DNA of 64,000 bases from Glycomyces sambucus (GTDB taxonomy: Bacteria; Actinomycetota; Actinomycetes; Mycobacteriales; Micromonosporaceae): the NCBI RefSeq assembly GCF_900102815.1, contig NZ_FNGF01000002.1:62001-126000 (forward strand), given 5' to 3'. Positions 1-64,000 of this stretch are shown one piece after another. How positions within the stretch are numbered: the first letter of the stretch is position 1; every line of letters begins with the position of its first letter. The position numbers were made by a program, and so were the translations under genes. The notes under the pieces were generated by a model. It did no database searches. It was not told the origin of the DNA and worked only from the letters and a program-made list of their open reading frames with translations.

Positions 1-1
1 C

Positions 2-2185
2 ATGCGTCACATCGCGAACGGCGGCGGCTGGACCCGCCGCTACCGGTACGCGCACGACGACGACCCCGCCGACCGGCGCAACCGGCTCACCGCCACCAGC
101 GCCCCCGGCGACGCCTCCGAAGGGCCCTACAGCCACCAGTACACGTACGACGCGTACGGGAACCTCGCCACCGCGCCGCACCTGGCCGCGCTCGCGTGGG
201 ACTGGAACGACCGCCTCCGCGAGGCCGACCTCGGCGGCGGCGGGACCGCCTACTACTGCCACACCGGCGGCGGCGCGCGCGCCCGCAAGGTGATCCAGCG
301 CCAGGGCGGCCTGCGCACCGAGCGGCGCTACCTCGGCGCCGTCGAGGTCTACCGGGAGTGGATGAACGGCGTGCTGCGCCTGGAGCGGCGCACGGTCCAG
401 TTCACCGACGACGCCGGGCGCTTCGCCCGCGCCGACGTCCTCGTCACCGACACCGCCGGCACCGACGGCGCACCCCTGGGCGAACCGGTCTTCCGGTACC
501 AGTACGGCAACCACGTCGGTTCGGCCACAGTGGAGACCGGCGAGGACGGCGCCGTCGTCTCCTACGAGGAATACCACCCCTACGGCACCACCGCCTACCG
601 CTCCGCCAGGCCCGGCGAGCACCACAGCCTCAAGCGCTACCGCTTCCAGGGCAAGGAGCGCGACGAGGAGACCGGCCTCCACGACTACGGCTCCCGCATG
701 TACGCGCCGTGGCTCGGCCGCTGGACCGGCGCCGACCCCGCCGGCACCGCCGCGGGCCCGAACCTGTACGCCTACTGCGGGAACGACCCCGTCGGCAGGA
801 TCGACCCGAAGGGCACCCAGGACGCCCCGGCCGACACCGCCGAACCCGGGAAGATCAGCATCCCCGTGCCCGGTGGCGACCCGCAGATCTGGTCCAACCC
901 GAACGCCGACCCCGCCGACGTCCTGCGCGAGGCCCAGCGGATCCTGCCCTACCTCCACACCCTCCCGACCTGGCAGGACGGCGCCTGGTTCTTCAACGAG
1001 CCGTACCGCGACCCCGGCGAGACCAGCGACGACGCCGAGATCACCGTCCACGCCGGCGACGGCGGCGACGCGGCCGAAGCCGGCACCGGCACCGACGCGG
1101 GCCCCGGACCCGACGCCGGAGCGGGCGCGGACGGCACCGGGTCAGGCGACGCGGGCACCGGCACCGACCCGGGAGCCGCGACCGGCGCCGAGACCGGCGA
1201 CGGCGGCGAGACCGGGGAAGGCGCGGGCGCACCGGCCGGGCCCGGCATCGGCGCGGCCGGACGCGAGGCGTTCCGCGCCGGACCCCCCGGCGAGACCCTG
1301 GAGGTGCCCAACAACTTCGACGACGCCAAGATCAACGCCTACCGCCAGCGCATCCAAGGCGACCGCGGCGTCGGCCTGCGCTCGGCCGACCCCGCCCACA
1401 CCGGGCGCGGCTCGGCCCGCACCAGCGACATCCGCGCCGCCAACGAGGGCCTGATGGACGCCTTCGACGCCGCCAACGGCGGCCTGCGCTCACCGGCCAA
1501 CCCCGTCGACCACCTGGTCGAACTCCAGCACATCGTCCGCCAGCCCGGCGAGTTCGTGCGCCCCGCCGACCACCGCTACTGGCCGCGCGGCATCAACAGC
1601 TCCCAAGGCTCCAACGCCATGCACGCCGACCGGCGCGCCCGCGCCGCCGGCGCCGTCGAGGACGTCCCCTCCGGCGGGGTCGCCCGCACCGCCGACATGG
1701 GCCACTGGAGCAACAGCACCCGCCTGCGTACCGGCCTGCGCTGGGGCGGCAACGCGCTCATGATCGCCGGGCCCGCCGTCACCATCTGGGGCGCCTCGTC
1801 CATCGAGAACCGCGCGGTCCGCTACGGCGCGTACGGCGCCGCCGGAGTCGAACTCGCCGCCGGGGCCACCTACGTGGGCGCGCGCACCGCGCTCGGCGTG
1901 CGCGGCCTCCACTCCGCGAACCTCGCCCGGACCGCCGGGATCGCCCGCGGGGCGGCCGGCGTCGCCGGCGGCGTCGCCCAGGCCCTCATCTCCGGCTACC
2001 TCGCCTACGAGGACTACCAGCGCGGCGACTGGACCTCGTTCGCGTTCAACGCGGCCGCCGCCGTCGGCGGCGTCGCCCTCGTCATCGGCTGCATCATCGG
2101 CTCGCCCGTCCTCATCGGGATCGGCATCGTCACCGGGATCGCCGCCGGACTCTACGGCCTGTACCGGATGTTCACCGACGACTGA
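2..2185 (+). CDS. RHS-core Tc toxin TcC-like protein, 5' partial
   Basis: The reading frame is open at the window's left edge, so only the C-terminal 727 residues are seen and the real start lies upstream. Residues 1 to about 272 are an RHS-repeat-associated core: YD-type repeats, then YRFQGKERDEETGLHDYGSR and a closing DP-rich segment ending IDPKG. In Tc toxins this core is the TcC cocoon, whose end is cut by an internal aspartyl protease to free a variable toxic C-terminus. Here that C-terminus is about 455 residues: a Gly/Asp/Thr-rich linker (about 345-415), a polar segment with VDHLVELQH and a later NSSQGSNAM (about 498-540), and a Gly/Ala-rich hydrophobic tail (about 575-720). The gene ends 98 bp before a TcA gene, which supports a Tc complex role. 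The C-terminal activity is unrecognised; a nuclease-like domain is possible. The frame is sure, the TcC role probable. Confidence 0.85.
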   Translation: MRHIANGGGWTRRYRYAHDDDPADRRNRLTATSAPGDASEGPYSHQYTYDAYGNLATAPHLAALAWDWNDRLREADLGGGGTAYYCHTGGGARARKVIQRQGGLRTERRYLGAVEVYREWMNGVLRLERRTVQFTDDAGRFARADVLVTDTAGTDGAPLGEPVFRYQYGNHVGSATVETGEDGAVVSYEEYHPYGTTAYRSARPGEHHSLKRYRFQGKERDEETGLHDYGSRMYAPWLGRWTGADPAGTAAGPNLYAYCGNDPVGRIDPKGTQDAPADTAEPGKISIPVPGGDPQIWSNPNADPADVLREAQRILPYLHTLPTWQDGAWFFNEPYRDPGETSDDAEITVHAGDGGDAAEAGTGTDAGPGPDAGAGADGTGSGDAGTGTDPGAATGAETGDGGETGEGAGAPAGPGIGAAGREAFRAGPPGETLEVPNNFDDAKINAYRQRIQGDRGVGLRSADPAHTGRGSARTSDIRAANEGLMDAFDAANGGLRSPANPVDHLVELQHIVRQPGEFVRPADHRYWPRGINSSQGSNAMHADRRARAAGAVEDVPSGGVARTADMGHWSNSTRLRTGLRWGGNALMIAGPAVTIWGASSIENRAVRYGAYGAAGVELAAGATYVGARTALGVRGLHSANLARTAGIARGAAGVAGGVAQALISGYLAYEDYQRGDWTSFAFNAAAAVGGVALVIGCIIGSPVLIGIGIVTGIAAGLYGLYRMFTDD

Positions 2186-2283
2186 CCCGAACCCCCGGCC
2201 CGGCGCCGCCACCGCACCGACCACCGCGCACCCACCCCAGTTGCGAGATCCACGGGACCGCCGCAGCACAGAGAGGACCCGAC

Positions 2284-5200
2284 ATGACCCAGCCGAAGCG
2301 GCACTTCAGCCCCGACGCGATCCGCAAGCTCGCCCTGCCGGTCGAGACCGCCGCCGCCCCGCCCGGCGCCGACCCCGACCGCACCATGGCCATCCAGCTC
2401 CCCGGCTTCACCGAGGAGCCCGCCGGCGGCGACGTCGCCGCCCTCCAGGCCGCCCTCACCCGCCTGCGCCACCCCATCGACGCCGACGAGCTCGCCGACG
2501 TCCGCCTCGGACCCTCCACCAGGGACGCCGTGCGCCGCCTCCAGGCCGGTGCCGGCCTCATCCGCTCCGGCGTCGTCACCCCCGAGACCGCCGGGCAGAT
2601 CAAGCGCGAACTCGAGCACCGCTACTTCACCGACGCCCCCTACCGGGCCGCGAAGATCCAGGGCCTCCTCACCGCCCTCGGCCACCGCATCGACCCCGCC
2701 GAGATCGCCGACCGCAAGGTCGGCTCCACCACCGCCGCCGCGATCCAGCAGTTCCGCGCCCGCACCAAGTCCCGCGGCGTCTCCTGGTGGCTCGACGAGG
2801 CCCTCGTCGAACGCCTCCGCGCCGAAGCCCTCCAGGCCCGCCTCGGCTCCCGCACCCAGTTCGGCAAGGCCCAGCGGACCCTCGTGCGCGCGCTGGCGAT
2901 CGCGAAGCTCGACGTCGCCGTCGGCGCCGACGAGCTCGCCTCCCGCCAGGCCGGCCCCGGCACCCAGGCCGCCCTGCGCGCCTTCCAGGCCAAGTACCGC
3001 CTCCCCGCGTCCGGCCGCTTCGACCTCGCCACCATGGACAAGCTCGACGCCGTCGCCAACTCCCGGCCCGCGCCCGTCAAGACCCTCAAGGTCAAGTCCG
3101 CGCTCGGCCTCGCCACCCTCAAGCGCCAGTCGAAGCTGAACATGCGCGGCGGCCACGTCGCCACCGCCCAGAAGGCCCTCGCCCACTTCGGCTACCCCGT
3201 GCCCATGTCCGAGCACGGCGAGGCCCGCTACGGCAAGGCCACCCGCAAGGCCGTCCTCGCGTTCCAGGCCGCCAAGCACCTGCCCGCCACCGGCCAGCTC
3301 GACGGCCCCACCCTCAAGGCCCTCAACCTCGACATCCTCGCCGCGCTCCCCGCCGACAAGCAGCCCACCGCCCGCTACCGGCTCCGCGGGTCCGTGCGCG
3401 ACGCGCTGTGGCGGCCCGTCAAGGGCGCCAAGGTCCGGCTCGCGTTCCGCTCCCTCGCCGGGGAGGGCGAGCCGGTCGGCACCCGCGTCACGAGCGAGTC
3501 CGGGTTCTACGACCTCCCGTACGACCCGCCGCGCGACCCCCAGACGAAGGAGGTCGTCAAGCCCCTCCACCTCGTCGTCACCTTCACCGGCCCCGACAGC
3601 GCGCCCCTCGGCTCGCGCATCCTGTTCAACCCCACGCCGATCCAGTGGACCAACCAGACCATCGGCGACCGCCCCTACCGCGGCTCCTCCCTCTACGAGA
3701 CCCAGCGCGCCGCCCTGGACGCCGTGCTCGGCGGCATGGGCGTCACCGACCTCGTCGAGGACGGCGAGCGCAACGACGTCACCGTCGCCGCCCTCGAAGC
3801 CGGGCTCACCCAGTACGAGGTCATGCGCCTGGTCCTGTCCGTGCGCGCCGCCAAGCACGTCGGCGACCCCGCCCTCGGCGCCGCTCTCTACTTCGGATTC
3901 ATCGCCCAGGGCCTCCCCGGCACCCTCCCCGAGGAGCTCCTCGCCGCCACCGACGAGTGGACCCGCATCGACGCCCTCACCGCCGACACCGCCCGCGGCA
4001 TCCTCCTCCTCGGCCCCGAGAAGCAGGCCGAGGCGTTCGCCCGCGCCGCCGACGGCAACCTCGTCCCCATCGCCCTCGTCCGCGACGAGGAGGCCGTCCT
4101 CGGCGCCCTCACCACGCGCTCCGTCGGCGCCGTCCTCGCCGCCCCGCCCCTCGGCGGCGACGCCTCCCTCAAGCAGCTCCTCGACACCTCCGACCTCGAC
4201 GCCGGCCACTACGACACCGTCGCCGCCATGCTCCTCCAGCACGGCGAGACCAGCGAGGCGTTCTGGACCGACCTCACCGGCGCCGCGGCCGACCTCGGCG
4301 GCCACGCCGTCGTCGCCGACGTCGCCGCCTCCATGGAGACCGCCGCCATCGCGGGCGGCCACGCCCCCGCCGCCGCCCACCTCAAGGCCCTCGCCGACGC
4401 CCCCGACCTCGCCGGGCCCCGCCACCTCGCCCGCCTCTCCACCGCCGAATGGGACGCCGTCGTCGCCGCCACCGGCTACCCCGACGACACCCCCGGCGAC
4501 GACCCCGCGGGCCGGGCCGCCCACTACGCCCGCACCCTGGAGGCCACCGCCGCCGAGCACTACCCGACCACCGCCCTCATCGCCGAACTCGCCCGCACCG
4601 ACGGCCACGGACTCACCCTCGTCGACCAGGCCGCCGCCTTCATCGACGACCACCCCGACCTCGAACTCAAGGCCACCGGCCTCGACGCCTACGTCCGCGA
4701 GCACGACCTCGACCTCGACGCCGACCTCCGCGGCGAACTCCGCGTCCAGCAGCGCGCCGTCCGCCTCGCCCCCAACCACAAAGCGGGCGCCGCCCTCCTC
4801 GCCGAGCACCTCCACTCCGCCGGCCAGATCGCCGCCCTCGACCGCGCCGAACTCGCCGCCCGCCTCACCGCCCACGAGGGCGTCACCGACCGCGACGCCG
4901 CGAACGTCCACGCCAACGCCCAGATCGCCTACGCCCACGTCCTCTCCCAGGTCGCCACCTACCGGGCCGACCTCGCCCCCGGCCAGTTCCACGTCTTCTC
5001 CGGCCAGACCGTCACCCTCGCCGACGCCACCGGCGTCCTCGGCGACGTCCCCGACCTCGCCCTCCTCTTCGGCGGGCTCGACTACTGCGAATGCGGCCAC
5101 TGCGAATCCGTGTACGGCCCCGCCGCCTACCTCGCCGACCTCCTCCGCTTCCTCTCCACGCGCCCCGCCAAGACCACCGGCACCGCCACGATCCTCTCCG

Positions 5201-8200
5201 TCCTCCAGGCCCGCCGCCCCGACATCGACGACCTGCTCCTCAACTGCGCCAACACCGACACCGCCCTGCCCTACATCGACCTCGTCAACGAACTGCTCGA
5301 ACGCGCCGTCCCCGCGGCCGGACCGCCCGCCGCGCAGCCCCAGACCACCCGCACCGCCGCCGAGCTCCGCGCCGTCCCCGAACACCTGCACGCCCCCGCC
5401 TACGAGACCGTCAAGGCCGCCCGCTTCCCCGTCCGCGGCGCCTTCAACGCCTGGCAGGAGGAGGCCCGCGTCATCCTCGCCCACCTCGGCGTCCCCCGCC
5501 ACGAGCTCATGCGCCTCCTCGGCCCCGCCACCGCCCCCGCGCACACCTCCGCCGCCGGCGAGTACTTCGGACTGTCCACACTCGACGTCCAGCTCGTCAC
5601 CGTCCCCGCCCCCGGCCAGGCCGTGCAGGACGACATCTGGGGCACCGACACCACCGACACCGAGTCCGGCGTCCTCCCCTTCCTCCACCACGCCGGCCTC
5701 ACCTACACCGAACTCCTCGACCTCCTCGACACCGCCTGGATCCACGGCGCCGGCCACGTCGACCTCCAGCGCCCCGACGGCACCTGCCTCCTCGAAGAGC
5801 AGTCCCTCACCGGCCTCGACCCCGACACCTACGACCGCCTCCACCGCTTCATCCGCCTGTGGCGCCACACCTCCTGGACCCCCGCCCAGCTCGACCGGCT
5901 CCTGCGCGCCCCCGGCCTCGGCGGCGGCGCCCTCGACGCCCAGGCCCTGCGCCGCCTCGCCGCGTTCGCCGAACTCGCCAAGCGCCTGCGCCTCGCCTTC
6001 GAACCGGCCCTCCTCCTCTACGGCCCCCTGGGCACCGAGCCCGGACCCGACGGCGCCCGCTCGCCCTACGCCGACCTGTTCCTCAACCCCAACCTCCTCG
6101 ACCCGCTCGACCCCGCCTTCGCCCTGCCCCTGCCCGGCACCGAGCCCATGGACGACCACCGGCCCGCGCTCGCCGCCGCCTGGCAGGTCGGCGAGGCCGA
6201 CCTCGACCTGCTCCTGGCCCGCACCGGACCGAACCTCACCCTCGCCGACCTCACCAGGCCGCTGCGGTACGCGACCCTCGCGAACGCCCTGCGGCTGCCC
6301 GTCGCCGAACTCCTCGCCCTGGTCGACCTCGCCGCCGCCGAGGTCCCCGACCCGTTCGCCGACCCGTTCGCGACCACCGCGTTCACCGACCGCCACGGCG
6401 AGGTCGCGGCCGCCGGGCTCGCCGTGGCCGAACTCGACTGGCTCCTCAACGACCGCCCCGACGCCCCTTTCGGGCAGCGCACCGAGGCCATCACCGAGCA
6501 GCTCGACGCGCTCCGCGAGGGCCTGCGCACCACGCCCGCCGACGAGGTCGACGGCCAGATCGCCGCCACCGTCGCCGCCACCTTCTCCCTCCCCGACGAG
6601 CAGGCGGTCACCCTCCTCGACCTTCTGCGCCCCGCCGGGGCGCTCCGCGAGGTCTTCGAGCACCCCGACTTCACGGTCCAGAACGAGGACGGCACCTACA
6701 CCCACCCGCTCACCGAGGACCACTTCGGCGAGCTGTACTCCGCCTGGCGCCTCCTCCACAAGGCCGCGTACCTGGTGCGCCTCATGCACATCGACGCCGC
6801 CGACCTGCCGTGGCTCATGGACCGCGCCGCCGCCTCGGGCTGGCTCCACCCCGGCTCGCTCCCGGTCGCCGCGGCCGACCCGGCCGCCTCGATGGGGGAG
6901 TGGCGTGCGCTCGCCGCCTGGCTCGTGCTGCGCCGGCGCTACCCCAAGCCCGAGGAGACCGGCTGGCCCGAGGTGTTCGACGCCGCGGCGGCGGGCGACC
7001 CGGTCGCCGACGTCCGCGCCGACGTCGCGGCCCTGACCGGCTGGAGCACCGCCGACCTGGAGGTCCTCGACTCGGGGAATGTCACATATTACTCCGATGT
7101 GGACGCCCTGACCCGGGCCCGCACCGCCCTCGACGCCCTCCGCCGCCTCGGCGTCCCCGCCGCCGAGGCCCTCCAGTGGGTCGACCGCGACGACGACGCC
7201 GGCGGCGCCCAGCGCCTGGCCGCCGAGCACCTGCGCCAGACCATGAAGTCCAAGTACGACACCGGCGCCTGGCTCGCCCTCATGCCCGAACTCCAGGACC
7301 CCCTCCGCGAGGCCCGCCGCGACGCCCTCACCGCCTACCTCGTCGAGCACTCCCTGCGCACCACCGCGCCCACGATCACCGCCGAGGGCCGCGAATGGGA
7401 GAACCCCCGCCACTGGAAGGACAGCACCGACCTCCAGCGCTGGTTCCTCCTCGACACCGAGATGACCTCCGTCCAGCTCACCTCCCGCCTCAAGCAGGCC
7501 ATCAGCGCCGTCCAGATGTTCGCCCAGCGGTGCCTGCTCAACCTCGAACTGCCCCTCGTGCGCATCACCGCCGCCCAGACCGCCGACACCACCTCCCTCG
7601 ACTCGTGGAGCCAGTGGGAGTGGATGAGCGGCTACCGCCTCTGGGAGGCCAACCGGAAGGTCTTCCTCTACCCCGAGAACTGGATCGAGGCCGAACTGCG
7701 CGACGACAAGACCCCGTTCTTCGTCGAGCTCGAAGACCGCCTCTCCCAAGGGGAGCTGACCGACGCCAACGCCGAGGAGGGCTACCGCGACTACCTCCGC
7801 AAACTCGTCGAGGTCTCCCACATGCAGACCCTCGGCATCACCCACGAGCAGCACCCCGGCGCCGACCGCGTCCACGTCGTCGCCAGGTCCGCCTCCCAGC
7901 CGAGCCACTGCTACTACCGCAGCTTCGACGTCGCCTACGGCGAGTGGACCGGCTGGGAGCGCATCGACGCCGACATCCCCGCCGACCAGGTCGTCCCCGC
8001 CGTCTACCGCGGCCGGCTCCACCTGTTCTGGCTCCAGTTCGAGGAGAAGACCCAGCAGCCCAAGCGCCAGCCCCCCGCCGAGCCCTCCGGCTCCCCGAGC
8101 CAGACCGCCGACCCGGCCCGCACCCTGGAGATCGAGCTGTGCTGGGCCGAGCGCACCCCCGACGGGTGGACCTCGCGCCGCACCAGCGGCGAGAAGCTCA

Positions 8201-11200
8201 TCCACCCCTGGCAGCGCCCCCGCTCCTCCTACACCCTCAAGCCCCGCCACCGCGCGAACCAGCTGTGGCTCGACGTCTACATCTCCTCCTCCCCGGAGTT
8301 CAACGACGCCCGCTTCTACGACGAGTTCACCGACTCCCACGAGCGGATGACCAAGCGCCACTACTCGGTCCTGCACTGGCCGTGGCACTCCTCCTCGTTC
8401 GTGTTCACCGGCGCGGTCGTCGACCTGAAGATGAAGCCCATGTACGGCAACTACACCCGCCGCTCCGACGGGACGCTGTTCACCGCCGACTCCCTGTGGC
8501 ACGTGCAGACCAACTTCGGCGAGAAGGGCCGCGGCATCAAGGCGCTCGCGTCCGCCGAGCGCGGCCCGAAGCTCCGCAAGCCCGCCACGATGCGCTTCGC
8601 CAACGGCCGCCTCGGCGCGGTCGGGTCCGCGGTGGACCTCATGATCGGCTTCGAGGACACCAGGAAGCTCCTCAGCGCCGCCCGCACCCCCGCCGAGCTC
8701 GTCATGTCCCCGGGCCACCGCCAGTACAACGAGAACGCCACCTCACCGGTGATCTACCAGGACCGCGAGCGCGCCTACTGGCTCAAGCGCACCCAGGTCA
8801 CCACCACGACCGCGTTCCACTACACCGGCGGCGGGGTCGGGCACTGGATCTCCGTCCCCGTGACCACCCTCGCTCACCGCTGGTTCCCGTTCTGGCACCC
8901 GCACGCCTCCGCGTTCCTCGCCGCCCTCGACACCAAGGGCGTCGAGGGGCTGGTGACGCGCGCGCAGCAGAGCATCGCGCCGAACGCCGAGACCCAGTTC
9001 TCGTACGGCCCCATGTTCGGCAACGTCATCGACCCGACCGCCCAGGGCGGCGTCGACTTCACCCGGGGCGGCGCGTACGCGGCGTACAACTGGGAGCTGT
9101 TCTTCCACGCGCCCATGCTCATCGCCGCCAAGCTCACCGCCGAGCACCGCTTCGAGGAGGCGATGCGCTGGTACCACCGGATCTTCGACCCCACGAGCAC
9201 CGACGGCCCCGAGGCGCCCCAGCGGTACTGGGTGACCAAGCCGTTCTTCGACCACACCGCCGAGGACTACCGCCAGCAGCGCATCGAGTCGATCCTCGGC
9301 GACATCGGCGACCACCTGGAGGAGCTGCGGGCGTGGAAGAACCACCCGTTCTCCCCGCACACGATCGCCCGCCACCGCCCGGTCGCCTACCAGAAGGCGA
9401 TCGTCATGAAGTACCTCGACAACCTCATCGGCTGGGCCGACCAGGAGTTCCGCCGCGACACCCTGGAGTCGATCAACCAGGCCGTCCTCCTCTACACGCT
9501 CGCCTCGGAGATCCTGGGCCGGCGCCCCGAGAAGGTCCCCGCGCCCGAGCGCGCCGACAAGTCCTACGCGCAGCTCACGGCCGAGAGCGCCCTGGACCCC
9601 TTCGGGAACCAGGACGTGGCCGCGATCCTGGAGGGCTTCGCGCCGCCGCTCGACCTCACCGCCGAGCCCGCGGAGCTCGGCGGGGGCGAACCGCTCCCGC
9701 ACCTGGAGGTCAAGTACTTCGGGATCCCGGTGAACGACAAGCTCACCGGCTACTGGGACACCGTCGCCGACCGCCTCTTCAAGGTCCGCCACGGCCTCAA
9801 CATCGAGGGCGTGTTCCGCCAGCTCCCGCTGTTCGAGCCGCCCCTCGACCCGGGGATGCTCGTCAAGGCCGCCGCCGCGGGCGCCGACCTCTCCAGCATC
9901 CTGGGCCTGTTCACCGCCACCGACACCCGCTACCGGTTCCCGGTGCTCGCGGCCCGCTGCGCGCAGCTCCTCGCCGAGCTGCGGGCCCTGGGGGAGAAGT
10001 TGCTGCGCATCCTGGAGACCCGCGACGCCGAGGAGCTGGTGCTCCTGCGCGCGAGCCAGGAGGCCGCGCTCAACCGCGCGATCCAGACGGTGCGCGAGCT
10101 CCAGGAGGACGAGGCCGCCGCGTCCCGCGCCGCGCTGGAGGCCGGCCGCGAGGCGATGAACACGCGGATCGCCTACCACGGCAGCGTGGTCCGCATGAAC
10201 GCCTTCGAACTGTCCGCCGTCACGATGCAGAACCTCGGGCTCTCCCGGAACCAGACCAGCGCCATCATGTCCGGCGTCGCCGGGATCGCGAACCTCATCC
10301 CCGACTTCTCCATCGGCATCGCCGGCTTCGGCGGCTCCCCGACGGTGAGCATGTCCATCGGCGGCTCCAACATCTCCGGGTACCTGGGGAACCTCGCCTC
10401 GATGGTCAACGGCTTCGCCGGGATGCTCCACACCGGAGCGGGCATGGCCGAGTCGCAGGGCCGCTACACCCGCCAGTTCGACGACCACCGGTTCAACCGG
10501 GACCTCGCCGCGAACGACCTCGCCCAGCTGGAGGCCCAGATCGCAGTGGCCCAGCTCCGCGAGCAGATCACCGCCGCCGAGACCGCCAACCACCTCCAGG
10601 CCACCGCCGACGCCGAGGCGATCGAGGACTACCTGCGCGACAAGTACACCAGCAAGCAGCTCTACGAGTGGATGCTCGGCAAGGTGTCCACGGTGTACTT
10701 CCAGGCGTACCAGATCGCATTCGACACCGCCATGCTCGCGCAGCAGTCCTACCAGTTCGAGCTGGCCGAACCGGACGCCTCGTTCATCCAGTTCGGCTAC
10801 TGGGACTCCCTGCGCAAGGGCCTGCTCGCCCCCGAGCGGCTCACGAACGACCTGCGCCGCATGGAGTCCTCCTACATGGAGAAGCGTAAGCGCGACCTGG
10901 AGCTGACCAAGCACGTGTCCCTCGCCCAGGTCGACCCGCTCGCCCTCCTGGCGCTCAAGACGACCGGGCAGGCCGCGGTCCGGCTCCCCGAGTGGCTCTT
11001 CGACCTCGACTACCCCGGCCACTACCGGCGCCGCCTCAAGTCCGTCGCGGTCTCCGTCCCGTGCGTCGTCGGCCCCTACACGTCGATCAACTGCACGCTC
11101 ACGGTGACCGGCAACGGGGTCCGGCTCACCGACGCGGTCGCGGGCGGCTACGGCGACCCGCTCGCCGGCGGCGACCCGCGGTTCTGGACCAGTCCCGTGC

Positions 11201-11892
11201 CGACGCAGGCGATCGCGACCAGCCACGCCGTCAACGACCGCGGCATGTTCGAGCTGCGCTTCGAGGACGACCGCTTTCTGCCCTTCGAGGGCGCCGGCGC
11301 GGCCAGCGACTGGACGATCTCGCTCCCCAAGGCCCACAACCAGTTCGACTTCGCCTCGATCACCGACGTGGTGCTCCACCTCGACTACACCGCCCGCGCG
11401 GGCGGGCCGGGCCTGACCGACCTCGCGGTCGCCAACCTCGACGAGGTCCTGCCGTCCTCCGGCGCGGCCCTGTTCGCGCTGGACGAGCAGTTCGGCACCG
11501 CCTGGCACCGGATGCTGTTCCCCGAGGCCGAGGACGACCAGGAGCTGGTGTTCGCGCTCGGCCTGGAGCACCTGCCGTTCTGGGCCCGGGTCCGGGCCGC
11601 CTCCGCCCCGGTGAAGGTCGCCGCCGCCGACCTCGTGATCGACACCGCCCACACCGACGCGTTCACCGTCGAGTGGCGCCTGCCCGGCCAGGCGTCGGCC
11701 TCGGAGGTGCCGGGCGCGAACGACCCGGCGTTCGGAGGCGCCCCGCACTCGGCGGTCGCGCCCGTGCCGGCCCCGGCGATGCTGGGGGAGTGGCGGCTCA
11801 AGCTCAAGCGGGCGGTCGCGGCCGACTACACCGGACTGCTCGCCGAAGACGTCAGGCGCGCATACCTGTTGGTCCGATTCGACATCGGCTGA
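2284..11892 (+). CDS. Tc toxin TcA-like pore-forming subunit
   Basis: Encodes 3202 residues, in the size range of TcA subunits (about 2,500 or more) that form the pentameric translocation channel through which TcB-TcC cargo is injected. ATG 2284 follows an AGAGAGGA ribosome site. Order of domains: four peptidoglycan-binding-like repeats (about 48-350; patterns such as AVRRLQAGAGL and AVLAFQAAKHLPATG), a transthyretin-like beta domain (about 365-445), the VRP1/TcA signature DYCECGHCESVYGPAAYL (about 933), a neuraminidase-like region (about 1770-2150), a long helical part with coiled-coil stretches (about 2560-2850), and the TcB-binding C-terminus starting PEWLFDLDYPGHYRRRLKSV (about 2902). Codon use matches the neighbours. 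The peptidoglycan-binding N-terminus is an unusual addition. Family assignment is firm; target organism is unknown. Confidence 0.9.
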   Translation: MTQPKRHFSPDAIRKLALPVETAAAPPGADPDRTMAIQLPGFTEEPAGGDVAALQAALTRLRHPIDADELADVRLGPSTRDAVRRLQAGAGLIRSGVVTPETAGQIKRELEHRYFTDAPYRAAKIQGLLTALGHRIDPAEIADRKVGSTTAAAIQQFRARTKSRGVSWWLDEALVERLRAEALQARLGSRTQFGKAQRTLVRALAIAKLDVAVGADELASRQAGPGTQAALRAFQAKYRLPASGRFDLATMDKLDAVANSRPAPVKTLKVKSALGLATLKRQSKLNMRGGHVATAQKALAHFGYPVPMSEHGEARYGKATRKAVLAFQAAKHLPATGQLDGPTLKALNLDILAALPADKQPTARYRLRGSVRDALWRPVKGAKVRLAFRSLAGEGEPVGTRVTSESGFYDLPYDPPRDPQTKEVVKPLHLVVTFTGPDSAPLGSRILFNPTPIQWTNQTIGDRPYRGSSLYETQRAALDAVLGGMGVTDLVEDGERNDVTVAALEAGLTQYEVMRLVLSVRAAKHVGDPALGAALYFGFIAQGLPGTLPEELLAATDEWTRIDALTADTARGILLLGPEKQAEAFARAADGNLVPIALVRDEEAVLGALTTRSVGAVLAAPPLGGDASLKQLLDTSDLDAGHYDTVAAMLLQHGETSEAFWTDLTGAAADLGGHAVVADVAASMETAAIAGGHAPAAAHLKALADAPDLAGPRHLARLSTAEWDAVVAATGYPDDTPGDDPAGRAAHYARTLEATAAEHYPTTALIAELARTDGHGLTLVDQAAAFIDDHPDLELKATGLDAYVREHDLDLDADLRGELRVQQRAVRLAPNHKAGAALLAEHLHSAGQIAALDRAELAARLTAHEGVTDRDAANVHANAQIAYAHVLSQVATYRADLAPGQFHVFSGQTVTLADATGVLGDVPDLALLFGGLDYCECGHCESVYGPAAYLADLLRFLSTRPAKTTGTATILSVLQARRPDIDDLLLNCANTDTALPYIDLVNELLERAVPAAGPPAAQPQTTRTAAELRAVPEHLHAPAYETVKAARFPVRGAFNAWQEEARVILAHLGVPRHELMRLLGPATAPAHTSAAGEYFGLSTLDVQLVTVPAPGQAVQDDIWGTDTTDTESGVLPFLHHAGLTYTELLDLLDTAWIHGAGHVDLQRPDGTCLLEEQSLTGLDPDTYDRLHRFIRLWRHTSWTPAQLDRLLRAPGLGGGALDAQALRRLAAFAELAKRLRLAFEPALLLYGPLGTEPGPDGARSPYADLFLNPNLLDPLDPAFALPLPGTEPMDDHRPALAAAWQVGEADLDLLLARTGPNLTLADLTRPLRYATLANALRLPVAELLALVDLAAAEVPDPFADPFATTAFTDRHGEVAAAGLAVAELDWLLNDRPDAPFGQRTEAITEQLDALREGLRTTPADEVDGQIAATVAATFSLPDEQAVTLLDLLRPAGALREVFEHPDFTVQNEDGTYTHPLTEDHFGELYSAWRLLHKAAYLVRLMHIDAADLPWLMDRAAASGWLHPGSLPVAAADPAASMGEWRALAAWLVLRRRYPKPEETGWPEVFDAAAAGDPVADVRADVAALTGWSTADLEVLDSGNVTYYSDVDALTRARTALDALRRLGVPAAEALQWVDRDDDAGGAQRLAAEHLRQTMKSKYDTGAWLALMPELQDPLREARRDALTAYLVEHSLRTTAPTITAEGREWENPRHWKDSTDLQRWFLLDTEMTSVQLTSRLKQAISAVQMFAQRCLLNLELPLVRITAAQTADTTSLDSWSQWEWMSGYRLWEANRKVFLYPENWIEAELRDDKTPFFVELEDRLSQGELTDANAEEGYRDYLRKLVEVSHMQTLGITHEQHPGADRVHVVARSASQPSHCYYRSFDVAYGEWTGWERIDADIPADQVVPAVYRGRLHLFWLQFEEKTQQPKRQPPAEPSGSPSQTADPARTLEIELCWAERTPDGWTSRRTSGEKLIHPWQRPRSSYTLKPRHRANQLWLDVYISSSPEFNDARFYDEFTDSHERMTKRHYSVLHWPWHSSSFVFTGAVVDLKMKPMYGNYTRRSDGTLFTADSLWHVQTNFGEKGRGIKALASAERGPKLRKPATMRFANGRLGAVGSAVDLMIGFEDTRKLLSAARTPAELVMSPGHRQYNENATSPVIYQDRERAYWLKRTQVTTTTAFHYTGGGVGHWISVPVTTLAHRWFPFWHPHASAFLAALDTKGVEGLVTRAQQSIAPNAETQFSYGPMFGNVIDPTAQGGVDFTRGGAYAAYNWELFFHAPMLIAAKLTAEHRFEEAMRWYHRIFDPTSTDGPEAPQRYWVTKPFFDHTAEDYRQQRIESILGDIGDHLEELRAWKNHPFSPHTIARHRPVAYQKAIVMKYLDNLIGWADQEFRRDTLESINQAVLLYTLASEILGRRPEKVPAPERADKSYAQLTAESALDPFGNQDVAAILEGFAPPLDLTAEPAELGGGEPLPHLEVKYFGIPVNDKLTGYWDTVADRLFKVRHGLNIEGVFRQLPLFEPPLDPGMLVKAAAAGADLSSILGLFTATDTRYRFPVLAARCAQLLAELRALGEKLLRILETRDAEELVLLRASQEAALNRAIQTVRELQEDEAAASRAALEAGREAMNTRIAYHGSVVRMNAFELSAVTMQNLGLSRNQTSAIMSGVAGIANLIPDFSIGIAGFGGSPTVSMSIGGSNISGYLGNLASMVNGFAGMLHTGAGMAESQGRYTRQFDDHRFNRDLAANDLAQLEAQIAVAQLREQITAAETANHLQATADAEAIEDYLRDKYTSKQLYEWMLGKVSTVYFQAYQIAFDTAMLAQQSYQFELAEPDASFIQFGYWDSLRKGLLAPERLTNDLRRMESSYMEKRKRDLELTKHVSLAQVDPLALLALKTTGQAAVRLPEWLFDLDYPGHYRRRLKSVAVSVPCVVGPYTSINCTLTVTGNGVRLTDAVAGGYGDPLAGGDPRFWTSPVPTQAIATSHAVNDRGMFELRFEDDRFLPFEGAGAASDWTISLPKAHNQFDFASITDVVLHLDYTARAGGPGLTDLAVANLDEVLPSSGAALFALDEQFGTAWHRMLFPEAEDDQELVFALGLEHLPFWARVRAASAPVKVAAADLVIDTAHTDAFTVEWRLPGQASASEVPGANDPAFGGAPHSAVAPVPAPAMLGEWRLKLKRAVAADYTGLLAEDVRRAYLLVRFDIG

Positions 11893-11916
11893 ACAGCTGA
11901 TTCCTCCATTCGAGGA

Positions 11917-11947
11917 CCCGGACGCCTTGACCGCTAAGGCGTCCGGG
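11917..11947 (+). terminator. Hairpin after the TcA gene
   Basis: A perfect 12-bp stem (left arm CCCGGACGCCTT, 11917-11928; right arm 11936-11947) with a 7-nt loop lies 25 bp after the TcA stop codon. There is no long T tract, as is usual in actinomycetes. Confidence 0.8.
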
Positions 11948-12110
11948 CATTACAATTGAGAGGTCTCGGTGATACTTAAAGTTAGTGTATGGTGTGGACA
12001 AATAGTCTGTAGAAAGAAAAAGCGGTAGCAAAAGAAGGTCCTCGAGTCATTTTTAAGGCTTTCGTCGTTTCGGTTCGTTGCGGTGGGGCCTTTTTTCTTG
12101 CCCTGAAACC
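11948..12110. other. AT-rich gene-free stretch behind the Tc toxin gene
   Basis: The 401-bp gap 11893-12293 has no credible gene. After the terminator hairpin, about 150 bp are markedly AT-rich for this genome, with A/T runs near 12015-12035 and 12050-12100 including TTTTTT. A 30-bp unit beginning CCTGAAACC follows in two partial copies (12102 and 12132). Composition unlike the flanks suggests a promoter or small RNA remnant or the edge of acquired DNA. No further evidence is visible. Confidence 0.5.
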
Positions 12111-12186
12111 GCCGCCGCTGAAGCAGCCACTCCTGAAACCGACACCGCCGCAATGCGACCGACGACCACCACCGTTCACGCGGCCT

Positions 12187-12225
12187 CCGGTGCCCGCTCC
12201 TCGGATCCGGGGGAGCGGGCACCGG
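12187..12225. terminator. Strong 14-bp hairpin before the mini-DinB gene
   Basis: A perfect 14-bp stem (12187-12200 with 12212-12225; arm CCGGTGCCCGCTCC) with an 11-nt loop. It lies about 70 bp before the mini-DinB start and could insulate that gene from upstream transcription. Confidence 0.55.
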
Positions 12226-12281
12226 CTCGTCCGGCACCCGCCCGCGACGCGCCAGGTCGTCGAGCGCGCGGTCCGGCCCGC

Positions 12282-12287
12282 TACAGT
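12282..12287 (+). promoter_or_regulatory. -10 box of a likely leaderless transcript
   Basis: TACAGT sits exactly 6 nt before ATG 12294, leaving no room for a ribosome site. This is the geometry of actinobacterial leaderless mRNAs. Confidence 0.6.
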
Positions 12288-12293
12288 CCGGTC

Positions 12294-12833
12294 ATGACGA
12301 TCATCGACGCACAGGGCCGACCCGAGCCCCCGGTCGGCGGCGACGAGGCCGCGACGCTGCTCGGCTTCCTCGAATTCCACCGCGCCACCTTCGCCTGGAA
12401 GGTGAGCGGCCTGGACGCGGCGGGCCTGAACACCACCGTCGGCGCCTCCACGATGACGCTGGGCGGCATGATGAAGCACCTCGCGCTGGTCGAGATCAGC
12501 TGGTTCGCCGAGGACCTGTTCGGCCGCCCGATGGGCGAGCCGTGGGACTCCGTGGACTGGAAGGCCGACCGCGACTGGGACTGGCACTCCGCCGCCGGCG
12601 ACACCCCCGAAGCGCTCCTCGCCCTGTGGGAGCGGGAGGTCGACCGCGTGCGCGCCCTCACCGCCGAGGCGATGGCCGACGGCGGGCTCGACCGCCTGGC
12701 CGTGCGCACCTGGAAGGACGGTCGCACGCCGACCCTGCGCTGGCTCCTGGTCCACATGATCGAGGAGTACGCGCGCCACAACGGCCACGCCGACCTCATC
12801 CGCGAGGCGGTCGACGGCCGGACCGGCGAGTAG
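12294..12833 (+). CDS. Mini-DinB / DUF664 family protein
   Basis: A 179-residue four-helix DinB-like protein. The start is set by a TACAGT -10 box 6 nt upstream; the frame extends further left but the extra codons are low-complexity. Conserved DUF664 features are GGMMKHLALVEISWF (near residue 60), a Trp-rich middle and a C-terminal HMIEEYARHNGHADLIRE. The three spaced histidines are the likely metal-site ligands of this superfamily. DinB-like proteins in actinomycetes include mycothiol-dependent transferases, but no substrate can be read here. The gene converges with the winged-helix gene with a 1-bp gap between stop codons. Confidence 0.85.
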   Translation: MTIIDAQGRPEPPVGGDEAATLLGFLEFHRATFAWKVSGLDAAGLNTTVGASTMTLGGMMKHLALVEISWFAEDLFGRPMGEPWDSVDWKADRDWDWHSAAGDTPEALLALWEREVDRVRALTAEAMADGGLDRLAVRTWKDGRTPTLRWLLVHMIEEYARHNGHADLIREAVDGRTGE

Positions 12834-12834
12834 G

Positions 12835-13917
12835 TCAGGCCGCGTACTCGACGCCCGTGAGGGCGGCTCCGCGGAACGCGGCCAGCCGCTCGGCCTCGGC
12901 CTCCACCGACGTCCGCTCGGCGGCGGTGAGCCGGCCCCACGGCTCCAGGAGGACCGTGAACCGCTTCCCGGACTTGCGTGGCCGCCACAGCCCCGCGATC
13001 CGGCCGCCCGCCAGGAGCGCGCCGGGGCGCCCGAGGACCGGCCACAGCGCCTTCGCCTTCGCGGGGTCGTCCACGAGGAGTCTGCGGTCGCGCGACTGGA
13101 GCAGCAGGTCGTAGGGGCCGACGAGCCGCACCGCCTCGGCGTCGGCCTCGCGCAGCGCCGCCTCGTCCCCGGCGAGGATCCACCGCGGCTCGCCCGCGAC
13201 CTCGATCTCGACGGCGTCCTCGGGCCAGTGCGCCTTGACCTCCTTGACGGGCGAGTCGACGTACTCGGCGACCTCCTTGACCGTGGCCGGCCCGCACAGG
13301 TGCAGGTACGCCCGGACCGGGTCGAGCCGGTCGGGGAACGTCGTGCCTGCCTCGAACCCCTTGGCGGGCTTGAGGACCGGCGGCGAGGTGTGCGGCTCCA
13401 GCTCGAGTCCGGCGCGGACGGCGGCGAGCCGGAACGGCATCTCGTACAGGTGCACCGCGTCGCAGGACCGGCAGAACCGCTGGTACGGCTCCGGCAGCGT
13501 CTCGTGGAGCCGGCCCGAGACGTCGCCTTTCACCATGGGGGCCTTGACGGTCGCGCGCATCTCGGCGGCGACCGTGTCGAGGGCCTCCAGGATCGGGATG
13601 CCCGCGGCCTTGAGCGGCTTGGAGGCGTCGAAGATCCGCTTGGCCGCGTCGGCGTCCGACCACGGGGCGACGGCCGCGGCGACCGCGTTCAGGTCGGACC
13701 GCCGGTACGCGTGCGGGGCGCCGCGCAGGGTCCACAGCCAGACCAGGTTCGCCTCGTCGGCGTCGAGTCCGCGCACCGCCAGCGCCCACATCGCCCCGTC
13801 TGGCCCGGTCTCCTGGGCGCCGAGGTCGAGGACCGCGGTGTCGGCGAGCGTGCCGTCCTCGCGGTCGAGCTGCTGGACGCGGGTGCGGTAGCGGACCACC
13901 TGTCGGCTGTCGATCAT
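12835..13917 (-). CDS. Winged-helix DNA-binding domain protein (HTH_42 type)
   Basis: A 360-residue protein of the HTH_42/YcaQ-related group, recognised by the N-terminal pattern AVLDLGAQETGPDGAMWALAVRG and LWTLRGAPHAYRR (about 27-75), and by C-terminal LLLQSRDRRLLVDD with a GRIAGLWRPRKSGKRF strand pair. Relatives are often called winged-helix proteins; YcaQ itself is a DNA-crosslink glycosylase, so a DNA repair role is possible but not shown. ATG 13917 is chosen because it gives the usual N-terminus and has a TACGGT -10-like box 6 nt upstream, implying a leaderless message. It is convergent with the mini-DinB gene. Confidence 0.82.
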   Translation of the reverse strand: MIDSRQVVRYRTRVQQLDREDGTLADTAVLDLGAQETGPDGAMWALAVRGLDADEANLVWLWTLRGAPHAYRRSDLNAVAAAVAPWSDADAAKRIFDASKPLKAAGIPILEALDTVAAEMRATVKAPMVKGDVSGRLHETLPEPYQRFCRSCDAVHLYEMPFRLAAVRAGLELEPHTSPPVLKPAKGFEAGTTFPDRLDPVRAYLHLCGPATVKEVAEYVDSPVKEVKAHWPEDAVEIEVAGEPRWILAGDEAALREADAEAVRLVGPYDLLLQSRDRRLLVDDPAKAKALWPVLGRPGALLAGGRIAGLWRPRKSGKRFTVLLEPWGRLTAAERTSVEAEAERLAAFRGAALTGVEYAA

Positions 13918-14040
13918 GACCTCACCGTATCCCCGCGCGCCGACACCGGTCCGGGAACGGCGTCCCGCGGCGATGAATCCGGGCGGTTCGCCTCGTCTGC
14001 ACCTACGAGAGCCCGACATCCCTCGGAAGGACGAGACACC

Positions 14041-14505
14041 ATGAGCACCAACGAGATTGCCCCCAACGACCTTGCCTCCGGCGACGCCGCCGCCGACGAT
14101 TCCGCCGCGGGCGCCGCCGCCCGCCCCGGACGCGGCCCGCACGTCGCCTTCTGGGTCCTCCAGGCCCTCGCGGCCGCCTTCATCATCGTCGCCTCGGGCA
14201 CCCCGAAGCTGCTCGGCGCCGAGTCCGCGGCGGCGGGCTTCGACCTCATCGGCTGGGGCGACTGGTTCATGTACGCGATCGGGGCCCTGGAAGTCGCCGG
14301 CGGGGTCGGCCTGTTGATCCCGCGCCTGTCCGGTCTGGCCGCGACCTGCCTGGGCCTGCTCATGATCGGCGCCGCGATCTTCAACGCCACGATCCTGGAC
14401 TTCCCGGTCGTCACCCCGCTGATCCTGCTCGTGGTGTTCGCCGCGATCGCGTGGGTGCGCCGCTCCCAGACCCGCCGCCTCTTCACCGAGGGCTTCACGT
14501 CCTGA
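14041..14505 (+). CDS. DoxX family membrane protein
   Basis: 154 residues. A 35-residue acidic and alanine-rich N-terminus precedes four predicted membrane helices (about 36-55, 72-95, 100-118, 121-138). The DoxX hallmarks are the first helix followed by SGTPKLLG and the IGALEVAGGVGLLIP motif. DoxX/DUF4870-like proteins are small quinone-associated or redox-stress membrane proteins, but their exact role is unsettled. A GGAAGGAC ribosome site precedes ATG 14041. It is transcribed divergently from the winged-helix gene and ends in a strong hairpin. Confidence 0.85.
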   Translation: MSTNEIAPNDLASGDAAADDSAAGAAARPGRGPHVAFWVLQALAAAFIIVASGTPKLLGAESAAAGFDLIGWGDWFMYAIGALEVAGGVGLLIPRLSGLAATCLGLLMIGAAIFNATILDFPVVTPLILLVVFAAIAWVRRSQTRRLFTEGFTS

Positions 14506-14517
14506 ACGGGACGCGCG

Positions 14518-14546
14518 GAGGGCCGGTGGCATCGCCACCGGCCCTC
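14518..14546 (+). terminator. Terminator hairpin after the DoxX gene
   Basis: A perfect stem of 12-13 bp (arm GAGGGCCGGTGG, 14518-14529; partner ending 14546) with a tiny loop, 12 bp after the stop codon. Confidence 0.8.
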
Positions 14547-14560
14547 GCTCGTGCGAGAGG

Positions 14561-14598
14561 GGAGGGGCCGCCCGGATTGCAGGCGGGGCGGCCCCTCC
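14561..14598 (-). terminator. Terminator hairpin of the HtaA operon
   Basis: A 13-bp perfect stem (14561-14573 with 14586-14598; arm GGAGGGGCCGCCC) lies 12 bp past the stop of the leftward LPVTG HtaA gene. Together with the neighbouring hairpin it separates two convergent genes. Confidence 0.75.
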
Positions 14599-14610
14599 GT
14601 GTGAGTGAGG

Positions 14611-15954
14611 CTAGGGCTGGAGCGCGCGGCGGCGCGCCAGGACCATGACCGCCGCGCCGCCGGCGAGGAGCGCGCCGGCCGCGGCGATGAACAAGGTCAG
14701 CGGGGAACCGGTGACCGGGAGCTTCGGCGAGCCCGCGCCGGAGGCGCCGGTCGTGGTCTCCTCGCCGCCGCCACCGCCGCCGGGGTTGCCGGTCGGCTCG
14801 CAGGTGGTGTCGGGGGCGCCGTCGACCGCGACGCTGAACGACAGCGCGTCGAGCTCGGAGCCCGCCGGGTAGAACCCGCCGAACCAGTCCACCCCGTCGG
14901 CCGCGACCACGGCCGCCGCACCGGAGACCGCGACGACGCCGTCCTCGATCGCGAGCTCGTCGACCGCCACGTCGGCGATCCGGGTGTCGCCGGAGAACAC
15001 CGCGAGGCCGCCGTCGGTGGACTTGACGCTCACGTCGGCCAGGTCGAGGTCGAGTTCGCCCTCGTGGCCGTAGAAGTTGACCCCGCCCGCGAAGGCGGCG
15101 TCGAGGCTGCACGTCTCGGCCGCGAAGGTGCCCGAGGCGTCGGGGAAGCGGTAGGTCCCGTCCTCGTTCTCCGCGGCCGGTTCCTGGACGGTGATCTCGC
15201 CGTTCGCGATCGGGCCGGTGACGTAGTCCCGGAAGGACTCCTTGACGCCCCAGTCGGCGTCGCCGCCGGTGACGTCGTAGACCTCGCCGCCCGGCTCCTC
15301 CGTGGTCGGGGCCTCGGAGCTCGACTCCTCCTCGGAGGGCTCCTCGGTCAGGTCGGCCTCGTAGGCGATCGTGATCGGGTCGAGGGCCGCTCCGGCCTGG
15401 TAGAACCCGGCGAACGCCTCGGCGCCGTCGGCGGTCAGGGTCACGGGGGCGTCGGTGAGGGTGGTGAACCCGTCGACCCAGGTCCACTGGCCCACTTCGA
15501 AGTCGGCGAAGTGGACGTCCTCGAAGACCTCCCCGTTGGAGGTCACGTCGGCGTAGATCGCGCCCGTGTAGCCCACGGTGTCGCTGACGGTCGCGACGTT
15601 CTCGATGAGGAGGTCGAGCGCGCCGTGGTGGCCGGTGAAGCGGACGCCGCCGCCGGACTCGGTCGCGGTGGTCTGGGTCGTCTGGTCGAGCGTGCCGGTG
15701 ACGGGCGCGAAGGTGAAGGTGCCGTCCCCGTTCTGGGCGGCGCCGTCCACGACCTCGATCGCACCGCCCGCGATGGGGCCGGTCACGTAGTTGCGGAAGG
15801 TCTCCTTGACGCCCCAGGTGACCGAACCGTCCACGATGGGGTAAGCGGCGGGCTCCTGGGCCTGGGCGGGGAGGGCGGCGAGTCCGAGGACCGTGCCGGC
15901 GCCCAGTGCGACCGCGGACAGGACCGCGAGGCGCTTTCTGACGGGGGCTCTCAT
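14611..15954 (-). CDS. HtaA-domain haem-binding protein with LPVTG sortase signal
   Basis: 447 residues. A Sec signal peptide (about 1-32, ending PAQAQ) is followed by two HtaA (conserved region) domains, about 43-200 and 228-390. Each carries the Tyr and His that ligate haem in corynebacterial HtaA: Y56 and H109 in the first, Y244 and H297 in the second (motifs FRNYVTG/FTGHHG and FRDYVTG/FYGHEG). The tail has LPVTG (about 412-416), a hydrophobic segment and RRRA, a classic cell-wall sortase signal. The protein should be wall-anchored and catch haem for transfer inward. It starts 3 bp after the stop of the upstream htaA-like gene, whose last codons supply the AAGGAG ribosome site, so the two form an operon. 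No sortase gene is in the window. Confidence 0.9.
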   Translation of the reverse strand: MRAPVRKRLAVLSAVALGAGTVLGLAALPAQAQEPAAYPIVDGSVTWGVKETFRNYVTGPIAGGAIEVVDGAAQNGDGTFTFAPVTGTLDQTTQTTATESGGGVRFTGHHGALDLLIENVATVSDTVGYTGAIYADVTSNGEVFEDVHFADFEVGQWTWVDGFTTLTDAPVTLTADGAEAFAGFYQAGAALDPITIAYEADLTEEPSEEESSSEAPTTEEPGGEVYDVTGGDADWGVKESFRDYVTGPIANGEITVQEPAAENEDGTYRFPDASGTFAAETCSLDAAFAGGVNFYGHEGELDLDLADVSVKSTDGGLAVFSGDTRIADVAVDELAIEDGVVAVSGAAAVVAADGVDWFGGFYPAGSELDALSFSVAVDGAPDTTCEPTGNPGGGGGGEETTTGASGAGSPKLPVTGSPLTLFIAAAGALLAGGAAVMVLARRRALQP

Positions 15955-15957
15955 GGG

Positions 15958-17334
15958 TCATTTCTCCTTGTCGTTCGCCGGGGCGGCGTCGCCGCCGGTC
16001 CCGGCCGCTTCGGGGGTGTCCTCTTCTTCAGGGGTGCCCGCGGAGGGGGCGGCCTCCGGGGTGGCTTCGGATCGCTTGCGGCGCTGGACGACCGCGACGA
16101 CCGCGGCTCCGGCGCCGAGGAGGAGCGCAACGGCGGCGGGGACGGTCCACACCAGCGGGTCCACGCCGTCCTCAGTGGACGCCTCGTCGGCGCTCGTCGC
16201 CTCGCTCGCGCCGGTCTCGACCGGGGCGGGGTCCGAGCCGAGGTCGGGCAGGGCCGGCAGTATCGCGTCAGCGGTGAGCGGCACGGCGATGAGCAGCGGG
16301 TCCATGGGGTCTCCGGCCTGGTAGAACCCGCCGAAGACGGGCACCGCCGCTTCGGTGAGGACCGTGGGGACGTCCTCGGCGAGCAGCACGCCGCCGGTCT
16401 CGACCAGCTCGGCCGTGAAGGCCACCAGGTCGACGCGGGTCCCGGCGACCTCGGCCGAGAGCACGCCCTTCCCGTCGGTCGCGGTGACGACCGGGTCGGT
16501 GATCGCGAGGTCCACATCGGTCCCGGTGAACGCGACGGTGCCCTGGAACGCGAGCTCGTAGTCGCGCGCGGTGGCGGTGCCCGCGCCCTCGGCGAAGCGG
16601 AAGACCGCGCCGCCGTCTGCCGCGCCGTCGGCGACGGTCCATGCGCCCGCGGCGATGTCGCCGGACACGTAGTCGCGCCACGAGGTGCGCACGCCCCAGT
16701 CCACGACCGCGCCGGCCACGGTGCCGCCGGGCGCCTCGGTGGTCGCGGCCTCGCTCGGCTCCTCGGTCTCCGCGGGCGCGGCGGCCACGTCGGCGCTGAA
16801 GGACACGGGGTCGAGCTCCTGGCCCGCCTCGTAGTACCCGGCGAACGCGGCGGCGCCGTTGGCGGTGAGCGTGGCGCCGGCGCCGCTGACGGAGACGGTG
16901 CCGCCGGAGGCTTCGAGGCTCGCGCCGCCCAGGCTCGCCATGTCGGTGCGGGTGCCGTTGACGTACACGTAGAGCGTTCCGGACGAGCCGGAGTACTCCA
17001 CTGACGGGTTCGCGAACGTGAGGTCGAGTTCGCCGTCGTGCCCCCAGAAGTAGACCCAGCCCTGGTAGTCGACGACGGCGGTGCCGTCCTCGTACGCGCC
17101 GGAGGCGGAGTGGAACCGGTAGTCCCCGTCCACGGTGGACGCGCCGTCGCCGGTCCGCACCTCGCCCTGGGCGATCGAGCCGGTGATGTAGGTCCGGAAC
17201 GACTCCTTGACGCCCCAGTCGAGGCGGCCTCCGGAGAGGTCGTCGGCGCTCGCGGGGGCGGCCCACAGCAGGAGCGTGGCGACCAGGGCCGCGGCCGCGG
17301 TCAGTGCTCCCGCGATGCGGGTGGCGTGGGGCAT
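15958..17334 (-). CDS. htaA: HtaA-type membrane-anchored haem-binding protein
   Basis: 458 residues beginning at ATG 17334, behind a GGAGGT ribosome site; a longer frame upstream would spoil the signal peptide (1-30, ending ASA). Two HtaA domains are visible (about 33-183 and 205-355), then a Glu/Thr-rich stretch, one membrane helix (about 385-408) and an acidic cytoplasmic tail. Domain 1 keeps the haem ligands Y49 (FRTYITG) and H99 (FWGHDG). Domain 2 keeps Y222 (WRDYVSG), but the His position is T272 (FTGTDV), so it may bind haem weakly or not at all. It is first gene of the leftward HtaA operon, divergent from hmuTUV across two iron-box-like sequences. This layout is known from Corynebacterium haem uptake. 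Confidence 0.9.
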   Translation of the reverse strand: MPHATRIAGALTAAAALVATLLLWAAPASADDLSGGRLDWGVKESFRTYITGSIAQGEVRTGDGASTVDGDYRFHSASGAYEDGTAVVDYQGWVYFWGHDGELDLTFANPSVEYSGSSGTLYVYVNGTRTDMASLGGASLEASGGTVSVSGAGATLTANGAAAFAGYYEAGQELDPVSFSADVAAAPAETEEPSEAATTEAPGGTVAGAVVDWGVRTSWRDYVSGDIAAGAWTVADGAADGGAVFRFAEGAGTATARDYELAFQGTVAFTGTDVDLAITDPVVTATDGKGVLSAEVAGTRVDLVAFTAELVETGGVLLAEDVPTVLTEAAVPVFGGFYQAGDPMDPLLIAVPLTADAILPALPDLGSDPAPVETGASEATSADEASTEDGVDPLVWTVPAAVALLLGAGAAVVAVVQRRKRSEATPEAAPSAGTPEEEDTPEAAGTGGDAAPANDKEK

Positions 17335-17362
17335 GGGGGGAACCTCCGTATTCACATTCAAC

Positions 17363-17381
17363 GAAGGCAAGGCTAACCTAA
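17363..17381. promoter_or_regulatory. DtxR/IdeR-type iron box 1
   Basis: The 19-bp sequence matches the consensus TTAGGTTAGSCTAACCTAA at 15 of 19 positions, including the whole right half GGCTAACCTAA. It lies 29 bp upstream of the htaA start. Iron-dependent repression of both divergent operons is inferred. Confidence 0.75.
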
Positions 17382-17406
17382 GTTCCATGCATCGAGCAAA
17401 GGGGGT

Positions 17407-17422
17407 GCTAACAATAGTTAGC
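17407..17422. promoter_or_regulatory. Small palindrome between the iron boxes
   Basis: GCTAAC, 4 nt, GTTAGC: a perfect inverted repeat overlapping the start of iron box 2. Its half-sites resemble the GTTAG/CTAAC halves of DtxR-family operators, so it could be an extra regulator contact. Confidence 0.45.
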
Positions 17423-17436
17423 GAAGCCTAACCTAT
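17418..17436. promoter_or_regulatory. DtxR/IdeR-type iron box 2
   Basis: A second match to the 19-bp iron-box consensus (15 of 19; right half GCCTAACCTAT), 39 bp before the hmuT start codon and so placed for control of hmuTUV. Confidence 0.7.
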
Positions 17437-17474
17437 GCTCGATCGGCCGCCCGACCACAGAACTGGAGACGCCC

Positions 17475-18476
17475 GTGCGCAGCACCCGCCCCCGCCGGAC
17501 CGCCCGCACGACCGCGACCGCCCTCGGCGCCGCGGTCCTCCTCGCCCTGACCGGTTGCGGCACAAGCGATGCCGATGCGGACACCGCCGCTGGGGAGACC
17601 GTCGACCGCGTCGACCCCATCGCCGAGGGCACCGAGCCCGGCCTTCCCGCCACCGTCACCGACGCCACCGGCGCGGCGGTCACCATCGCGTCCGCCGACG
17701 CGATCGTGCCGCTCTCGGGCTCGCTCTCGGAGATCGTCTTCACCCTCGGCCTCGGGGACCGCGTGGTCGCCCGCGACATCACCGCGACCTTCGAGCAGGC
17801 CGCCGACCTCCCGATCGTCAGCCACGGCCACGACATCTCCGCCGAGGGCGTCCTCTCGCTCCAGCCCGACCTCGTCCTCGCCGAGACCGGCTCCGGGCCC
17901 CAGACCGCGCTCGACCAGATCGCCGCCGCGGGCGTGCCGATCGTCGTCTTCGACCCCGCCGACGGGATCGACGCCGCCGCCGAGCGCATCACCGCCGTCG
18001 CCGCGGCCTTCGGCGTCCCCGACCTCGGCGCGCAGCTCGTCGAGCGCACCGAGGCGGGCATCGCCGCCGCCACCGAAGGACTCGACCTCTCCGACCCGCC
18101 GCGCGTGGCGTTCCTCTACCTGCGCGGCTCCGCGTCCGTCTACATGATCGGCGCCCGCGACTCCGGCGCCGCCTCCCTCATCGAGGCCGCCGGGGGCATC
18201 GACGCGGGCGCCGAAGCCCTCGAAGGCGACTTCATCGAACTCACCCCCGAGGCGCTGGCCGCCGCCGCGCCCGACGTGATCCTGGTGATGGACAAGGGAC
18301 TCGACTCGGTCGGAGGCGTCGAGGGCCTCCTGGAGCTCCCCGGCGTCGCCCAGACCCCCGCAGGCGAAAACGAGCGCATCGCCCACCTCCCCGACGGCAT
18401 CATGCTCAACTACGGCCCCCGCACCGGCGACATCGTCGCCGACCTCGCCCGCCAACTCCACGGCGAACCCGCATGA
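17475..18476 (+). CDS. hmuT: Haem ABC transporter substrate-binding lipoprotein HmuT
   Basis: 333 residues. GTG 17475 follows a GGAG site and gives a lipoprotein signal with lipobox LTGC (lipidated Cys 28). The body is a cluster-III/BtuF-type binding fold joined by a long helix, about 55-330, with the typical IVPLSGSLSEIVFTLGLGDRVVARD opening. In Corynebacterium HmuT haem is held by a His in one lobe and a Tyr-x-Arg pair in the other; here H117 or H119 (SHGHDI) and Y215-L-R217 (LYLRG) fit that pattern. It probably receives haem from the HtaA proteins and delivers it to HmuUV. It is first gene of the rightward hmu operon behind iron box 2. Substrate assignment rests on context and these residues. 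Confidence 0.9.
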   Translation: MRSTRPRRTARTTATALGAAVLLALTGCGTSDADADTAAGETVDRVDPIAEGTEPGLPATVTDATGAAVTIASADAIVPLSGSLSEIVFTLGLGDRVVARDITATFEQAADLPIVSHGHDISAEGVLSLQPDLVLAETGSGPQTALDQIAAAGVPIVVFDPADGIDAAAERITAVAAAFGVPDLGAQLVERTEAGIAAATEGLDLSDPPRVAFLYLRGSASVYMIGARDSGAASLIEAAGGIDAGAEALEGDFIELTPEALAAAAPDVILVMDKGLDSVGGVEGLLELPGVAQTPAGENERIAHLPDGIMLNYGPRTGDIVADLARQLHGEPA

Positions 18477-18497
18477 CCACCGCACCCGCCCAGGCGG

Positions 18498-18809
18498 TGC
18501 CATGTCACATGGCATCCGTGCTGTACCTGCCCCCGCCGCACGACAGAGCGGCCTCCCGCGCCCTGTCGGACACAGTGGCATGTCACATGCCACAAGTGCT
18601 GCGCTCGCGGCGCTGGGCTGCAAGCTCCAAACCACTCCGCGCAGTGCCGTGCCATATGGCACCCGTGCCGAAGCCGCCCTTGCCGCACGGCCGAGCGGAC
18701 TTCCACATGCTGCCGCGTGCAGTGGCATGTCACATGCCGCCCGCGCCGCGCCCGCGGCGCCGGACCGCTGCTGCCGCACTACTCAGCACAGTGGCATGTC
18801 ACATGGCAC
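18498..18809. repeat. Array of five palindromes between hmuT and hmuU
   Basis: The 421-bp hmuT-hmuU gap (18477-18897) holds no gene but five related palindromes. They lie at 18498-18514, 18575-18593, 18649-18662, 18724-18738 and 18791-18809. The best is GTGGCATG-TCA-CATGCCAC. Starts are spaced 69-77 bp. Spacers 1 and 3 resemble each other (both contain GCCGCACG then GAGCGG), as do 2 and 4 (CGCGGCGC), so the array looks like a doubled unit of about 148 bp. A 15-bp tandem repeat (CCGACTGCCAGC core, two copies near 18826-18855) follows. In RNA each palindrome would fold into a hairpin between two cistrons of one operon. Related palindromes recur elsewhere in the window. Confidence 0.85.
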
Positions 18810-18897
18810 CCCGACCGCGAGCGCTCCGACTGCCAGCACCCCGACTGCCAGCGCCCCGAACACCGGGCCCGGCCCGCCGATTCCGAGGAGCCGCCGC

Positions 18898-19992
18898 GTG
18901 ACCGCGACCGCCGCCCCGCCTGCCGCCTCGACCACCGAGGGCCCCGGCCCGGCCCGGCGTCGCCGCTGGGCCGTTCCGGCCCTCCTCGGCGTCGGCCTCA
19001 CCGGGCTCCTCGCGCTCGGCGTCCTCGTCTCGGCCTCCAACGGCGCCTTCGCGATCCCCCTCGGCGACATCCTCGCCTCCATCGCGCACAAGCTCGGCCT
19101 CGGGGGCGCCCCCGTCGAGGGCACCGGCGAGAGCGTCCTGTGGAACATCCGCTTCCCGCGCGTCGTCCTCGGCGTCGTCGTCGGCGCGAGCCTCGCCTGC
19201 GCCGGCGCCCTCATGCAGGGCATGTTCGGCAACCCCCTCGCCGAACCCGGCGTCATCGGCGTCAGCTCCGGCGCCGCCGTCGGCGCCGTCTGCGCCATCG
19301 CCTTCGGCCTCACCTTCGCCGGGAACTGGACGATCCCGCTGTGCGCCTTCGCCGCCGGAGTCGTCACCGTGTCCATCGTGTACTTCCTGTCCCGCTCGGG
19401 CGGACGCACCGAGGTCGTCACCCTCGTCCTCACCGGCGTCGCCGTCAACGGCCTCGCCGGGGCCCTCATCGGCGTCTTCATCTTCTACGCCGACAACGAC
19501 GAGATCACCGCCATCACGTTCTGGCAGATGGGCAGCCTCTCCCAGGCCACCTGGCCGAAGATCCTCGCCGTCCTCCCGCTCGCCGCGATCGGCCTCGCCC
19601 TCGCCCCGACCTACGGCCGCCGCCTCGACCTCCTCGCCCTCGGCGAACGCCCCGCCCGCCACCTCGGCGTCGACGTCGAACGCCTCCGCCTCCACCTCAT
19701 CGTCATCGTCGCCCTCCTCACCGGCGCCGCCGTCGCCGTCTCGGGCGTCATCGGCTTCATCGGCCTCGTCGTCCCGCACCTCATCCGCATGGCGGCCGGC
19801 CCCGGGCACCGCGCCCTCCTGCCCTTCTCCACGATCGGCGGCGCCGCCGTCATCGTCTGGGCCGACCTCGCCGCCCGCACCGTCGCCGCCCCCGCCGAGA
19901 TCCCCCTCGGCATCCTCACCGCCCTCGTCGGCAGCCCCTTCTTCTTCTGGCTGCTCCGACGCACCCGACGCCGCCAAGGAGGCTGGGCTTGA
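18898..19992 (+). CDS. hmuU: Haem ABC transporter permease HmuU (FecCD family)
   Basis: 364 residues. GTG 18898 is preceded by GAGGAG; the frame is open further left through the palindrome array, but those codons encode low-complexity sequence unlike a permease. FecCD/BtuC family features: a short basic N-terminus (ARRRR), about ten hydrophobic helices, GESVLWNIRFPRVVLGVVVGA, CAGALMQGMFGNPLAEPGVIGVSSGA, LGERPARHLGVDVERLR and GFIGLVVPHLIRMAAGPGHR (the ATPase-contact region). It forms the channel for haem delivered by HmuT. The stop codon overlaps the hmuV start (TGATG), indicating translational coupling. Confidence 0.9.
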   Translation: MTATAAPPAASTTEGPGPARRRRWAVPALLGVGLTGLLALGVLVSASNGAFAIPLGDILASIAHKLGLGGAPVEGTGESVLWNIRFPRVVLGVVVGASLACAGALMQGMFGNPLAEPGVIGVSSGAAVGAVCAIAFGLTFAGNWTIPLCAFAAGVVTVSIVYFLSRSGGRTEVVTLVLTGVAVNGLAGALIGVFIFYADNDEITAITFWQMGSLSQATWPKILAVLPLAAIGLALAPTYGRRLDLLALGERPARHLGVDVERLRLHLIVIVALLTGAAVAVSGVIGFIGLVVPHLIRMAAGPGHRALLPFSTIGGAAVIVWADLAARTVAAPAEIPLGILTALVGSPFFFWLLRRTRRRQGGWA

Positions 19993-20813
19993 TGCGCCTG
20001 CGCACCCGCCGCACCACCGCCACCGGCACCACCCCCGACCGGCCCGCCGCCGCCCGCGGCCTCCACGTCCGCCTGGGCGGCAAAGAGATCCTGTGCGGCG
20101 TCGACCTCGACGTGCACGCCGGCGAAGTCCTCGGCCTCGTCGGCCCCAACGGCGCCGGCAAGTCCACCCTCCTCGCCGCGCTCTCCGGCGACCTCGAACC
20201 GTCCTCCGGCGACGCCCTCCTGTGGGACCGGCCGATCCGCGACTGGAGCCCCCTCGACACCGCCCGCCGCCGCGCCGTCCTGCCCCAGGCCCACGGCGTC
20301 TCGTTCCCCTTCACCGCCCGCGAGGTCGTCGAGATGGGCCGCGCCCCCTGGGCCGGCACCGACCGCGGCGCCCACGACGAGGACCGCATCGCCGCCGCCA
20401 TGGCCCGCAGCGAGACCGAGACGTTCGCGACCCGGCCCTTCACCTCCCTCTCCGGCGGCGAGCAGGCCCGCGTCATGCTCGCCCGCGTCATCGCCCAGGA
20501 CGCCGGCCTCGTCCTCCTCGACGAGCCCACCGCCGCCCTCGACCTCCGCCACCAGGAACTCGTCGGCCGCCTCTGCCGCGACCTCGCCGCCGAGGGCCGC
20601 GCCGTCGTCATCGTCCTCCACGACCTCGACCTCGCCGCCGCCTACGCCGACCGCACCGCCCTGCTCGCCAACGGCCGCATCGCCTCCTGCGGCCCGCCCG
20701 CCGAGGTCTTCACCGCCGAACGCCTCGGCGACGTCTACCGCCAAGCGGTCAAAGTAGAGCCGGACCCCGACACCGGCACACCGAGAGTGACCCCGCTCCG
20801 ACGAATCTGCTAG
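19992..20813 (+). CDS. hmuV: Haem ABC transporter ATP-binding protein HmuV
   Basis: 273 residues with a complete ABC ATPase: Walker A GPNGAGKST (about 55), Q-loop in AVLPQAHGVSFPFTAREVVEMGR, signature LSGGEQARV, Walker B LVLLDEP and H-loop VLHDLDLAAAYADR. AREVVEMGRAPW is typical of HmuV/FhuC-type importers. It overlaps the hmuU stop by one base and supplies energy to HmuTU. Its TAG stop may double as part of the -10 element of the next gene. Confidence 0.92.
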   Translation: MRLRTRRTTATGTTPDRPAAARGLHVRLGGKEILCGVDLDVHAGEVLGLVGPNGAGKSTLLAALSGDLEPSSGDALLWDRPIRDWSPLDTARRRAVLPQAHGVSFPFTAREVVEMGRAPWAGTDRGAHDEDRIAAAMARSETETFATRPFTSLSGGEQARVMLARVIAQDAGLVLLDEPTAALDLRHQELVGRLCRDLAAEGRAVVIVLHDLDLAAAYADRTALLANGRIASCGPPAEVFTAERLGDVYRQAVKVEPDPDTGTPRVTPLRRIC

Positions 20814-20822
20814 ACATTGCCC

Positions 20823-21881
20823 ATGGCTGACAAACCCGGACTGCCGCTGCGCAGAAGTCTCTCCCAGAGCCCGCCCATCGCCGCCGGGGCCCTCTTCGGC
20901 CTCGGCCTCGCCATCGCGTACGCCCTGGTCTGGTCGCTCCAGGAACTCAGCACGGTCATCACCGCGCTGGTCGTGGCGGTCTTCCTCGCGGTCGGCCTGG
21001 AGCGCATCATCAGCCCCATGGTCCGCCGCGGCATGCCCCGCTGGCTCGCCATGACGATCCTCCTCTTCGGGATCTTCCTGGTCCTGTGCGGCGGCATCGC
21101 CGCGATCATCCCCGCACTCGTCCGCGAGACCGCGCAGTTCGTCGAGAACGTCCCCGACTACTACCAGACCCTCATGAACAGCAAGCTCGCCGCGCAGTTC
21201 GGCGGCGAGTCGGGCCTGCTCGAACGCGCCCAGGGCGTCCTCACCGCGGGCAACCTCACCAAGGCCCTCGGCGGCGTCGCCGGCGGCGCGGCCTCGGCCG
21301 CCAGCGGCCTCGTCTGGACCGTCACCACGATCCTGCTGACCGTGTTCATCCTCGCGTCCTACTCCCAGCTCCGCCAGGGCACCCTGCGCCTGGTCGCCGC
21401 CTCCAAGCGCGACCAGACCGGCCGCATCCTCGACGGCATCCTCAAGCAGGTCGGCGCCTACCTCATCGGCGCGCTCGCCATCGGCCTCGTCGCGGGCATC
21501 TCGTCGTGGATCTTCATGGCGATCGTCGGCATCCCCTACGGCGCACTCCTCGCGCTCCTGGTGGCACTGCTCGATCTCATCCCGCAGATCGGCGCCACCA
21601 TCGGCGCCGTCGTCGTCACCCTGGTGGCGCTCGCGGTCTCGCCGATGACCGCCGTCGCCTCCGCGATCTTCTTCATCGCCTACCAGCAGCTGGAGAACTG
21701 GGTCATCTACCCGACGGTCATGCGCAGCGCCGTCAAGGTCTCCAACCTCGCCGCGATCGTCGCGGTCCTGGTGGGCGGCACGCTCTTCGGCGTCGTCGGC
21801 GTGGTGCTGTCGGTCCCGATCTACGCCGCCATCCGGCTCATCGGCAAGGAGCTCGTGCTCCCGCGCCTCGACAACTCCTGA
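20823..21881 (+). CDS. AI-2E family transporter (TqsA/PerM-like permease)
   Basis: 352 residues of the AI-2E/UPF0118 exporter family. Visible are paired N-terminal helices (about 20-75), a third helix with GIAAIIPALV, a soluble insert (about 105-165), and the conserved C-terminal half with GIPYGALLALLVALLDLIPQIGATIGAV and QQLENWVIYPTVMRSAVKVSNLAAIVAVLVGG. Members export diverse small molecules; the name does not prove signal transport. ATG 20823 is 9 bp after hmuV, with TAGACA 6 nt upstream as a possible leaderless -10 box, so it may be transcribed separately. A long hairpin follows the gene. Confidence 0.85.
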   Translation: MADKPGLPLRRSLSQSPPIAAGALFGLGLAIAYALVWSLQELSTVITALVVAVFLAVGLERIISPMVRRGMPRWLAMTILLFGIFLVLCGGIAAIIPALVRETAQFVENVPDYYQTLMNSKLAAQFGGESGLLERAQGVLTAGNLTKALGGVAGGAASAASGLVWTVTTILLTVFILASYSQLRQGTLRLVAASKRDQTGRILDGILKQVGAYLIGALAIGLVAGISSWIFMAIVGIPYGALLALLVALLDLIPQIGATIGAVVVTLVALAVSPMTAVASAIFFIAYQQLENWVIYPTVMRSAVKVSNLAAIVAVLVGGTLFGVVGVVLSVPIYAAIRLIGKELVLPRLDNS

Positions 21882-21969
21882 CCCGGCGCCCCGGAACCGG
21901 GGCACGGCACTCGACCACCGGCACCGGGCCGCCGCACCGGATCCCGGCACCGGGCTCCTGACACGGGTA

Positions 21970-22005
21970 GGGGCCGGAGCGCATACCCGCACGCGCTCCG
22001 GCCCC
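21970..22005 (+). terminator. Terminator hairpin after the AI-2E transporter
   Basis: A 13-bp stem (21970-21982 with 21993-22005; arm GGGGCCGGAGCGC) and 10-nt loop, then GTCTTCGT. Confidence 0.75.
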
Positions 22006-22151
22006 GTCTTCGTCCCCAGCATAAGGCCGGTCCACGAGCGCCGGCACCCGGCCGCACCCGGTGGAGCGGGACCGGCGCCCGCCCCGGACTAGAGTCGGAA
22101 CGAGGAGACCCGGCCGCGGCCTGCCGCGGCCCGACGAAGGGCGCACCACCC

Positions 22152-22616
22152 ATGGGCCACAACGAGACCATCTACGAGCGCATCGGCGGCGACGCATCCC
22201 TGCGGTCCACTGTCAACGACTTCTACTCCTCGGTCCTCAAGGACCCGATCCTCCAGCCGCTCTTCGGCGAGGGCGCCGCGCACCACGTCGACCACCTGAC
22301 CGCGTTCCTCGCCGAGGTCTTCGGCGGCCCGACCCGCTACACCGACGAGCTCGGCGGGTTCGCCACGATCCTCGAATCCCACCAGGGGCTCGCCATCACC
22401 GACGCGCAGCGCACCCGCTTCATCGAGCTCTTCGACGCCGCGGTCGCCAGAGCCGCCGCCCTCGACACCGCGGAAGGCGGCATCGCGGCCGACGCGGCCC
22501 TGCGCCGCTCCCTCCACGAGTACCTGGTCTTCGGCACCGAGGTCGCCCAGGTCAACTCCCACGCCCAGGACGAGGGCGACCTCCACCCGTGCCAGGAGGT
22601 CCCGCGCTGGCCGTAG
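22152..22616 (+). CDS. Truncated haemoglobin (group II-like)
   Basis: 154 residues with a 2-over-2 globin pattern: YERIGGDASLRSTVNDFYSSVLKDPILQPLF (helix B/CD), HHVDHLTAFLAEVFGGP (helix E), SHQGLAITDAQRTRFIELF with the probable proximal His, and a C-terminal EVPRWP that matches the PVPRW ending of actinobacterial group II relatives. These proteins bind O2/NO and are linked to NO or oxidative-stress defence. The position usually Trp in the relatives' EWGT segment is Phe here (LVFGT), which could alter ligand binding. A weak GAAGGGCG site precedes ATG 22152. Confidence 0.82.
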   Translation: MGHNETIYERIGGDASLRSTVNDFYSSVLKDPILQPLFGEGAAHHVDHLTAFLAEVFGGPTRYTDELGGFATILESHQGLAITDAQRTRFIELFDAAVARAAALDTAEGGIAADAALRRSLHEYLVFGTEVAQVNSHAQDEGDLHPCQEVPRWP

Positions 22617-22842
22617 GGCGGTCTCGGCGCCGCGGCGGCCCCGATCGGCCCGCGATGGGAACGGTCCTGGGCCGGGCCCGCGACACCGACCCGCTCGCGA
22701 GAGGTCTCCGGCCCGACCGACCGGCGGGCGTCCATCGGCCGGGAAGCCGATTGCGGCACTGGTCGGCAGGGTCGTACGCTGGGACCGTTTGTGCGAGCGC
22801 CGCTCGCGAAACCTCCGCTCCCCGGCCCGAGAGGACCCGCCC

Positions 22843-23493
22843 GTGTTCGGCACCGTCGACCTGTGGACCTACGTCGTCGCCTCGGTCCTCATCATCCTGC
22901 TGCCGGGACCGAACTCCCTCTACGTGCTCTCCGTGGCCTCACGCCGCGGGCGCCGCGACGGCTTCAAGGCCGCGGCCGCCGTCTTCTGCGGCGACTCGGT
23001 CATCATGGTCGCCACCGCCGCGGGCCTCGCCTCGGTCTTCGCCACCTCGCCCGTGGTCTACAACGTGGTCCGCTGGGCCGGCGTCGTCTACCTCGCCTGG
23101 CTCGCCTTCGGACTCATCCGCGGCGGCGTCAAGTCCTGGCGCGCCGCCCGCCGCGGCGAGGCGGTCGAGGAGGCCCCCGCGCCCGCGCTCGCGGTGAACG
23201 AGCGGCCGTTCATGCGGGCCCTCATCGCGAGCCTGCTCAACCCCAAGGCCATCCTGTTCTTCGTCTCGTTCTTCGTCCAGTTCGTGGACCCGGCCTACGC
23301 CTACCCGGTCCTGAGCTACGGCGTCCTGTACGTGATCATCCAGGCGATCTCCATGGCCTACCTGACCACGCTCATCCTCGCCGGAGACGGCCTCGCCCAG
23401 ACCTTCCGCCGACGCCGCCGCCTCGCCGCGGCCGGCAACGGCCTCGTCGGCGCGGTCATGATCGGCTTCGCCGCCAAACTCGCCGCCGGTTAG
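22843..23493 (+). CDS. LysE family amino-acid exporter (LeuE-like)
   Basis: 216 residues with six predicted membrane helices. The LysE/RhtB signature LLPGPNSLYVLSVASRRGRRDGFKAA is at about 20-45, and the mid-protein motif LLNPKAILFFVSFFVQFVDP at about 136-155. These transporters expel amino acids or analogues; leucine is suggested only by similarity to LeuE. GTG 22843 has a GAGAGGA site 7 nt upstream and gives the family's usual short N-terminus. The 226-bp gap before it contains only a promoter-like TACGCT. The gene converges with a TetR gene, with two palindromes and a 7-bp tandem repeat between. Confidence 0.87.
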   Translation: MFGTVDLWTYVVASVLIILLPGPNSLYVLSVASRRGRRDGFKAAAAVFCGDSVIMVATAAGLASVFATSPVVYNVVRWAGVVYLAWLAFGLIRGGVKSWRAARRGEAVEEAPAPALAVNERPFMRALIASLLNPKAILFFVSFFVQFVDPAYAYPVLSYGVLYVIIQAISMAYLTTLILAGDGLAQTFRRRRRLAAAGNGLVGAVMIGFAAKLAAG

Positions 23494-23505
23494 CGCACTG
23501 CAGCG

Positions 23506-23537
23506 GCAGTAATACGTCACACGTGACACGGCACTGC
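23506..23537. repeat. Palindromic repeat copy F1
   Basis: An imperfect palindrome: outer arms GCAGT/ACTGC, inner arms GTCAC/GTGAC around AC. It begins 13 bp after the LysE stop codon, and its middle closely resembles the copy at 46276-46301. Confidence 0.75.
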
Positions 23538-23556
23538 CAGGTCGTACACTCCCGCC

Positions 23557-23619
23557 GCGATCCGCGATCCGCGATCCGCGATCCGCGATCCGCGATCCGC
23601 GATCCGCGATCCGCGATCC
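23557..23619. repeat. Heptanucleotide tandem repeat, nine copies
   Basis: Nine perfect head-to-tail copies of GCGATCC. The array lies between two palindromes in the gap between the convergent LysE and TetR genes. Such perfect short repeats usually vary in copy number. Confidence 0.95.
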
Positions 23620-23637
23620 GCACTCACTTCACGCGCA

Positions 23638-23663
23638 GTGCCATGTCACACGTGACATGGCAC
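23638..23663. repeat. Palindromic repeat copy F2 (perfect)
   Basis: A perfect inverted repeat of two 12-bp arms (left arm GTGCCATGTCAC) around the dinucleotide AC, 5 bp from the end of the TetR gene. It is the best-formed member of the dispersed family. Confidence 0.92.
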
Positions 23664-23667
23664 CTAC

Positions 23668-24342
23668 CTATCCCGAGGCCGCCCCCGCGCGGCGCTGGCG
23701 GACCATGCCTCGCAGGAGCCGCTTGGGCGCGGGTGCGGGAGGCAGGGGTTCGACCGGGTCGGCCGCGAAGGCCCTGAGCATCTGGCCGACGAGGCGGCGC
23801 GACGCCTCTCCCGCGGCGTCGCCAGCCGCTGCGAGGACTCCGGCGTTGGCCATGAGGAGGATCGGCAGGTCCTCCGGGGTGAAGTCCTCCCGGAGCCGCC
23901 CCTCGGCCTTGGCCCGCTCGATGAGGCCCGTGAAGGCCGCGAAGCCCTCCTGCCGCTTGCGCTCCAGCTCCTTCGCCGACCCGAAGTGCATCGTCAGCGC
24001 CTCGGCGAACCCGCGGTTGTCCGCCTGGAGCCCGCACACCGCCTCCACGTACTCGCGGAACCCGTCCCACGCCGACTCCCGCCCCGCCGCGGCCACCGCC
24101 GCCGCCCGGCTGCCCTCCATGGCGTCCTCGAACACCGCCGCGAGGAGGTCGGTCCGGGTCGGGAACCGCCGGAACAGCGTCGCGATCCCGACCCCCGCGG
24201 CCCGCGCGATCGAGGCCGTCGACGCGCTCAGCCCTTCGCGTCGGAACGCCTTGCGCGCGGCGTCGATGATGCGGTCGCGGTTCTGCTCCGCGTCGCAGCG
24301 GAGGCGCCGGGGGCGCTTGCGGGCGTCCGGGGTCGGTTCCAT
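23668..24342 (-). CDS. TetR family transcriptional regulator
   Basis: 224 residues. The N-terminal helix-turn-helix (about 22-68) reads RIIDAARKAFRREGLSASTASIARAAGVGIATLFRRFPTRTDLLAAVF, typical of TetR. The ligand domain (about 80-190) is helical and of unknown specificity, and the C-terminus is basic. A TAGGAT box lies 6 nt before the ATG, suggesting a leaderless message. It is divergent from the DoxX gene at 24464, which is the likely regulated partner. Confidence 0.88.
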   Translation of the reverse strand: MEPTPDARKRPRRLRCDAEQNRDRIIDAARKAFRREGLSASTASIARAAGVGIATLFRRFPTRTDLLAAVFEDAMEGSRAAAVAAAGRESAWDGFREYVEAVCGLQADNRGFAEALTMHFGSAKELERKRQEGFAAFTGLIERAKAEGRLREDFTPEDLPILLMANAGVLAAAGDAAGEASRRLVGQMLRAFAADPVEPLPPAPAPKRLLRGMVRQRRAGAASG

Positions 24343-24348
24343 CCCGCC

Positions 24349-24354
24349 ATCCTA
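24349..24354 (-). promoter_or_regulatory. -10 box of the TetR gene, leaderless type
   Basis: TAGGAT on the minus strand, 6 nt before ATG 24342. Confidence 0.5.
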
Positions 24355-24416
24355 GCCAAGTGGAATGACCTCTCCGCTTATGTTGTTACACTCACCGCCT
24401 ACAACCGGATAGGCCG

Positions 24417-24455
24417 CTCCGTTTGGCAGCGGCCTCCATCGATCTGCAAACGGAG
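24417..24455 (+). promoter_or_regulatory. 5'-UTR stem that would cover the DoxX ribosome site
   Basis: CTCCGTTTG (24417-24425) is complementary to CAAACGGAG (24447-24455), a perfect 9-bp pairing across 21 nt. The right arm includes GGAG of the ribosome site (GGAGAG, 24452-24457) for ATG 24464. Folding of the leader would hide the site, so regulated initiation is possible. Alternatively it is an operator for the divergent TetR. Confidence 0.5.
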
Positions 24456-24463
24456 AGTGCCCC

Positions 24464-24835
24464 ATGAACGTGCTGCTGTGGATCCTGCAAGGGCTCCTGG
24501 CCCTCGCCTTCCTCGCCGCCGGCGCGATGAAGACCACCCAGCCCAAGGAGAAGCTGGCCCCCAACATGCCCTGGGTGAACGACTTCTCCACCGGCACCGT
24601 CAAACTCGTCGGCATCGCCGAGTTCCTCGGCGCCCTCGGCCTCGTCCTGCCCGGCCTCTTCGGCATCGCCGTGATCCTCACGCCCGTCGCCGCCGCGGCC
24701 CTCGCGCTCGTCATGGTCCTCGCCGCCGCCTACCATGTGCGCAAAGGCGAGTACGCCTCGCTGGGCATCAACGGCGCCCTCTTCCTCATCGCCGCCGTCA
24801 TCGCCTGGGGCCGCTTCGGCCCTTGGCCGCTCTAG
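24464..24835 (+). CDS. DoxX family membrane protein
   Basis: 123 residues with four predicted helices (about 4-20, 43-62, 68-90, 98-115). DoxX features are LLALAFLAAGAMKTTQPKEKLA and VGIAEFLGALGLVLPGL. A GGAGAG ribosome site lies 6 nt before ATG 24464 and can pair with an upstream segment. It is divergent from a TetR regulator, a common arrangement for DoxX proteins induced by stress compounds. The stop codon is inside a 22-bp direct duplication. Confidence 0.87.
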   Translation: MNVLLWILQGLLALAFLAAGAMKTTQPKEKLAPNMPWVNDFSTGTVKLVGIAEFLGALGLVLPGLFGIAVILTPVAAAALALVMVLAAAYHVRKGEYASLGINGALFLIAAVIAWGRFGPWPL

Positions 24836-24868
24836 CGCAGAACCGCGGCCGCTCTAGCGAAGAACCGC
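24825..24868. repeat. 22-bp direct tandem duplication over the DoxX stop codon
   Basis: Two adjacent 22-bp copies (24825-24846 and 24847-24868) differ at one base. Each contains CCGCTCTAG. The first TAG is the DoxX stop, so the second copy is a recent non-coding duplicate. Confidence 0.9.
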
Positions 24869-24876
24869 GCCGCCCG

Positions 24877-24925
24877 GCCGTCCGCTCCCGGTGCTTGACC
24901 CCACCGGGGCGATCGGTCGGACGGC
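24877..24925. terminator. Nested hairpin between convergent DoxX and GH53 genes
   Basis: Outer arms GCCGTCCG (24877-24884) and its complement (24918-24925) enclose a second stem, CCCGGTG (24887-24893) with CACCGGG (24902-24908). It can serve both directions. Confidence 0.5.
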
Positions 24926-24983
24926 GCGGCCGCCCTGTGTGAATCCTCGGCCGAAGCCGAGCGGGGTGTTCGAGGGTCTTCCC

Positions 24984-26123
24984 CTACAGCTTGCCCAAGG
25001 TCCGCAACCCCGGCAGCGGCTTCCCGTCGAAGTCGAACAGCGCCTGGTTCTCCCAGCCGTTCCCGCTCGCGGGGTCGGCCGGGTCCCAGCCCGCGCCTTC
25101 GACGCCGGTCCAGGTGGCCTCCCACCACACGACGCCGCGCCCGAGCCCGCCCGGCACGTTCTTGACGACCTCGGCGACCTGCTCCAGCCAGTACGTCTGG
25201 TTCTCCGGACTCGACGGGTACCCGGCCACCGGCTCGGGGTCGGTGATGATGTTCGCGAACCCGTCGGCGTCCCCGGTGGTGAAGGGGTACGCGGTCTCGA
25301 CCACGTAGATCGGCTTCCCGTACCGCTCCGCGACGTCGTTCAGGTTCGCCTCGAGCCCGGCGAGCGGCCCGTGCCAGTACGGGTAGTACGAGGCCCCGAT
25401 CGCGTCGAACTCGACGCCGTTCGCCACCGCGTTGTCGAAGAACCACCGGAACGCCCCGTTGTTCCCGCCCTCGGCGAGGTGCAGCATCGCCTTGGCGCCG
25501 GGGACGGTGTCGTGCACGGCGTCGCATCCGGCGGCGAGGAGCCGCCCCATCTGCTCCAGCTGGTCCCACCGGCCGTCGGGCCACAGCAGCCCGCCGTTGG
25601 TCTCGTTGCCGATCTGCACGAGCGTCGGCTTCACCCCGGCCCGCTTGAGGGCGCCGAGGACGTCGGCGGTGTGGTCGTACACGGCCGCCACCAGGTCCTC
25701 GAAGGCGAGTTCGGCCCAGGCCGCGGGCTTGTTCTGCTTGCCGGGGTCGGCCCACGCGTCGGAGTAGTGGAAGTCGACGAAGAGGTCCATCCCGGCGCGC
25801 TTCACGCGCTTGCCGAGCTCGACCACCCGCTCCTTGGTGTTGTAGCCGTCGACGGGGTCGACCCAGACCTTGGCCCGGATCGTGTCGACCCCGCTGTCGG
25901 CGAGGATCTTGACGGCGTCGCCGGTGCGGCCGTTGGCCTTGCGGTACACCGCGCCGAAGTCCTCGTTCTTGAGGAGCCCGGAGATGTCGGCGCCGCGCAC
26001 GAACTTCCCGGGCCTCCCGCCGGGCCGGTCGCCCAGCGCCTCGGCGAGGGCCGGCGTGGCCGAGGCGGCGGCGACGCCGAGGGCGCCGATCCCGGCGGCG
26101 GTGAGTGCGGTTCTGCGTTTCAT
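24984..26123 (-). CDS. ganB: Secreted GH53 endo-beta-1,4-galactanase 1
   Basis: 379 residues. ATG 26123 begins a twin-arginine-like signal (MKRRTALTAAG...ALA), implying export. The rest is a single GH53 (beta/alpha)8 barrel starting FVRGADISGLLKNE (about 41). Catalytic residues fit the family: acid/base E174 in GNETNGG and nucleophile E276 in VVETAYP; YYPYWHG and GVVWWEATW are further hallmarks. The enzyme cuts beta-1,4-galactan in type I arabinogalactan to oligosaccharides. It follows a close paralogue on the same strand, with a terminator-like hairpin between. Together with the GH42 and sugar transporter genes it forms a galactan-use locus. The symbol follows B. subtilis usage. Confidence 0.9.
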   Translation of the reverse strand: MKRRTALTAAGIGALGVAAASATPALAEALGDRPGGRPGKFVRGADISGLLKNEDFGAVYRKANGRTGDAVKILADSGVDTIRAKVWVDPVDGYNTKERVVELGKRVKRAGMDLFVDFHYSDAWADPGKQNKPAAWAELAFEDLVAAVYDHTADVLGALKRAGVKPTLVQIGNETNGGLLWPDGRWDQLEQMGRLLAAGCDAVHDTVPGAKAMLHLAEGGNNGAFRWFFDNAVANGVEFDAIGASYYPYWHGPLAGLEANLNDVAERYGKPIYVVETAYPFTTGDADGFANIITDPEPVAGYPSSPENQTYWLEQVAEVVKNVPGGLGRGVVWWEATWTGVEGAGWDPADPASGNGWENQALFDFDGKPLPGLRTLGKL

Positions 26124-26182
26124 GGGTTCGCTTTCTGCTGAGGGGCCTGCTGTCGTGAGGTCTTGCGCTGGAGGGGGTTCCG

Positions 26183-26222
26183 GGGGCCGGCCGCCGCGGA
26201 GTGCGCCGCGGCGGCCGGCCCC
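26183..26222 (-). terminator. Very strong hairpin between the two secreted GH53 genes
   Basis: A 17-bp perfect stem (26183-26199 with 26206-26222) and 6-nt loop lie 21 bp past the stop of galactanase 2. Transcription of galactanase 1 probably needs read-through or its own promoter. Confidence 0.8.
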
Positions 26223-26242
26223 GACCGGGGTCGGAGGAGGGT

Positions 26243-27352
26243 CTACAGGGTGCCGAGGGTCTTGAGCGCGGGAGTCACCTTCCACGCGTAGTCGAACAGC
26301 GCCTGGTTCTCCCAGCCGTTGCCGCTGCTCGGGTCCGCGGGGTCCCAGCCGTTGCCCCTGACGGCGGTCCAGGTGGCCTCCCACCAGAACACGCCCGCGC
26401 CGCGGCCGTTCGGGACGGCCTTGACGACGTTAGCGATCGCCTTGAGCATGTTGGACTGGCCGGTGGTGCTCGCCGGGTAGCCGGATACCGGCGTGGCCGC
26501 CGAGACGATGTTCGCGAACCCGTCGCTGTCGCTCGCGGTGAACGGGTACGCGGTCTCGACGACGTAGACGGGCTTGGCGTACCGCGAGGCCACGTCGTTC
26601 AGGTTGGACTGGAGGCCCGAGAGCGAGCCGTGCCAGTAGGGGTAGTACGAGGCGCCGATGGCGTCCCACGTGACGCCGCGGGCCCGCATCGCGTCGAAGA
26701 ACCACCGGAACAGCGAGTTGTTGCCGCCTTCGGCCAGGTGCAGCATGACCTTCGCGGCCGGCACCGTCGCGCGGACGGCGTTCGCGCCGGAGATCAGGAA
26801 CTGCGCGAGGTTGTCGAGCTGGTCGTAGCGGCCGGTGGGCCACAGCATCCCGCCGTTGAGCTCGTTGCCGACCTGCACCATCTGCGGGGCCGCACCCGCG
26901 GCGACCATCGCGCCGAGGACGTCGGCGGTGTGGTTGTAGACCGCGGTCTTCAGCTGCGCGACACTGTAGTTCGCCCAGGCCGCGGGTTTGGTCTGCTGGC
27001 CGGGGTCGGCCCAGGAGTCGGAGTAGTGGAAGTCGACGAGCACGTTGAGGCCCGCGGCCCGGGCGCGCCGGGCGACGTTCACGACGTGGGTCTTGTTGTT
27101 GTAGCCGTCGGCGGGGTTCACCCACACCTTGAGGCGGATCCAGTTGACGCCGCTCTTCTGGAGGATCCAGATCGCGTCCTCGCGCCAGCCGTCGGACCAC
27201 ATGTAGGTGCCGCCGAGCGCTTCGGACTTCGCCAGGCTGGAGATGTCGGCGCCGCGGGCGAACGCGGTCTGCGCCGAGGCCGCGGTGCCGCTGCCGAGGA
27301 CAGCGAGTGCCGGGGCGGCCACGGCGGCCGTGAGGGCGGTTCTTCTCTTCAT
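26243..27352 (-). CDS. ganB: Secreted GH53 endo-beta-1,4-galactanase 2
   Basis: 369 residues, a paralogue of the neighbouring enzyme. It has an RR-containing signal peptide (MKRRTALTAAVAAPALAVLG..., cleavage near ASA) and an AGGGAGAT ribosome site before ATG 27352. The mature protein opens FARGADISSLAKSEALGG. GH53 catalytic residues are acid/base E164 (VGNELNGG) and nucleophile E266 (VVETAYP). The two paralogues share the segments DFHYSD, HLAEGGNN, ASYYPYWHG and WEATW, which suggests duplication. It lies directly downstream of the GH42 gene, separated by a 63-bp gap with a hairpin, so its level is probably set by partial termination. It should release galacto-oligosaccharides outside the cell. 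Confidence 0.9.
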   Translation of the reverse strand: MKRRTALTAAVAAPALAVLGSGTAASAQTAFARGADISSLAKSEALGGTYMWSDGWREDAIWILQKSGVNWIRLKVWVNPADGYNNKTHVVNVARRARAAGLNVLVDFHYSDSWADPGQQTKPAAWANYSVAQLKTAVYNHTADVLGAMVAAGAAPQMVQVGNELNGGMLWPTGRYDQLDNLAQFLISGANAVRATVPAAKVMLHLAEGGNNSLFRWFFDAMRARGVTWDAIGASYYPYWHGSLSGLQSNLNDVASRYAKPVYVVETAYPFTASDSDGFANIVSAATPVSGYPASTTGQSNMLKAIANVVKAVPNGRGAGVFWWEATWTAVRGNGWDPADPSSGNGWENQALFDYAWKVTPALKTLGTL

Positions 27353-27381
27353 TGAGATCTCCCTGTTGGTGATTCGAGGGG

Positions 27382-27411
27382 CGGCGGCCCCGCGGGGGTG
27401 CGGGGCCGCCG
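27382..27411 (-). terminator. Hairpin between GH42 and GH53 genes
   Basis: A 12-bp stem (27382-27393 with 27400-27411; arm CGGCGGCCCCGC) and 6-nt loop in the 63-bp gap, directly after the GH42 stop. It is likely a terminator or attenuator within the operon. Confidence 0.7.
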
Positions 27412-27415
27412 GGGT

Positions 27416-29395
27416 CTAGGCGTCGGCGAGGACCACGACCGCTCCGGCGGGGACGGTGACGCGGCCGTCGTACGCGGTGCCGTCGAGGGCGTCCACGCCG
27501 CTCCCGGGCACCTGGACGTCCTGTCCGGTGTGGTTGATGAGGAACCGGTGGCCGCCGCGGCGCACCACCTCGACGTTCTCGGGGACCCCTTGCAGCCGTT
27601 GCACACCGGCGGCGTCGAGGGCGGTCGCGAGGAGTTCGTTCAGGCCGGTGGACTCGTCGAGCGCGGTCGCGGCGTACCAGGCGGTGCCGCGGCCGAGGTC
27701 GTGCCGGGTGAGCGCCGGGCGGCCCTCGTCGGGCCCGGAGGCGAAGCGCGCCACGGCCTCGGCGCCGTCGAGGCGCACGTGCTCGGACCAGATGCGGCCC
27801 GCCCACACGCCGCCGAGGCCGGTGCCGGAGGCCGATTCGAGGCCGAGGGCCTCGCCTTCGTGGAGCGGGTGGAACTCCTCGATCCACAGGCCGAGGGTCT
27901 CGCGCAGCGCCCCGGGGTGGGCGCCGGGGTGGACGGTGTCGTGCTCGTCGACGATCCCGGAGAAGTACGAGACCAGCAGGTGGCCGCCGTTCTCGACGTA
28001 CCCGCGCAGGTTCTTCGACGCGGCGTCGGTGAGCACGTAGGAGGAGGGCGCCACGACGAGCCGGTAGCCCGACAGGTCGGCCTCGGGGTGGGCGAAGTCG
28101 ACGGTGACGTGCTGGCGCCACAGGGCCGCGTAGTACGCCTCGACGCGCTCGCGGTACCGCAGGTCCACCGAGGGGCGCCATTCGAGTTCGAGCGCCCACC
28201 AGGACTCCCAGTCCCACAGGACCGCCACGTCGGCCTCCACGCCGCTGCCGACCACGTCGGACAGTCGCTTGAGGTCGTTCCCGAGTGCGGTGACGTCGCG
28301 CCACACCCCGGTGTCGGTGCCGCCGTGGGGGACCATCGCGGAGTGGAACTTCTCGGCGCCGGCCCGGGAGGCCCGCCACTGGAAGAACATGAGCCCGTCG
28401 GCGCCGCGCGCGACGTGCGCGAGCGAGTTGCGGCGCAGCTCGCCGGGGGTCTTGGCGATGTTGCGCGGCTGCCAGTTCACCGCGGACGTGGAGTGCTCCA
28501 TGACCATCCACGGGCCGCCCGCGACGGCCCGGGTGAGGTCGGCGCTCATCGCCAGCTCGATCTGGTGGTCCTCGCGCTCGGCGATGAGGTAGTGGTTGTT
28601 GGACACGACGTCCACGGCGCCGGCCCAGCGCCAGTAGTCCATGCCCTCGCAGTTGGGGATCATGAAGTTCGTGGTCGCCGGCACGGGGGAGTGGCGCGCG
28701 ATGGTCTCGCGCTGGAGCCGGTAGTTGGCGATGTGCTCGTCGTTGGAGAACCGCTTCCAGTCGAGCTGGAGGGCGGGGTTGACGCCGGGCGGCGCGGCGG
28801 CGGGGGCCTCGACCTGGTCGAAGGACCGGTACACCAGGCCCCAGAACGCGGTGCCCCACGCGTCGTTGAGGCGGTCCACCTCGCCGTACTTGTCCGCCAG
28901 CCACGCCTGGAACGCCGCGGTGGACGCCTCGCAGTAGCACTCCACATTGGCCCAGCCGTACTCGTTGTGCACGTGCCACAGCTCGACCGCCGGGTGCGTC
29001 CCGTACCGCCGCGCCAACTGGTCCACGATGGACTCGCACGCGTCCCGGTAGGCCGGGGCGGAGGGGCACACGCCGTGGCGCGAGCCCCCGGCGAGGGTCC
29101 GGCCCTCGGCGTCGACGAGGCGGATCTCGGGGTGCGCCCGGCGCAGCCACGCCGGGGGAGAGGAGGTGGGGGTCCCGAGGTTCACCCCGATCCCGTTGCC
29201 GTGCAGCAGCTCCACCACTTCGTCGAGGCCGCTCCAGTCGTACTCGCCCGGGGCGGGTTCGATGATCCCCCAGTTGAAGACGCCGAGGCTGACAAGGTCG
29301 ACGCCCGCCTCGCGCATCAGGCGCACGTCCTCGCGCCAGACCTCCTCGGGCCACTGTTCGGGGTTGTAGTCGCCTCCGTAGCGAATGGTCTGCAC
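27416..29395 (-). CDS. ganA: GH42 beta-galactosidase
   Basis: 659 residues, normal for GH42. GTG 29395 is chosen because AGGAGA precedes it and the protein then opens VQTIRYGGDYNPEQWPEEVW, the standard GH42 N-terminus; the frame continues upstream through the promoter region. Domain A barrel is about 1-390 with acid/base E145 (HVHNEYGW) and nucleophile E300 (VMEHSTS). The trimerisation domain is about 395-590 (VVAPSSYVLTD) and the C-terminal beta domain is rich in GGHRFLINHTG. C106-area cysteines (VECYCEA, GVCPS) may form a zinc site as in some GH42. There is no signal peptide, so it hydrolyses imported galacto-oligosaccharides in the cytoplasm. It is controlled from the divergent promoter with LacI-type operators. 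Confidence 0.92.
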   Translation of the reverse strand: MQTIRYGGDYNPEQWPEEVWREDVRLMREAGVDLVSLGVFNWGIIEPAPGEYDWSGLDEVVELLHGNGIGVNLGTPTSSPPAWLRRAHPEIRLVDAEGRTLAGGSRHGVCPSAPAYRDACESIVDQLARRYGTHPAVELWHVHNEYGWANVECYCEASTAAFQAWLADKYGEVDRLNDAWGTAFWGLVYRSFDQVEAPAAAPPGVNPALQLDWKRFSNDEHIANYRLQRETIARHSPVPATTNFMIPNCEGMDYWRWAGAVDVVSNNHYLIAEREDHQIELAMSADLTRAVAGGPWMVMEHSTSAVNWQPRNIAKTPGELRRNSLAHVARGADGLMFFQWRASRAGAEKFHSAMVPHGGTDTGVWRDVTALGNDLKRLSDVVGSGVEADVAVLWDWESWWALELEWRPSVDLRYRERVEAYYAALWRQHVTVDFAHPEADLSGYRLVVAPSSYVLTDAASKNLRGYVENGGHLLVSYFSGIVDEHDTVHPGAHPGALRETLGLWIEEFHPLHEGEALGLESASGTGLGGVWAGRIWSEHVRLDGAEAVARFASGPDEGRPALTRHDLGRGTAWYAATALDESTGLNELLATALDAAGVQRLQGVPENVEVVRRGGHRFLINHTGQDVQVPGSGVDALDGTAYDGRVTVPAGAVVVLADA

Positions 29396-29428
29396 CGCGG
29401 TCTCCTGTGGGGTTCCTTGCACAAATGC

Positions 29429-29444
29429 CTGTGAACGTGCACAG
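29429..29444. promoter_or_regulatory. LacI-type operator 1, GH42 side
   Basis: CTGTGAACGTGCACAG, a 16-bp near-palindrome 34 bp upstream of the GH42 start. It shares 13 of 16 bases with the complement of operator 2. The LacI-family gene at 34.6 kb is the likely binder. Confidence 0.72.
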
Positions 29445-29588
29445 TACTCCACGGCCTGCGACCATGCAACCTGTGATCCAGTCGGCACTCGTTTCGAAAT
29501 TGTGATCGTTTCATGAGGTACGTTCCACGTGAAACGGACGTGATCGGACATAGATATGTTGCTAACTGCGACGTGAGTCGCTAGATTC

Positions 29589-29604
29589 GTGTAAACGTTC
29601 ACAG
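29589..29604. promoter_or_regulatory. LacI-type operator 2, binding-protein side
   Basis: GTGTAAACGTTCACAG with central AACGTT, 66 bp before the solute-binding protein start and 145 bp from operator 1. Paired sites suit repression by looping. Another inverted repeat (CGTTTCA 29507-29513, TGAAACG 29530-29536) lies between them. Confidence 0.72.
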
Positions 29605-29669
29605 TCCCGAGGCGCGCCGACTTGGCCCAGCGCGCACCGGGCACCCTCTCACCCAGACAAGGACTTGAC

Positions 29670-31025
29670 ATGCGCAGCAACGGTGCTCACGCAGGACTCT
29701 CGATGAACCGGCGCCACCTCCTCGCCGCGGGCGGCGGCGTCGCCGCCGCCGGGGCCCTCGCCGCCTGCGGCGGCCCCGAGGAAGAGGAGGCCGCGTCCGG
29801 CGGCCTCGAGTGGGACGCGGACGCGCAGCAGTACGTCATCGAGGACGAGATCGCCTCCGGCGAGGTCCCCCTCAAGCTCTGGTTCGAGAACGAGGACCTC
29901 GCCAACGCGCAGATCGCCGCGTTCAAGGAGGCGTTCAAGGACGTCTACCCCGACATCCGGTTCGAGTACGAGCTCGTCGCCCAGAACGACGCCGTCAACG
30001 AGATGTCCCTCGCCGGCGAGGCCGGCAACGGCGGCGACGTCTTCATGAGCTTCTACGACCAGGTCGCCCGCGCCATCGAAGAGGGCACCGCCGCACCCCT
30101 CGGCGAGTACGAGTCCGTCCTCAAGGGACGCATGGCCGAGAACTTCCTCAGCGCCGTCACCGGCGACGACGGCCAGATCTACGCCGTCCCCGTCACCACC
30201 GAGTCCATCGCCCTGATGTACAACAAGACCCTCCTCCAGACCGTCACCGGCTCCCCCGAGCCCGCGACCACCTGGGAGGACATCCAGGCCGTCGCCGCCG
30301 ACTACAACGACCCGGCCGCCAACACCTGGACCATCCGCTGGGTCCCCGGCGAGATCTACTACTCCTACTCCGTGCTCTCCTCCATGGGCTGGCAGGCGTA
30401 CCCCGGCGGCGACGTGAACGAGCCCGGCTTCGACGACCCCGCGCTGGCCGAGGCCCTCGACTACTACAAGGGACTGCGCGGCATCTGGGACGTCCCCAGC
30501 GCCGACGCCACCCCCGAGACCGTCGAGGCCGAGTTCGCCGCCGGCAACACGCCGTACATCATCACCGGCCCCTGGGCCTTCAGCGCCTTCGACGCCGGCG
30601 CCGCCGAGAACGGCTTCGAGTACGGGGTCACCCCCATCCCCGCCGCCGCCTCCGGCGACCCGGCCTCCTCCTTCGCCGGCATGCACGTCATCGCCGTCTC
30701 CGCGTACACCGAGTACCCGGCCGCCGCGCGCGTCTTCGCGAACTTCCTCGCCTCCGACGCCGGCGCCGCCGCCCTCTACGCCACCACCGGCCAGATCCCG
30801 GCCCTCAATCCCGACCTGCTCACCGGCATCGCCGGCCTCGCCGAGGACCCGCACGTCGCCGGCATCGTCGCCCAGGGCGCCCAGGCCGACCTCTTCCCGC
30901 AGCTCCCCGAGTACTTCTGGTCCACCGCGAACGAGATGACCGTCGCCGTCTGGGACGACCTCTCGTCCTCCGCCGACGCGGCCGCGGCCGCCGTCGCCGG
31001 GTACGACGAACTCGCCGGCCTGTAA
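29670..31025 (+). CDS. ganS: Galacto-oligosaccharide ABC transporter binding lipoprotein
   Basis: 451 residues from ATG 29670 (AAGGA six bases upstream). An alternative ATG at 29703 also has AGGA and begins MNRRHLL. The signal holds a twin arginine and ends in lipobox LAAC (Cys 33). The mature protein is an extracellular solute-binding protein of the maltose type (SBP family 1): LKLWFENEDLANAQIAAFKEAF, then YAVPVTTESIALMYNKTLL and FAAGNTPYIITGPWAFSAF. It is first gene of a four-gene run with two permeases and a GH53, the same content as Bacillus ganSPQ-ganB, so beta-1,4-galacto-oligosaccharides are the probable cargo. The ATPase is not encoded here; a shared MsiK-type ATPase is likely. Confidence 0.88.
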   Translation: MRSNGAHAGLSMNRRHLLAAGGGVAAAGALAACGGPEEEEAASGGLEWDADAQQYVIEDEIASGEVPLKLWFENEDLANAQIAAFKEAFKDVYPDIRFEYELVAQNDAVNEMSLAGEAGNGGDVFMSFYDQVARAIEEGTAAPLGEYESVLKGRMAENFLSAVTGDDGQIYAVPVTTESIALMYNKTLLQTVTGSPEPATTWEDIQAVAADYNDPAANTWTIRWVPGEIYYSYSVLSSMGWQAYPGGDVNEPGFDDPALAEALDYYKGLRGIWDVPSADATPETVEAEFAAGNTPYIITGPWAFSAFDAGAAENGFEYGVTPIPAAASGDPASSFAGMHVIAVSAYTEYPAAARVFANFLASDAGAAALYATTGQIPALNPDLLTGIAGLAEDPHVAGIVAQGAQADLFPQLPEYFWSTANEMTVAVWDDLSSSADAAAAAVAGYDELAGL

Positions 31026-31043
31026 ACGGGGACGACGACGCCG

Positions 31044-32417
31044 ATGAGCACCGCTCAGAAGACCAGCGGGCCGCCCGCACCGGTGCCGGGCCTCGCCTCG
31101 GCACTGGTGTGGGGCGCCGGCCAGCTGCTCAACCGCCAGGCGGGCAAGGCCGCCTTCTTCTTCGCCTTCTTCGCCGCCCTCATCGGCTGGGAGATGGGCA
31201 CCGGCAACTACTACGCCGGGATGGACTACGCGCCGCGCACCAACGGCGGGTTCTTCGTCAAGGGCCTGTGGGGCCTGTTCACGCTCGGCACGCAGCCGCG
31301 CCAGATGACCGTCACCGGCCTCTCCGAGGGCGACAACTCGATCGTCCTCATGGCCAACGGCCTCATCAGCCTCCTCACTCTCGCGCTCCTGGCGATCGTG
31401 TGGGTCTGGAGCGTCCGCGACGCCCACGCCTACCGCCGCGCCCTCGCCTCCGGCGGCGCGCGCGAGACCTCCCGCGCCTACTTCAAGCGTGTCTGGGAGG
31501 GCGCCTTCGCGTACATCGTGCTCTCGCCCGGCCTGGTCCTCATGGTCTTCATGTCGGTCCTGCCGGTGCTCTTCGGCATCCTCGTCGCCTTCACCGACTA
31601 CAACCGCGACAACCTGCCGCCCAAGAACCTCGTCAACTGGGTCGGCTTCGAGAACTTCGCGACCATCTTCGCCGTCCCCTCCTGGACCGCCACGTTCGTC
31701 GGCGTCCTCGGCTGGACCTTCGTGTGGGCCGTCGTCGCCACCGCCACCACCTACGCCGCCGGATTCCTCCAAGCGGTGCTCCTGGCCAACCGGAAGGTGA
31801 AGTTCCCGCGGGTGTGGCGCTCGGTGTTCCTGCTCCCGTGGGCCGTCCCCGGCATCGTCTCGGCCCTGGTGTTCCGCTCCATGTTCAACGGCCAGTTCGG
31901 GCCGATCAGCCAGTGGCTCATGGACACCGGCCTCACCGACGAGCGCGTCTACTGGTTCACCGACCCCTCCCACCCCAATCTCGCCCGCGGCGTCGCGCTC
32001 CTGGTCAACCTGTGGCTCGGCTTCCCGTTCTTCATGGCCCTCGTCGGCGGCGTCCTCACCAACATCCCCGACAGCTACTACGAGGCCGCCCGCATGGACG
32101 GCGCCGGCCCGCTCCAGCAGCTGCGCCACATCACCTTTCCGGTGGTGCACCGCACCGTCGCGCCGCTGCTCATCCTCGCGTTCGTCTCCAACTTCAACAA
32201 CTTCGGCGTCATCTACTTCCTCACCCAGGGCGGCCCCGACAACGCCGACTACCGCTTCGCCGGGAGCACCGACCTGCTCATCACCTGGCTGTTCAACCTC
32301 ACCCTCGACAACCGCCTCTACAACATCGGCGCGGTGATGAGCATGCTCATCTTCGTCATCGTCGGCACCATCTCGGTGTGGAACCTCAACCGCTCCAAGG
32401 CGATCCGGGAGCTCTGA
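31044..32417 (+). CDS. ganP: Galacto-oligosaccharide ABC permease, MalF type
   Basis: 457 residues. A long N-terminal part (about 1-150) with two or three helices precedes the binding-protein-dependent permease core, as in GanP/MalF proteins. The EAA loop contacting the ATPase is YYEAARMDGAGPLQQLRHITFP (about 350-371), followed by a helix starting LLILAFVSNFNNFGVIYFLTQGGP. It starts 18 bp after ganS, whose stop is followed by GGGGACGACG. The N-terminal extension is longer than in ordinary sugar permeases. Confidence 0.88.
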   Translation: MSTAQKTSGPPAPVPGLASALVWGAGQLLNRQAGKAAFFFAFFAALIGWEMGTGNYYAGMDYAPRTNGGFFVKGLWGLFTLGTQPRQMTVTGLSEGDNSIVLMANGLISLLTLALLAIVWVWSVRDAHAYRRALASGGARETSRAYFKRVWEGAFAYIVLSPGLVLMVFMSVLPVLFGILVAFTDYNRDNLPPKNLVNWVGFENFATIFAVPSWTATFVGVLGWTFVWAVVATATTYAAGFLQAVLLANRKVKFPRVWRSVFLLPWAVPGIVSALVFRSMFNGQFGPISQWLMDTGLTDERVYWFTDPSHPNLARGVALLVNLWLGFPFFMALVGGVLTNIPDSYYEAARMDGAGPLQQLRHITFPVVHRTVAPLLILAFVSNFNNFGVIYFLTQGGPDNADYRFAGSTDLLITWLFNLTLDNRLYNIGAVMSMLIFVIVGTISVWNLNRSKAIREL

Positions 32418-32421
32418 TCCA

Positions 32422-33315
32422 ATGACCACCGCACTCGACACGCCCGCGGACCGCGCCCGCGCGGCCCGCCGACGCCGCCGCACCTCACCCCGCGCCGAAC
32501 GCGTCGCCAGCGCCTTCCTCCACCTGGAACTGCTGGTCGTCGCCGTCATCGTGATCTTCCCGCTGCTGTGGATCGTCGGCGCCTCCTTCAGCCCCGGCAC
32601 CGGCCTCGCCAACGCCAGCCCCATCCCCGAGGACGCGACCCTCGACCACTACGTCAGCCTCTTCACCGAGACCGACTACGGGCGCTGGTACCTCAACTCC
32701 CTGTACGTCGCCACCCTCAACATGGCCGGCTCGGTCGTCCTCTCCGCCCTGTGCGGCTACGTGTTCTCCCGCATCAGGTTCAAGGGCCGCAAGGCCGGGC
32801 TGCTGGGCATCCTCATCCTCCAGATGTTCCCGACCTTCCTCACCGCCATCGCCGTCTACATGCTGTTCCTCAACTTCGGGCTGCTCGACTCCCTCACCGG
32901 CCTCGCCCTCGTGAGCATCGCCGCCGCCCTCCCGTACAACACGTGGCTCATGAAGGGCTACACCGACAACCTGCCCGCGAGCCTCGACGAGGCCGCCGCG
33001 ATCGACGGCGCCAGCCGCTGGACGATCTTCGTCAAGATCGTCCTGCCGCTCATGCGCCCCATGCTCACCTTCGTGGCGATCACGCAGTTCACGATGCCGT
33101 GGATGGACTTCATCCTCCCGGCCCTGCTGCTCCAGAGCCCCGAGAAGCAGACGGTCGCGCTCGGCCTGTTCGCCATGATCGAGGACGTCTACCAGAACGC
33201 GTTCACGACCTTCGCCGCCGGCGCGGTCATCCTCGCGGTCCCGATCACCATCCTCTACATCGTCCTCCAGCGCTACCTGGTGACCGGCGCGTCCGCCGGC
33301 GCCGAGAAGGGATAG
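32422..33315 (+). CDS. ganQ: Galacto-oligosaccharide ABC permease, MalG type
   Basis: 297 residues with six predicted helices and a basic N-terminus (RAARRRRRTSPRAERV). The EAA loop is LDEAAAIDGASRWTIFVKIVLP (about 190-211). The opening helix FPLLWIVGASFSPG and closing ITILYIVLQRYLVTG are typical of MalG-type partners. It begins 4 bp after ganP and pairs with it as the transport channel. Confidence 0.9.
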   Translation: MTTALDTPADRARAARRRRRTSPRAERVASAFLHLELLVVAVIVIFPLLWIVGASFSPGTGLANASPIPEDATLDHYVSLFTETDYGRWYLNSLYVATLNMAGSVVLSALCGYVFSRIRFKGRKAGLLGILILQMFPTFLTAIAVYMLFLNFGLLDSLTGLALVSIAAALPYNTWLMKGYTDNLPASLDEAAAIDGASRWTIFVKIVLPLMRPMLTFVAITQFTMPWMDFILPALLLQSPEKQTVALGLFAMIEDVYQNAFTTFAAGAVILAVPITILYIVLQRYLVTGASAGAEKG

Positions 33316-33320
33316 AACGA

Positions 33321-34454
33321 ATGCTGCCCATGCGGGGTGCCGACGTCTCCATGACCGCCGAGATCGAGGAGCGCGGCGCGGTCTTCACCGCCGACGGGAC
33401 CGCGCGGGACCTGTTCGGGCTCCTCGCCGACCACGGCGTCAACTGGATCCGCCTGCGCCTGTGGGTCGACCCGCGCGACGAGTCCGGCGAGCCGTACATG
33501 GGCGGCACCAACGACCTGGCGACCACGGTCGCGCTGGCCCGCCGCGCGAAGGCGGCGGGCCAGCACCTCCTGCTCGACCTGCACTACTCGGACTTCTGGA
33601 CCGACCCGAAGAAGCAGTCGACGCCGAAGGCGTGGCGCGGCCTCGCCGGCGCCGACCTCGAAGCGCGCGTGCACGACTGGACCGCCGAGGTCCTCGCCGC
33701 CCTCGCCGCGGCCGGAGCCGCCCCCGACATGGTCCAGGTCGGCAACGAGATCACCAACGGGATGCTCTGGCCAGCGGGAAAGACCCCGAGGTTCCTCGAC
33801 CGGGAGCGCCGCTTCGCGGGCGAGGACCCGGCCGCGTGGGACCGCCTCGCGGGGCTCCTCAAGGCCGGCGTCGCGGCGGTCCGCGCCGCCGGGGACGCGA
33901 AGGTCGCGCTGCACCTGGACTTCGGCGGCGCCAACGAGCTCTACCGCGGCTGGTTCGACCAGGCGACCGCGCGCGGCGTCGACTTCGACGTCATCGGCCT
34001 GTCCTACTACCCGTACTGGCACGGGACCCTGAAGGACCTGGGCGAGAACATGAACGACCTCGCCGCCCGCTACGGCAAGGAGCTCGCGGTCGTGGAGACC
34101 GCGTACGCGTGGACGGGGGAGGAGCCCGAGGGGCACTTCCAGGTCTTCAAGTCCCCGATGGCCCGGACCGGCGGCTACGAGGCGTCCCCGGCGGGCCAGG
34201 CCGCGTTCCTGAGGGACCTCTACGACGTGGTCGCGGGCGTTCCCGGCGGCCTCGGGATCGTCTACTGGGAGCCCGCGTGGCTCCCGGTCGCGGGCACCAC
34301 CTGGGCCTCGCGCGCCGGGATGGAGTACGGCGACGACGTCGTGGACGAGGCCGGGAACTCCTGGGCCAACCAGGGCCTGTTCGACTTCGACGGGAACGCG
34401 CTGCCCTCGCTGCGCGCGCTCGGCGACGGGACCGGCGCGGCCCCGGCGGCGTGA
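33321..34454 (+). CDS. Cytoplasmic GH53 galactanase
   Basis: 377 residues with no signal peptide. The protein starts almost directly in the GH53 barrel (MRGADVSMTAEIEERG), after an AAGGGA site overlapping the end of ganQ. Acid/base E143 (VGNEITNG) and probable nucleophile E259 (VVETAYA) are present, along with LHYSDFW, LSYYPYWHG and VYWEPAW. It is more diverged from the two secreted enzymes than they are from each other; for example it has LHLDFGGAN where they have LHLAEGGNN. Position in the transporter operon suggests it shortens imported oligosaccharides inside the cell together with the GH42 enzyme. Confidence 0.88.
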   Translation: MLPMRGADVSMTAEIEERGAVFTADGTARDLFGLLADHGVNWIRLRLWVDPRDESGEPYMGGTNDLATTVALARRAKAAGQHLLLDLHYSDFWTDPKKQSTPKAWRGLAGADLEARVHDWTAEVLAALAAAGAAPDMVQVGNEITNGMLWPAGKTPRFLDRERRFAGEDPAAWDRLAGLLKAGVAAVRAAGDAKVALHLDFGGANELYRGWFDQATARGVDFDVIGLSYYPYWHGTLKDLGENMNDLAARYGKELAVVETAYAWTGEEPEGHFQVFKSPMARTGGYEASPAGQAAFLRDLYDVVAGVPGGLGIVYWEPAWLPVAGTTWASRAGMEYGDDVVDEAGNSWANQGLFDFDGNALPSLRALGDGTGAAPAA

Positions 34455-34596
34455 CGCCGCCCCGCTTCGTTCAACGGACCGCGAGGCCGTCACCCCCCTT
34501 GGGCGGCCCCACCGGTCCGGCGGCGCGAGCCGCGGCCCCGCCCTATCGCCGGGCGGGGACATAATGGCACTGAGGCACAAGGGAGAGTTGAGCAAC

Positions 34597-35598
34597 TTGG
34601 CACGGAAACGACCGACGATCCACGACGTCGCCGACGCCGCGGGCGTCTCGCGCGGCACGGTCTCGCGGGTCCTCAACGGCAAGTCGAACGTCTCGCTGTC
34701 GGCGGAGACGGCGGTGCGCCGTGCCGTGGCCGAGACCGGGTACGTCGTCAACCGCGCGGCCCGCAGCCTCGTGACCAGCCGGACCGGGTCGATCGTCATG
34801 GTGCTCTCCGAGCCGCAGGAGCGCCTGTTCGAGGACCCGAACTTCTCGGTCCTCATGCGGGTGGCCACGAACCAGCTCGCCGAGCGCGACATGTCGCTGG
34901 TGCTCATGATCGCCGGGGACGACCGCGGCCGCGACCGCGTGGCCCGCTACCTGCGCGGCGGCCACGCCGACGGGGCCCTGCTGGTGTCCACGCACGCGGG
35001 CGACCCGCTGCTCGACGAGATCGAGCGCTCCGGCATCCCCGCCGTCGCCTGCGGCGCCGTGCTCGGGCGCGAGTCGGTGATCCCGTACGCCGCGGCCGAC
35101 GACCGCGGGGGCGCCCGCGCGATGACCCAGTACCTCGTCGACCTGGGCCGCCGCAAGATCGGCATGATCACCGGCCCGCTCGACACCCCCGGCGGGGCGC
35201 TGCGCCTGGAAGGGTTCACGGGCGTGCTCGGCCGCAAGGCCGCCAAGCAGCTCGTCGTCCACGGCGACTACACGCAGGCCGCGGGGGAGGCCGCGATGCG
35301 GCGCCTCCTGGAGGCCGTCCCCGACATCGACGCGGTGTTCGTCGCCTCCGACCTCATGGCCGCCGGGGCGCTCCAGGCCCTGCACGCGGCCGGGCGGCGC
35401 GTCCCCGACGACGTGGCCGTGGGCGGCTTCGACGACTCCGTGATCGCCACCGCGACCCGCCCGGCCCTGACCACGGTCCGCCACCCCCTCGACAAGGTCG
35501 CCGAGGAGACCGTCCGCCTCCTCATCGACCTCCTCGAAGAGCGCGAGGTCGAACCGGTGGTCCTCCCGACCGAACTCGTCGTCCGCGACAGCGCCTGA
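34597..35598 (+). CDS. ganR: LacI family regulator of galactan use
   Basis: 333 residues from TTG 34597. This start is preferred because CATAAT (34560-34565) looks like the -10 box, GGGAGAG (34581-34587) is a good ribosome site, and the product then begins ARKRPTIHDVADAAGVSRGTVSRVLNG, the normal LacI N-terminus. An in-frame ATG at 34564 would add 11 residues. The HTH is followed by a hinge (YVVNRAARSLVT) and a periplasmic-binding-like sensor domain (about 55-330) ending VAVGGFDDS...TTVRHPLDKVAEE. It most likely binds the two CTGTGAAC-type operators between the GH42 and ganS genes. Effector is unknown, presumably a galactobiose-like sugar. Confidence 0.85.
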   Translation: MARKRPTIHDVADAAGVSRGTVSRVLNGKSNVSLSAETAVRRAVAETGYVVNRAARSLVTSRTGSIVMVLSEPQERLFEDPNFSVLMRVATNQLAERDMSLVLMIAGDDRGRDRVARYLRGGHADGALLVSTHAGDPLLDEIERSGIPAVACGAVLGRESVIPYAAADDRGGARAMTQYLVDLGRRKIGMITGPLDTPGGALRLEGFTGVLGRKAAKQLVVHGDYTQAAGEAAMRRLLEAVPDIDAVFVASDLMAAGALQALHAAGRRVPDDVAVGGFDDSVIATATRPALTTVRHPLDKVAEETVRLLIDLLEEREVEPVVLPTELVVRDSA

Positions 35599-35618
35599 GC
35601 CGGACCGCTGCCGTGTGC

Positions 35619-35650
35619 GCAGTGGTGCGGCTGCACCGCAACCGGCACCT
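35619..35650. repeat. Palindromic repeat copy J1 (variant core)
   Basis: An imperfect inverted repeat in the gap between convergent LacI and DinB genes. Its left end GCAGTG and right end GGCACCT match other family copies. It aligns along its length with J2, 40 bp further on. Confidence 0.6.
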
Positions 35651-35687
35651 CGCTCGACGCCGGGCCGCTGAGACGGCGTGCCTTTGG

Positions 35688-35712
35688 GGTGCCGTTGCGC
35701 CGCAACGGCACC
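35688..35712. repeat. Palindromic repeat copy J2 (variant core)
   Basis: A perfect inverted repeat: 12-bp arms (left arm GGTGCCGTTGCG) around a single C, 7 bp from the DinB-family stop codon. Outer GTGCC/GGCACCTACC matches copy F2, but the inner core is GTTGCG instead of ATGTCAC. Confidence 0.85.
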
Positions 35713-35718
35713 TACCGC

Positions 35719-36225
35719 TCAGCCCGCGACGAGCCCGCGCACGTACGCGGCCTGGCCGCCGTGCTGCTGGTTGTCGTCGATGACGCTGACCAGGCGCACG
35801 CCGAGCGTCACGTGCGGCGTCCAGTTCACGTCCACCACCCGGTCGAGGTCGGCCGCGGTCAGCCCGGAGACGTACTCCAGGGTCCGCGCGTGCACCGCCT
35901 CGTAGTAGGCGAGGAGGTCCGCCCCCGACACGCCGCTGACGCGCCCCACCTGCTCCGGCGTGTGCCCGTACCCGGTGTCGCCCGGCGGCAGGTCGAGGCC
36001 GAAGCGCTCCTCCCAGCCGCCGTCCGTCCACGCCTGCTCCCGGCCGGCCGCCTCGGACACGTGGTCGTCCTGGACCCGCGCGATGTGCCACACCAGCCAG
36101 GCGATCGAGTTCGCGCCCGGCCCCGGCCGGGCCTCCAGGTGCTCCTGCGACAACCCGTCCAGCACCTCCGCGACCTCGCCCCGGACCCGGCCGAAGGCGT
36201 CGGCCAGCAGCTCGTTGATCTCCAT
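35719..36225 (-). CDS. DinB / DUF664 family protein (mycothiol transferase-like)
   Basis: 168 residues forming a four-helix DinB fold: MEINELLADAFGRVRGEVAEVLDGLS, then SIAWLVWHIARVQDDHVSEAAGREQAW and C-terminal DDNQQHGGQAAYVRGL. Three histidines (H47 in WHIARVQDDH, H55 and the HGGQ one) are the expected metal ligands. Actinomycete relatives are annotated as mycothiol-dependent enzymes; a thiol-transfer or detoxification role is plausible but not shown. It is the last gene of a leftward pair after an SDR gene, with a hairpin between. Confidence 0.82.
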   Translation of the reverse strand: MEINELLADAFGRVRGEVAEVLDGLSQEHLEARPGPGANSIAWLVWHIARVQDDHVSEAAGREQAWTDGGWEERFGLDLPPGDTGYGHTPEQVGRVSGVSGADLLAYYEAVHARTLEYVSGLTAADLDRVVDVNWTPHVTLGVRLVSVIDDNQQHGGQAAYVRGLVAG

Positions 36226-36252
36226 GCGGAACCTCTCCTCGGACCGAAACGC

Positions 36253-36278
36253 ACGGCCGCCCGAACCCGGGCGGCCGT
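36253..36278 (-). terminator. Hairpin between SDR and DinB genes
   Basis: An 11-bp perfect stem (36253-36263 with 36268-36278; arm ACGGCCGCCCG) and 4-nt loop, downstream of the leftward SDR gene. Confidence 0.65.
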
Positions 36279-36303
36279 ACGAAACTAGCGCGTCGCGCCG
36301 ACT

Positions 36304-37251
36304 TCAGCGCCCGAAGCCGTCGACCCCGGTGAGCTCCACCGAGAAGTCCCACAGCAGCGCGGCCTCCTCGGGGTCGACCGCGTACGGCGCGACCCCGCCA
36401 CCGTCCTCGGTCACCTCGGCGACCTCGCAGTCCACGAGGTACACGCCGCCCATCCCCTCCAGCTGCGGCGAGAACGCCGCCCACGTCTGGGTGGCCGCGC
36501 CCTGCTCGGGCGTCTTGAGCCAGTCGGCGACCGCGTTGCCGTCCTCGTCGATCCAGCCCAGCGCCACCTGGTCCTCGTGCGAGACGTGCCGCTGGAGCGG
36601 GGTGAGGATGCCGCCGGGGTGCAGCGCGAACGCCCGCACGCCCCGCTCCTTCCCGAGCCGGTCGAGGTGGACGGCGAACAGCACGTTCGCGGTCTTGGAC
36701 TGGCCGTACGCCTCCCAGCGGTCGTAGCCGCGCTCGAAGTGCGGGTCGTCCCAGCGGATCGGCGAGCGGCGGTGGCCGCCCGAGGACACCGCGACGACGC
36801 GGGCGCCCTCGTTCAGCAGGGGCGCCAAGCGGTTCACGAGCGCGAAGTGCCCGAGGTGGTTGGTGGCGAACTGGAGCTCCCAGCCCGGTCCGACGCGGGT
36901 CTCCGGGCTCGCCATGACCCCGGCGGAGTCGATGACGGCGTCGAAGCCCTCCCCGGCGGCGAGGCGCCTGTCGGCGAACGCCTCGACGCTGTCGAGGTCG
37001 GCCAGGTCGAGCCCGTCGGTCTCGACCCCGTCGATCCCCGCCAGGGCCTCCTTCGCGGTCGCGGGCCGCCGCGCCGGGACCACGACGTTCGCGCCCGCGG
37101 CGGCGAGCGCGCGGGTCGTCTCCAGGCCGATCCCGGAGTAGCCGCCGGTGACGAGGACGCGCTTCCCGGTCAGGTCGATGCCGTCGAGGACCTCGGCGGC
37201 CGTGGTCGCGGCCCCGAAACCGGAGCCGATCGCATGCTGTGGTGTGCTCAT
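36304..37251 (-). CDS. Short-chain dehydrogenase/reductase (retinol dehydrogenase-like)
   Basis: 315 residues from ATG 37251; TACGCT sits 6 nt upstream, indicating a leaderless mRNA. The classical SDR layout is clear: GKRVLVTGGYSGIGLETTRALAAAG (cofactor motif TGGYSGIG, about 34-41), NHLGHFAL (about 123), catalytic Ser in VVAVSSGGH and Tyr-x3-Lys in YGQSK. The length and the long C-terminal part (LHPGGILTPLQRH...) fit the WW-oxidoreductase/retinol-dehydrogenase-like group. Substrate unknown. Confidence 0.87.
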   Translation of the reverse strand: MSTPQHAIGSGFGAATTAAEVLDGIDLTGKRVLVTGGYSGIGLETTRALAAAGANVVVPARRPATAKEALAGIDGVETDGLDLADLDSVEAFADRRLAAGEGFDAVIDSAGVMASPETRVGPGWELQFATNHLGHFALVNRLAPLLNEGARVVAVSSGGHRRSPIRWDDPHFERGYDRWEAYGQSKTANVLFAVHLDRLGKERGVRAFALHPGGILTPLQRHVSHEDQVALGWIDEDGNAVADWLKTPEQGAATQTWAAFSPQLEGMGGVYLVDCEVAEVTEDGGGVAPYAVDPEEAALLWDFSVELTGVDGFGR

Positions 37252-37257
37252 GGCCCG

Positions 37258-37263
37258 AGCGTA
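37258..37263 (-). promoter_or_regulatory. -10 box of the SDR gene, leaderless type
   Basis: TACGCT on the minus strand, 6 nt before ATG 37251. Confidence 0.5.
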
Positions 37264-37335
37264 GAACCTAGAGCGCACTCGAGGTCAACTCCCGCGATTC
37301 CACGCCTGCGGTGGCCGCCGGGGGCGCGCGCGATC

Positions 37336-37341
37336 CATACT
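37336..37341 (+). promoter_or_regulatory. -10 box, leaderless type
   Basis: CATACT, 6 nt before GTG 37348 of the SHOCT-domain gene. Confidence 0.5.
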
Positions 37342-37347
37342 GAACCC

Positions 37348-38223
37348 GTGCCCTCGACCCCGCATCCGGACGCCAAGCGCCGGAACCCGGCCGCCGTGCT
37401 CCTCGGCCCGCTGCTCCTCGCCGCCCTCCTCGCCGCCAGCTGGTGGCTCATCGAGACCGGCGTGCGCGTCGGCCACACCGTCGAATGGGAGTGCTGGGGC
37501 GGCGAGTGCTCCACCGACGACTGGCGTTCGCTCCTGCCCGTCGCCGGCATCATCTGCAACGTCGTCCTCGCGATCATGCTCGCCGGGCTTGCCCGCGCCT
37601 TCGGATTCGGCCTTGCCGCGCTCGCGGGGCTCCTCGCGGCCTTGAGCGGCTGGAGCGCGGCCGTCACCGAGGACGGCCTGGCTGCCTCCGAGGTCGCCAC
37701 CGAGTCGCGGATCGTCGGCGCGCTCGCGGGCGTCGCCGCGGTGATCGCCCTCCTGGGCCTGCTCGCCGAACTCAGGGTCACGGGGTACGGCGCGCGGCTG
37801 CTCGGCGCGCAGCGGGTGCCGGCGCGGCTCACCGACTACGGCGCGGCCGAGGCTCCGATCGGCGGGATCTCCGCCGAGACCGCCGCGGCGAGCGGCTTCG
37901 GCACGGCGAGCCTCCGGTTCACCCACAACGGCCGCCGCCACAGCGTGCGGGTCCGCATCAACCGCAAGTGGATCGACCAGCCCGTGTTCGCGGTCTTCCG
38001 CGAGACGCGCCCCGAGAACGCGCGCGTGGCCCTCCCGTGGATCAGGTCCGGCACCCCCGCCGCGGAGACCTCGTCGAGCACCACTGCCGCGGCCTCCGCG
38101 AGCACCCGCACCGGGTCCGGCTCGATCGTCTCCGAACTCGAACGCCTCGCGGCCCTGCGCTCGGCCGGCCACCTCACCCAGGAGGAGTTCGACGCGGCCA
38201 AGCGCCGCCTCCTCGGCGAGTGA
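37348..38223 (+). CDS. Membrane protein with C-terminal SHOCT domain
   Basis: 291 residues; start GTG 37348 is fixed by a CATACT box 6 nt upstream. Predicted helices are at about 15-36, 65-88, 88-108 and 120-143. A soluble central part follows (FTHNGRRHSVRVRINRKW, RVALPWI), then a Ser/Thr-rich linker and a short C-terminal SHOCT helix pair, SELERLAALRSAGHLTQEEFDAAKRRLLG (about 262-290). SHOCT domains are oligomerisation or oligonucleotide-linked modules found at protein ends. The central domain is not recognised. Cys-Trp-Gly-Gly-Glu-Cys in the first loop could form an extracytoplasmic disulphide. Confidence 0.8.
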   Translation: MPSTPHPDAKRRNPAAVLLGPLLLAALLAASWWLIETGVRVGHTVEWECWGGECSTDDWRSLLPVAGIICNVVLAIMLAGLARAFGFGLAALAGLLAALSGWSAAVTEDGLAASEVATESRIVGALAGVAAVIALLGLLAELRVTGYGARLLGAQRVPARLTDYGAAEAPIGGISAETAAASGFGTASLRFTHNGRRHSVRVRINRKWIDQPVFAVFRETRPENARVALPWIRSGTPAAETSSSTTAAASASTRTGSGSIVSELERLAALRSAGHLTQEEFDAAKRRLLGE

Positions 38224-38403
38224 GTCACAGGCCCGGCGCCGGTCCGGCCTCCACTGTTCGGGCGCCCGGTCCGGCCCCCTGCTCGGGCAGCCGAGCCGGC
38301 GACCGGTCGCCGCATCGTCTCGCCGCATCGTCCGCCCACAACGGTGCCGGACCCGCCTCCCGAACGGCGGCGGTGCCCCCACCGGCTGCGGTTGCCCGAC
38401 ATA

Positions 38404-38454
38404 CCGCAGGCGGCGGCACGTCACGCGTCATATGTGACATACCACCGCCTGCGG
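38404..38454. repeat. Palindromic repeat copy G, with GC-rich outer stem
   Basis: Outer 10-bp arms CCGCAGGCGG (38404-38413) and its complement (38445-38454) enclose a core with GTCAC and GTGAC half-sites (CACGTCAC ... TGTGACAT). It is in the 246-bp gap between two convergent genes; nothing else was seen in that gap. It would also work as a bidirectional terminator. Confidence 0.75.
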
Positions 38455-38469
38455 GCGACTACCGGCCGG

Positions 38470-38934
38470 TCAGAGCGATCCCTTCCACTCCCGGCGGGCC
38501 TGCACCGGCTCGGGAACGTTCGCGGCGAGCGCCATGACGCAGCCCGCGGCCAGGAGCAGCAGGCCGACCGCGGCGACCACTTCGCCGGAGCCCTGGCCGC
38601 CCGCGGGCAGGTCGCCGGAGATGCGCAGGTCGCCGCCGTAGAGGAGCATCGCCCCGGTGAACCCGCCGAAGGCCCAGGCCATGCGGGTCTCGTGGGTGCG
38701 CCACGCGAAGAACATCGCGCACCACAGCACCAGCAGCGGGATCAGGGCGAGCGAGAGCCCGTAGGTGCCGGCGTCCGCGTCGACGCCGTCGAGGTCCGCG
38801 AGCCCCCAGTAGTTCACCGTCCCTCCGCCGGCGTCCGCCCACGGGAGGAACATCGAGCCGGCCACGAGCATGGAACCGCCGAGGGCGGCCAGGCCGCCGG
38901 CGCGGGAGTACGGGGTCGAGGGAGTGCGCTCCAT
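38470..38934 (-). CDS. Uncharacterised four-helix membrane protein
   Basis: 154 residues. Of two adjacent ATGs, 38934 is better spaced (5 nt) from GGAGGT than 38937. Hydrophobic segments lie at about 12-30, 57-75, 81-98 and 115-136. The first loop carries FLPWADAGGGTVNYWGL, a pattern seen in many small actinobacterial membrane proteins of unknown role. The C-terminus is basic. No family could be named. The gene faces the SHOCT-domain gene with palindrome G between. Confidence 0.7.
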   Translation of the reverse strand: MERTPSTPYSRAGGLAALGGSMLVAGSMFLPWADAGGGTVNYWGLADLDGVDADAGTYGLSLALIPLLVLWCAMFFAWRTHETRMAWAFGGFTGAMLLYGGDLRISGDLPAGGQGSGEVVAAVGLLLLAAGCVMALAANVPEPVQARREWKGSL

Positions 38935-39075
38935 CATCCACCTCCGGTTGCGATTCGCGTCTTCCCTCAAGGGCACCACCGCGGATGACCTGCGTCAACG
39001 GCCTTGACGGCTTCTTGACACGGAAGGCGCGAAAGCGTCCAGACCGCCGGAACCCGGCGATATCGAGCGCGCTCG

Positions 39076-39097
39076 ATGCCGCGGGCACGCGCGGCAT
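39076..39097 (-). terminator. Hairpin after the KAS III-HDO operon
   Basis: ATGCCGCG with CGCGGCAT around 6 nt, 20 bp beyond the last gene of the leftward operon. A perfect 16-bp palindrome, ATCGAGCGCGCTCGAT (39062-39077), is directly adjacent. The 183-bp gap 38935-39117 holds nothing else recognisable. Confidence 0.55.
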
Positions 39098-39117
39098 TTA
39101 CCGTCGTGAATGGAACG

Positions 39118-39927
39118 TCAAGCCCGCGCCGCCAACCGCCGCAGGTGCTCGTGCGCGTACTCGCAGATCACGGCATGGCGGTACACCGCGTGCGGCACGT
39201 CCGCGTTCGAGTCGACCCGCACCGACAGGTCGCCGTTGCACCACCGCAGGAACGTCGGGTCGCCGGTGATCTCGGCGAGGATCGCCAGGATCGAGTCGTC
39301 GAACCGCATGGAGTGGACGGCACGGCGGTACTCCTCGGGGGTCAGGCACGCGGCGAACGGCAGGTTCATGAGGCACAGCGCGGTCTGGATGTCGAGCCGC
39401 ATGAGCCGCACCCGCTCCGGCTCGGCGTCCAGCTCGGGGATGTCGAGCCCCGTGAAGTCCGGGTCGGCCCGGCGCGCGACGGGCCCGAGCCCGGCGAGCA
39501 CCACGTACACGTTGACGTCGTGCTCGATGACGGCCGCGTCCCCGAGCCCCGCGAGGTCGGTGGGCCGCAGTGCGACCGGCTCGATCGCCGTGTCGGTGTT
39601 GCGGACGATGAAGTTGAGCAGGTTCGTCTCGATCACGAAGTGCCGGATGAGGAGTTCGACCGCGAGCGGGGACACGAAGCGGCGCAGGAACCAGATGCAG
39701 AGCCGGTCCATGAGCCGGTGCGCGGTCCAGCGCACCGGCGTGATCCGCTTGAGCACCAGGATGACCAGCGCCAGGACCCGCGAGACCGGCCGGGCGACCG
39801 GGTACAGCCAGGTGCGGGTCCAGCGGCGCTGGTCGTCGGCGATCTTGCGGGCGGTCTCGCGGTCGAGGACCAGCGAGGGGTCCCCGGTCACGGCGTCCCA
39901 GATCGGCGGCCCCGCGAGGTCAGACAT
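39118..39927 (-). CDS. Unknown membrane-associated protein coupled to KAS III-HDO fusion
   Basis: 269 residues, unrecognised with certainty; it may be a DUF6999-type protein (from memory, unverified). Seen directly: an amphipathic N-terminus, a hydrophobic basic-flanked segment (WLYPVARPVSRVLALVILVLK, about 41-61), a second aromatic/hydrophobic part (LCIWFLRRFVSPLAVELLIRHFVIETNLLNFIV, about 76-108), then a soluble part with EHDVNVYVVLAG and a C-terminus rich in His (HAVYRHAVICEYAHEHLRRL). Its ATG lies inside the end of the upstream gene (8-bp overlap, ATGTCTGA), so synthesis is translationally coupled. That points to a function with the ketosynthase-oxidase, perhaps tethering it or its lipid substrate to the membrane. 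Confidence 0.8.
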   Translation of the reverse strand: MSDLAGPPIWDAVTGDPSLVLDRETARKIADDQRRWTRTWLYPVARPVSRVLALVILVLKRITPVRWTAHRLMDRLCIWFLRRFVSPLAVELLIRHFVIETNLLNFIVRNTDTAIEPVALRPTDLAGLGDAAVIEHDVNVYVVLAGLGPVARRADPDFTGLDIPELDAEPERVRLMRLDIQTALCLMNLPFAACLTPEEYRRAVHSMRFDDSILAILAEITGDPTFLRWCNGDLSVRVDSNADVPHAVYRHAVICEYAHEHLRRLAARA

Positions 39928-41812
39928 TGTCGAGCTCTTCGAGCTGGAGCGCGTACAGGCGGGCGACGGTCTTCGCGGTGGAGACGATCGCGTCGGCCGC
40001 CGCGGCGTCGATGCGCGGTGACGCGAGGATCGCCTGGAGCTTCGCGAAGTGGTCGTCGTCGGCCTCCCCGTGGTAGGCCAGGAAGCTCACCTGGTCGTCG
40101 CGCAGGCCGAGCTGCTGCTGGAACTGCGCGGCCCACCCGGCGGCCTTCCCGGTGCCGAGCCCTTCGATGACGAACATGGCGCCGAGGAGCCCGACCGGGT
40201 CCGGCAGGCTCGCGGCGTGGAACATGTACGCCGACAGCGCCTCCGAGCCGATGTTCTTGCGCCCGTTGCGGATCGCCTCGATCGAGCCGCCGCACGCGGC
40301 GTAGTCCCGCTCGATCATCATGAAGTCGCGGTGCTCCTCGGCGGCGTGCCCGATCGCGGCGCTGCGCAGGTCGAAGTGGTCCACGGAGAAGTTCGAGGCG
40401 GCGCGGGAGATCCAGCGCGCGCCGTCGGCGACCTGCTGGCGCAGGTTGAACAGCAGCCGCAGGTAGTCGTCCAGGGTGGACTCCCCGTCGGCGAGGCGCC
40501 GCATGACCGGGACGGCGTCGAGGCGCCGCTCGAAGTCCTCCCACACCGCGTCGAGCCGCGCGAACACGTTCCCGTCCGAGGTCGGCGCCGCCCCGTGAAG
40601 CACCGCCTCGTGCGACACCTTCTCATGCACCACCGCGGCCGGCGCGGCGGCCCGCTCCGGCACCTGGACCGCCTGCGCCGCTTCGGGTCCCACGCACGTC
40701 AGGTGCGCGAACCCGAACGAGAACCGCCCCGACTCTGGCACCGCGAGGAGCACGGTCTGGCCCGGCTCGAACCGCCCGGTCCGCCAGCACTCCTCCAGCG
40801 CGATGAAGATCGAGGCCGCCCCGGTGTTCCCGCGCGTCTCCAGGTTCGAGAACCACCGGCCGGTGTCGATCTGCGCGCCCGTGGACGCGAGCTGGTCGAA
40901 CACGATGTCGCGGAACGCGTTCGTCGAGTAGTGGCACAGCACGTGGTCGAGCCGCTTGAGGTCGATGAGGCCGCGCTGCGCGAGCGAAGCGAACTCCTTG
41001 AGCCCCGCCTCGGCGAGCGCCCCGAGCGCCGACGTGTCTTGGCGCAGCAGCATCATCCCGGCCTGCTCGGCCGCGGCGGCGCTGCCCATGTCCTGCCAGG
41101 TCCGGCCCGCCTCGGGCGCGGCGCCGTCGGTCCCGGAGCGCATGCACACCGCGTGCTCGTGCGCGAGCGAGACAGTGCGGACCCAGTCGACCCGCAGCGA
41201 GGGCCGGTCGGGGCGCGGCCGGGCCTCCACGAGCACCGACCCGGCCCCGTCGGAGAGCATCCAGCGCAGGAAGTGCGCGTCGGTGTCGCTGCCGCCGCTG
41301 CCGTTGGCGCCGTGCGAGCCGTTGAACCGGGAGGCCCGCAGCCACCGGGACGCCAGCTCGGAGCCGACCACGGCCGCCCGCTGCCGGTCGCCGAGCCGCA
41401 CTTTCGCGACGGCCGCGTCGAGGGCCGCGATCCCGGAGGCGCACACCCCGGCCGCCGAGAGGAGCTGCATCGGCCCGCCGCCGATGCGCCCGTGCACCAT
41501 CGACGCGAACCCGGGCACCAGCAGGTCGCCCTGGGTGGTCGCGGTGGCGAGCATGTCGAGGTCGGCGGGGCCGAGACCGCGGTCGTCGAGCATCGACCGG
41601 AGCGCGGCGGCGGCCAGCTCCTCGTTCAGCTCGGTGGTGCGGCCGCGCTCGTCGAGCGCGTAGTGCCGCTTGGCGATCCCGTTGGCAGCGAGGATGCGGC
41701 GCCGCAGCCGGTCCCCCCGCGCGTCCACGCCGCCGAGGCGCGCGGCGATCTCGTCGTTCCCGACCGGGTCCCCGGGGAGGTACGCTCCCGCTGCGGTGAT
41801 GAAGGCGTTCAT
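39920..41812 (-). CDS. KAS III ketosynthase fused to haem-oxygenase-like di-iron oxidase
   Basis: 630 residues from ATG 41812 (GAGGC and GGAG upstream; weak). Residues 1 to about 375 are a FabH/KAS III-like thiolase fold with the full triad: Cys124 (SAAGVCASGIAAL), His294 (CHYSTNAF) and Asn329 (ETRGNTGAAS). After a linker (about 378-412) comes a helical domain (about 415-630) of the iron-containing redox enzyme/HDO group, with HAAEEHRDFMMIERDY (489-504), YMFHAASLPDPVGLLGAMFVIEGLG (529-553) and HxxxDxxH in HGEADDDH (581-588) as probable iron ligands. KAS III enzymes condense an acyl starter; HDO enzymes do O2-dependent C-C or C-N cleavage (UndA makes 1-alkenes from fatty acids). One chain could thus build and then oxidise or decarboxylate a lipid. 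An StlD/DarB-like condensation is an alternative for the first half. The product is unknown. Confidence 0.88.
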   Translation of the reverse strand: MNAFITAAGAYLPGDPVGNDEIAARLGGVDARGDRLRRRILAANGIAKRHYALDERGRTTELNEELAAAALRSMLDDRGLGPADLDMLATATTQGDLLVPGFASMVHGRIGGGPMQLLSAAGVCASGIAALDAAVAKVRLGDRQRAAVVGSELASRWLRASRFNGSHGANGSGGSDTDAHFLRWMLSDGAGSVLVEARPRPDRPSLRVDWVRTVSLAHEHAVCMRSGTDGAAPEAGRTWQDMGSAAAAEQAGMMLLRQDTSALGALAEAGLKEFASLAQRGLIDLKRLDHVLCHYSTNAFRDIVFDQLASTGAQIDTGRWFSNLETRGNTGAASIFIALEECWRTGRFEPGQTVLLAVPESGRFSFGFAHLTCVGPEAAQAVQVPERAAAPAAVVHEKVSHEAVLHGAAPTSDGNVFARLDAVWEDFERRLDAVPVMRRLADGESTLDDYLRLLFNLRQQVADGARWISRAASNFSVDHFDLRSAAIGHAAEEHRDFMMIERDYAACGGSIEAIRNGRKNIGSEALSAYMFHAASLPDPVGLLGAMFVIEGLGTGKAAGWAAQFQQQLGLRDDQVSFLAYHGEADDDHFAKLQAILASPRIDAAAADAIVSTAKTVARLYALQLEELDNV

Positions 41813-41883
41813 GACTCCATTGAGCCTCACCGGGGCCGCCGTGCGCATCGGCTGGATCGCTCAATCCCCGGGGGCGAAAGTAC

Positions 41884-42522
41884 TCAGTCCCCGTCGATGC
41901 CCTGCTCGATCGCGTACCGCACCAGCTGGGCCCGGTTGTGCAGCTGGAGCTTCGCGAGGATGTGCTGGACGTGGTTCTGCACCGTCCGCGGCGACAGCGT
42001 CAGCCGCGCGGCGATCTCCTTGTAGCCCAAGCCCTTCGCCACGAGCCGCAGCACCTCGGTCTCGCGCTCGGACAGGCGTGGGCGCTCCTCGGGCTCCGGC
42101 GCGTTCGCCAGCCGCCGGTACTCGCCGAGGACCAGGCCCGCCAGGCCCGGCGTGAACACCGCGTCCCCGGCCGCCACCCGCTCCACCGCGTCCGCGAGCT
42201 CCGCGGGCGACGCCGACTTCACCAGGTACCCGCGCGCCCCGGCCTTGATCGCCTCCAGCACGTCGGAGGACTCGCCGCTCGCGGATAGCACCAGGACCGC
42301 CGTCGGGCAGTCCTCGCCCAGGCCCTGGAGCACCTGCACCCCCGACAGGCCCGGCATCTGGAGGTCGAGGATCGCCACGTCCGGCCGCAGCGACCGGATC
42401 CCCTCCAGCGCCGCCCGGCCCTCGCCGAACACGGCGAGCACCCGGTGCCCGGCCCCGGTCAGGTCCCGCGCGATGGCCTCCCGCCAGATCGGGTGGTCAT
42501 CGACCACGACGAGCGTCGCCAC
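41884..42522 (-). CDS. NarL/LuxR response regulator, MacR-like
   Basis: 212 residues. GTG 42522 has GGGAGG 6-7 nt upstream; GTG 42528 is too close to that site. The receiver domain (1-120) has acidic pocket DD at 8-9, phosphoacceptor D53 (ILDLQMPG) and conserved Ser/Lys (VLSAS, YLVKSAS). A linker leads to a LuxR-type HTH (about 148-210): LSERETEVLRLVAKGLGYKEIAARLTLSPRTVQNHVQHILAKL. Its start overlaps the kinase gene by 26 bp, so kinase and regulator are made together as one two-component system. The target is unknown. Confidence 0.9.
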   Translation of the reverse strand: MATLVVVDDHPIWREAIARDLTGAGHRVLAVFGEGRAALEGIRSLRPDVAILDLQMPGLSGVQVLQGLGEDCPTAVLVLSASGESSDVLEAIKAGARGYLVKSASPAELADAVERVAAGDAVFTPGLAGLVLGEYRRLANAPEPEERPRLSERETEVLRLVAKGLGYKEIAARLTLSPRTVQNHVQHILAKLQLHNRAQLVRYAIEQGIDGD

Positions 42523-43630
42523 CGGCACCTCCCTCCCGACGCGGCACCCGCATCTCCACCTCCGTGCCCTCCCCGGGCGCCGACACGAACTCGGCCGTCC
42601 CGCCCAGCTCCCTGATCCGGCCCCGGATCGACTGCGCCACACCGAGGCGGCCGTCCGCGGCCGCCGCCGCCAGCCGCTCGGGCGCGAACCCGGGCCCGTC
42701 GTCGCGCACACTCACCTGGACCGCGTCCCCCTCGTCCTCCACCAGCAGCCACACCCGCGTCGCCGCCGGGCAGTGCTCCCGCACATTGTCGACCGCGCTC
42801 GCCACCGCCGCCGCGAACTGCCGCGCCGTCTCGGCCGGCAGCAGCACCGGGGTCGCGGGGGCCGCCACCGTCACGTCCGGCCCCGCATGGCGCCCGACCA
42901 GTTCGCGTAGGTCCCGCTGCCCGTCCAGGGGCCGCCGGTACGACGCGGAGCGGATGAGCGCCCGCAGCGCCTCCTCCTGGCCGCCCGCGAGCCGCCCCAA
43001 CTCCGCGGCCTCGCCGCCGATCTCGGCCCCGCGCCGCTGGACCAGCGCCAGCACCTGGAGCACCGAGTCGTGGATGTCCCGCGCCAGCCGCTCGCGCTCG
43101 CGCGCGGCCGCGCTGCGCTCGGCCGCCTCCCGCATCCGCCGCTCGGCCTCCACCCCCAGCCGCACCAGGTGCCCGGCCGCGAACCCGGTGAGCACCAGCA
43201 GGACCGTCTCGTTCACGGTGCTGGAGTGGACGCCGCCGCGGAAGACCATCCCGGCCGCCGCGACCACCGCCCCCGCGACCGCCCCCGAGCGCCGCCCCGA
43301 GGCCGCCGCCCACGCGAGCACCGCCCCGGCCATCCACGGCCCCACCGAGATCGGCACCCCGCCGTCCACGGTCGCCAGCACCCACGACGACGCCCCCACG
43401 GCCGCGACCGTGACCGCCAGGTCCGCGTACAGCGCCGGCCGCCCGTACCCGCGCCGCCGGTACCACTCCGTCGCCAGCCACGTCCACCCCAGCAGCGCCA
43501 CCACCAGCAGCACCGCCCACAGCGGACGCACCAGCGTGTCGAACGCCAACGCGCCGAACAGGACCGGATAGCCGAGCGCGACGAAACGGAACACCGTGTT
43601 CGCCTTCCGCAGCTGCGTCTGAATCCCCAC
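42497..43630 (-). CDS. MacS-type sensor histidine kinase
   Basis: 377 residues. The N-terminus is a membrane sensor with about five or six helices (15-155), the actinobacterial MacS/DUF5931 arrangement opening ANTVFRFVALGYPVLFGAL. Then a HisKA_3 dimerisation helix with phospho-His H187 (RERERLARDIHDSVLQVLALVQRRG) and an HATPase domain (about 265-365: AVASAVDNVREH, DDGPGFAPERL, GTEVEMRVP). The N box is DNVREH. Some helices are very alanine-rich. It is cotranscribed with the response regulator. The signal is unknown; the divergent neighbour is the Hsp70-WD40 gene. Confidence 0.9.
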   Translation of the reverse strand: MGIQTQLRKANTVFRFVALGYPVLFGALAFDTLVRPLWAVLLVVALLGWTWLATEWYRRRGYGRPALYADLAVTVAAVGASSWVLATVDGGVPISVGPWMAGAVLAWAAASGRRSGAVAGAVVAAAGMVFRGGVHSSTVNETVLLVLTGFAAGHLVRLGVEAERRMREAAERSAAARERERLARDIHDSVLQVLALVQRRGAEIGGEAAELGRLAGGQEEALRALIRSASYRRPLDGQRDLRELVGRHAGPDVTVAAPATPVLLPAETARQFAAAVASAVDNVREHCPAATRVWLLVEDEGDAVQVSVRDDGPGFAPERLAAAAADGRLGVAQSIRGRIRELGGTAEFVSAPGEGTEVEMRVPRREGGAGGDARRGR

Positions 43631-43694
43631 TGAGGAATTCTCGCAGGCCCGCGCGCCGCACGGGGACGCCCGGCTCCGGCTCGCCCCAGGTCAC

Positions 43695-43700
43695 TACAGT
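43695..43700 (+). promoter_or_regulatory. -10 box of the Hsp70-WD40 gene, leaderless type
   Basis: TACAGT, 6 nt before ATG 43707. Confidence 0.6.
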
Positions 43701-43706
43701 GGCCGC

Positions 43707-46226
43707 ATGTCCTTCTCCAGCCCCCGGCCCGCGTCGATCAGCATCGACTTCGGCACCTCCCACACGGTCGCGACGATCCGCCGCGCCGACGGGCGGGTCC
43801 ACCAGCAGCTGTTCGACGGCTCCCCGCAGCTGCCCAGCGCGGTGTTCATGAACGACGAGGGCGGTCCCGTCGTCGGCGCTGACGCCGTCCACTCCGGCCG
43901 CCGCCGGCCCGACCGCTTCGAACCCAACCCCAAGCGCCGCATCGACGACGAGTCGATCCTCCTCGGCGACACCGAGATCCCCGTGACCAGCGTGATCGCG
44001 GCCGTCCTCTCCCGCGTCGCCCGCGAGTGCGAGCACACGCTCGGCGCGCTCGGCCCGGTCACCGTCACCGTGCCCGCCGCCTGGGGCCCGACCCGCCGCC
44101 ACGTCGTCGCCGACGCCGCGACCGCCGCCGGGCTCGGCCAGGTCGACCTCGTCGCCGAACCTGTCGCCGCCGCCTCCTACTTCGTGGAGACCCTCGGCAC
44201 CGACGTCGCCCCCGGCTCCGGCGTCGTCGTCTACGACCTCGGCGGCGGCACCTTCGACGCCACCGTCCTGCGCCGCAGCACCAACGGCTTCGACGTCCTC
44301 GCCGTCGACGGCGCCGGCGACCTCGGCGGCCTCGACTTCGACCAGGCCCTCGCCGAGCACCTCGCCGCGAGCGTCCAAGCCGAGGACGAGCGCTGGGCCC
44401 GCCTCACCAGCCCCACCGAACCGGCCGACCTGCGCCACCGCACCGCCTTCATGGAGGAGGTGCGCCAAGCGAAGGAGCGCCTGTCCCGCTCGGCCTCCAC
44501 CGACCTCACCATCCCCCTCCTCGACGTCGACGCCCACCTCACCCGCGACGAGGTCGAACGCGTCTGCGCCCCGCTCGTGGCCCGCACCATCCGCGTCACC
44601 CAGGGCGTCCTGCGCGAGTCCGGCCTCGCCGCCGAGCAGATCGCCGGCCTCTTCCTCGTCGGCGCCGCCTCCCGCATGCCGCTGGTCGCCACCGCCCTCC
44701 ACCGCGAACTCGGCATCGCCCCCGCCGCCATCGAGCAGCCCGAACTCGCCGTCTCCGAAGGCGGCCTGGTCGCCCAGCACACCGTCAACACCCCGATCGC
44801 CGTCCCCAGCCCGGCCCTGCCCCCGCAGACCGCGCCGCCGGTCCCGTCGGCCCCGCCCGCGCCCGACACGAACCAGACCATGCAGCTCCCGCCGCACCCG
44901 AGCGCGCCCCCGGCCGGGCACCCGAGCCCGGTGCCGACCCCGCAGGCCGTCCCCGGCTACCCGAGCCCGGTCACGCAGCCCGCCATGGCCGCCCCGCAGG
45001 GTCCGCCGCCGCCCGGTTACCCGCAGGTCCCCGGATACCCGGCGCCGCAACCGAACCCGACTCCGTGGATCAGGACCAAGCAGGGTCTCACCACCGTCGG
45101 CACGGCCGCCGCGGCCGTGGTCCTCGCGCTGGCGGTCATCATCGGGCTCCAGTTCCTGCCCGACGAGGGCGCGGACGACACCGCGGGCGGTTCGGAGCCC
45201 CAGAGCGAGAACAGCTCCGAGGACGAGGGGAACGCCTCCTCCGACAACGGCGGCGACGACGAGGCGTCCGAGGCCGGGGAGGGCTCCGGGCTCGTTCCGA
45301 TCGGCGAGGCCGTCCAGGGCGACCTCGTCGCCGACATGCAGCAGGCCCACACCGGAGCGGTCTCCGCTGTTCGCAGTGGATACATCGACTCCGCGCCCGT
45401 CGCGGTCACCGCGGGGGAGGACGCGATCGTCCGCATCTGGGACCTCGCGACCGGCGAGAAGATCGACGAGTACCGCGGACACCAGGGCCCGGTCGACCAC
45501 CTCTCGGTCTTCGAGTACGACGGCGAGTGGATCGCGTTCAGCCGCGACTCGACCACCGAGGCCGTCTGGCCCCTCGCCGACCCCGCGACGCCGATCGCCG
45601 AGCGCGAGGCCGGGTACGACTCGATCTACTGGGTCGGTCTGTGGGACGGCGTGCCCGCCTACCTCACCGACTACGAAGTGCGCCAGCTCTACACGGGCGC
45701 CTCGATCGCCGACATCTCGACCGCGTACGCCGACCACTCCGGCATGGTCGCGGTCGGCGGCGTCCTGCGCCACGTCGGCACCTACGAGAACCGCGTGTTC
45801 GTGGCCGACCTCGCCACCGGCGAGCCGGCCGGGGCCACGTTCGACCAGCTCTCCTACGACGTGGTCGCCTTCGGCGCGGGCCCGGCCGCCGGGAAGGACC
45901 TCGGCGTCACCGTGACCGCCCAGGGCTCGTTCCAGGCGTGGGACCTCGCCACCGGCGAGCCGTTCGGCACCGCCGGGGAGGAGCTGCTCCAGCAGGTGAC
46001 CTCGGTCGGTGTGACCGACATCGACAGCGCGGCCGTCGCGGTCCTCCAGGGCAGCCAGGGCCTGAGCATGTTCGACCTGTCCACAGGGGAGCAGCTGGGC
46101 GAGGTCTTCGCGCCGCACGCGGGGGAGGACCTGATCCAGACCTCCGCGTTCGCCGAGATCGACGCCAACCCGGTCGTCGTCACCGGCTCCGCCACCGGCG
46201 ACGTCCAGGTCTGGGCCCTCAAATGA
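43707..46226 (+). CDS. Transmembrane Hsp70/WD40 fusion protein
   Basis: 839 residues, in order: an Hsp70/DnaK-like actin-fold ATPase (about 8-360) with phosphate-1 motif SIDFGTSHTVATI, TVTVPAAWGPTRRHVVADAA, YDLGGGTFDATVLR and LVGAASRMPLV; a Pro-rich linker (about 370-455); one membrane helix (about 462-485, VVLALAVIIGLQFL); an acidic Asp/Glu/Ser stretch (about 486-535); and a C-terminal beta-propeller-like part (about 545-839) with WD-like repeats such as VTAGEDAIVRIWDLATGEKIDEYRGHQGPV and closing VTGSATGDVQVWALK. There is no peptide-binding Hsp70 C-domain. The ATPase should be inside the cell and the propeller outside. A chaperone role is unlikely; an ATP-driven or signalling scaffold across the membrane is my inference. 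A TACAGT box 6 nt before ATG fixes the start. Confidence 0.87.
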   Translation: MSFSSPRPASISIDFGTSHTVATIRRADGRVHQQLFDGSPQLPSAVFMNDEGGPVVGADAVHSGRRRPDRFEPNPKRRIDDESILLGDTEIPVTSVIAAVLSRVARECEHTLGALGPVTVTVPAAWGPTRRHVVADAATAAGLGQVDLVAEPVAAASYFVETLGTDVAPGSGVVVYDLGGGTFDATVLRRSTNGFDVLAVDGAGDLGGLDFDQALAEHLAASVQAEDERWARLTSPTEPADLRHRTAFMEEVRQAKERLSRSASTDLTIPLLDVDAHLTRDEVERVCAPLVARTIRVTQGVLRESGLAAEQIAGLFLVGAASRMPLVATALHRELGIAPAAIEQPELAVSEGGLVAQHTVNTPIAVPSPALPPQTAPPVPSAPPAPDTNQTMQLPPHPSAPPAGHPSPVPTPQAVPGYPSPVTQPAMAAPQGPPPPGYPQVPGYPAPQPNPTPWIRTKQGLTTVGTAAAAVVLALAVIIGLQFLPDEGADDTAGGSEPQSENSSEDEGNASSDNGGDDEASEAGEGSGLVPIGEAVQGDLVADMQQAHTGAVSAVRSGYIDSAPVAVTAGEDAIVRIWDLATGEKIDEYRGHQGPVDHLSVFEYDGEWIAFSRDSTTEAVWPLADPATPIAEREAGYDSIYWVGLWDGVPAYLTDYEVRQLYTGASIADISTAYADHSGMVAVGGVLRHVGTYENRVFVADLATGEPAGATFDQLSYDVVAFGAGPAAGKDLGVTVTAQGSFQAWDLATGEPFGTAGEELLQQVTSVGVTDIDSAAVAVLQGSQGLSMFDLSTGEQLGEVFAPHAGEDLIQTSAFAEIDANPVVVTGSATGDVQVWALK

Positions 46227-46229
46227 CGC

Positions 46230-46264
46230 GAGGGCGCGGCGGGGGAGCACCCCACCGCGCCCTC
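46230..46264 (+). terminator. Terminator hairpin after the Hsp70-WD40 gene
   Basis: Arms GAGGGCGCGG (46230-46239) and its complement (46255-46264) around 15 nt that themselves contain GGGG/CCCC pairing. It lies 4 bp after the stop codon. Confidence 0.7.
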
Positions 46265-46272
46265 ACTCAAGG

Positions 46273-46304
46273 CCGGTAATACATCACATGTCACGCGGCA
46301 CCGG
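46273..46304. repeat. Palindromic repeat copy H
   Basis: Outer arms CCGGT/ACCGG around a 26-bp core (46276-46301) that matches the core of copy F1 at 21 of 26 positions. It is located between two convergent genes, directly after a terminator hairpin. Confidence 0.75.
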
Positions 46305-46343
46305 GCTTCCGAGTACCCAGCGCCCGAACCTCGCCCGGACCGC

Positions 46344-47993
<1,650 letters not shown>

Positions 47994-48049
47994 CTCGGGT
48001 GCCTTTCAATGCCGGTGGGCCGCGCCGGAGCGCGGACGGGAATGATCCT

Positions 48050-48080
48050 GTGATTAAATCTAATACCAAAATCAAATCAC
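48050..48080. promoter_or_regulatory. Likely ROK operator between GH13 and ROK genes
   Basis: GTGATT at 48050-48055 and its complement AATCAC at 48075-48080 bound an AT-rich centre with AAATC halves. It is in the 130-bp divergent promoter, the only AT-rich spot nearby. Confidence 0.6.
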
Positions 48081-48123
48081 TCCCGTCATACTGGTCCAGC
48101 GAAGGCGAGGTGTCAAGAGGCGA

Positions 48124-49350
48124 ATGTCGAGCAGCATGGTCGAACCCGAAGACCGGACCCACCCCCAGCGGCGGGCGAACGCCGCCGCGGTCCTGGACCG
48201 CGCGTGGGAGGCCGAGGCGTTCACCGCCAGCGACGTGATCGCCGCCACCGGCCTCACCCGCTCCACCGTGATCGCCCTCTGCGACGAGCTGGTCGAGCGC
48301 GGCTGGTTCGCCGAACTCCCCAACGCCCGCGCCGCCGGCGAGGAGTACCGCAAGGGCCGCCCCGCCCGCCGCTACGAGCTGCGCGCCGACGCCGGCGCGG
48401 TCCTCGGCGTCGACGCCGGCCAGCACGGCATCACCGCCACCGTCGCCGACCTGCGCGGCCGCGAACTCGCCCGCGCCCACACCGCGACCGACCCCGACGG
48501 CCGCGACCCCGCCGCCCGCCTCCAGGCCGCCGACGCCGTCATCGCCACCGCCCTCGCCGACGCGGGCACCGGCCCCGAAGCCGTCCTGTGCGCGGTCATC
48601 GGGGTCCCCGCCCCCACCGACCTCGACGGCGCCTCCCCCGAAGGCGAGCAGCACTTCTGGGAGCGCATGAACCCCGGCTACGCCGCGCGCTTCCGCGCCC
48701 GCGGCTGGCTCACCGAGGTCGAGAACGACGCCAACCTCGCCGCCCTCGCCGAAGGCGCCCGCGGTGCCGGCGCCGGGGCCTCCTCCTACATCGCCCTCGT
48801 CTCCGGCGAGCGCTTCGGCGCCGGCTACGTGGTCGACGGCCACCTCGTGCGCGGTCGCCGCGGGGCCGCCGGCGAGCTGCGCCTGCTCACCCTCGTCGAC
48901 GGCGTCGGCTCCACCCACGGCATCGGGAACCTGCTGCGCCGCTGGGCACTCGAAGTCCGCGCCGACGGCGCCGCCGACACCGCCAGTCCCCTCATGACGG
49001 CCCCCGCCGACCGCCTCGGCGCCGAACTCGTCCTCCGCGCCGCCGAAGCGGGCGATGCGGCCGCGATCGCGCTGGCCGAGCGCATGGCCGAACGGCTGGC
49101 GCGGATCTGCGCCGTCCTCGGCGGCCTGCTCGACGTGGAGCGGATCGTCGTCGCCGGGGCGGTGGCCGACTCCCTCGGCCCGGTCCTCGACCGCGCCGCC
49201 GCCCGGCTCGACCAGCTCACCCACCCGCCCGCTCCCGATCTCGTGGCCTCCACCCTCGGCGGCGGGGTCGTCAGCCTCGGCGCCGTCACCCGCGCCCTGG
49301 AGGTGGTCCGGGCCCGCGCGATGGACCTCGAACCCACGTGCCCCCGTTAG
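48124..49350 (+). CDS. ROK family transcriptional regulator
   Basis: 408 residues. A winged helix-turn-helix (about 14-75: RRANAAAVLDRAWEAEAFTASDVIAATGLTRSTVIALCDELVERGW) is followed by a ROK sugar-kinase-like fold (about 85-400): VLGVDAGQHGITATVADLRG, AVIGVPAPTDLDG and VENDANLAALAEGARGAG. The metal-binding ROK motif with its Cys cluster is missing: the region after YVVDGHLVRGRRGAAGEL has no CxCGxxGC, so it is a regulator, not a kinase. An in-frame ATG also lies at 48136. It probably represses the divergent GH13 gene and responds to a glucoside. Confidence 0.87.
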   Translation: MSSSMVEPEDRTHPQRRANAAAVLDRAWEAEAFTASDVIAATGLTRSTVIALCDELVERGWFAELPNARAAGEEYRKGRPARRYELRADAGAVLGVDAGQHGITATVADLRGRELARAHTATDPDGRDPAARLQAADAVIATALADAGTGPEAVLCAVIGVPAPTDLDGASPEGEQHFWERMNPGYAARFRARGWLTEVENDANLAALAEGARGAGAGASSYIALVSGERFGAGYVVDGHLVRGRRGAAGELRLLTLVDGVGSTHGIGNLLRRWALEVRADGAADTASPLMTAPADRLGAELVLRAAEAGDAAAIALAERMAERLARICAVLGGLLDVERIVVAGAVADSLGPVLDRAAARLDQLTHPPAPDLVASTLGGGVVSLGAVTRALEVVRARAMDLEPTCPR

Positions 49351-49450
49351 GGGCACTGCGCGGGAGGGATCACGGACCGGCCCGGATACTGTTGCCATAG
49401 ACTTGCAATAAGCGGCCCGGTCCGGGGCCGTGGAGCACCGAGGAGAACCG

Positions 49451-49999
49451 TTGCCGACCGACGACACCGCACCCGCCGCGAAGCCCGGCGACCGGGGCAC
49501 CGCCCGCCCGATCGTCCACTACGGCGAGCCCGTGCTCCACCGCGCGTGCAAACCCGTCGAGTCGTTCGACACCGCGCTCGCCGACCTCGTCGAGGACATG
49601 TTCGCGAGCATGTACGCCGCGAACGGGGTCGGCCTGGCCGCCAACCAGATCGGCGTCGACGCGCGCGTGTTCGTCCTCGACTGCGAGGACGCCGACGGCG
49701 AGCGCACCGTCGCCGCGGTCGTCAACCCCGTGCTCGTGCTGCCCCCGCCGCCGCGCGAACTCATGGTCGGCGACGAGGGCTGCCTCTCGGTCCCCGGCCC
49801 GTTCACCGACACGCCCCGCTCGGCCACCGCCGTCGTGGAGGGCTTCGACCCGGCCGGGAACCCGGTCCGCATCGAGGGCACCGGCACCCTCGCGCGCTGC
49901 CTCCAGCACGAGACCGACCACCTCGACGGCACCGTCTACGTCGACCGCCTCCCCGCCAAGACCCGCAAGCGCATGCTCGCCGAAGCGGGCCTGCGCTAG
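49451..49999 (+). CDS. def: Peptide deformylase
   Basis: 182 residues from TTG 49451, which is favoured over GTG 49430 because GAGGAGA lies 5 nt before it. All three deformylase motifs are present: GVGLAANQ (Q66), EGCLS (metal ligand C111) and QHETDHLDG (H153, E154, H157). It removes the N-formyl group from new proteins. The N-terminal 20 residues are disordered and charged. Actinomycetes often carry several deformylases, so this may not be the only copy. It stands alone, followed by a methyltransferase gene. Confidence 0.93.
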   Translation: MPTDDTAPAAKPGDRGTARPIVHYGEPVLHRACKPVESFDTALADLVEDMFASMYAANGVGLAANQIGVDARVFVLDCEDADGERTVAAVVNPVLVLPPPPRELMVGDEGCLSVPGPFTDTPRSATAVVEGFDPAGNPVRIEGTGTLARCLQHETDHLDGTVYVDRLPAKTRKRMLAEAGLR

Positions 50000-50031
50000 A
50001 CCTGTCGCACCCCTCGGGCATCATCGGCCCC

Positions 50032-50643
50032 ATGCGATACGACGACGTGAAGACCGACCTCCGCGCCGCCTACGACGCGAGCGCCGACGACCGCGAGGCC
50101 ATGGACGACGCCCCGTGGAAGGCGTCCGAGCGCGCCCGCTTCGCCGCCCGCCTGGCACCCGGCGCGGCCCTTTTGGAGATCGGCGCCGGCCACGGCGTCA
50201 GCGGCCGCCGCTTCGCCGACGAGGGCTTCGCGGTCACCTGCACCGACCTCTCCCCGGCCCTGGTCGCCCACTGCCGCGCCAAGGGCCTCGACGCCCGCGT
50301 CATGGACTTCGCCCGCCTCGACTTCCCCGACGCCGCCTTCGGCGCCGTGTTCGCCATGAACTGCCTGCTCCACGTCCCGAAGGCCGAACTCCCAGGCGTC
50401 CTCGCCGGGATCGACCGCGTCCTCGCCCCCGGCGGCCTGTTCTACTGGGGACAGTACGGCGGCCGCGACTCCGAAGGCGTCTGGGACGGCGACCGGTACG
50501 AGCCGAAGCGGTACTTCTCGTTCTTCACCGCCGACCGCATCGAAGCCCTCGCTCAGCGGCACTTCACCCTCCTCGACACCGCCCTCGTCCCCGTCGGCGG
50601 CGCGATCGACCAGTACCAGGGACTCGTCCTCCGCAAGCGCTGA
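50032..50643 (+). CDS. Class I SAM-dependent methyltransferase
   Basis: 203 residues. SAM-binding motif I is LLEIGAGHGVSGRRFADEGF (about 46-65), followed by acidic VTCTDLSPALVAHCRAKGLDARVMDFARLDFPDAAFGAVFAMNCLLHVPKAEL and the post-motif RVLAPGGLFYWGQYGG. This is the standard methyltransferase domain 11/25 type. The C-terminal YEPKRYFSFFTADRIEAL is common in relatives of unknown substrate. ATG 50032 is used. Function beyond SAM-dependent methyl transfer cannot be read. Confidence 0.85.
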   Translation: MRYDDVKTDLRAAYDASADDREAMDDAPWKASERARFAARLAPGAALLEIGAGHGVSGRRFADEGFAVTCTDLSPALVAHCRAKGLDARVMDFARLDFPDAAFGAVFAMNCLLHVPKAELPGVLAGIDRVLAPGGLFYWGQYGGRDSEGVWDGDRYEPKRYFSFFTADRIEALAQRHFTLLDTALVPVGGAIDQYQGLVLRKR

Positions 50644-50757
50644 GATTCGTCCGGCCCGCCCGAACCCTGGACTTGAGCTGGGCAACCGGGCCGATCCGGC
50701 TCTATCCTCGCCACAGGCCGCGCGCAACGGCGCCGCGGCCCGGAAGGGGGACGCGCA

Positions 50758-51294
50758 TTGTCAGCAGAGCGCCACCAGATCGCCGAACTCATCGCGACCG
50801 GCAAGGACGGCCGCATGTACGCCACCGAGCCGGACAAGCTCCGGCGCCTCGTCCACTTCGAACTCGCCCGCGAACCCCGCCTCCCGCAACCCGAACTGCG
50901 CCAAGCGGGCGTCGGCCTCCTCGCCCTCGGCGACTACGCCGCCGCCCAGCGGGTCCTCGCCACCGCCGTCGCCCGCGCCGAGACCCCGGGCCAGCAGGTC
51001 GCCGCCCTCGTCAACCTCGGCGACGCCCACCGCTACCCCGGCGCGCTCGACGCCGCCGAACCCGTCTACCGGCAGGCCATCGAGCTCGCCCGCACCCACT
51101 GCCCCGAACTCGTCCACTACACGCTCCAGCACTACGGCAAGCACCTCGTGGACGCCCGTCGGCCCCACCTCGCCGTCGACGTCCTCACCGAGGTCCTGGA
51201 GATCCGCGAACGCCTCGGGGACCCGGCCCTGATCGCCTCGACACAGGACGCGCTGAGCGCCGCCCGCGCGGCGGCCGGGCAGCGTACGATCTGA
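50758..51294 (+). CDS. Tetratricopeptide-repeat protein
   Basis: 178 residues; TTG 50758 follows AAGGGGGA. At least three degenerate TPR units are visible (about 45-80, 82-115, 122-160), with patterns QAGVGLLALGDYAAAQRVL, LVNLGDAHRYPGALDAAEPVYRQAIELA and YGKHLVDARRPHLAVDVLTEVLEIRERL. TPRs mediate protein contacts. The N-terminus (SAERHQIAELIATGKDGRMYATEPDKLRRLVHFEL) is shared with proteins that carry tetratricopeptide plus regulator domains, but no such partner is fused here. The next gene encodes a Nudix protein. Confidence 0.78.
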   Translation: MSAERHQIAELIATGKDGRMYATEPDKLRRLVHFELAREPRLPQPELRQAGVGLLALGDYAAAQRVLATAVARAETPGQQVAALVNLGDAHRYPGALDAAEPVYRQAIELARTHCPELVHYTLQHYGKHLVDARRPHLAVDVLTEVLEIRERLGDPALIASTQDALSAARAAAGQRTI

Positions 51295-51366
51295 CCGCGC
51301 TTTCCCGAACGGCACGTTCACCACAGGCGCCACGACCCGGACCGCGACCCGACGCGAAGGAGCACC

Positions 51367-52533
51367 ATGGCCACCGACACCGCCGACGCGAACGGCCGCG
51401 CCGCCCGCGGCCTCGCCCGCCTCTCCGGGATCCTCCGCGCCGAGGCCGCCAACGGCCTCTTCTGGGGCGCCGGACCCGACGAGGAGGCCCGCCTGCGGCG
51501 CCTGCGCGAACTCGCCGCCGCGCTCCTCGCCCAGGTCGACCACCGGCCCTACGAGACCATCCTCGCCGCCTACGAGGCCGACACCGGCCTGCGCTCCCCG
51601 ATGCCCGGCACCGAACTGCGCATCGACTGCGCCGACGGCACCCGCCTGGTGCGCCGCCGCCGCCTCAGCCGCACCTCCGGCACCCTCGGCCAGCGCCTGG
51701 AGACCGTCGCCGCGGCCCTGCGCACCCGCGTCCCCACCGAACCGGTCGCCATCGCCGACACCGACCTCGCGGGCCTGCCCTGCCCCCACACGTTCCTGCT
51801 CGTCTACGAACTCCAGACCCACCTCGACGCGCCCGCCGCCGCCGCGCTCCTGGAGCTCACCGAACCCGACCTCGAAGGCGACGTCCCGAGCCTGAACCCC
51901 TCGGCCTCCGCCGTCGTCCCCGACCACGGCGTCCTCCAGGTCGCACCCGTCGTCAAGCAGCTCCTCGACGCGATCGCCGCGCTCGCCAAGGAGTCCCTCG
52001 CCGAGACCGCCGATCCCTACGAGCGCGAACGCCAGCACCGCATCGCGGCCCTGTGCGAAGCCGCCGAGGAGACCGACCTCGAATACCCGCGCATCGACTG
52101 CGGCGACCTCACCGCCGACTGCGTCTCCACCGGCGCCGACGCCGCCGTCTTCGACGAGGCCGGGCGGCTGCTCCTCATCCGCCGCACCGACACCGGCCAG
52201 TGGGCCGTGCCCGGCGGCGCCGCCGAGGTCGGCGAACCGGTCGGCCTCGCCGCCGTCCGCGAGGCGTTCGAGGAGACCGGCCTCGACGTCGAGCTCACCG
52301 GCCTGTCGTGGGCGTTCGACAAGCGCGACACCAAACTCGGCGACGACCGCATGCCGATGATCATGAGCTTCACCGCGCGCGCCCTCGACCCCGCGCAGCC
52401 GCTGCGCCTGGCCGAACTCGAAGCCTCCGACGCCCGCTGGATCACCCGCGAGGAGGCCGAAGGACTCGACCTGTTCCGCGGCCACGGCCTGCGCGTCCCG
52501 GCGGCCTTCGCCCGCCACCGCGGCGAGCGCTGA
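51367..52533 (+). CDS. Nudix hydrolase with long N-terminal extension
   Basis: 388 residues; ATG 51367 follows GAAGGAG. The C-terminal third is a Nudix domain with a perfect Nudix box: G-x5-E-x7-REAFEETGL (from GGAAEVGEPVGLAAV, about 280-303). The segment before it (about 205-245, DAIAALAKESL...YERERQHRIAALCEAAEE) matches the NUDIX_N helical domain. A similar helical unit appears at the very N-terminus (about 12-62, RLSGILRAEAANGLFWGAGPDEEARLRRLRELAAALLAQ), with an unknown middle part between. So the protein may carry a duplicated NUDIX_N module. It hydrolyses a nucleoside-diphosphate-linked substrate that cannot be named. Confidence 0.85.
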   Translation: MATDTADANGRAARGLARLSGILRAEAANGLFWGAGPDEEARLRRLRELAAALLAQVDHRPYETILAAYEADTGLRSPMPGTELRIDCADGTRLVRRRRLSRTSGTLGQRLETVAAALRTRVPTEPVAIADTDLAGLPCPHTFLLVYELQTHLDAPAAAALLELTEPDLEGDVPSLNPSASAVVPDHGVLQVAPVVKQLLDAIAALAKESLAETADPYERERQHRIAALCEAAEETDLEYPRIDCGDLTADCVSTGADAAVFDEAGRLLLIRRTDTGQWAVPGGAAEVGEPVGLAAVREAFEETGLDVELTGLSWAFDKRDTKLGDDRMPMIMSFTARALDPAQPLRLAELEASDARWITREEAEGLDLFRGHGLRVPAAFARHRGER

Positions 52534-52546
52534 CCTGCGGGCTACC

Positions 52547-53122
52547 TCAGAACAGCCAGGTCGCGCATGAGTCCGACACGGCCACCCACGCCTGGGTCTC
52601 CTCTTCGGAGCCCTCGGGGGTGGCCCAGAACCATGCGAGGTCGTCCAGGCACGCCCGCATCGACTCGGCGTCCGCGGCCTGCACCTCCAGCTCGCTCACC
52701 TGCGTCTCGGCCGCGTCCAGGTCCTCCCGGAGCTGCGCGATCTCCGCGTCCCGGTCGTCGAGCTGCGCGTTCGCGTCGCTCAGGTCGCCGTCGGCGCGCA
52801 GCCACAGCGCCAGCGACAGCGCGGCCGCCGCGAACCCGATCACCGTGACCACGCCCAGGATCGGCACGACCGGCGACCGCCGCTCCGGCGGCGGTCCCGG
52901 TACGAGCATCGGCTGCGTGAACTGGGTTGGGGCCGGCTGCGTCGGCACGTACCCGGCCGGCGCCCCGCCGGGGGAGTACGACGGCGGCGCGCTCTGCGGC
53001 TGCGACATGTAGGAGGGCGGGGCGCTCTGGGGCGGCGAGCCGTACTGCGGCGGCGCGCTCGGCGGCTGCTGGGGCTCGACCGGCTCGCCGAAGCTGTAGT
53101 GCGGGGGCGGGTTGTAGGCCAT
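52547..53122 (-). CDS. Proline-rich membrane protein with coiled coil
   Basis: 191 residues from ATG 53122 (AAGGAG upstream). The cytoplasmic N-terminus (1-80) is rich in Pro, Gln and Ser, with repeats such as PQSAPPSYMSQ and PPQYG. One membrane helix follows (about 84-107, VPILGVVTVIGFAAAALSLALWL). The external part has a coiled coil (about 111-150, DANAQLDDRDAEIAQLREDLDAAETQVSEL) and a short end with two Cys (MRACLDDL, DSCATW) that may be disulphide-bonded. This is a common actinobacterial architecture of unknown function. It is convergent with the Nudix gene. Confidence 0.75.
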   Translation of the reverse strand: MAYNPPPHYSFGEPVEPQQPPSAPPQYGSPPQSAPPSYMSQPQSAPPSYSPGGAPAGYVPTQPAPTQFTQPMLVPGPPPERRSPVVPILGVVTVIGFAAAALSLALWLRADGDLSDANAQLDDRDAEIAQLREDLDAAETQVSELEVQAADAESMRACLDDLAWFWATPEGSEEETQAWVAVSDSCATWLF

Positions 53123-53296
53123 GGCGGGCTCCTTCGACGGGTGCGGGTTCGCCCAAGGTAGGACGACGGTGCGAACCGGGGCGGTCACGGAACTCTGACG
53201 AACATCCGAGGGAACCGGTTGCACTCGTGATGCAACCGTGACACGAGGGTCCGACAGTCCCTTTTCCCCGCACCCCCCGCAAGGGCCCGGACGCGG

Positions 53297-53330
53297 CGGG
53301 CGCGGGCACCTCCAGAGGTGCCCGCGCCCG
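53297..53330 (-). terminator. Terminator hairpin after the SDR gene
   Basis: A 15-bp perfect stem (53297-53311 with 53316-53330; arm CGGGCGCGGGCACCT) and 4-nt loop, 9 bp past the SDR stop codon. Confidence 0.8.
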
Positions 53331-53339
53331 CCCGGACCG

Positions 53340-54128
53340 CTACGCGGCCTTGAGGGTCCCGCCGTCGATCACGTGGTCGGCGCCGTGGATGTTCGCCGCC
53401 CGGTCCGAGAGCAGGAACGCCACGAGGTCGGCGACCTCCTCCGGCTCGCCGATGCGGCCCGAGGCGATCCCGAACCGCCCCGGGATGTTCGCGAGCAGGT
53501 CCGCGTGCGCCACCCCGTACGCCTCGGCGACCTTGCCGCCGAACCGCTCCTCGTCGCGCCACAGCGGCGACCCGATGACGCCCGGCGACACCGTGTTCAC
53601 CCGCACGCCCAGCGGCGCGACTTCCTCGCTCAGCCGCTTGGAGAACATCGTCAGCCCCGCCTTCGCCTCGGCGTACCCGACCGGCGCGCCCGAGGGCGTG
53701 CGGCCGTTCACCGACGACACGTTCACGATCGCGCCGCGCCGCTCCACGATCCCCGGCAGCGCCGCGTGCGTCGTCCACACCGCGCTGAACAGGTTGAGGT
53801 CGAACACGGTCGCCCACTGCTCCGCCGGCACGTCGAGGAACCCGCCGACGACCATGCGGTCGGCGTCGCCGCCGCCGACGTTGTTGACCAGGAAGTCGAT
53901 CCCGCCGACCGCCTGCACCGCCTGCGCGACGACCCCCGCCGCGCCCTCGCGGGTGGACAGGTCCGCCGACACGGTCGCGGCGGCGACCTTCTCCAGTCCG
54001 GGGGTGACGGTGCGCGCGGCGCCGACGACCCGCACGCCCTCGGCGGCCAGCGCCTCGGCGACGGCGAGGCCGATGCCCCGGCTCGCGCCGGTCACGAGCG
54101 CGGTCTTGCCCTTGATGCCCAGTTCCAT
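53340..54128 (-). CDS. SDR family oxidoreductase (FabG-like)
   Basis: 262 residues with a classical SDR fold: cofactor motif TGASRGIG (about 14-21), NNVGGGDAD (about 84), catalytic Ser in NVSSVNGRTPSG, Tyr-x3-Lys in YAEAK, and the C-terminal GADHVIDGGTLKAA. It resembles 3-oxoacyl reductase-type dehydrogenases; the substrate is unknown. ATG 54128 follows GAAGGGC. The gene has its own promoter region, because a T-tract terminator follows the upstream tetR gene and a copy of the tetR operator lies at 54169-54190. The adjacent TetR protein therefore probably represses it. Confidence 0.88.
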   Translation of the reverse strand: MELGIKGKTALVTGASRGIGLAVAEALAAEGVRVVGAARTVTPGLEKVAAATVSADLSTREGAAGVVAQAVQAVGGIDFLVNNVGGGDADRMVVGGFLDVPAEQWATVFDLNLFSAVWTTHAALPGIVERRGAIVNVSSVNGRTPSGAPVGYAEAKAGLTMFSKRLSEEVAPLGVRVNTVSPGVIGSPLWRDEERFGGKVAEAYGVAHADLLANIPGRFGIASGRIGEPEEVADLVAFLLSDRAANIHGADHVIDGGTLKAA

Positions 54129-54168
54129 GGTGGTGCCCTTCGGTATTGGATCTCTGCACTGCAAGCCA

Positions 54169-54190
54169 TTCTTGAACTTGTGGTCAAAAA
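54169..54190. promoter_or_regulatory. TetR operator, SDR copy
   Basis: A 22-bp site sharing 17 of 22 positions with the symmetrised form of the site at 54825-54846 (halves TTCTTGA and GGTCAA). It lies 40 bp before the SDR start. Confidence 0.72.
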
Positions 54191-54199
54191 TCAGGGTGG

Positions 54200-54223
54200 A
54201 AAAAACGCCCTCGGACGAGGGCG
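54200..54223 (-). terminator. Rho-independent terminator of the tetR gene
   Basis: On the minus strand a 7-bp stem (CGCCCTC with GAGGGCG, 4-nt loop) is followed by TTTTTT, 8 bp after the tetR stop codon. It is one of few classical U-tract terminators in the window. Confidence 0.9.
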
Positions 54224-54230
54224 CGGTGGT

Positions 54231-54806
54231 CTAGAAGCCCGCCAGGGCGGTGTCGATGATCCGGTGCAGCACCTGACCCTCGTGGGTGCGGGCCATGACG
54301 CGCAGCCCCACGATCGTGTTCATGAGCAGGTGCGCCTGCGCGACGACGTCCAGACCGCGGTCCACGTCCCCGTCGCGCTGGCCGCGCCGCAGCCGCTCGG
54401 CCAGCAGCTCGATGGTGCGGTCGGTCATGCGCCGCACCGACGCCGTCGCCTCGGGGTCGCGCCCGCCCAGTTCGAGGGCGGTGTTGGCGGCGAGGCAGCC
54501 GCGGCGCACCGGCCCGTCGAGGTCGGTGTCCACGAGGAAGGCGAGGTAGGCGCGGATGCGCTCCTTCGCCGTCCCCGGCTCGTCCAGGTACGCCTCGGTC
54601 AGCTCGGAGCCGGCCGCGCCGTACAGGTCGAGGGCCTTGCCGAACAGCTCGCGCTTGGAGCCGAAGGCGTGGTAGAGGCTGCCCTTGCCCACGCCGGTGG
54701 CCTCGGCGAGGTCGGCGGGGGAGGTCCCCGCGTACCCGCCGGTCCAGAACGCCTCCATCGCCTGCGCGACGACCGCGTCCGGTTCGAATTCCTTCGGCCT
54801 GCCCAT
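54231..54806 (-). CDS. TetR family regulator of the SDR gene
   Basis: 191 residues. The HTH (about 8-52) reads EFEPDAVVAQAMEAFWTGGYAGTSPADLAEATGVGKGSLYHAFGSKRELF, the AcrR/NemR-like type with C-terminal domain (about 80-190) rich in Leu and Arg, including RRGCLAANTALELG, where the Cys is typical of the TetR_C group near ligand sites. It likely controls itself and the downstream SDR gene through the matching 22-bp operators. A TAGGGT box lies 7 nt before the ATG. Confidence 0.9.
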   Translation of the reverse strand: MGRPKEFEPDAVVAQAMEAFWTGGYAGTSPADLAEATGVGKGSLYHAFGSKRELFGKALDLYGAAGSELTEAYLDEPGTAKERIRAYLAFLVDTDLDGPVRRGCLAANTALELGGRDPEATASVRRMTDRTIELLAERLRRGQRDGDVDRGLDVVAQAHLLMNTIVGLRVMARTHEGQVLHRIIDTALAGF

Positions 54807-54824
54807 GCCCCGAACCCTACCCGG

Positions 54825-54846
54825 TTCTCGACCTGAAGGTCAAGAA
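54825..54846. promoter_or_regulatory. TetR operator, tetR copy
   Basis: Arms TTCTCGACCT and AGGTCAAGAA around GA pair at 9 of 10 positions. The site lies 18 bp before the tetR start and overlaps its promoter, fitting autorepression. Confidence 0.75.
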
Positions 54847-54964
54847 AATCGTGCCGCTGGTCACCCCGGTTTTCGATGGCCTTGGGGCCGAAGGGCTCCG
54901 GCCTCCCCTGAACGGCCGGTGTCGGCTGTCCGTCGGATCGGTTGTCGCCCTTGCCGGGCCGGGC

Positions 54965-54970
54965 GATACT
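54965..54970 (+). promoter_or_regulatory. -10 box, leaderless type
   Basis: GATACT, 6 nt before GTG 54977 of HAD phosphatase 1. Confidence 0.55.
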
Positions 54971-54976
54971 AGAGCG

Positions 54977-55795
54977 GTGCTCAAACCCCTTGTGATCGCC
55001 TCAGACCTGGACGGCACGCTGCTCGCCCCCGGCGGCACGCTGTCCGAGCGGACCCGCGACGCCCTCGCCGCCGCCCGCGCCGAAGGCGTCTCGGTCGTCG
55101 CCGTCACCGCCCGCACCCCCTACGGCGTGGACATGCTGCCCGACCTCATCCCGCTCCTCGACGGCGCGATCTGCGCCAACGGCGCCATCGACTACGTCCC
55201 GGGGACCGGGAGCGTCCGCGTCCTGCGCTCGATCCGGATCGGCCCCGGCCGCCGGGTCGCGGCCGCCATCGCGAAGCGGCTCCCCGACGCCGTGTTCGCC
55301 GTCGAGACCGGCACCGGCATCGTCGGCGAGGAGGCGTACCGGCCCCTCGTGGGCGCCTCGAACTGGGACTTCGTGCCCGACGTCGACGCGGTCTTCAAAC
55401 GCGCCAAGCGGGCCGTGAAGATCAAGGTCTACTGCGCCGAGCGCACCGGCGAGGAGATGGCCGCCGCCGTCGAGGGCGCCGAGCTGGGCGGGCTGTCGAT
55501 GTGCCACTGGGGCGACTTCGGGATGCTCGACTTCAACGCCCGCGGCGCCGACAAGGCGTTCGGGCTCGCCTCCTGGTGCAAGGAGCGCCGGGTCGGGCCC
55601 GACGAGGTGATCGCCTTCGGCGACATGCCCAACGACGTCCCGATGCTCGCCTGGGCCGGGCGCTCCTACGCGATGGGCGACGCCCACCCCGAGGCCGTCG
55701 AGGCCGCCACCGACCGCACCGCGACCAACGCCGAGGACGGGGTCGCGCAGGTCATCGAGGCACTGCTCGCGGGCGAGGCGGCCAACGCGGCCTGA
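54977..55795 (+). CDS. HAD superfamily Cof-type phosphatase 1
   Basis: 272 residues; the GTG start is fixed by GATACT 6 nt upstream. HAD motif I is ASDLDGTLL (nucleophile D10, acid D12), motif II AVTART, motif III the Lys of RGADKAFGL, and motif IV EVIAFGDMPNDVPMLAWAG. The C2-type cap lies between (about 85-190). Cof/YbiV-like phosphatases act on sugar phosphates, FMN or similar small phosphoesters. It is a clear paralogue of the gene at 57906; both share WAGRSYA, HPEAVEAATDRT and the CHWG/LWHWG segment. Confidence 0.9.
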   Translation: MLKPLVIASDLDGTLLAPGGTLSERTRDALAAARAEGVSVVAVTARTPYGVDMLPDLIPLLDGAICANGAIDYVPGTGSVRVLRSIRIGPGRRVAAAIAKRLPDAVFAVETGTGIVGEEAYRPLVGASNWDFVPDVDAVFKRAKRAVKIKVYCAERTGEEMAAAVEGAELGGLSMCHWGDFGMLDFNARGADKAFGLASWCKERRVGPDEVIAFGDMPNDVPMLAWAGRSYAMGDAHPEAVEAATDRTATNAEDGVAQVIEALLAGEAANAA

Positions 55796-55930
55796 CTCCC
55801 CGACCACCTCCACTGTGTCCGAAATTGTCGGAAGTATCGGGACTTGTCAGTAAATTGTATGATGAGACTCCCTTTGACCGCCCCTTCGGCTGCGCCGTCA
55901 CCCTCGGCGGGCCGAGAACGGAACGGACAC

Positions 55931-57265
55931 ATGCATATGAAGCGAAGGCTCGTCGCCGCCGGCGTCGCGTTCGGGGTCGCCGCCGCGACCACCGGCACGG
56001 TCGCCCTCACCGCGCAGGCCGACCCGGCCGAACCGTCCACCTCCACCGAGCCCGTCACCTGGACCGTCGACGGGCTCTCCGGGACCGACGTCGCCGAACT
56101 CGAGGCGCTCGGCTTCGACGTCGCCCACGACCACGGCGGCGAGGCCCAGATCATCGGCGACGAGGCCGTCGCCGATGAGCTCCGCGCGCTCGGCCACGAG
56201 CCGGCGTTCTTCGACACCGTCTACAAGGACGTCCCCGCCACCGCCCAGCAGGAGGGCACCTACTACGGCGGCTACCGCACCGTCGACGCGATCGAGGGCC
56301 ACCTCCAGGACGTGGCCGACGCCAACCCCTCGCTCACGCGCCTGTACGACATCGGCGACTCCTGGCTCAAGACCCAGGGCGAGGGCGGGCACGACGTGCT
56401 CGCCGTCTGCGTCACCGCCATCGCCGCGGGGGACTGCGAGCAGGACCCCGACTCGACCAAGCCGCGCTTCTCGCTGATCGCGCAGATCCACGCCCGCGAG
56501 ATCGCCACCGGCGAGATCGCCCTGCGGTGGATCGACAAGCTCGTGGCGGGCTACGGCACCGACGCGGAGGTCACCGACCTGCTCGACACCACCGAGGTGT
56601 GGGTCGTGCCCGTGGTCAACCCCGACGGGGTCGACGTCGTCGCCTCCGGCGGCGACGACCCGGTGCTCCAGCGCAAGAACCTCAACGACTCCGCGGGGAA
56701 CTGCGGCAGCCGCGCGGGCATCGACCTGAACCGCAACTCCTCGTTCGAGTGGGGCGGCGACTCGTCCTACCCGTGCGCCGAGACCTACCAGGGCGCCTCG
56801 GGCGCTTCCGAGCCCGAGACGCGGGCGGTCGAGGACTGGCTCCGCGCCCTCCACCCCGACCAGCGCGGCGAGGGCCAGGACGACCCGGCCCCGGGCGACG
56901 CGCGCGACGTGTTCCTGACGCTGCACTCCTACGGCGAGTACATCATCGTCCCGTGGGGCTTCACCTCCGACGCGGCGCCGAACGACGCGGCGCTGCGCGC
57001 CCTCGGCGCGTCGATGTCGGACTCCAACGGGTACTTCGTCGGCACCAACGACGACACCGTCGGCTACAGCACGAGCGGCACGACCGACGACATGGCCTAC
57101 GGCGAACTCGGCGTCGCCAGCTTCACGTTCGAGGTGGGGCCCGACTTCGGGAACTGCGGCGGGTTCTTCCCGGCGTTCTCGTGCGTCGAGGACACCCTGT
57201 GGCCGGAGAACGAAGGCGCCCTCATGACCGCGGCCCAGGCCGCGGCCGCGCCCTACGGCGGTTGA
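55931..57265 (+). CDS. Secreted M14 zinc carboxypeptidase
   Basis: 444 residues from ATG 55931 (MHMKRR; ATG 55937 is possible). A signal peptide ends near AQA (about 30). A short propeptide-like part (about 40-100) is followed by the M14A peptidase domain (about 105-440). Zinc ligands are H187 and E190 (IHAREIATGE) and H332 (LHSYGEYIIVPWG), and the catalytic Glu is E401 (FTFEVG). IDLNRNSSFEWGG holds the substrate-carboxylate-binding Arg region. Paired cysteines (NCGSR/YPCAE; GNCGGFFPAFSCVED) suggest disulphides in a secreted enzyme. A TATGAT -10-like box is at 55858-55863. It likely scavenges amino acids from peptides outside the cell. A strong hairpin ends the gene. Confidence 0.9.
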   Translation: MHMKRRLVAAGVAFGVAAATTGTVALTAQADPAEPSTSTEPVTWTVDGLSGTDVAELEALGFDVAHDHGGEAQIIGDEAVADELRALGHEPAFFDTVYKDVPATAQQEGTYYGGYRTVDAIEGHLQDVADANPSLTRLYDIGDSWLKTQGEGGHDVLAVCVTAIAAGDCEQDPDSTKPRFSLIAQIHAREIATGEIALRWIDKLVAGYGTDAEVTDLLDTTEVWVVPVVNPDGVDVVASGGDDPVLQRKNLNDSAGNCGSRAGIDLNRNSSFEWGGDSSYPCAETYQGASGASEPETRAVEDWLRALHPDQRGEGQDDPAPGDARDVFLTLHSYGEYIIVPWGFTSDAAPNDAALRALGASMSDSNGYFVGTNDDTVGYSTSGTTDDMAYGELGVASFTFEVGPDFGNCGGFFPAFSCVEDTLWPENEGALMTAAQAAAAPYGG

Positions 57266-57271
57266 CCCGCC

Positions 57272-57301
57272 GGTCCCGGCGGGCGGAGGCCCGCCGGGAC
57301 C
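57272..57301 (+). terminator. Terminator hairpin after the M14 gene
   Basis: A 13-bp perfect stem (57272-57284 with 57289-57301; arm GGTCCCGGCGGGC) and 4-nt loop, 6 bp after the stop codon. Confidence 0.82.
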
Positions 57302-57469
57302 ACCCGGCACCGACGCGGCCCCGACCGGTCCCGCATCGCAGCCCGAGTTCACCGCCGAACCGCCCGGGCCCGTACCGACCGCAGTCACCGCGCGATTTCC
57401 CCGAACCGCCGCCGAACCGCCCGATCCCGCCCATACTGACGATCCTGGTACGAGCGGGAGGAGCAGGCG

Positions 57470-57709
57470 ATGTCCAGTGGGGACGCGGTCGAGGGCAAGG
57501 GCGGCAGCGCGCTGCGCCGCCTCATCGTCGCGGGCGTGATCATCGCCCTCGCGATCTGGTTCATCCTCGCCAACACCGAAGAGGTCGGCGTCAAGCTCTG
57601 GTTCGTCAAGGTCGAGACGCCCATGTGGATCATGATCACCGTGGTCTTCATCGCCGGCTGGGCCGTCGGCGCCCTCCTCCGCCGCCGAGCCGCCAGAAAG
57701 CGCCCCTGA
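57470..57709 (+). CDS. LapA/DUF1049 family small membrane protein
   Basis: 79 residues with two membrane helices (about 17-36 and 48-68) and a polar start. The pattern FILANTEEVGVKLWFVKVETPMWIMITVVFIAGWAVGALLRRRAARKR is typical of the LapA/DUF1049 family: a short hairpin of two helices and a basic cytoplasmic end. In other bacteria such proteins help lipopolysaccharide assembly control; the actinobacterial role is unknown. GGGAGGAG precedes ATG 57470. Confidence 0.85.
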   Translation: MSSGDAVEGKGGSALRRLIVAGVIIALAIWFILANTEEVGVKLWFVKVETPMWIMITVVFIAGWAVGALLRRRAARKRP

Positions 57710-57844
57710 CCCGCCACCACATGTCGCACCCCCGGGGCACCCTTGGAACCGGGGGCCCTGCAAATGCCCGATTCGCGTAGACCCGCCACGACACTCCCGA
57801 CTCGGCAGTCCCGCTCCCACTCACCCGTTGTCCCCGGCATCGAG

Positions 57845-57866
57845 TGCCATGTGACATGTCACGTGC
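57845..57866. repeat. Palindromic repeat copy I
   Basis: GTGCCAT runs into a perfect 12-bp palindrome GTGACATGTCAC (57851-57862), then GTGC. It lies in the 196-bp gap between the LapA gene and HAD phosphatase 2, about 30 bp before that gene's -10 box. It is the one single copy placed upstream of a gene. Confidence 0.75.
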
Positions 57867-57893
57867 TACTTGCTCCCAGGGCGCCGGGGCACC

Positions 57894-57899
57894 GATACT
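57894..57899 (+). promoter_or_regulatory. -10 box, leaderless type
   Basis: GATACT, 6 nt before GTG 57906 of HAD phosphatase 2. Confidence 0.55.
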
Positions 57900-57905
57900 C
57901 GATGC

Positions 57906-58715
57906 GTGCCCGCGCCCAAGGTGATCGCCACCGATCTCGACGGAACCCTGCTCGGCCGCGACGGCCGGCTCCCGCCCCGCAACCAGAAGGCCCTCCAGGC
58001 CGCCCGCGAGCTCGGCGTCCTCACCGTGGCCGTCACCGCACGCGCGCCCCGCGCGGTCTACCGCATCCCCGAACTCGCGCCCGTCCTCGACGCCGCCGTC
58101 TGCTGCAACGGCGCCGTCGTCTACGACACCGCGAACCGGACCGCCGAACTCCGCCACCCCGTGCCGCTCGCCGCCGCACGCGAACTCCACACCCGCCTCC
58201 TCGACGCCCTCCCCGGCGCGCTCTTCGCCGTCGAGACCGGCGAACGCCAGCTCACCCAGTCGGTGTTCCTCCAAGAGGGCGTCCACCTCAACGACCCCTG
58301 GGTCTTCCTCGAACCCGCCGACGACCTCATCGGCGCCGCCGATGCCATCGCCGAGATCGTCGTCCGCGTCCCCGGCTCCACCGGCGAGGCCATGTACGAG
58401 GCCACCCGCCACATCGACCTCCCCGGCGTCAGCCTCTGGCACTGGGGGAGCTTCCCCGAGATCGAGTGCACCGCCGCCGGCGCCACCAAGGGCGCCGCGC
58501 TCGCGGCCTGGTGCGCCGAGCGCGGCATCGGTGCCGACGAGGTGATCGCGTTCGGCGACATGCCGAACGACGTCTCCATGCTCGCCTGGGCCGGCCGCTC
58601 CTACGCCGTCGCCGGCGCCCACCCCGAGGCCGTCGCCGCTGCCACCGACCGCACCGGCCCCGCCGTGGAGGGCGGCGTCGCGCAGATCGTCGAAGCCGTC
58701 CTCGGCCTCGCCTGA
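57906..58715 (+). CDS. HAD superfamily Cof-type phosphatase 2
   Basis: 269 residues with GTG start 6 nt behind GATACT. HAD motifs are IATDLDGTLLG (D9, D11), VTARAP, the Lys of GATKGAALAAW, and EVIAFGDMPNDVSMLAWAG. The C2 cap is about 80-185. It is paralogous to HAD phosphatase 1 three genes upstream; the two share starts, promoters and the WAGRSYA and HPEAV segments. A sugar-phosphate or cofactor phosphatase role is likely, the substrate unknown. It is preceded by palindromic repeat copy I. Confidence 0.9.
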   Translation: MPAPKVIATDLDGTLLGRDGRLPPRNQKALQAARELGVLTVAVTARAPRAVYRIPELAPVLDAAVCCNGAVVYDTANRTAELRHPVPLAAARELHTRLLDALPGALFAVETGERQLTQSVFLQEGVHLNDPWVFLEPADDLIGAADAIAEIVVRVPGSTGEAMYEATRHIDLPGVSLWHWGSFPEIECTAAGATKGAALAAWCAERGIGADEVIAFGDMPNDVSMLAWAGRSYAVAGAHPEAVAAATDRTGPAVEGGVAQIVEAVLGLA

Positions 58716-58869
58716 CCGCCCGCGACACGCTCCTCCACCGGCTCACGGAAACCCAACGCCGCCAACCGGACCGGGGCCCTGGACGTCCGCACGGCGGCAC
58801 GCACACGACCGTCGCCGGCTACCAGATTGATGCCTACGACCTCGTGAAGCAGTACATCCGCTTGGGCGC

Positions 58870-59481
58870 CTACGTGCCGATCCGCTCCGGATCGGCCCCG
58901 ATCGCCGCGAGCAGCGCGCGATAGGTCGCCTCGACGTCTCCCGGAACGCTTGCCACCGCGACCGCGTGCGGCCGTTCGGCGGCGAGCCGTTGGACGACAC
59001 CGTGCCACTCGCGCAGCGCGTCGTCGCCGCCGGCCAGCAGCTCGTGCGCCTCCACATGCGCCGGTTCGGCGGCGGCCCGCGTGCGCTCGGCGAATCGCTG
59101 CACGACGCTCGCGGCGTCGTCCAGGACGTACACCTCGTGGAACCGCGCGCCCGCCTCGGCGGCCACCGCCGCCAGCCGCTCGATGAACTCGACCCGGCCC
59201 ACGAGCTGCGGCACCACCACGTCGTACCCGGCCGCCAGGTGCTCGCGCGCCGCGGCCGACGCGACCGACCGGATGCGCAGCCCGGCCGCGCCCGGGTCGT
59301 CCCGCCACCGGCCGAGCATGGGCCGCAGCACGTCCAGGTCGAGCACGAGCGCCAGCGGGCGGTCTTCGGCGTACCGCCGCGCGAGCGTCGACTTCCCGAC
59401 GGCCGGGGCGCCGTTGAGCAGGATCAGCCGCGGCGCCGCGTCCCCGCCGGGCGCACCCGGCCCGCCGCGGTTCAACGGCAC
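58870..59481 (-). CDS. P-loop NTPase / small kinase-like protein
   Basis: 203 residues from GTG 59481. Walker A is LILLNGAPAVGKSTLARRYA (about 18-37, GAPAVGKST), followed by VLDLDVLRPMLG, DVVVPQLVGRVEFIERL and a lid-like RFAERTRAAAEPAHVEAHELL. This fits the AAA_33/zeta-toxin-like or gluconate-kinase-like group that phosphorylates small molecules. No antitoxin-like partner is evident, but a possible 45-codon ORF overlaps its start by 10 bp. Substrate unknown. Confidence 0.82.
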   Translation of the reverse strand: MPLNRGGPGAPGGDAAPRLILLNGAPAVGKSTLARRYAEDRPLALVLDLDVLRPMLGRWRDDPGAAGLRIRSVASAAAREHLAAGYDVVVPQLVGRVEFIERLAAVAAEAGARFHEVYVLDDAASVVQRFAERTRAAAEPAHVEAHELLAGGDDALREWHGVVQRLAAERPHAVAVASVPGDVEATYRALLAAIGADPERIGT

Positions 59482-59609
59482 CGGCAGCGCACCAGCGCGG
59501 AGTCGACGGGGTCGAGCCGGGGCGTTCGGTGGTCGTGGATCCCGTTGCGGCCCTTGCGGTTCCCGGTGTCGCGATATTTCGCCGCCACCTCATCGACGCC
59601 GACGTCCAT
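59472..59609 (-). CDS. Possible 45-residue protein upstream of the P-loop kinase
   Basis: A small frame from ATG 59609 with a good GAAGGGG ribosome site 6-8 nt upstream. It ends in TGA 10 bp inside the kinase gene, so the two would be translationally coupled. The product starts MDVGVDEVAAKYRDTG and is charged, with a Cys-containing basic end (RCRCR). No family was recognised. Codon third positions are mostly G or C, but the frame is short, so it may be chance or a leader ORF. Confidence 0.35.
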   Translation of the reverse strand: MDVGVDEVAAKYRDTGNRKGRNGIHDHRTPRLDPVDSALVRCRCR

Positions 59610-59770
59610 GCAGTGCCCCTTCGCGGTTCGCCCGAGCGGAGCCGCCCACGCTACCGCCGCGCCCCGGCATGGACAAGCCGCCTGCTCGGGAGCCGCCCGT
59701 TCGCTGCGGCTCCGCGGCGTTGGCGCACGGACCGCCCCGCCGGGCGGCCGACCGGGCTAGGGTGGGCCGT

Positions 59771-60451
59771 ATGCATGTCGTCATCGCCGGAGGGCACGGG
59801 CAGATCGCGCTGCTCCTCACCGAGATCCTGGCCGCAGAAGGACATTCGGTCACCGGGCTCATCAGGAGACCCGAGCAGGCCGAGGACCTGACCGCGATCG
59901 GCGGTCGCCCGATCGTCCTCGACTTGGAGCAGGCCGACGCCGAGCACCTCGCCGGGCTCCTCGCGTCCGAGACCGGGGACGCGGTCGACGCCGTCGTGTT
60001 CGCCGCCGGCGCGGGACCCGGCAGCGGGGCCGCCCGCAAGGAGACCGTCGACCGCGGCGCCTCCGTGCTCCTGGCCGACGCCGCCGAGCGCGCCGGGGTC
60101 CGCCGCTTCCTCCAGATCTCCACCATGGGCGCCGGCACCGTGCCGGACCCGGCCCGCGACGAGGTCTGGGCCGCCTACCTCGCGGCGAAGACCGCCGCCG
60201 AGGACGACCTGCGCGCCAGGGACCTCGACTGGGTGGTCCTGCGGCCCGGCGCGCTCACCAACGACGCCCCGGCCGGGACGGTGCTGCTCGCCGAGCCCTC
60301 GGTGGGCCGCGGCGAGGTCACCCGCGCCGACGTCGCCGCCGTCATCGCCGAGCTCCTGCGCACGCCCGCGGTGTCGCGGAGGGTCCTGGAGCTGCGGGGC
60401 GGCGACGCGCCCGTCGCGGACGCCGTGGCCGCCTTGGTGTCGGAAAACTGA
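59771..60451 (+). CDS. NAD(P)-binding Rossmann protein (atypical SDR)
   Basis: 226 residues. The N-terminus MHVVIAGGHGQIALLLTEIL is the GxxGxxG dinucleotide-binding motif of the NAD(P)H-binding/YwnB-like atypical SDR group. Next come AVVFAAGAGPGSGAARKETVDRGASVLLADAAERAGVRRFLQISTMGAG, a Tyr-x3-Lys-like YLAAK and the conserved VVLRPGALTNDAPAG. Such proteins reduce small ketones or act as NADPH sensors; the substrate is unknown. TAGGGT 7 nt before ATG suggests a leaderless message. Confidence 0.86.
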   Translation: MHVVIAGGHGQIALLLTEILAAEGHSVTGLIRRPEQAEDLTAIGGRPIVLDLEQADAEHLAGLLASETGDAVDAVVFAAGAGPGSGAARKETVDRGASVLLADAAERAGVRRFLQISTMGAGTVPDPARDEVWAAYLAAKTAAEDDLRARDLDWVVLRPGALTNDAPAGTVLLAEPSVGRGEVTRADVAAVIAELLRTPAVSRRVLELRGGDAPVADAVAALVSEN

Positions 60452-60521
60452 CACCGTCCGCAGTGGTCTGACTTCCGGCCGCAAACGCATATGCGGATTG
60501 CGTCGCCGAAACGGAGTGCTC

Positions 60522-60527
60522 GATACT
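60522..60527 (+). promoter_or_regulatory. -10 box, leaderless type
   Basis: GATACT, 6 nt before ATG 60534 of the APH-like gene. Confidence 0.55.
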
Positions 60528-60533
60528 GTACCG

Positions 60534-61460
60534 ATGCGATTTGGTGTGGTTCCTTCCTCTGTCCGCCGCGACGTCCTCAACTGGCACGGCGATGCAGGCC
60601 AGGCATGGCTCGACGAACTCCCCAGGACGGTGTGGAGCCTCAAGCGCGCGTGGTCGCTCAGGATCGACGGCCCGCCCTACGACGGCGGATCGCACTCCTA
60701 CGTGGTCCCGGTCCTGCGCGAGGACGGCGCCTCGGCCGTCCTCAAGGTGATCTACCGCGACGAGGAGAACCGCGCCGAGCCGACCGCGCTGCGCCAGTAC
60801 GGCGGCGACGGCGCCGTCCGCCTGCACGACTACGACCCCGCGACCGGCGCGATGCTCATGGAGCGCGCCGTCCCCGGCAACCGCCTCAAGTCGACCCGCT
60901 TCTTCGGACACAAGACCCCCGCCGCCGCCTGGCGCCGCATCGGGATCGCCACCGGCCTCTACCGGCGCCTCTGGCGCCCTTACGAACCCGAGGCCGGCTA
61001 CCCCGACCTGCCCGCCGCCACCGGCATGCTCGACGACTGGCGCGCCCGGTACGCGGACCCCGCGCCCGACCTCCTCGACCGCGTCGGCGACGAGCGGCTG
61101 CGCGACGCCCTCGCCCGCTGCGGCGCCCTCGCCGACCCGCCCGAGCTCGGCATCGGCAACCGCGACACCCACCTGAGCAACATCGTCTCCGCCGAACGCG
61201 AGCCGTGGCTGGTCATCGACCCCAAGCCCTACCTCGCCGAACGCGCCTTCGACGGCGGGTACTTCCTGTTCAAGCAGCAGCTCCACGGCCCCCACAGCGG
61301 CGCCGAACTGCTCCGCGCCGTCGCCGAAGGGCTCGGCGCCGACACCGCGCGCGTCCGCGACTGGGCCCTGCTCCGCTTCGCCGACCACCTCGCCGAGACC
61401 GCCGACGAGCGCGACCTCGAGGCCGCGTCCAAGGCCATGCGCGACCTCGAGGACGCCTAG
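60534..61460 (+). CDS. Aminoglycoside/hydroxyurea phosphotransferase-like kinase
   Basis: 308 residues with the APH(6)/hur kinase layout: an N-terminal WSLRIDGPPYDGGSHSYVVPV loop, ATP-site Lys71 (SAVLKVIYRDEE), acidic E83 area, a hinge MLMERAVPGNRL, catalytic segment GNRDTHLSNI (D211, N216) and metal ligand D229 (LVIDPKPYL). The usual His of the HGD motif is Asn here (NRD). Family members phosphorylate streptomycin or hydroxyurea; many chromosomal ones have unknown substrates, so resistance is not implied. A GATACT box 6 nt before ATG 60534 sets the start. Confidence 0.83.
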   Translation: MRFGVVPSSVRRDVLNWHGDAGQAWLDELPRTVWSLKRAWSLRIDGPPYDGGSHSYVVPVLREDGASAVLKVIYRDEENRAEPTALRQYGGDGAVRLHDYDPATGAMLMERAVPGNRLKSTRFFGHKTPAAAWRRIGIATGLYRRLWRPYEPEAGYPDLPAATGMLDDWRARYADPAPDLLDRVGDERLRDALARCGALADPPELGIGNRDTHLSNIVSAEREPWLVIDPKPYLAERAFDGGYFLFKQQLHGPHSGAELLRAVAEGLGADTARVRDWALLRFADHLAETADERDLEAASKAMRDLEDA

Positions 61461-61464
61461 CGGG

Positions 61465-61493
61465 GGAGCACCGGAATCCGGTCCCGGTGCTCC
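61465..61493 (+). terminator. Terminator hairpin after the APH-like gene
   Basis: A 10-bp stem (GGAGCACCGG, 61465-61474, with 61484-61493) and 9-nt loop, 4 bp after the stop. Confidence 0.75.
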
Positions 61494-61591
61494 GCCATCC
61501 GAATCAAGCGCTTTCCGGCTCGAACGGGTGAAAAAGATCCGCGTCGGATTCCCGACTCCCCGGCGAGTCGCCAACGAGTCGAGCGGTCCTA

Positions 61592-61846
61592 TCAGGAATC
61601 CCCGCGGCCCGCCCGGCGGCTCGCCAGGAACCCCCGCAGGCCGATCGCCCCGACCGCCGTCCCGAGGACGAACGACGCCGCGGCGAGCGCTAGGTGCACC
61701 CAGAAATAGCCCGTTGGGTCGCCCGAGCCATCGAACGCCAAGCCGCTGACGTCGGCGAACAGGTTCTTGGCGAACGTGATCCAGATGAACCACGACCACA
61801 CGCCGAACGCGAGCAGGAACACCGAGGCACCGCGACTGAGCTTCAT
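61592..61846 (-). CDS. SCO4848-type small membrane protein
   Basis: 84 residues with two membrane helices (about 9-27 and 49-72). MKLSRGASVFLLAFGVWSWFIWITFAKNLF and FWVHLALAAASFVLGTAVGAIGLRGF match the actinomycete SCO4848 family of unknown function. ATG 61846 is chosen because it gives the family N-terminus and has GATACT 6 nt upstream; a longer frame exists but is unlikely. Confidence 0.85.
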   Translation of the reverse strand: MKLSRGASVFLLAFGVWSWFIWITFAKNLFADVSGLAFDGSGDPTGYFWVHLALAAASFVLGTAVGAIGLRGFLASRRAGRGDS

Positions 61847-61852
61847 CGGCCC

Positions 61853-61858
61853 AGTATC
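61853..61858 (-). promoter_or_regulatory. -10 box, leaderless type
   Basis: GATACT on the minus strand, 6 nt before ATG 61846. Confidence 0.6.
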
Positions 61859-62010
61859 GGACCCCGCCCGGCCCCCGGACATTCCGGGCGCATCCCACCG
61901 GACCCCCGTCACTCCCGAGCACGATTCGCACCACCACCGAGGACCGACACGCCGGATGCGCCTACTATCCTGGTCATTGGAGACCCGGTGTCACTCTGTG
62001 CGGCAGTTGC

Positions 62011-62376
62011 GTGCATACCGTGGTCTGCGATGATGGAGACCGGATTGTCATCAATGCATGGAATGGCTGGCCCGGAATGAACGGACCCGACAACCCGCTC
62101 CCGAGCGGGTACCCCGACCCCGAGGCCGTCGGCTGGCTCCGCACCGATGAGATCGAGTTCCTCGAACTCCACATCAGAATGACGATCACCCCCGGCGAGC
62201 GCATCGTCCAGCTCTGGCAGCTCGCCGACGGCCACCCCGTCTCCTGGATCGGCAACGTCTTCCGCATCGACTCCGAACCCCCCGGCCTCTACCTCAACCA
62301 CAAGTTCGAGACCACCCTCAACCGGCCCCAGCGCGACTCGCTCGCCCGCCTCGCCGCCAAGTTCTGGAAGTCCTGA
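62011..62376 (+). CDS. Hypothetical protein of 121 residues
   Basis: Not recognised. The frame from GTG 62011 gives a soluble protein rich in Trp, Asn and Pro: VVCDDGDRIVINAWNGWPGMNG, then GWLRTDEIEFLELHIRMTITPGERIVQLWQLADGHPVSWIGNVFRIDSEPPGLYLNHKFETTL and a basic end. Several hydrophobic/charged alternations suggest a small beta-rich domain. The start is uncertain: no ribosome site precedes GTG 62011, while a TACTAT -10-like box lies at 61963-61968. GC-rich third positions from about 62080 onward support coding. Confidence 0.6.
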   Translation: MHTVVCDDGDRIVINAWNGWPGMNGPDNPLPSGYPDPEAVGWLRTDEIEFLELHIRMTITPGERIVQLWQLADGHPVSWIGNVFRIDSEPPGLYLNHKFETTLNRPQRDSLARLAAKFWKS

Positions 62377-62469
62377 ACCGCCGTCACAACCGGCCCGGCA
62401 CCCATCGACCCTTTTAGAGGCACCCAATACAGTGGTGGCCCTGCGGCACGCGATTCACTGGGGGGCAAC

Positions 62470-63267
62470 ATGGCGGCCAAGCAGGCGCGGGGACGGGAGA
62501 CCGTCGAGCGGCTGCTCGACGCGGCCCTCGACCTCTACGACCGCACCGGACCCGAGGGCTACACGATGACCGGCGTCATCAACGCCAGCGGCGTCAGCGT
62601 CGGCAGCCTCTACCACCACTTCGGGTCCTTCAACGGCCTCACCGCCGCCCTCTACACCCGACTGTCCGCCGAACTCCTCGACCGCCTCGTCGCAGCCGTC
62701 GAACCCCGCCGCACCGCCAAGACCGGCGTCCAGGCGTGCGTCACCGCCTACCTCACCTGGTGCACCGAGCACCGCTCCAAGGCCCACTTCCTGCTCGCCA
62801 TGCCCTACCAGGCGCACCTCATCACGCCGACCGAGGCGATGCTCGCCGAGACCGCGCCGCAGCTCGGGCGCATCCTCGCGTGGACCGCCCCGCACATCGC
62901 CGCCGGACGCATCGTCGACGTCCCCGACAGCCTGCTCGGCTGCCTGCTCATCGGACCGGTCACCGAGGCGGTGACGCGCTGGCTCATCGGCATGCCCGGC
63001 GCCGACGACATCGCCGAGGCGTTCAAGTACCTGCCCGACCGGATCTGGGCGTCCGTGAAGGGCCCCAACGCTTTACTCGTCCACCCGCCGGCCGGCGCGC
63101 CCTCGTTCGCCTACGGCGCTCACCGGTCGAGGCGCTCCAGGGCCTCGACCAGCGGGCGGAAGTCCGGGTTCGCGCGCGCCTCGTCGAGCGCCTCGGCCAG
63201 CGCCCCGTCGTGGGTCGGCCGCGCGGCGTCGAGGAGCCGGCGGCCCTCCTCGGTGACGTTCGTGTAG
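62470..63267 (+). CDS. TetR family regulator with an extended 3' end
   Basis: 265 residues. The TetR HTH is at about 8-55 (ETVERLLDAALDLYDRTGPEGYTMTGVINASGVSVGSLYHHFGSFNGL), and a helical ligand domain runs to about residue 195 (PDRIWASVKGPN), the normal family length. The last 60-odd residues (Arg/Ser-rich) are read from DNA that is antisense to the marR gene, overlapping it by 148 bp, because no stop codon appears earlier. They look like read-through rather than a domain. A CTGGGGGGC ribosome site and TACAGT upstream support the start. Confidence 0.82.
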   Translation: MAAKQARGRETVERLLDAALDLYDRTGPEGYTMTGVINASGVSVGSLYHHFGSFNGLTAALYTRLSAELLDRLVAAVEPRRTAKTGVQACVTAYLTWCTEHRSKAHFLLAMPYQAHLITPTEAMLAETAPQLGRILAWTAPHIAAGRIVDVPDSLLGCLLIGPVTEAVTRWLIGMPGADDIAEAFKYLPDRIWASVKGPNALLVHPPAGAPSFAYGAHRSRRSRASTSGRKSGFARASSSASASAPSWVGRAASRSRRPSSVTFV

Positions 63268-63572
63268 ATCCCGCGCCGGTCGTCCTTGCAGATCGTGCGG
63301 GCGAGCAGCCCCCGGTCCTCCAGACGGGTCACCAGGCGCGTGGTCGCGCTCTGGCTCAGCACGATCGCCTCGGCGACCTGGCGCATCTGGAGATGCCCGG
63401 CCTTCCCCTCGTGCTGGCGGATCAGCACCGTGAGCAGTGAGAACTCCCGCACGCTCAGGTCGTGCTCGGCTTCGAGCCGGCGCCCGATGCGGTCGGCGAT
63501 GCGCTCGTGCAGGACCGACAGGGCGCACCAGCGCTGCGCTAGCGCGGTCATGGTCTCCGGGGCCGCGGTCAC
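63120..63572 (-). CDS. MarR family transcriptional regulator
   Basis: 150 residues from GTG 63572, which follows GAGGGAGGA; the longer frame beginning at 63656 would run through the promoter. The winged HTH is typical: SVREFSLLTVLIRQHEGKAGHLQMRQVAEAIVLSQSATTRLVTRLEDRGLLARTICKDDRRGIYTNVTEEGRRLL, with the DDRRG wing. It is divergent from the oxidoreductase gene at 63719, its likely target, with an inverted repeat between. Its 3' end overlaps the convergent TetR frame. Confidence 0.9.
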   Translation of the reverse strand: MTAAPETMTALAQRWCALSVLHERIADRIGRRLEAEHDLSVREFSLLTVLIRQHEGKAGHLQMRQVAEAIVLSQSATTRLVTRLEDRGLLARTICKDDRRGIYTNVTEEGRRLLDAARPTHDGALAEALDEARANPDFRPLVEALERLDR

Positions 63573-63649
63573 GGTGTTCCTCCCTCGGGCTCGGGCGATC
63601 CCGCCTATCCTAGCGTACGGCGATATACCCAACAGCTCAAATACCATCG

Positions 63650-63674
63650 CTTGCAATTAACCCGCGTCTGCAAG
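63650..63674. promoter_or_regulatory. Inverted repeat in the marR-oxidoreductase promoter
   Basis: CTTGCA (63650-63655) and TGCAAG (63669-63674) around an AT-containing 13-nt centre in the 146-bp divergent gap. It is placed as a MarR operator would be. Confidence 0.5.
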
Positions 63675-63718
63675 TATTATCGGCGGGTCACCGGGAACCA
63701 CCGACCGAAGGAGAACCG

Positions 63719-64000
63719 ATGAGCGAACGACGCCGCATCGCCGTGCTCGGCACCGGCATCATGGGCGCCGCCATGGCCCGCAACCTCGCCCGCGCCGGAC
63801 ACGACGTCACCGCCTGGAACCGCAGCCGCGACAAGGCCGAACCCCTCGCCGCCGACGGCATCCGCATCGCCGACACCCCCGCCGCGGCCGTCGACGGCGC
63901 CGACGCCGTCCTCACGATGCTCCACGACGGCCCCGCCGCCGCCGACGTCATCGCCCAGGCCGCCCCCGCACTGACCCCCGGCACCCGCTGGATCCAGTCC
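63719..64000 (+). CDS. 3-hydroxyisobutyrate dehydrogenase-like oxidoreductase, 3' partial
   Basis: The first 94 residues; the gene runs off the window's right edge. ATG 63719 follows GAAGGAG. The N-terminus IAVLGTGIMGAAMARNLARAGHDVTAWNRSRDKAEPL is the Rossmann motif of beta-hydroxyacid dehydrogenases (GxGxMG), followed by GADAVLTMLHDGPAAADVI. NADP preference is suggested by NRS after the second strand. It probably reduces or oxidises a 3-hydroxyacid such as tartronate semialdehyde or 3-hydroxyisobutyrate. It is divergent from marR. Confidence 0.9.
   Translation, partial: MSERRRIAVLGTGIMGAAMARNLARAGHDVTAWNRSRDKAEPLAADGIRIADTPAAAVDGADAVLTMLHDGPAAADVIAQAAPALTPGTRWIQS

Follow-up and report, generated by a model that had tools for sequence, protein, structure and literature searches.

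What might a soil bacterium build with a ketosynthase (KS) that carries a haem-oxygenase-like oxidase (HDO) on the same chain and is followed by a gene for a second, seemingly membrane-associated protein? Two genes raise this question in a 64,000-nucleotide stretch of Glycomyces sambucus DNA (hereafter the window), itself part of a 5.6-Mb, 16-contig genome (Table 1). A first-pass annotation had described a 630-residue chain and a next gene overlapping it by 8 bp; coordinates, lengths and overlap are all confirmed, the second gene (DUF6999) starting inside the end of the fusion gene, where the two share ATGTCTGA. The linker that joins both domains of the fusion varies in length among relatives and is nearly missing in one of them (L036).

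Table 1. Position of the module, its domains and its upstream neighbours in the window.
Feature	Position	Strand	Details
KS-HDO fusion ORF, 630 aa	41812 to 39920	(-)	
DUF6999 (PF22523) protein, 269 aa	39927 to 39118	(-)	8-bp overlap between its start and the stop of the fusion
StlD-like KS domain of the fusion, residues 1-375	40688..41812	(-)	Cys124, Glu152, His294, Asn329
Ala/Pro-rich linker between both domains, residues 380-413	40574..40675	(-)	low confidence, pLDDT <50
HDO domain (PF14518), residues 414-630 plus stop codon	39920..40573	(-)	
HAAEEHRD, residues 489-496, first ligand helix	40325..40348	(-)	E493-x2-D496
H581-x3-D585-x2-H588, third ligand helix	40049..40072	(-)	
LuxR-type response regulator (Response_reg + GerE)	41884..42525	(-)	start inferred from a 213-aa homologue (L026)
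Histidine kinase (DUF5931 + HATPase_c), upstream partner	42497..43630	(-)	Glycomyces and some Micromonosporaceae

KS, HDO and DUF6999 form one conserved unit, with KS and HDO fused in the window. Scanning the named genomes with a DUF6999 alignment returned 118 stretches, 89 of them relatives, the best 80 of which were kept, all from Actinomycetota; distant DUF6999 genes fall outside this 80-locus set. The three parts lie on one strand and in the order KS, HDO, DUF6999 in 80/80 of these loci (the best 80 of 89 relatives), KS and HDO sharing a frame in 35 and forming two genes in 45. A search of 121 genomes found the fusion itself in 27, one of them the window's (25 one-piece and 2 two-piece matches), which goes far beyond chance, and the fusions other than the window's own are 55-94% identical to it. 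Reciprocal tests gave matching sets. With the window's family represented by 354 genomes, DUF6999 (E <=0.001) and the HDO clade (E <=1e-10) were each found in 41, the identical genomes in both cases and adjoining by coordinates; in 369 genomes drawn from a second family (that of G457) each was found in 11, again identical and adjoining. The profiles for these tests were built from linked loci, and the results concern the module's HDO clade, not the whole of PF14518. The two genes, proposed at first reading to work as a unit, are thus linked, not unlinked, in other genomes. A phylum-wide draw found DUF6999 in 4 of 396 genomes, the window's genome among them, and among 14 control genomes PF22523 scored over its cut-off in Caulobacter vibrioides.

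The trio is also present, as three separate genes, on pTHAF3_a of Pseudoalteromonas sp. THAF3, where the separate HDO (P0006) gave no PF14518 match among the matches listed. Directly upstream of the Pseudoalteromonas KS lies a gene for a 185-aa, His-rich and strongly hydrophobic protein (L127:14442-14999), which matches nothing in Pfam up to E 0.1 or in NCBIfam up to E 0.01. A quick tree of the module places the window beside Glycomyces artemisiae and G. terrestris, Phytomonospora within Glycomyces and Cellulomonas within Microbacterium, the latter two placements being consistent with transfer of the whole unit; on this tree, the fused and split states of KS and HDO require two changes. Within the genus, neither the HDO nor the DUF6999 of the module was matched in 4 of 22 genomes (G010, G013, G015, G020), so the module is dispensable or patchily inherited.

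The ketosynthase gives the first indication of chemistry. Its complete KAS III triad (Cys124, His294, Asn329), noted at first reading, aligns with that of StlD and KAS III enzymes and is identical, together with Glu152, in all 82 aligned sequences (the 80 named loci, the window and Pseudoalteromonas); Glu152 aligns with StlD Glu154. StlD is the closest sequence and fold for fusion residues 1-374, before FabH and OleA: in a sequence search of the PDB the best structure was 5gk0 (StlD, E 4.6e-66), the best FabH-type chain reaching E 8.4e-16. StlD is a ketosynthase of the stilbene pathway and DarB that of dialkylresorcinol formation; StlD-type ketosynthases are ring-forming couplers of fatty acyl units. 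The window KS shares with StlD (PDB 5gk0/5gk2) and DarB the Cys/His/Asn triad and the closest sequence and fold, but it scores under the curated NCBI cut-offs (NF005293: E 1.4e-101, 340.3 bits, cut-off 450; NF053539: 297.5 bits, cut-off 550), and for this reason we class it by its sequence as StlD-like and do not file it as DarB. Unlike StlD and DarB, it has an HDO fused to it or next in order among its relatives, and DUF6999 as a constant partner.

StlD-like KS chemistry need not involve an HDO, given that a relative in another genome (G120; 40% identical, the match being limited to residues 1-380) is found without fused HDO and without a PF22523 match. On a Streptomyces plasmid (L128), a DarB-like KS shares its cluster with a pair of ACP genes and with genes for a 321-aa protein that matches no NCBIfam model, an FAD monooxygenase, an SCP2 protein and a P450, with no annotated HDO nearby; this is a different, DarB-type cluster. 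Elsewhere (L038, G064:C50:92178-92345), a 56-residue stretch that is 66% identical to the KS and interrupted by one stop is possibly the remnant of a lost module.

The second domain had been read as an oxidase with the typical di-iron motif of the haem-oxygenase-like fold, a reading that holds for the family, though the motif is not canonical. The domain matches PF14518 (Haem_oxygenas_2) over the gathering cut-off (E 1.9e-9, 38 bits versus 28.9), and HAAEEHRD and HxxxDxxH are present as claimed. The ligand set nevertheless departs from the expected E-H-E-H-D/E-H (3H/3C): D496 occupies the first canonical His position in 82/82 sequences, while the other five expected positions (E493, E550, H581, D585, H588) are kept in all 82, and H489 and H494 are invariant as well. 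The confident, all-helical structure model of residues 414-630 has helices at 447-474, 477-506, 542-568 and 576-596. Compared with the HDO enzymes UndA, SznF, BesC, CADD, FlcD and MboA, the window's domain has the PF14518 match and keeps five of the six ligand positions on three helices, with H-x3-D-x2-H in the third; it differs in being fused to a ketosynthase and in that its first ligand helix carries E-x2-D instead of the E-x2-H of the other HDOs aligned. A profile of 22 relatives searched against the PDB returned, up to E 10, a single structure (3dde, E 2.6e-9), an uncharacterised haem-oxygenase-fold protein with a His three residues after the Glu.

According to the FlcD paper, about 85% of analysed HDO groups carry E-H-X-H-D-H or E-H-X-H-E-H, the first two ligands sit on helix 1, and some 9% of groups lack a strong prediction (PMC11363339). 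With D496 where the canonical His would be, the domain could bind a different metal or none, and H489 or H494 could serve as a further ligand of the predicted site. A carboxylate at this position is plausible, without being proven, by comparison with MboA, whose Fe ligands include Glu86 and His89: in one MboA chain Fe1 is bound by Asp90, next to a His89 that is partly detached (PMC13185094). The HDO could also be no oxygenase but a metal-free domain of the fold, with a part in shaping, releasing or rearranging what the KS makes, as the canonical motif is altered at one of six positions in 82/82 sequences and metal-independent members of the fold act in pyrroloquinoline quinone and thiazole synthesis (PMC13108848); we consider this unlikely given five invariant ligand residues, an equally invariant carboxylate at D496 and the Asp that binds Fe1 beside the equivalent His in MboA.

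HDOs that are 25-27% identical to the window's occur on Vibrio, Citrobacter, Variovorax and Pseudoalteromonas replicons in clusters of an AMP-binding protein, an HDO and an SDR, where the AMP-binding protein adjoins the HDO in place of a ketosynthase (in Pseudoalteromonas donghaensis in one frame). Unlike the window's HDO, they keep E-x2-H: aligned with it, those of Citrobacter, Vibrio, Variovorax and P. donghaensis have the His three residues after the Glu, and in Citrobacter this His aligns with the E-F-G-H motif of MboA, as a weak match (E 0.047). DUF6999 is not annotated beside these clusters in the replicon stretches viewed. The order thermostable hemolysin, AMP-binding protein, iron-redox protein (the HDO), SDR and hypothetical protein recurs in 4/4 replicons (L129, L130, L131, L133), AMP-binding protein and HDO being a single annotated gene in L133.

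The protein that could not be named at first reading does belong to a named family, PF22523 (DUF6999), which it matches over its full length (E 9.1e-82, 274.6 bits versus a gathering cut-off of 27) and which itself has no assigned function. The membrane association then proposed for it is plausible in view of its hydrophobic segments: the top 19-residue window scores 1.78 at residues 41-59, and 59 of the 82 DUF6999 sequences attain 1.6 in some 19-residue window. The structure model is nearly all helical (pLDDT 82.8, pTM 0.84). Seven residues (H96, E100, H136, D137, D179, H251, E256) are identical in 82/82, a His/Glu/Asp set of the kind that a metal enzyme would keep. Among the matches listed from the open-licence literature, we found no mention of DUF6999 and no description of a KS-HDO fusion, which is not proof of absence.

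How do these parts fit together? That they travel together in the relatives examined suggests that the module probably makes an oxidised, ring-shaped lipid. We hold with moderate confidence that the KS makes a cyclic dione or resorcinol-type lipid, that the HDO oxidises it and that DUF6999 either acts on this lipid or anchors it at the membrane. By kinship with StlD, Cys124 would be loaded from a thioester, fatty-acyl or beta-ketoacyl, that primary metabolism supplies, and the KS would couple this unit to a second acyl unit and close a dialkyl-cyclohexane-1,3-dione or carboxy-dione ring. With iron (or Fe/Mn) and O2, the tethered HDO would then oxidise the ring lipid; most plausible is a dehydrogenation or an oxidative decarboxylation that yields a resorcinol, or else a hydroxylation. 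DUF6999, with its hydrophobic helix and invariant residues, may modify the product or hold it at the membrane. In the known dialkylresorcinol (DAR) pathway, DarB serves as the DAR cyclase and DarA as the aromatase (PMC3949708), with diones on the way to resorcinols (PMC4414361). The dehydrogenation or decarboxylation envisaged for the HDO is the step assigned there to DarA, for which a cyclase-tethered oxidase would be well placed. Oxidation of a ring also fits the reactions known for HDOs, which include olefin-forming C-C cleavage and desaturation (PMC13108848). Ring chemistry is not assured, given KS scores below both NCBI cut-offs (340 versus 450 and 298 versus 550 bits). A fuller version, unlikely as a whole, would have a ring-lipid synthase without its own acyl carrier: the ring product of the KS would be handed covalently to an HDO with a carboxylate-rich site (E-D-E-H-D-H), which would take DarA's place and use O2 to aromatise or oxidise it, and DUF6999 would complete the lipid as a membrane enzyme of a new kind. 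The adjacent two-component system of Glycomyces might then be fed by this product.

The first-pass annotation had suggested another outcome, a beta-keto or branched lipid that is oxidatively trimmed in a compact hydrocarbon or lipid pathway. The KS would then make a linear beta-keto or branched acyl chain, which the HDO would decarboxylate, as UndA does, to an alkene or other hydrocarbon. We find this quite unlikely: StlD is clearly closer to the KS than OleA or FabH, 3dde is the sole solved structure that the HDO profile returned up to E 10, and with D496 for the canonical His the ligand set is not the textbook one. An UndA-type alkene route is possible, at lower odds than the ring reading; the KS being nearest to StlD makes a cyclic dione or resorcinol-type product likelier than a trimmed beta-keto chain.

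The conserved unit combines known kinds of enzyme in a new way and is odd in two respects, the Asp in the HDO motif and an orphan DUF as constant partner. It gives the orphan family DUF6999 a concrete biochemical context and provides, in an HDO subgroup with an altered metal motif, test material for how the site determines chemistry. The pathway is small and patchily distributed, its parts could easily be co-expressed, and Caulobacter vibrioides, a model organism that bears PF22523, would be a handy genetic test bed. Should the ring-oxidation reading be true, the module would use O2 to make lipids of the dialkylresorcinol type, among which are antibiotics and signals between cells.

The surroundings of the module are less constant than the trio itself. 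In 23 of the 80 loci, chosen across lineages, no gene cluster recurs beside it from lineage to lineage apart from a histidine kinase/response regulator pair, the neighbours having been grouped by BLAST clusters without functional annotation after simple gene calling; the view that no dedicated acyl-carrier gene accompanies the module agrees with this. Members of the same kinase and regulator clusters are present in at least 20 of the 80 loci (some loci being cut and genes missed), directly upstream of the module in the window and directly downstream in Trebonia (L119), and adjoin it in none of the 10 Micrococcales loci listed. In Glycomyces and its kin, the module may be under the control of this two-component system, or its output may be what the system senses. 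That the module makes a diffusible dione or resorcinol-type signal for this pair, akin to the Photorhabdus dialkylresorcinols, appears very unlikely even with these positions on either side of the module and with DAR/CHD signals known to be sensed by PauR, for the pair was not found in the other 60 loci, PauR is a LuxR-type receptor and not a histidine kinase (PMC4414361), and the link may be ordinary gene control. Further upstream in the window (43707-46226, + strand), a gene encodes an Hsp70-type ATPase (PF00012, E 1.6e-38) with a C-terminal WD40-like beta-propeller (WD40-type matches), which is found in 4 of the 18 loci compared, the window included.
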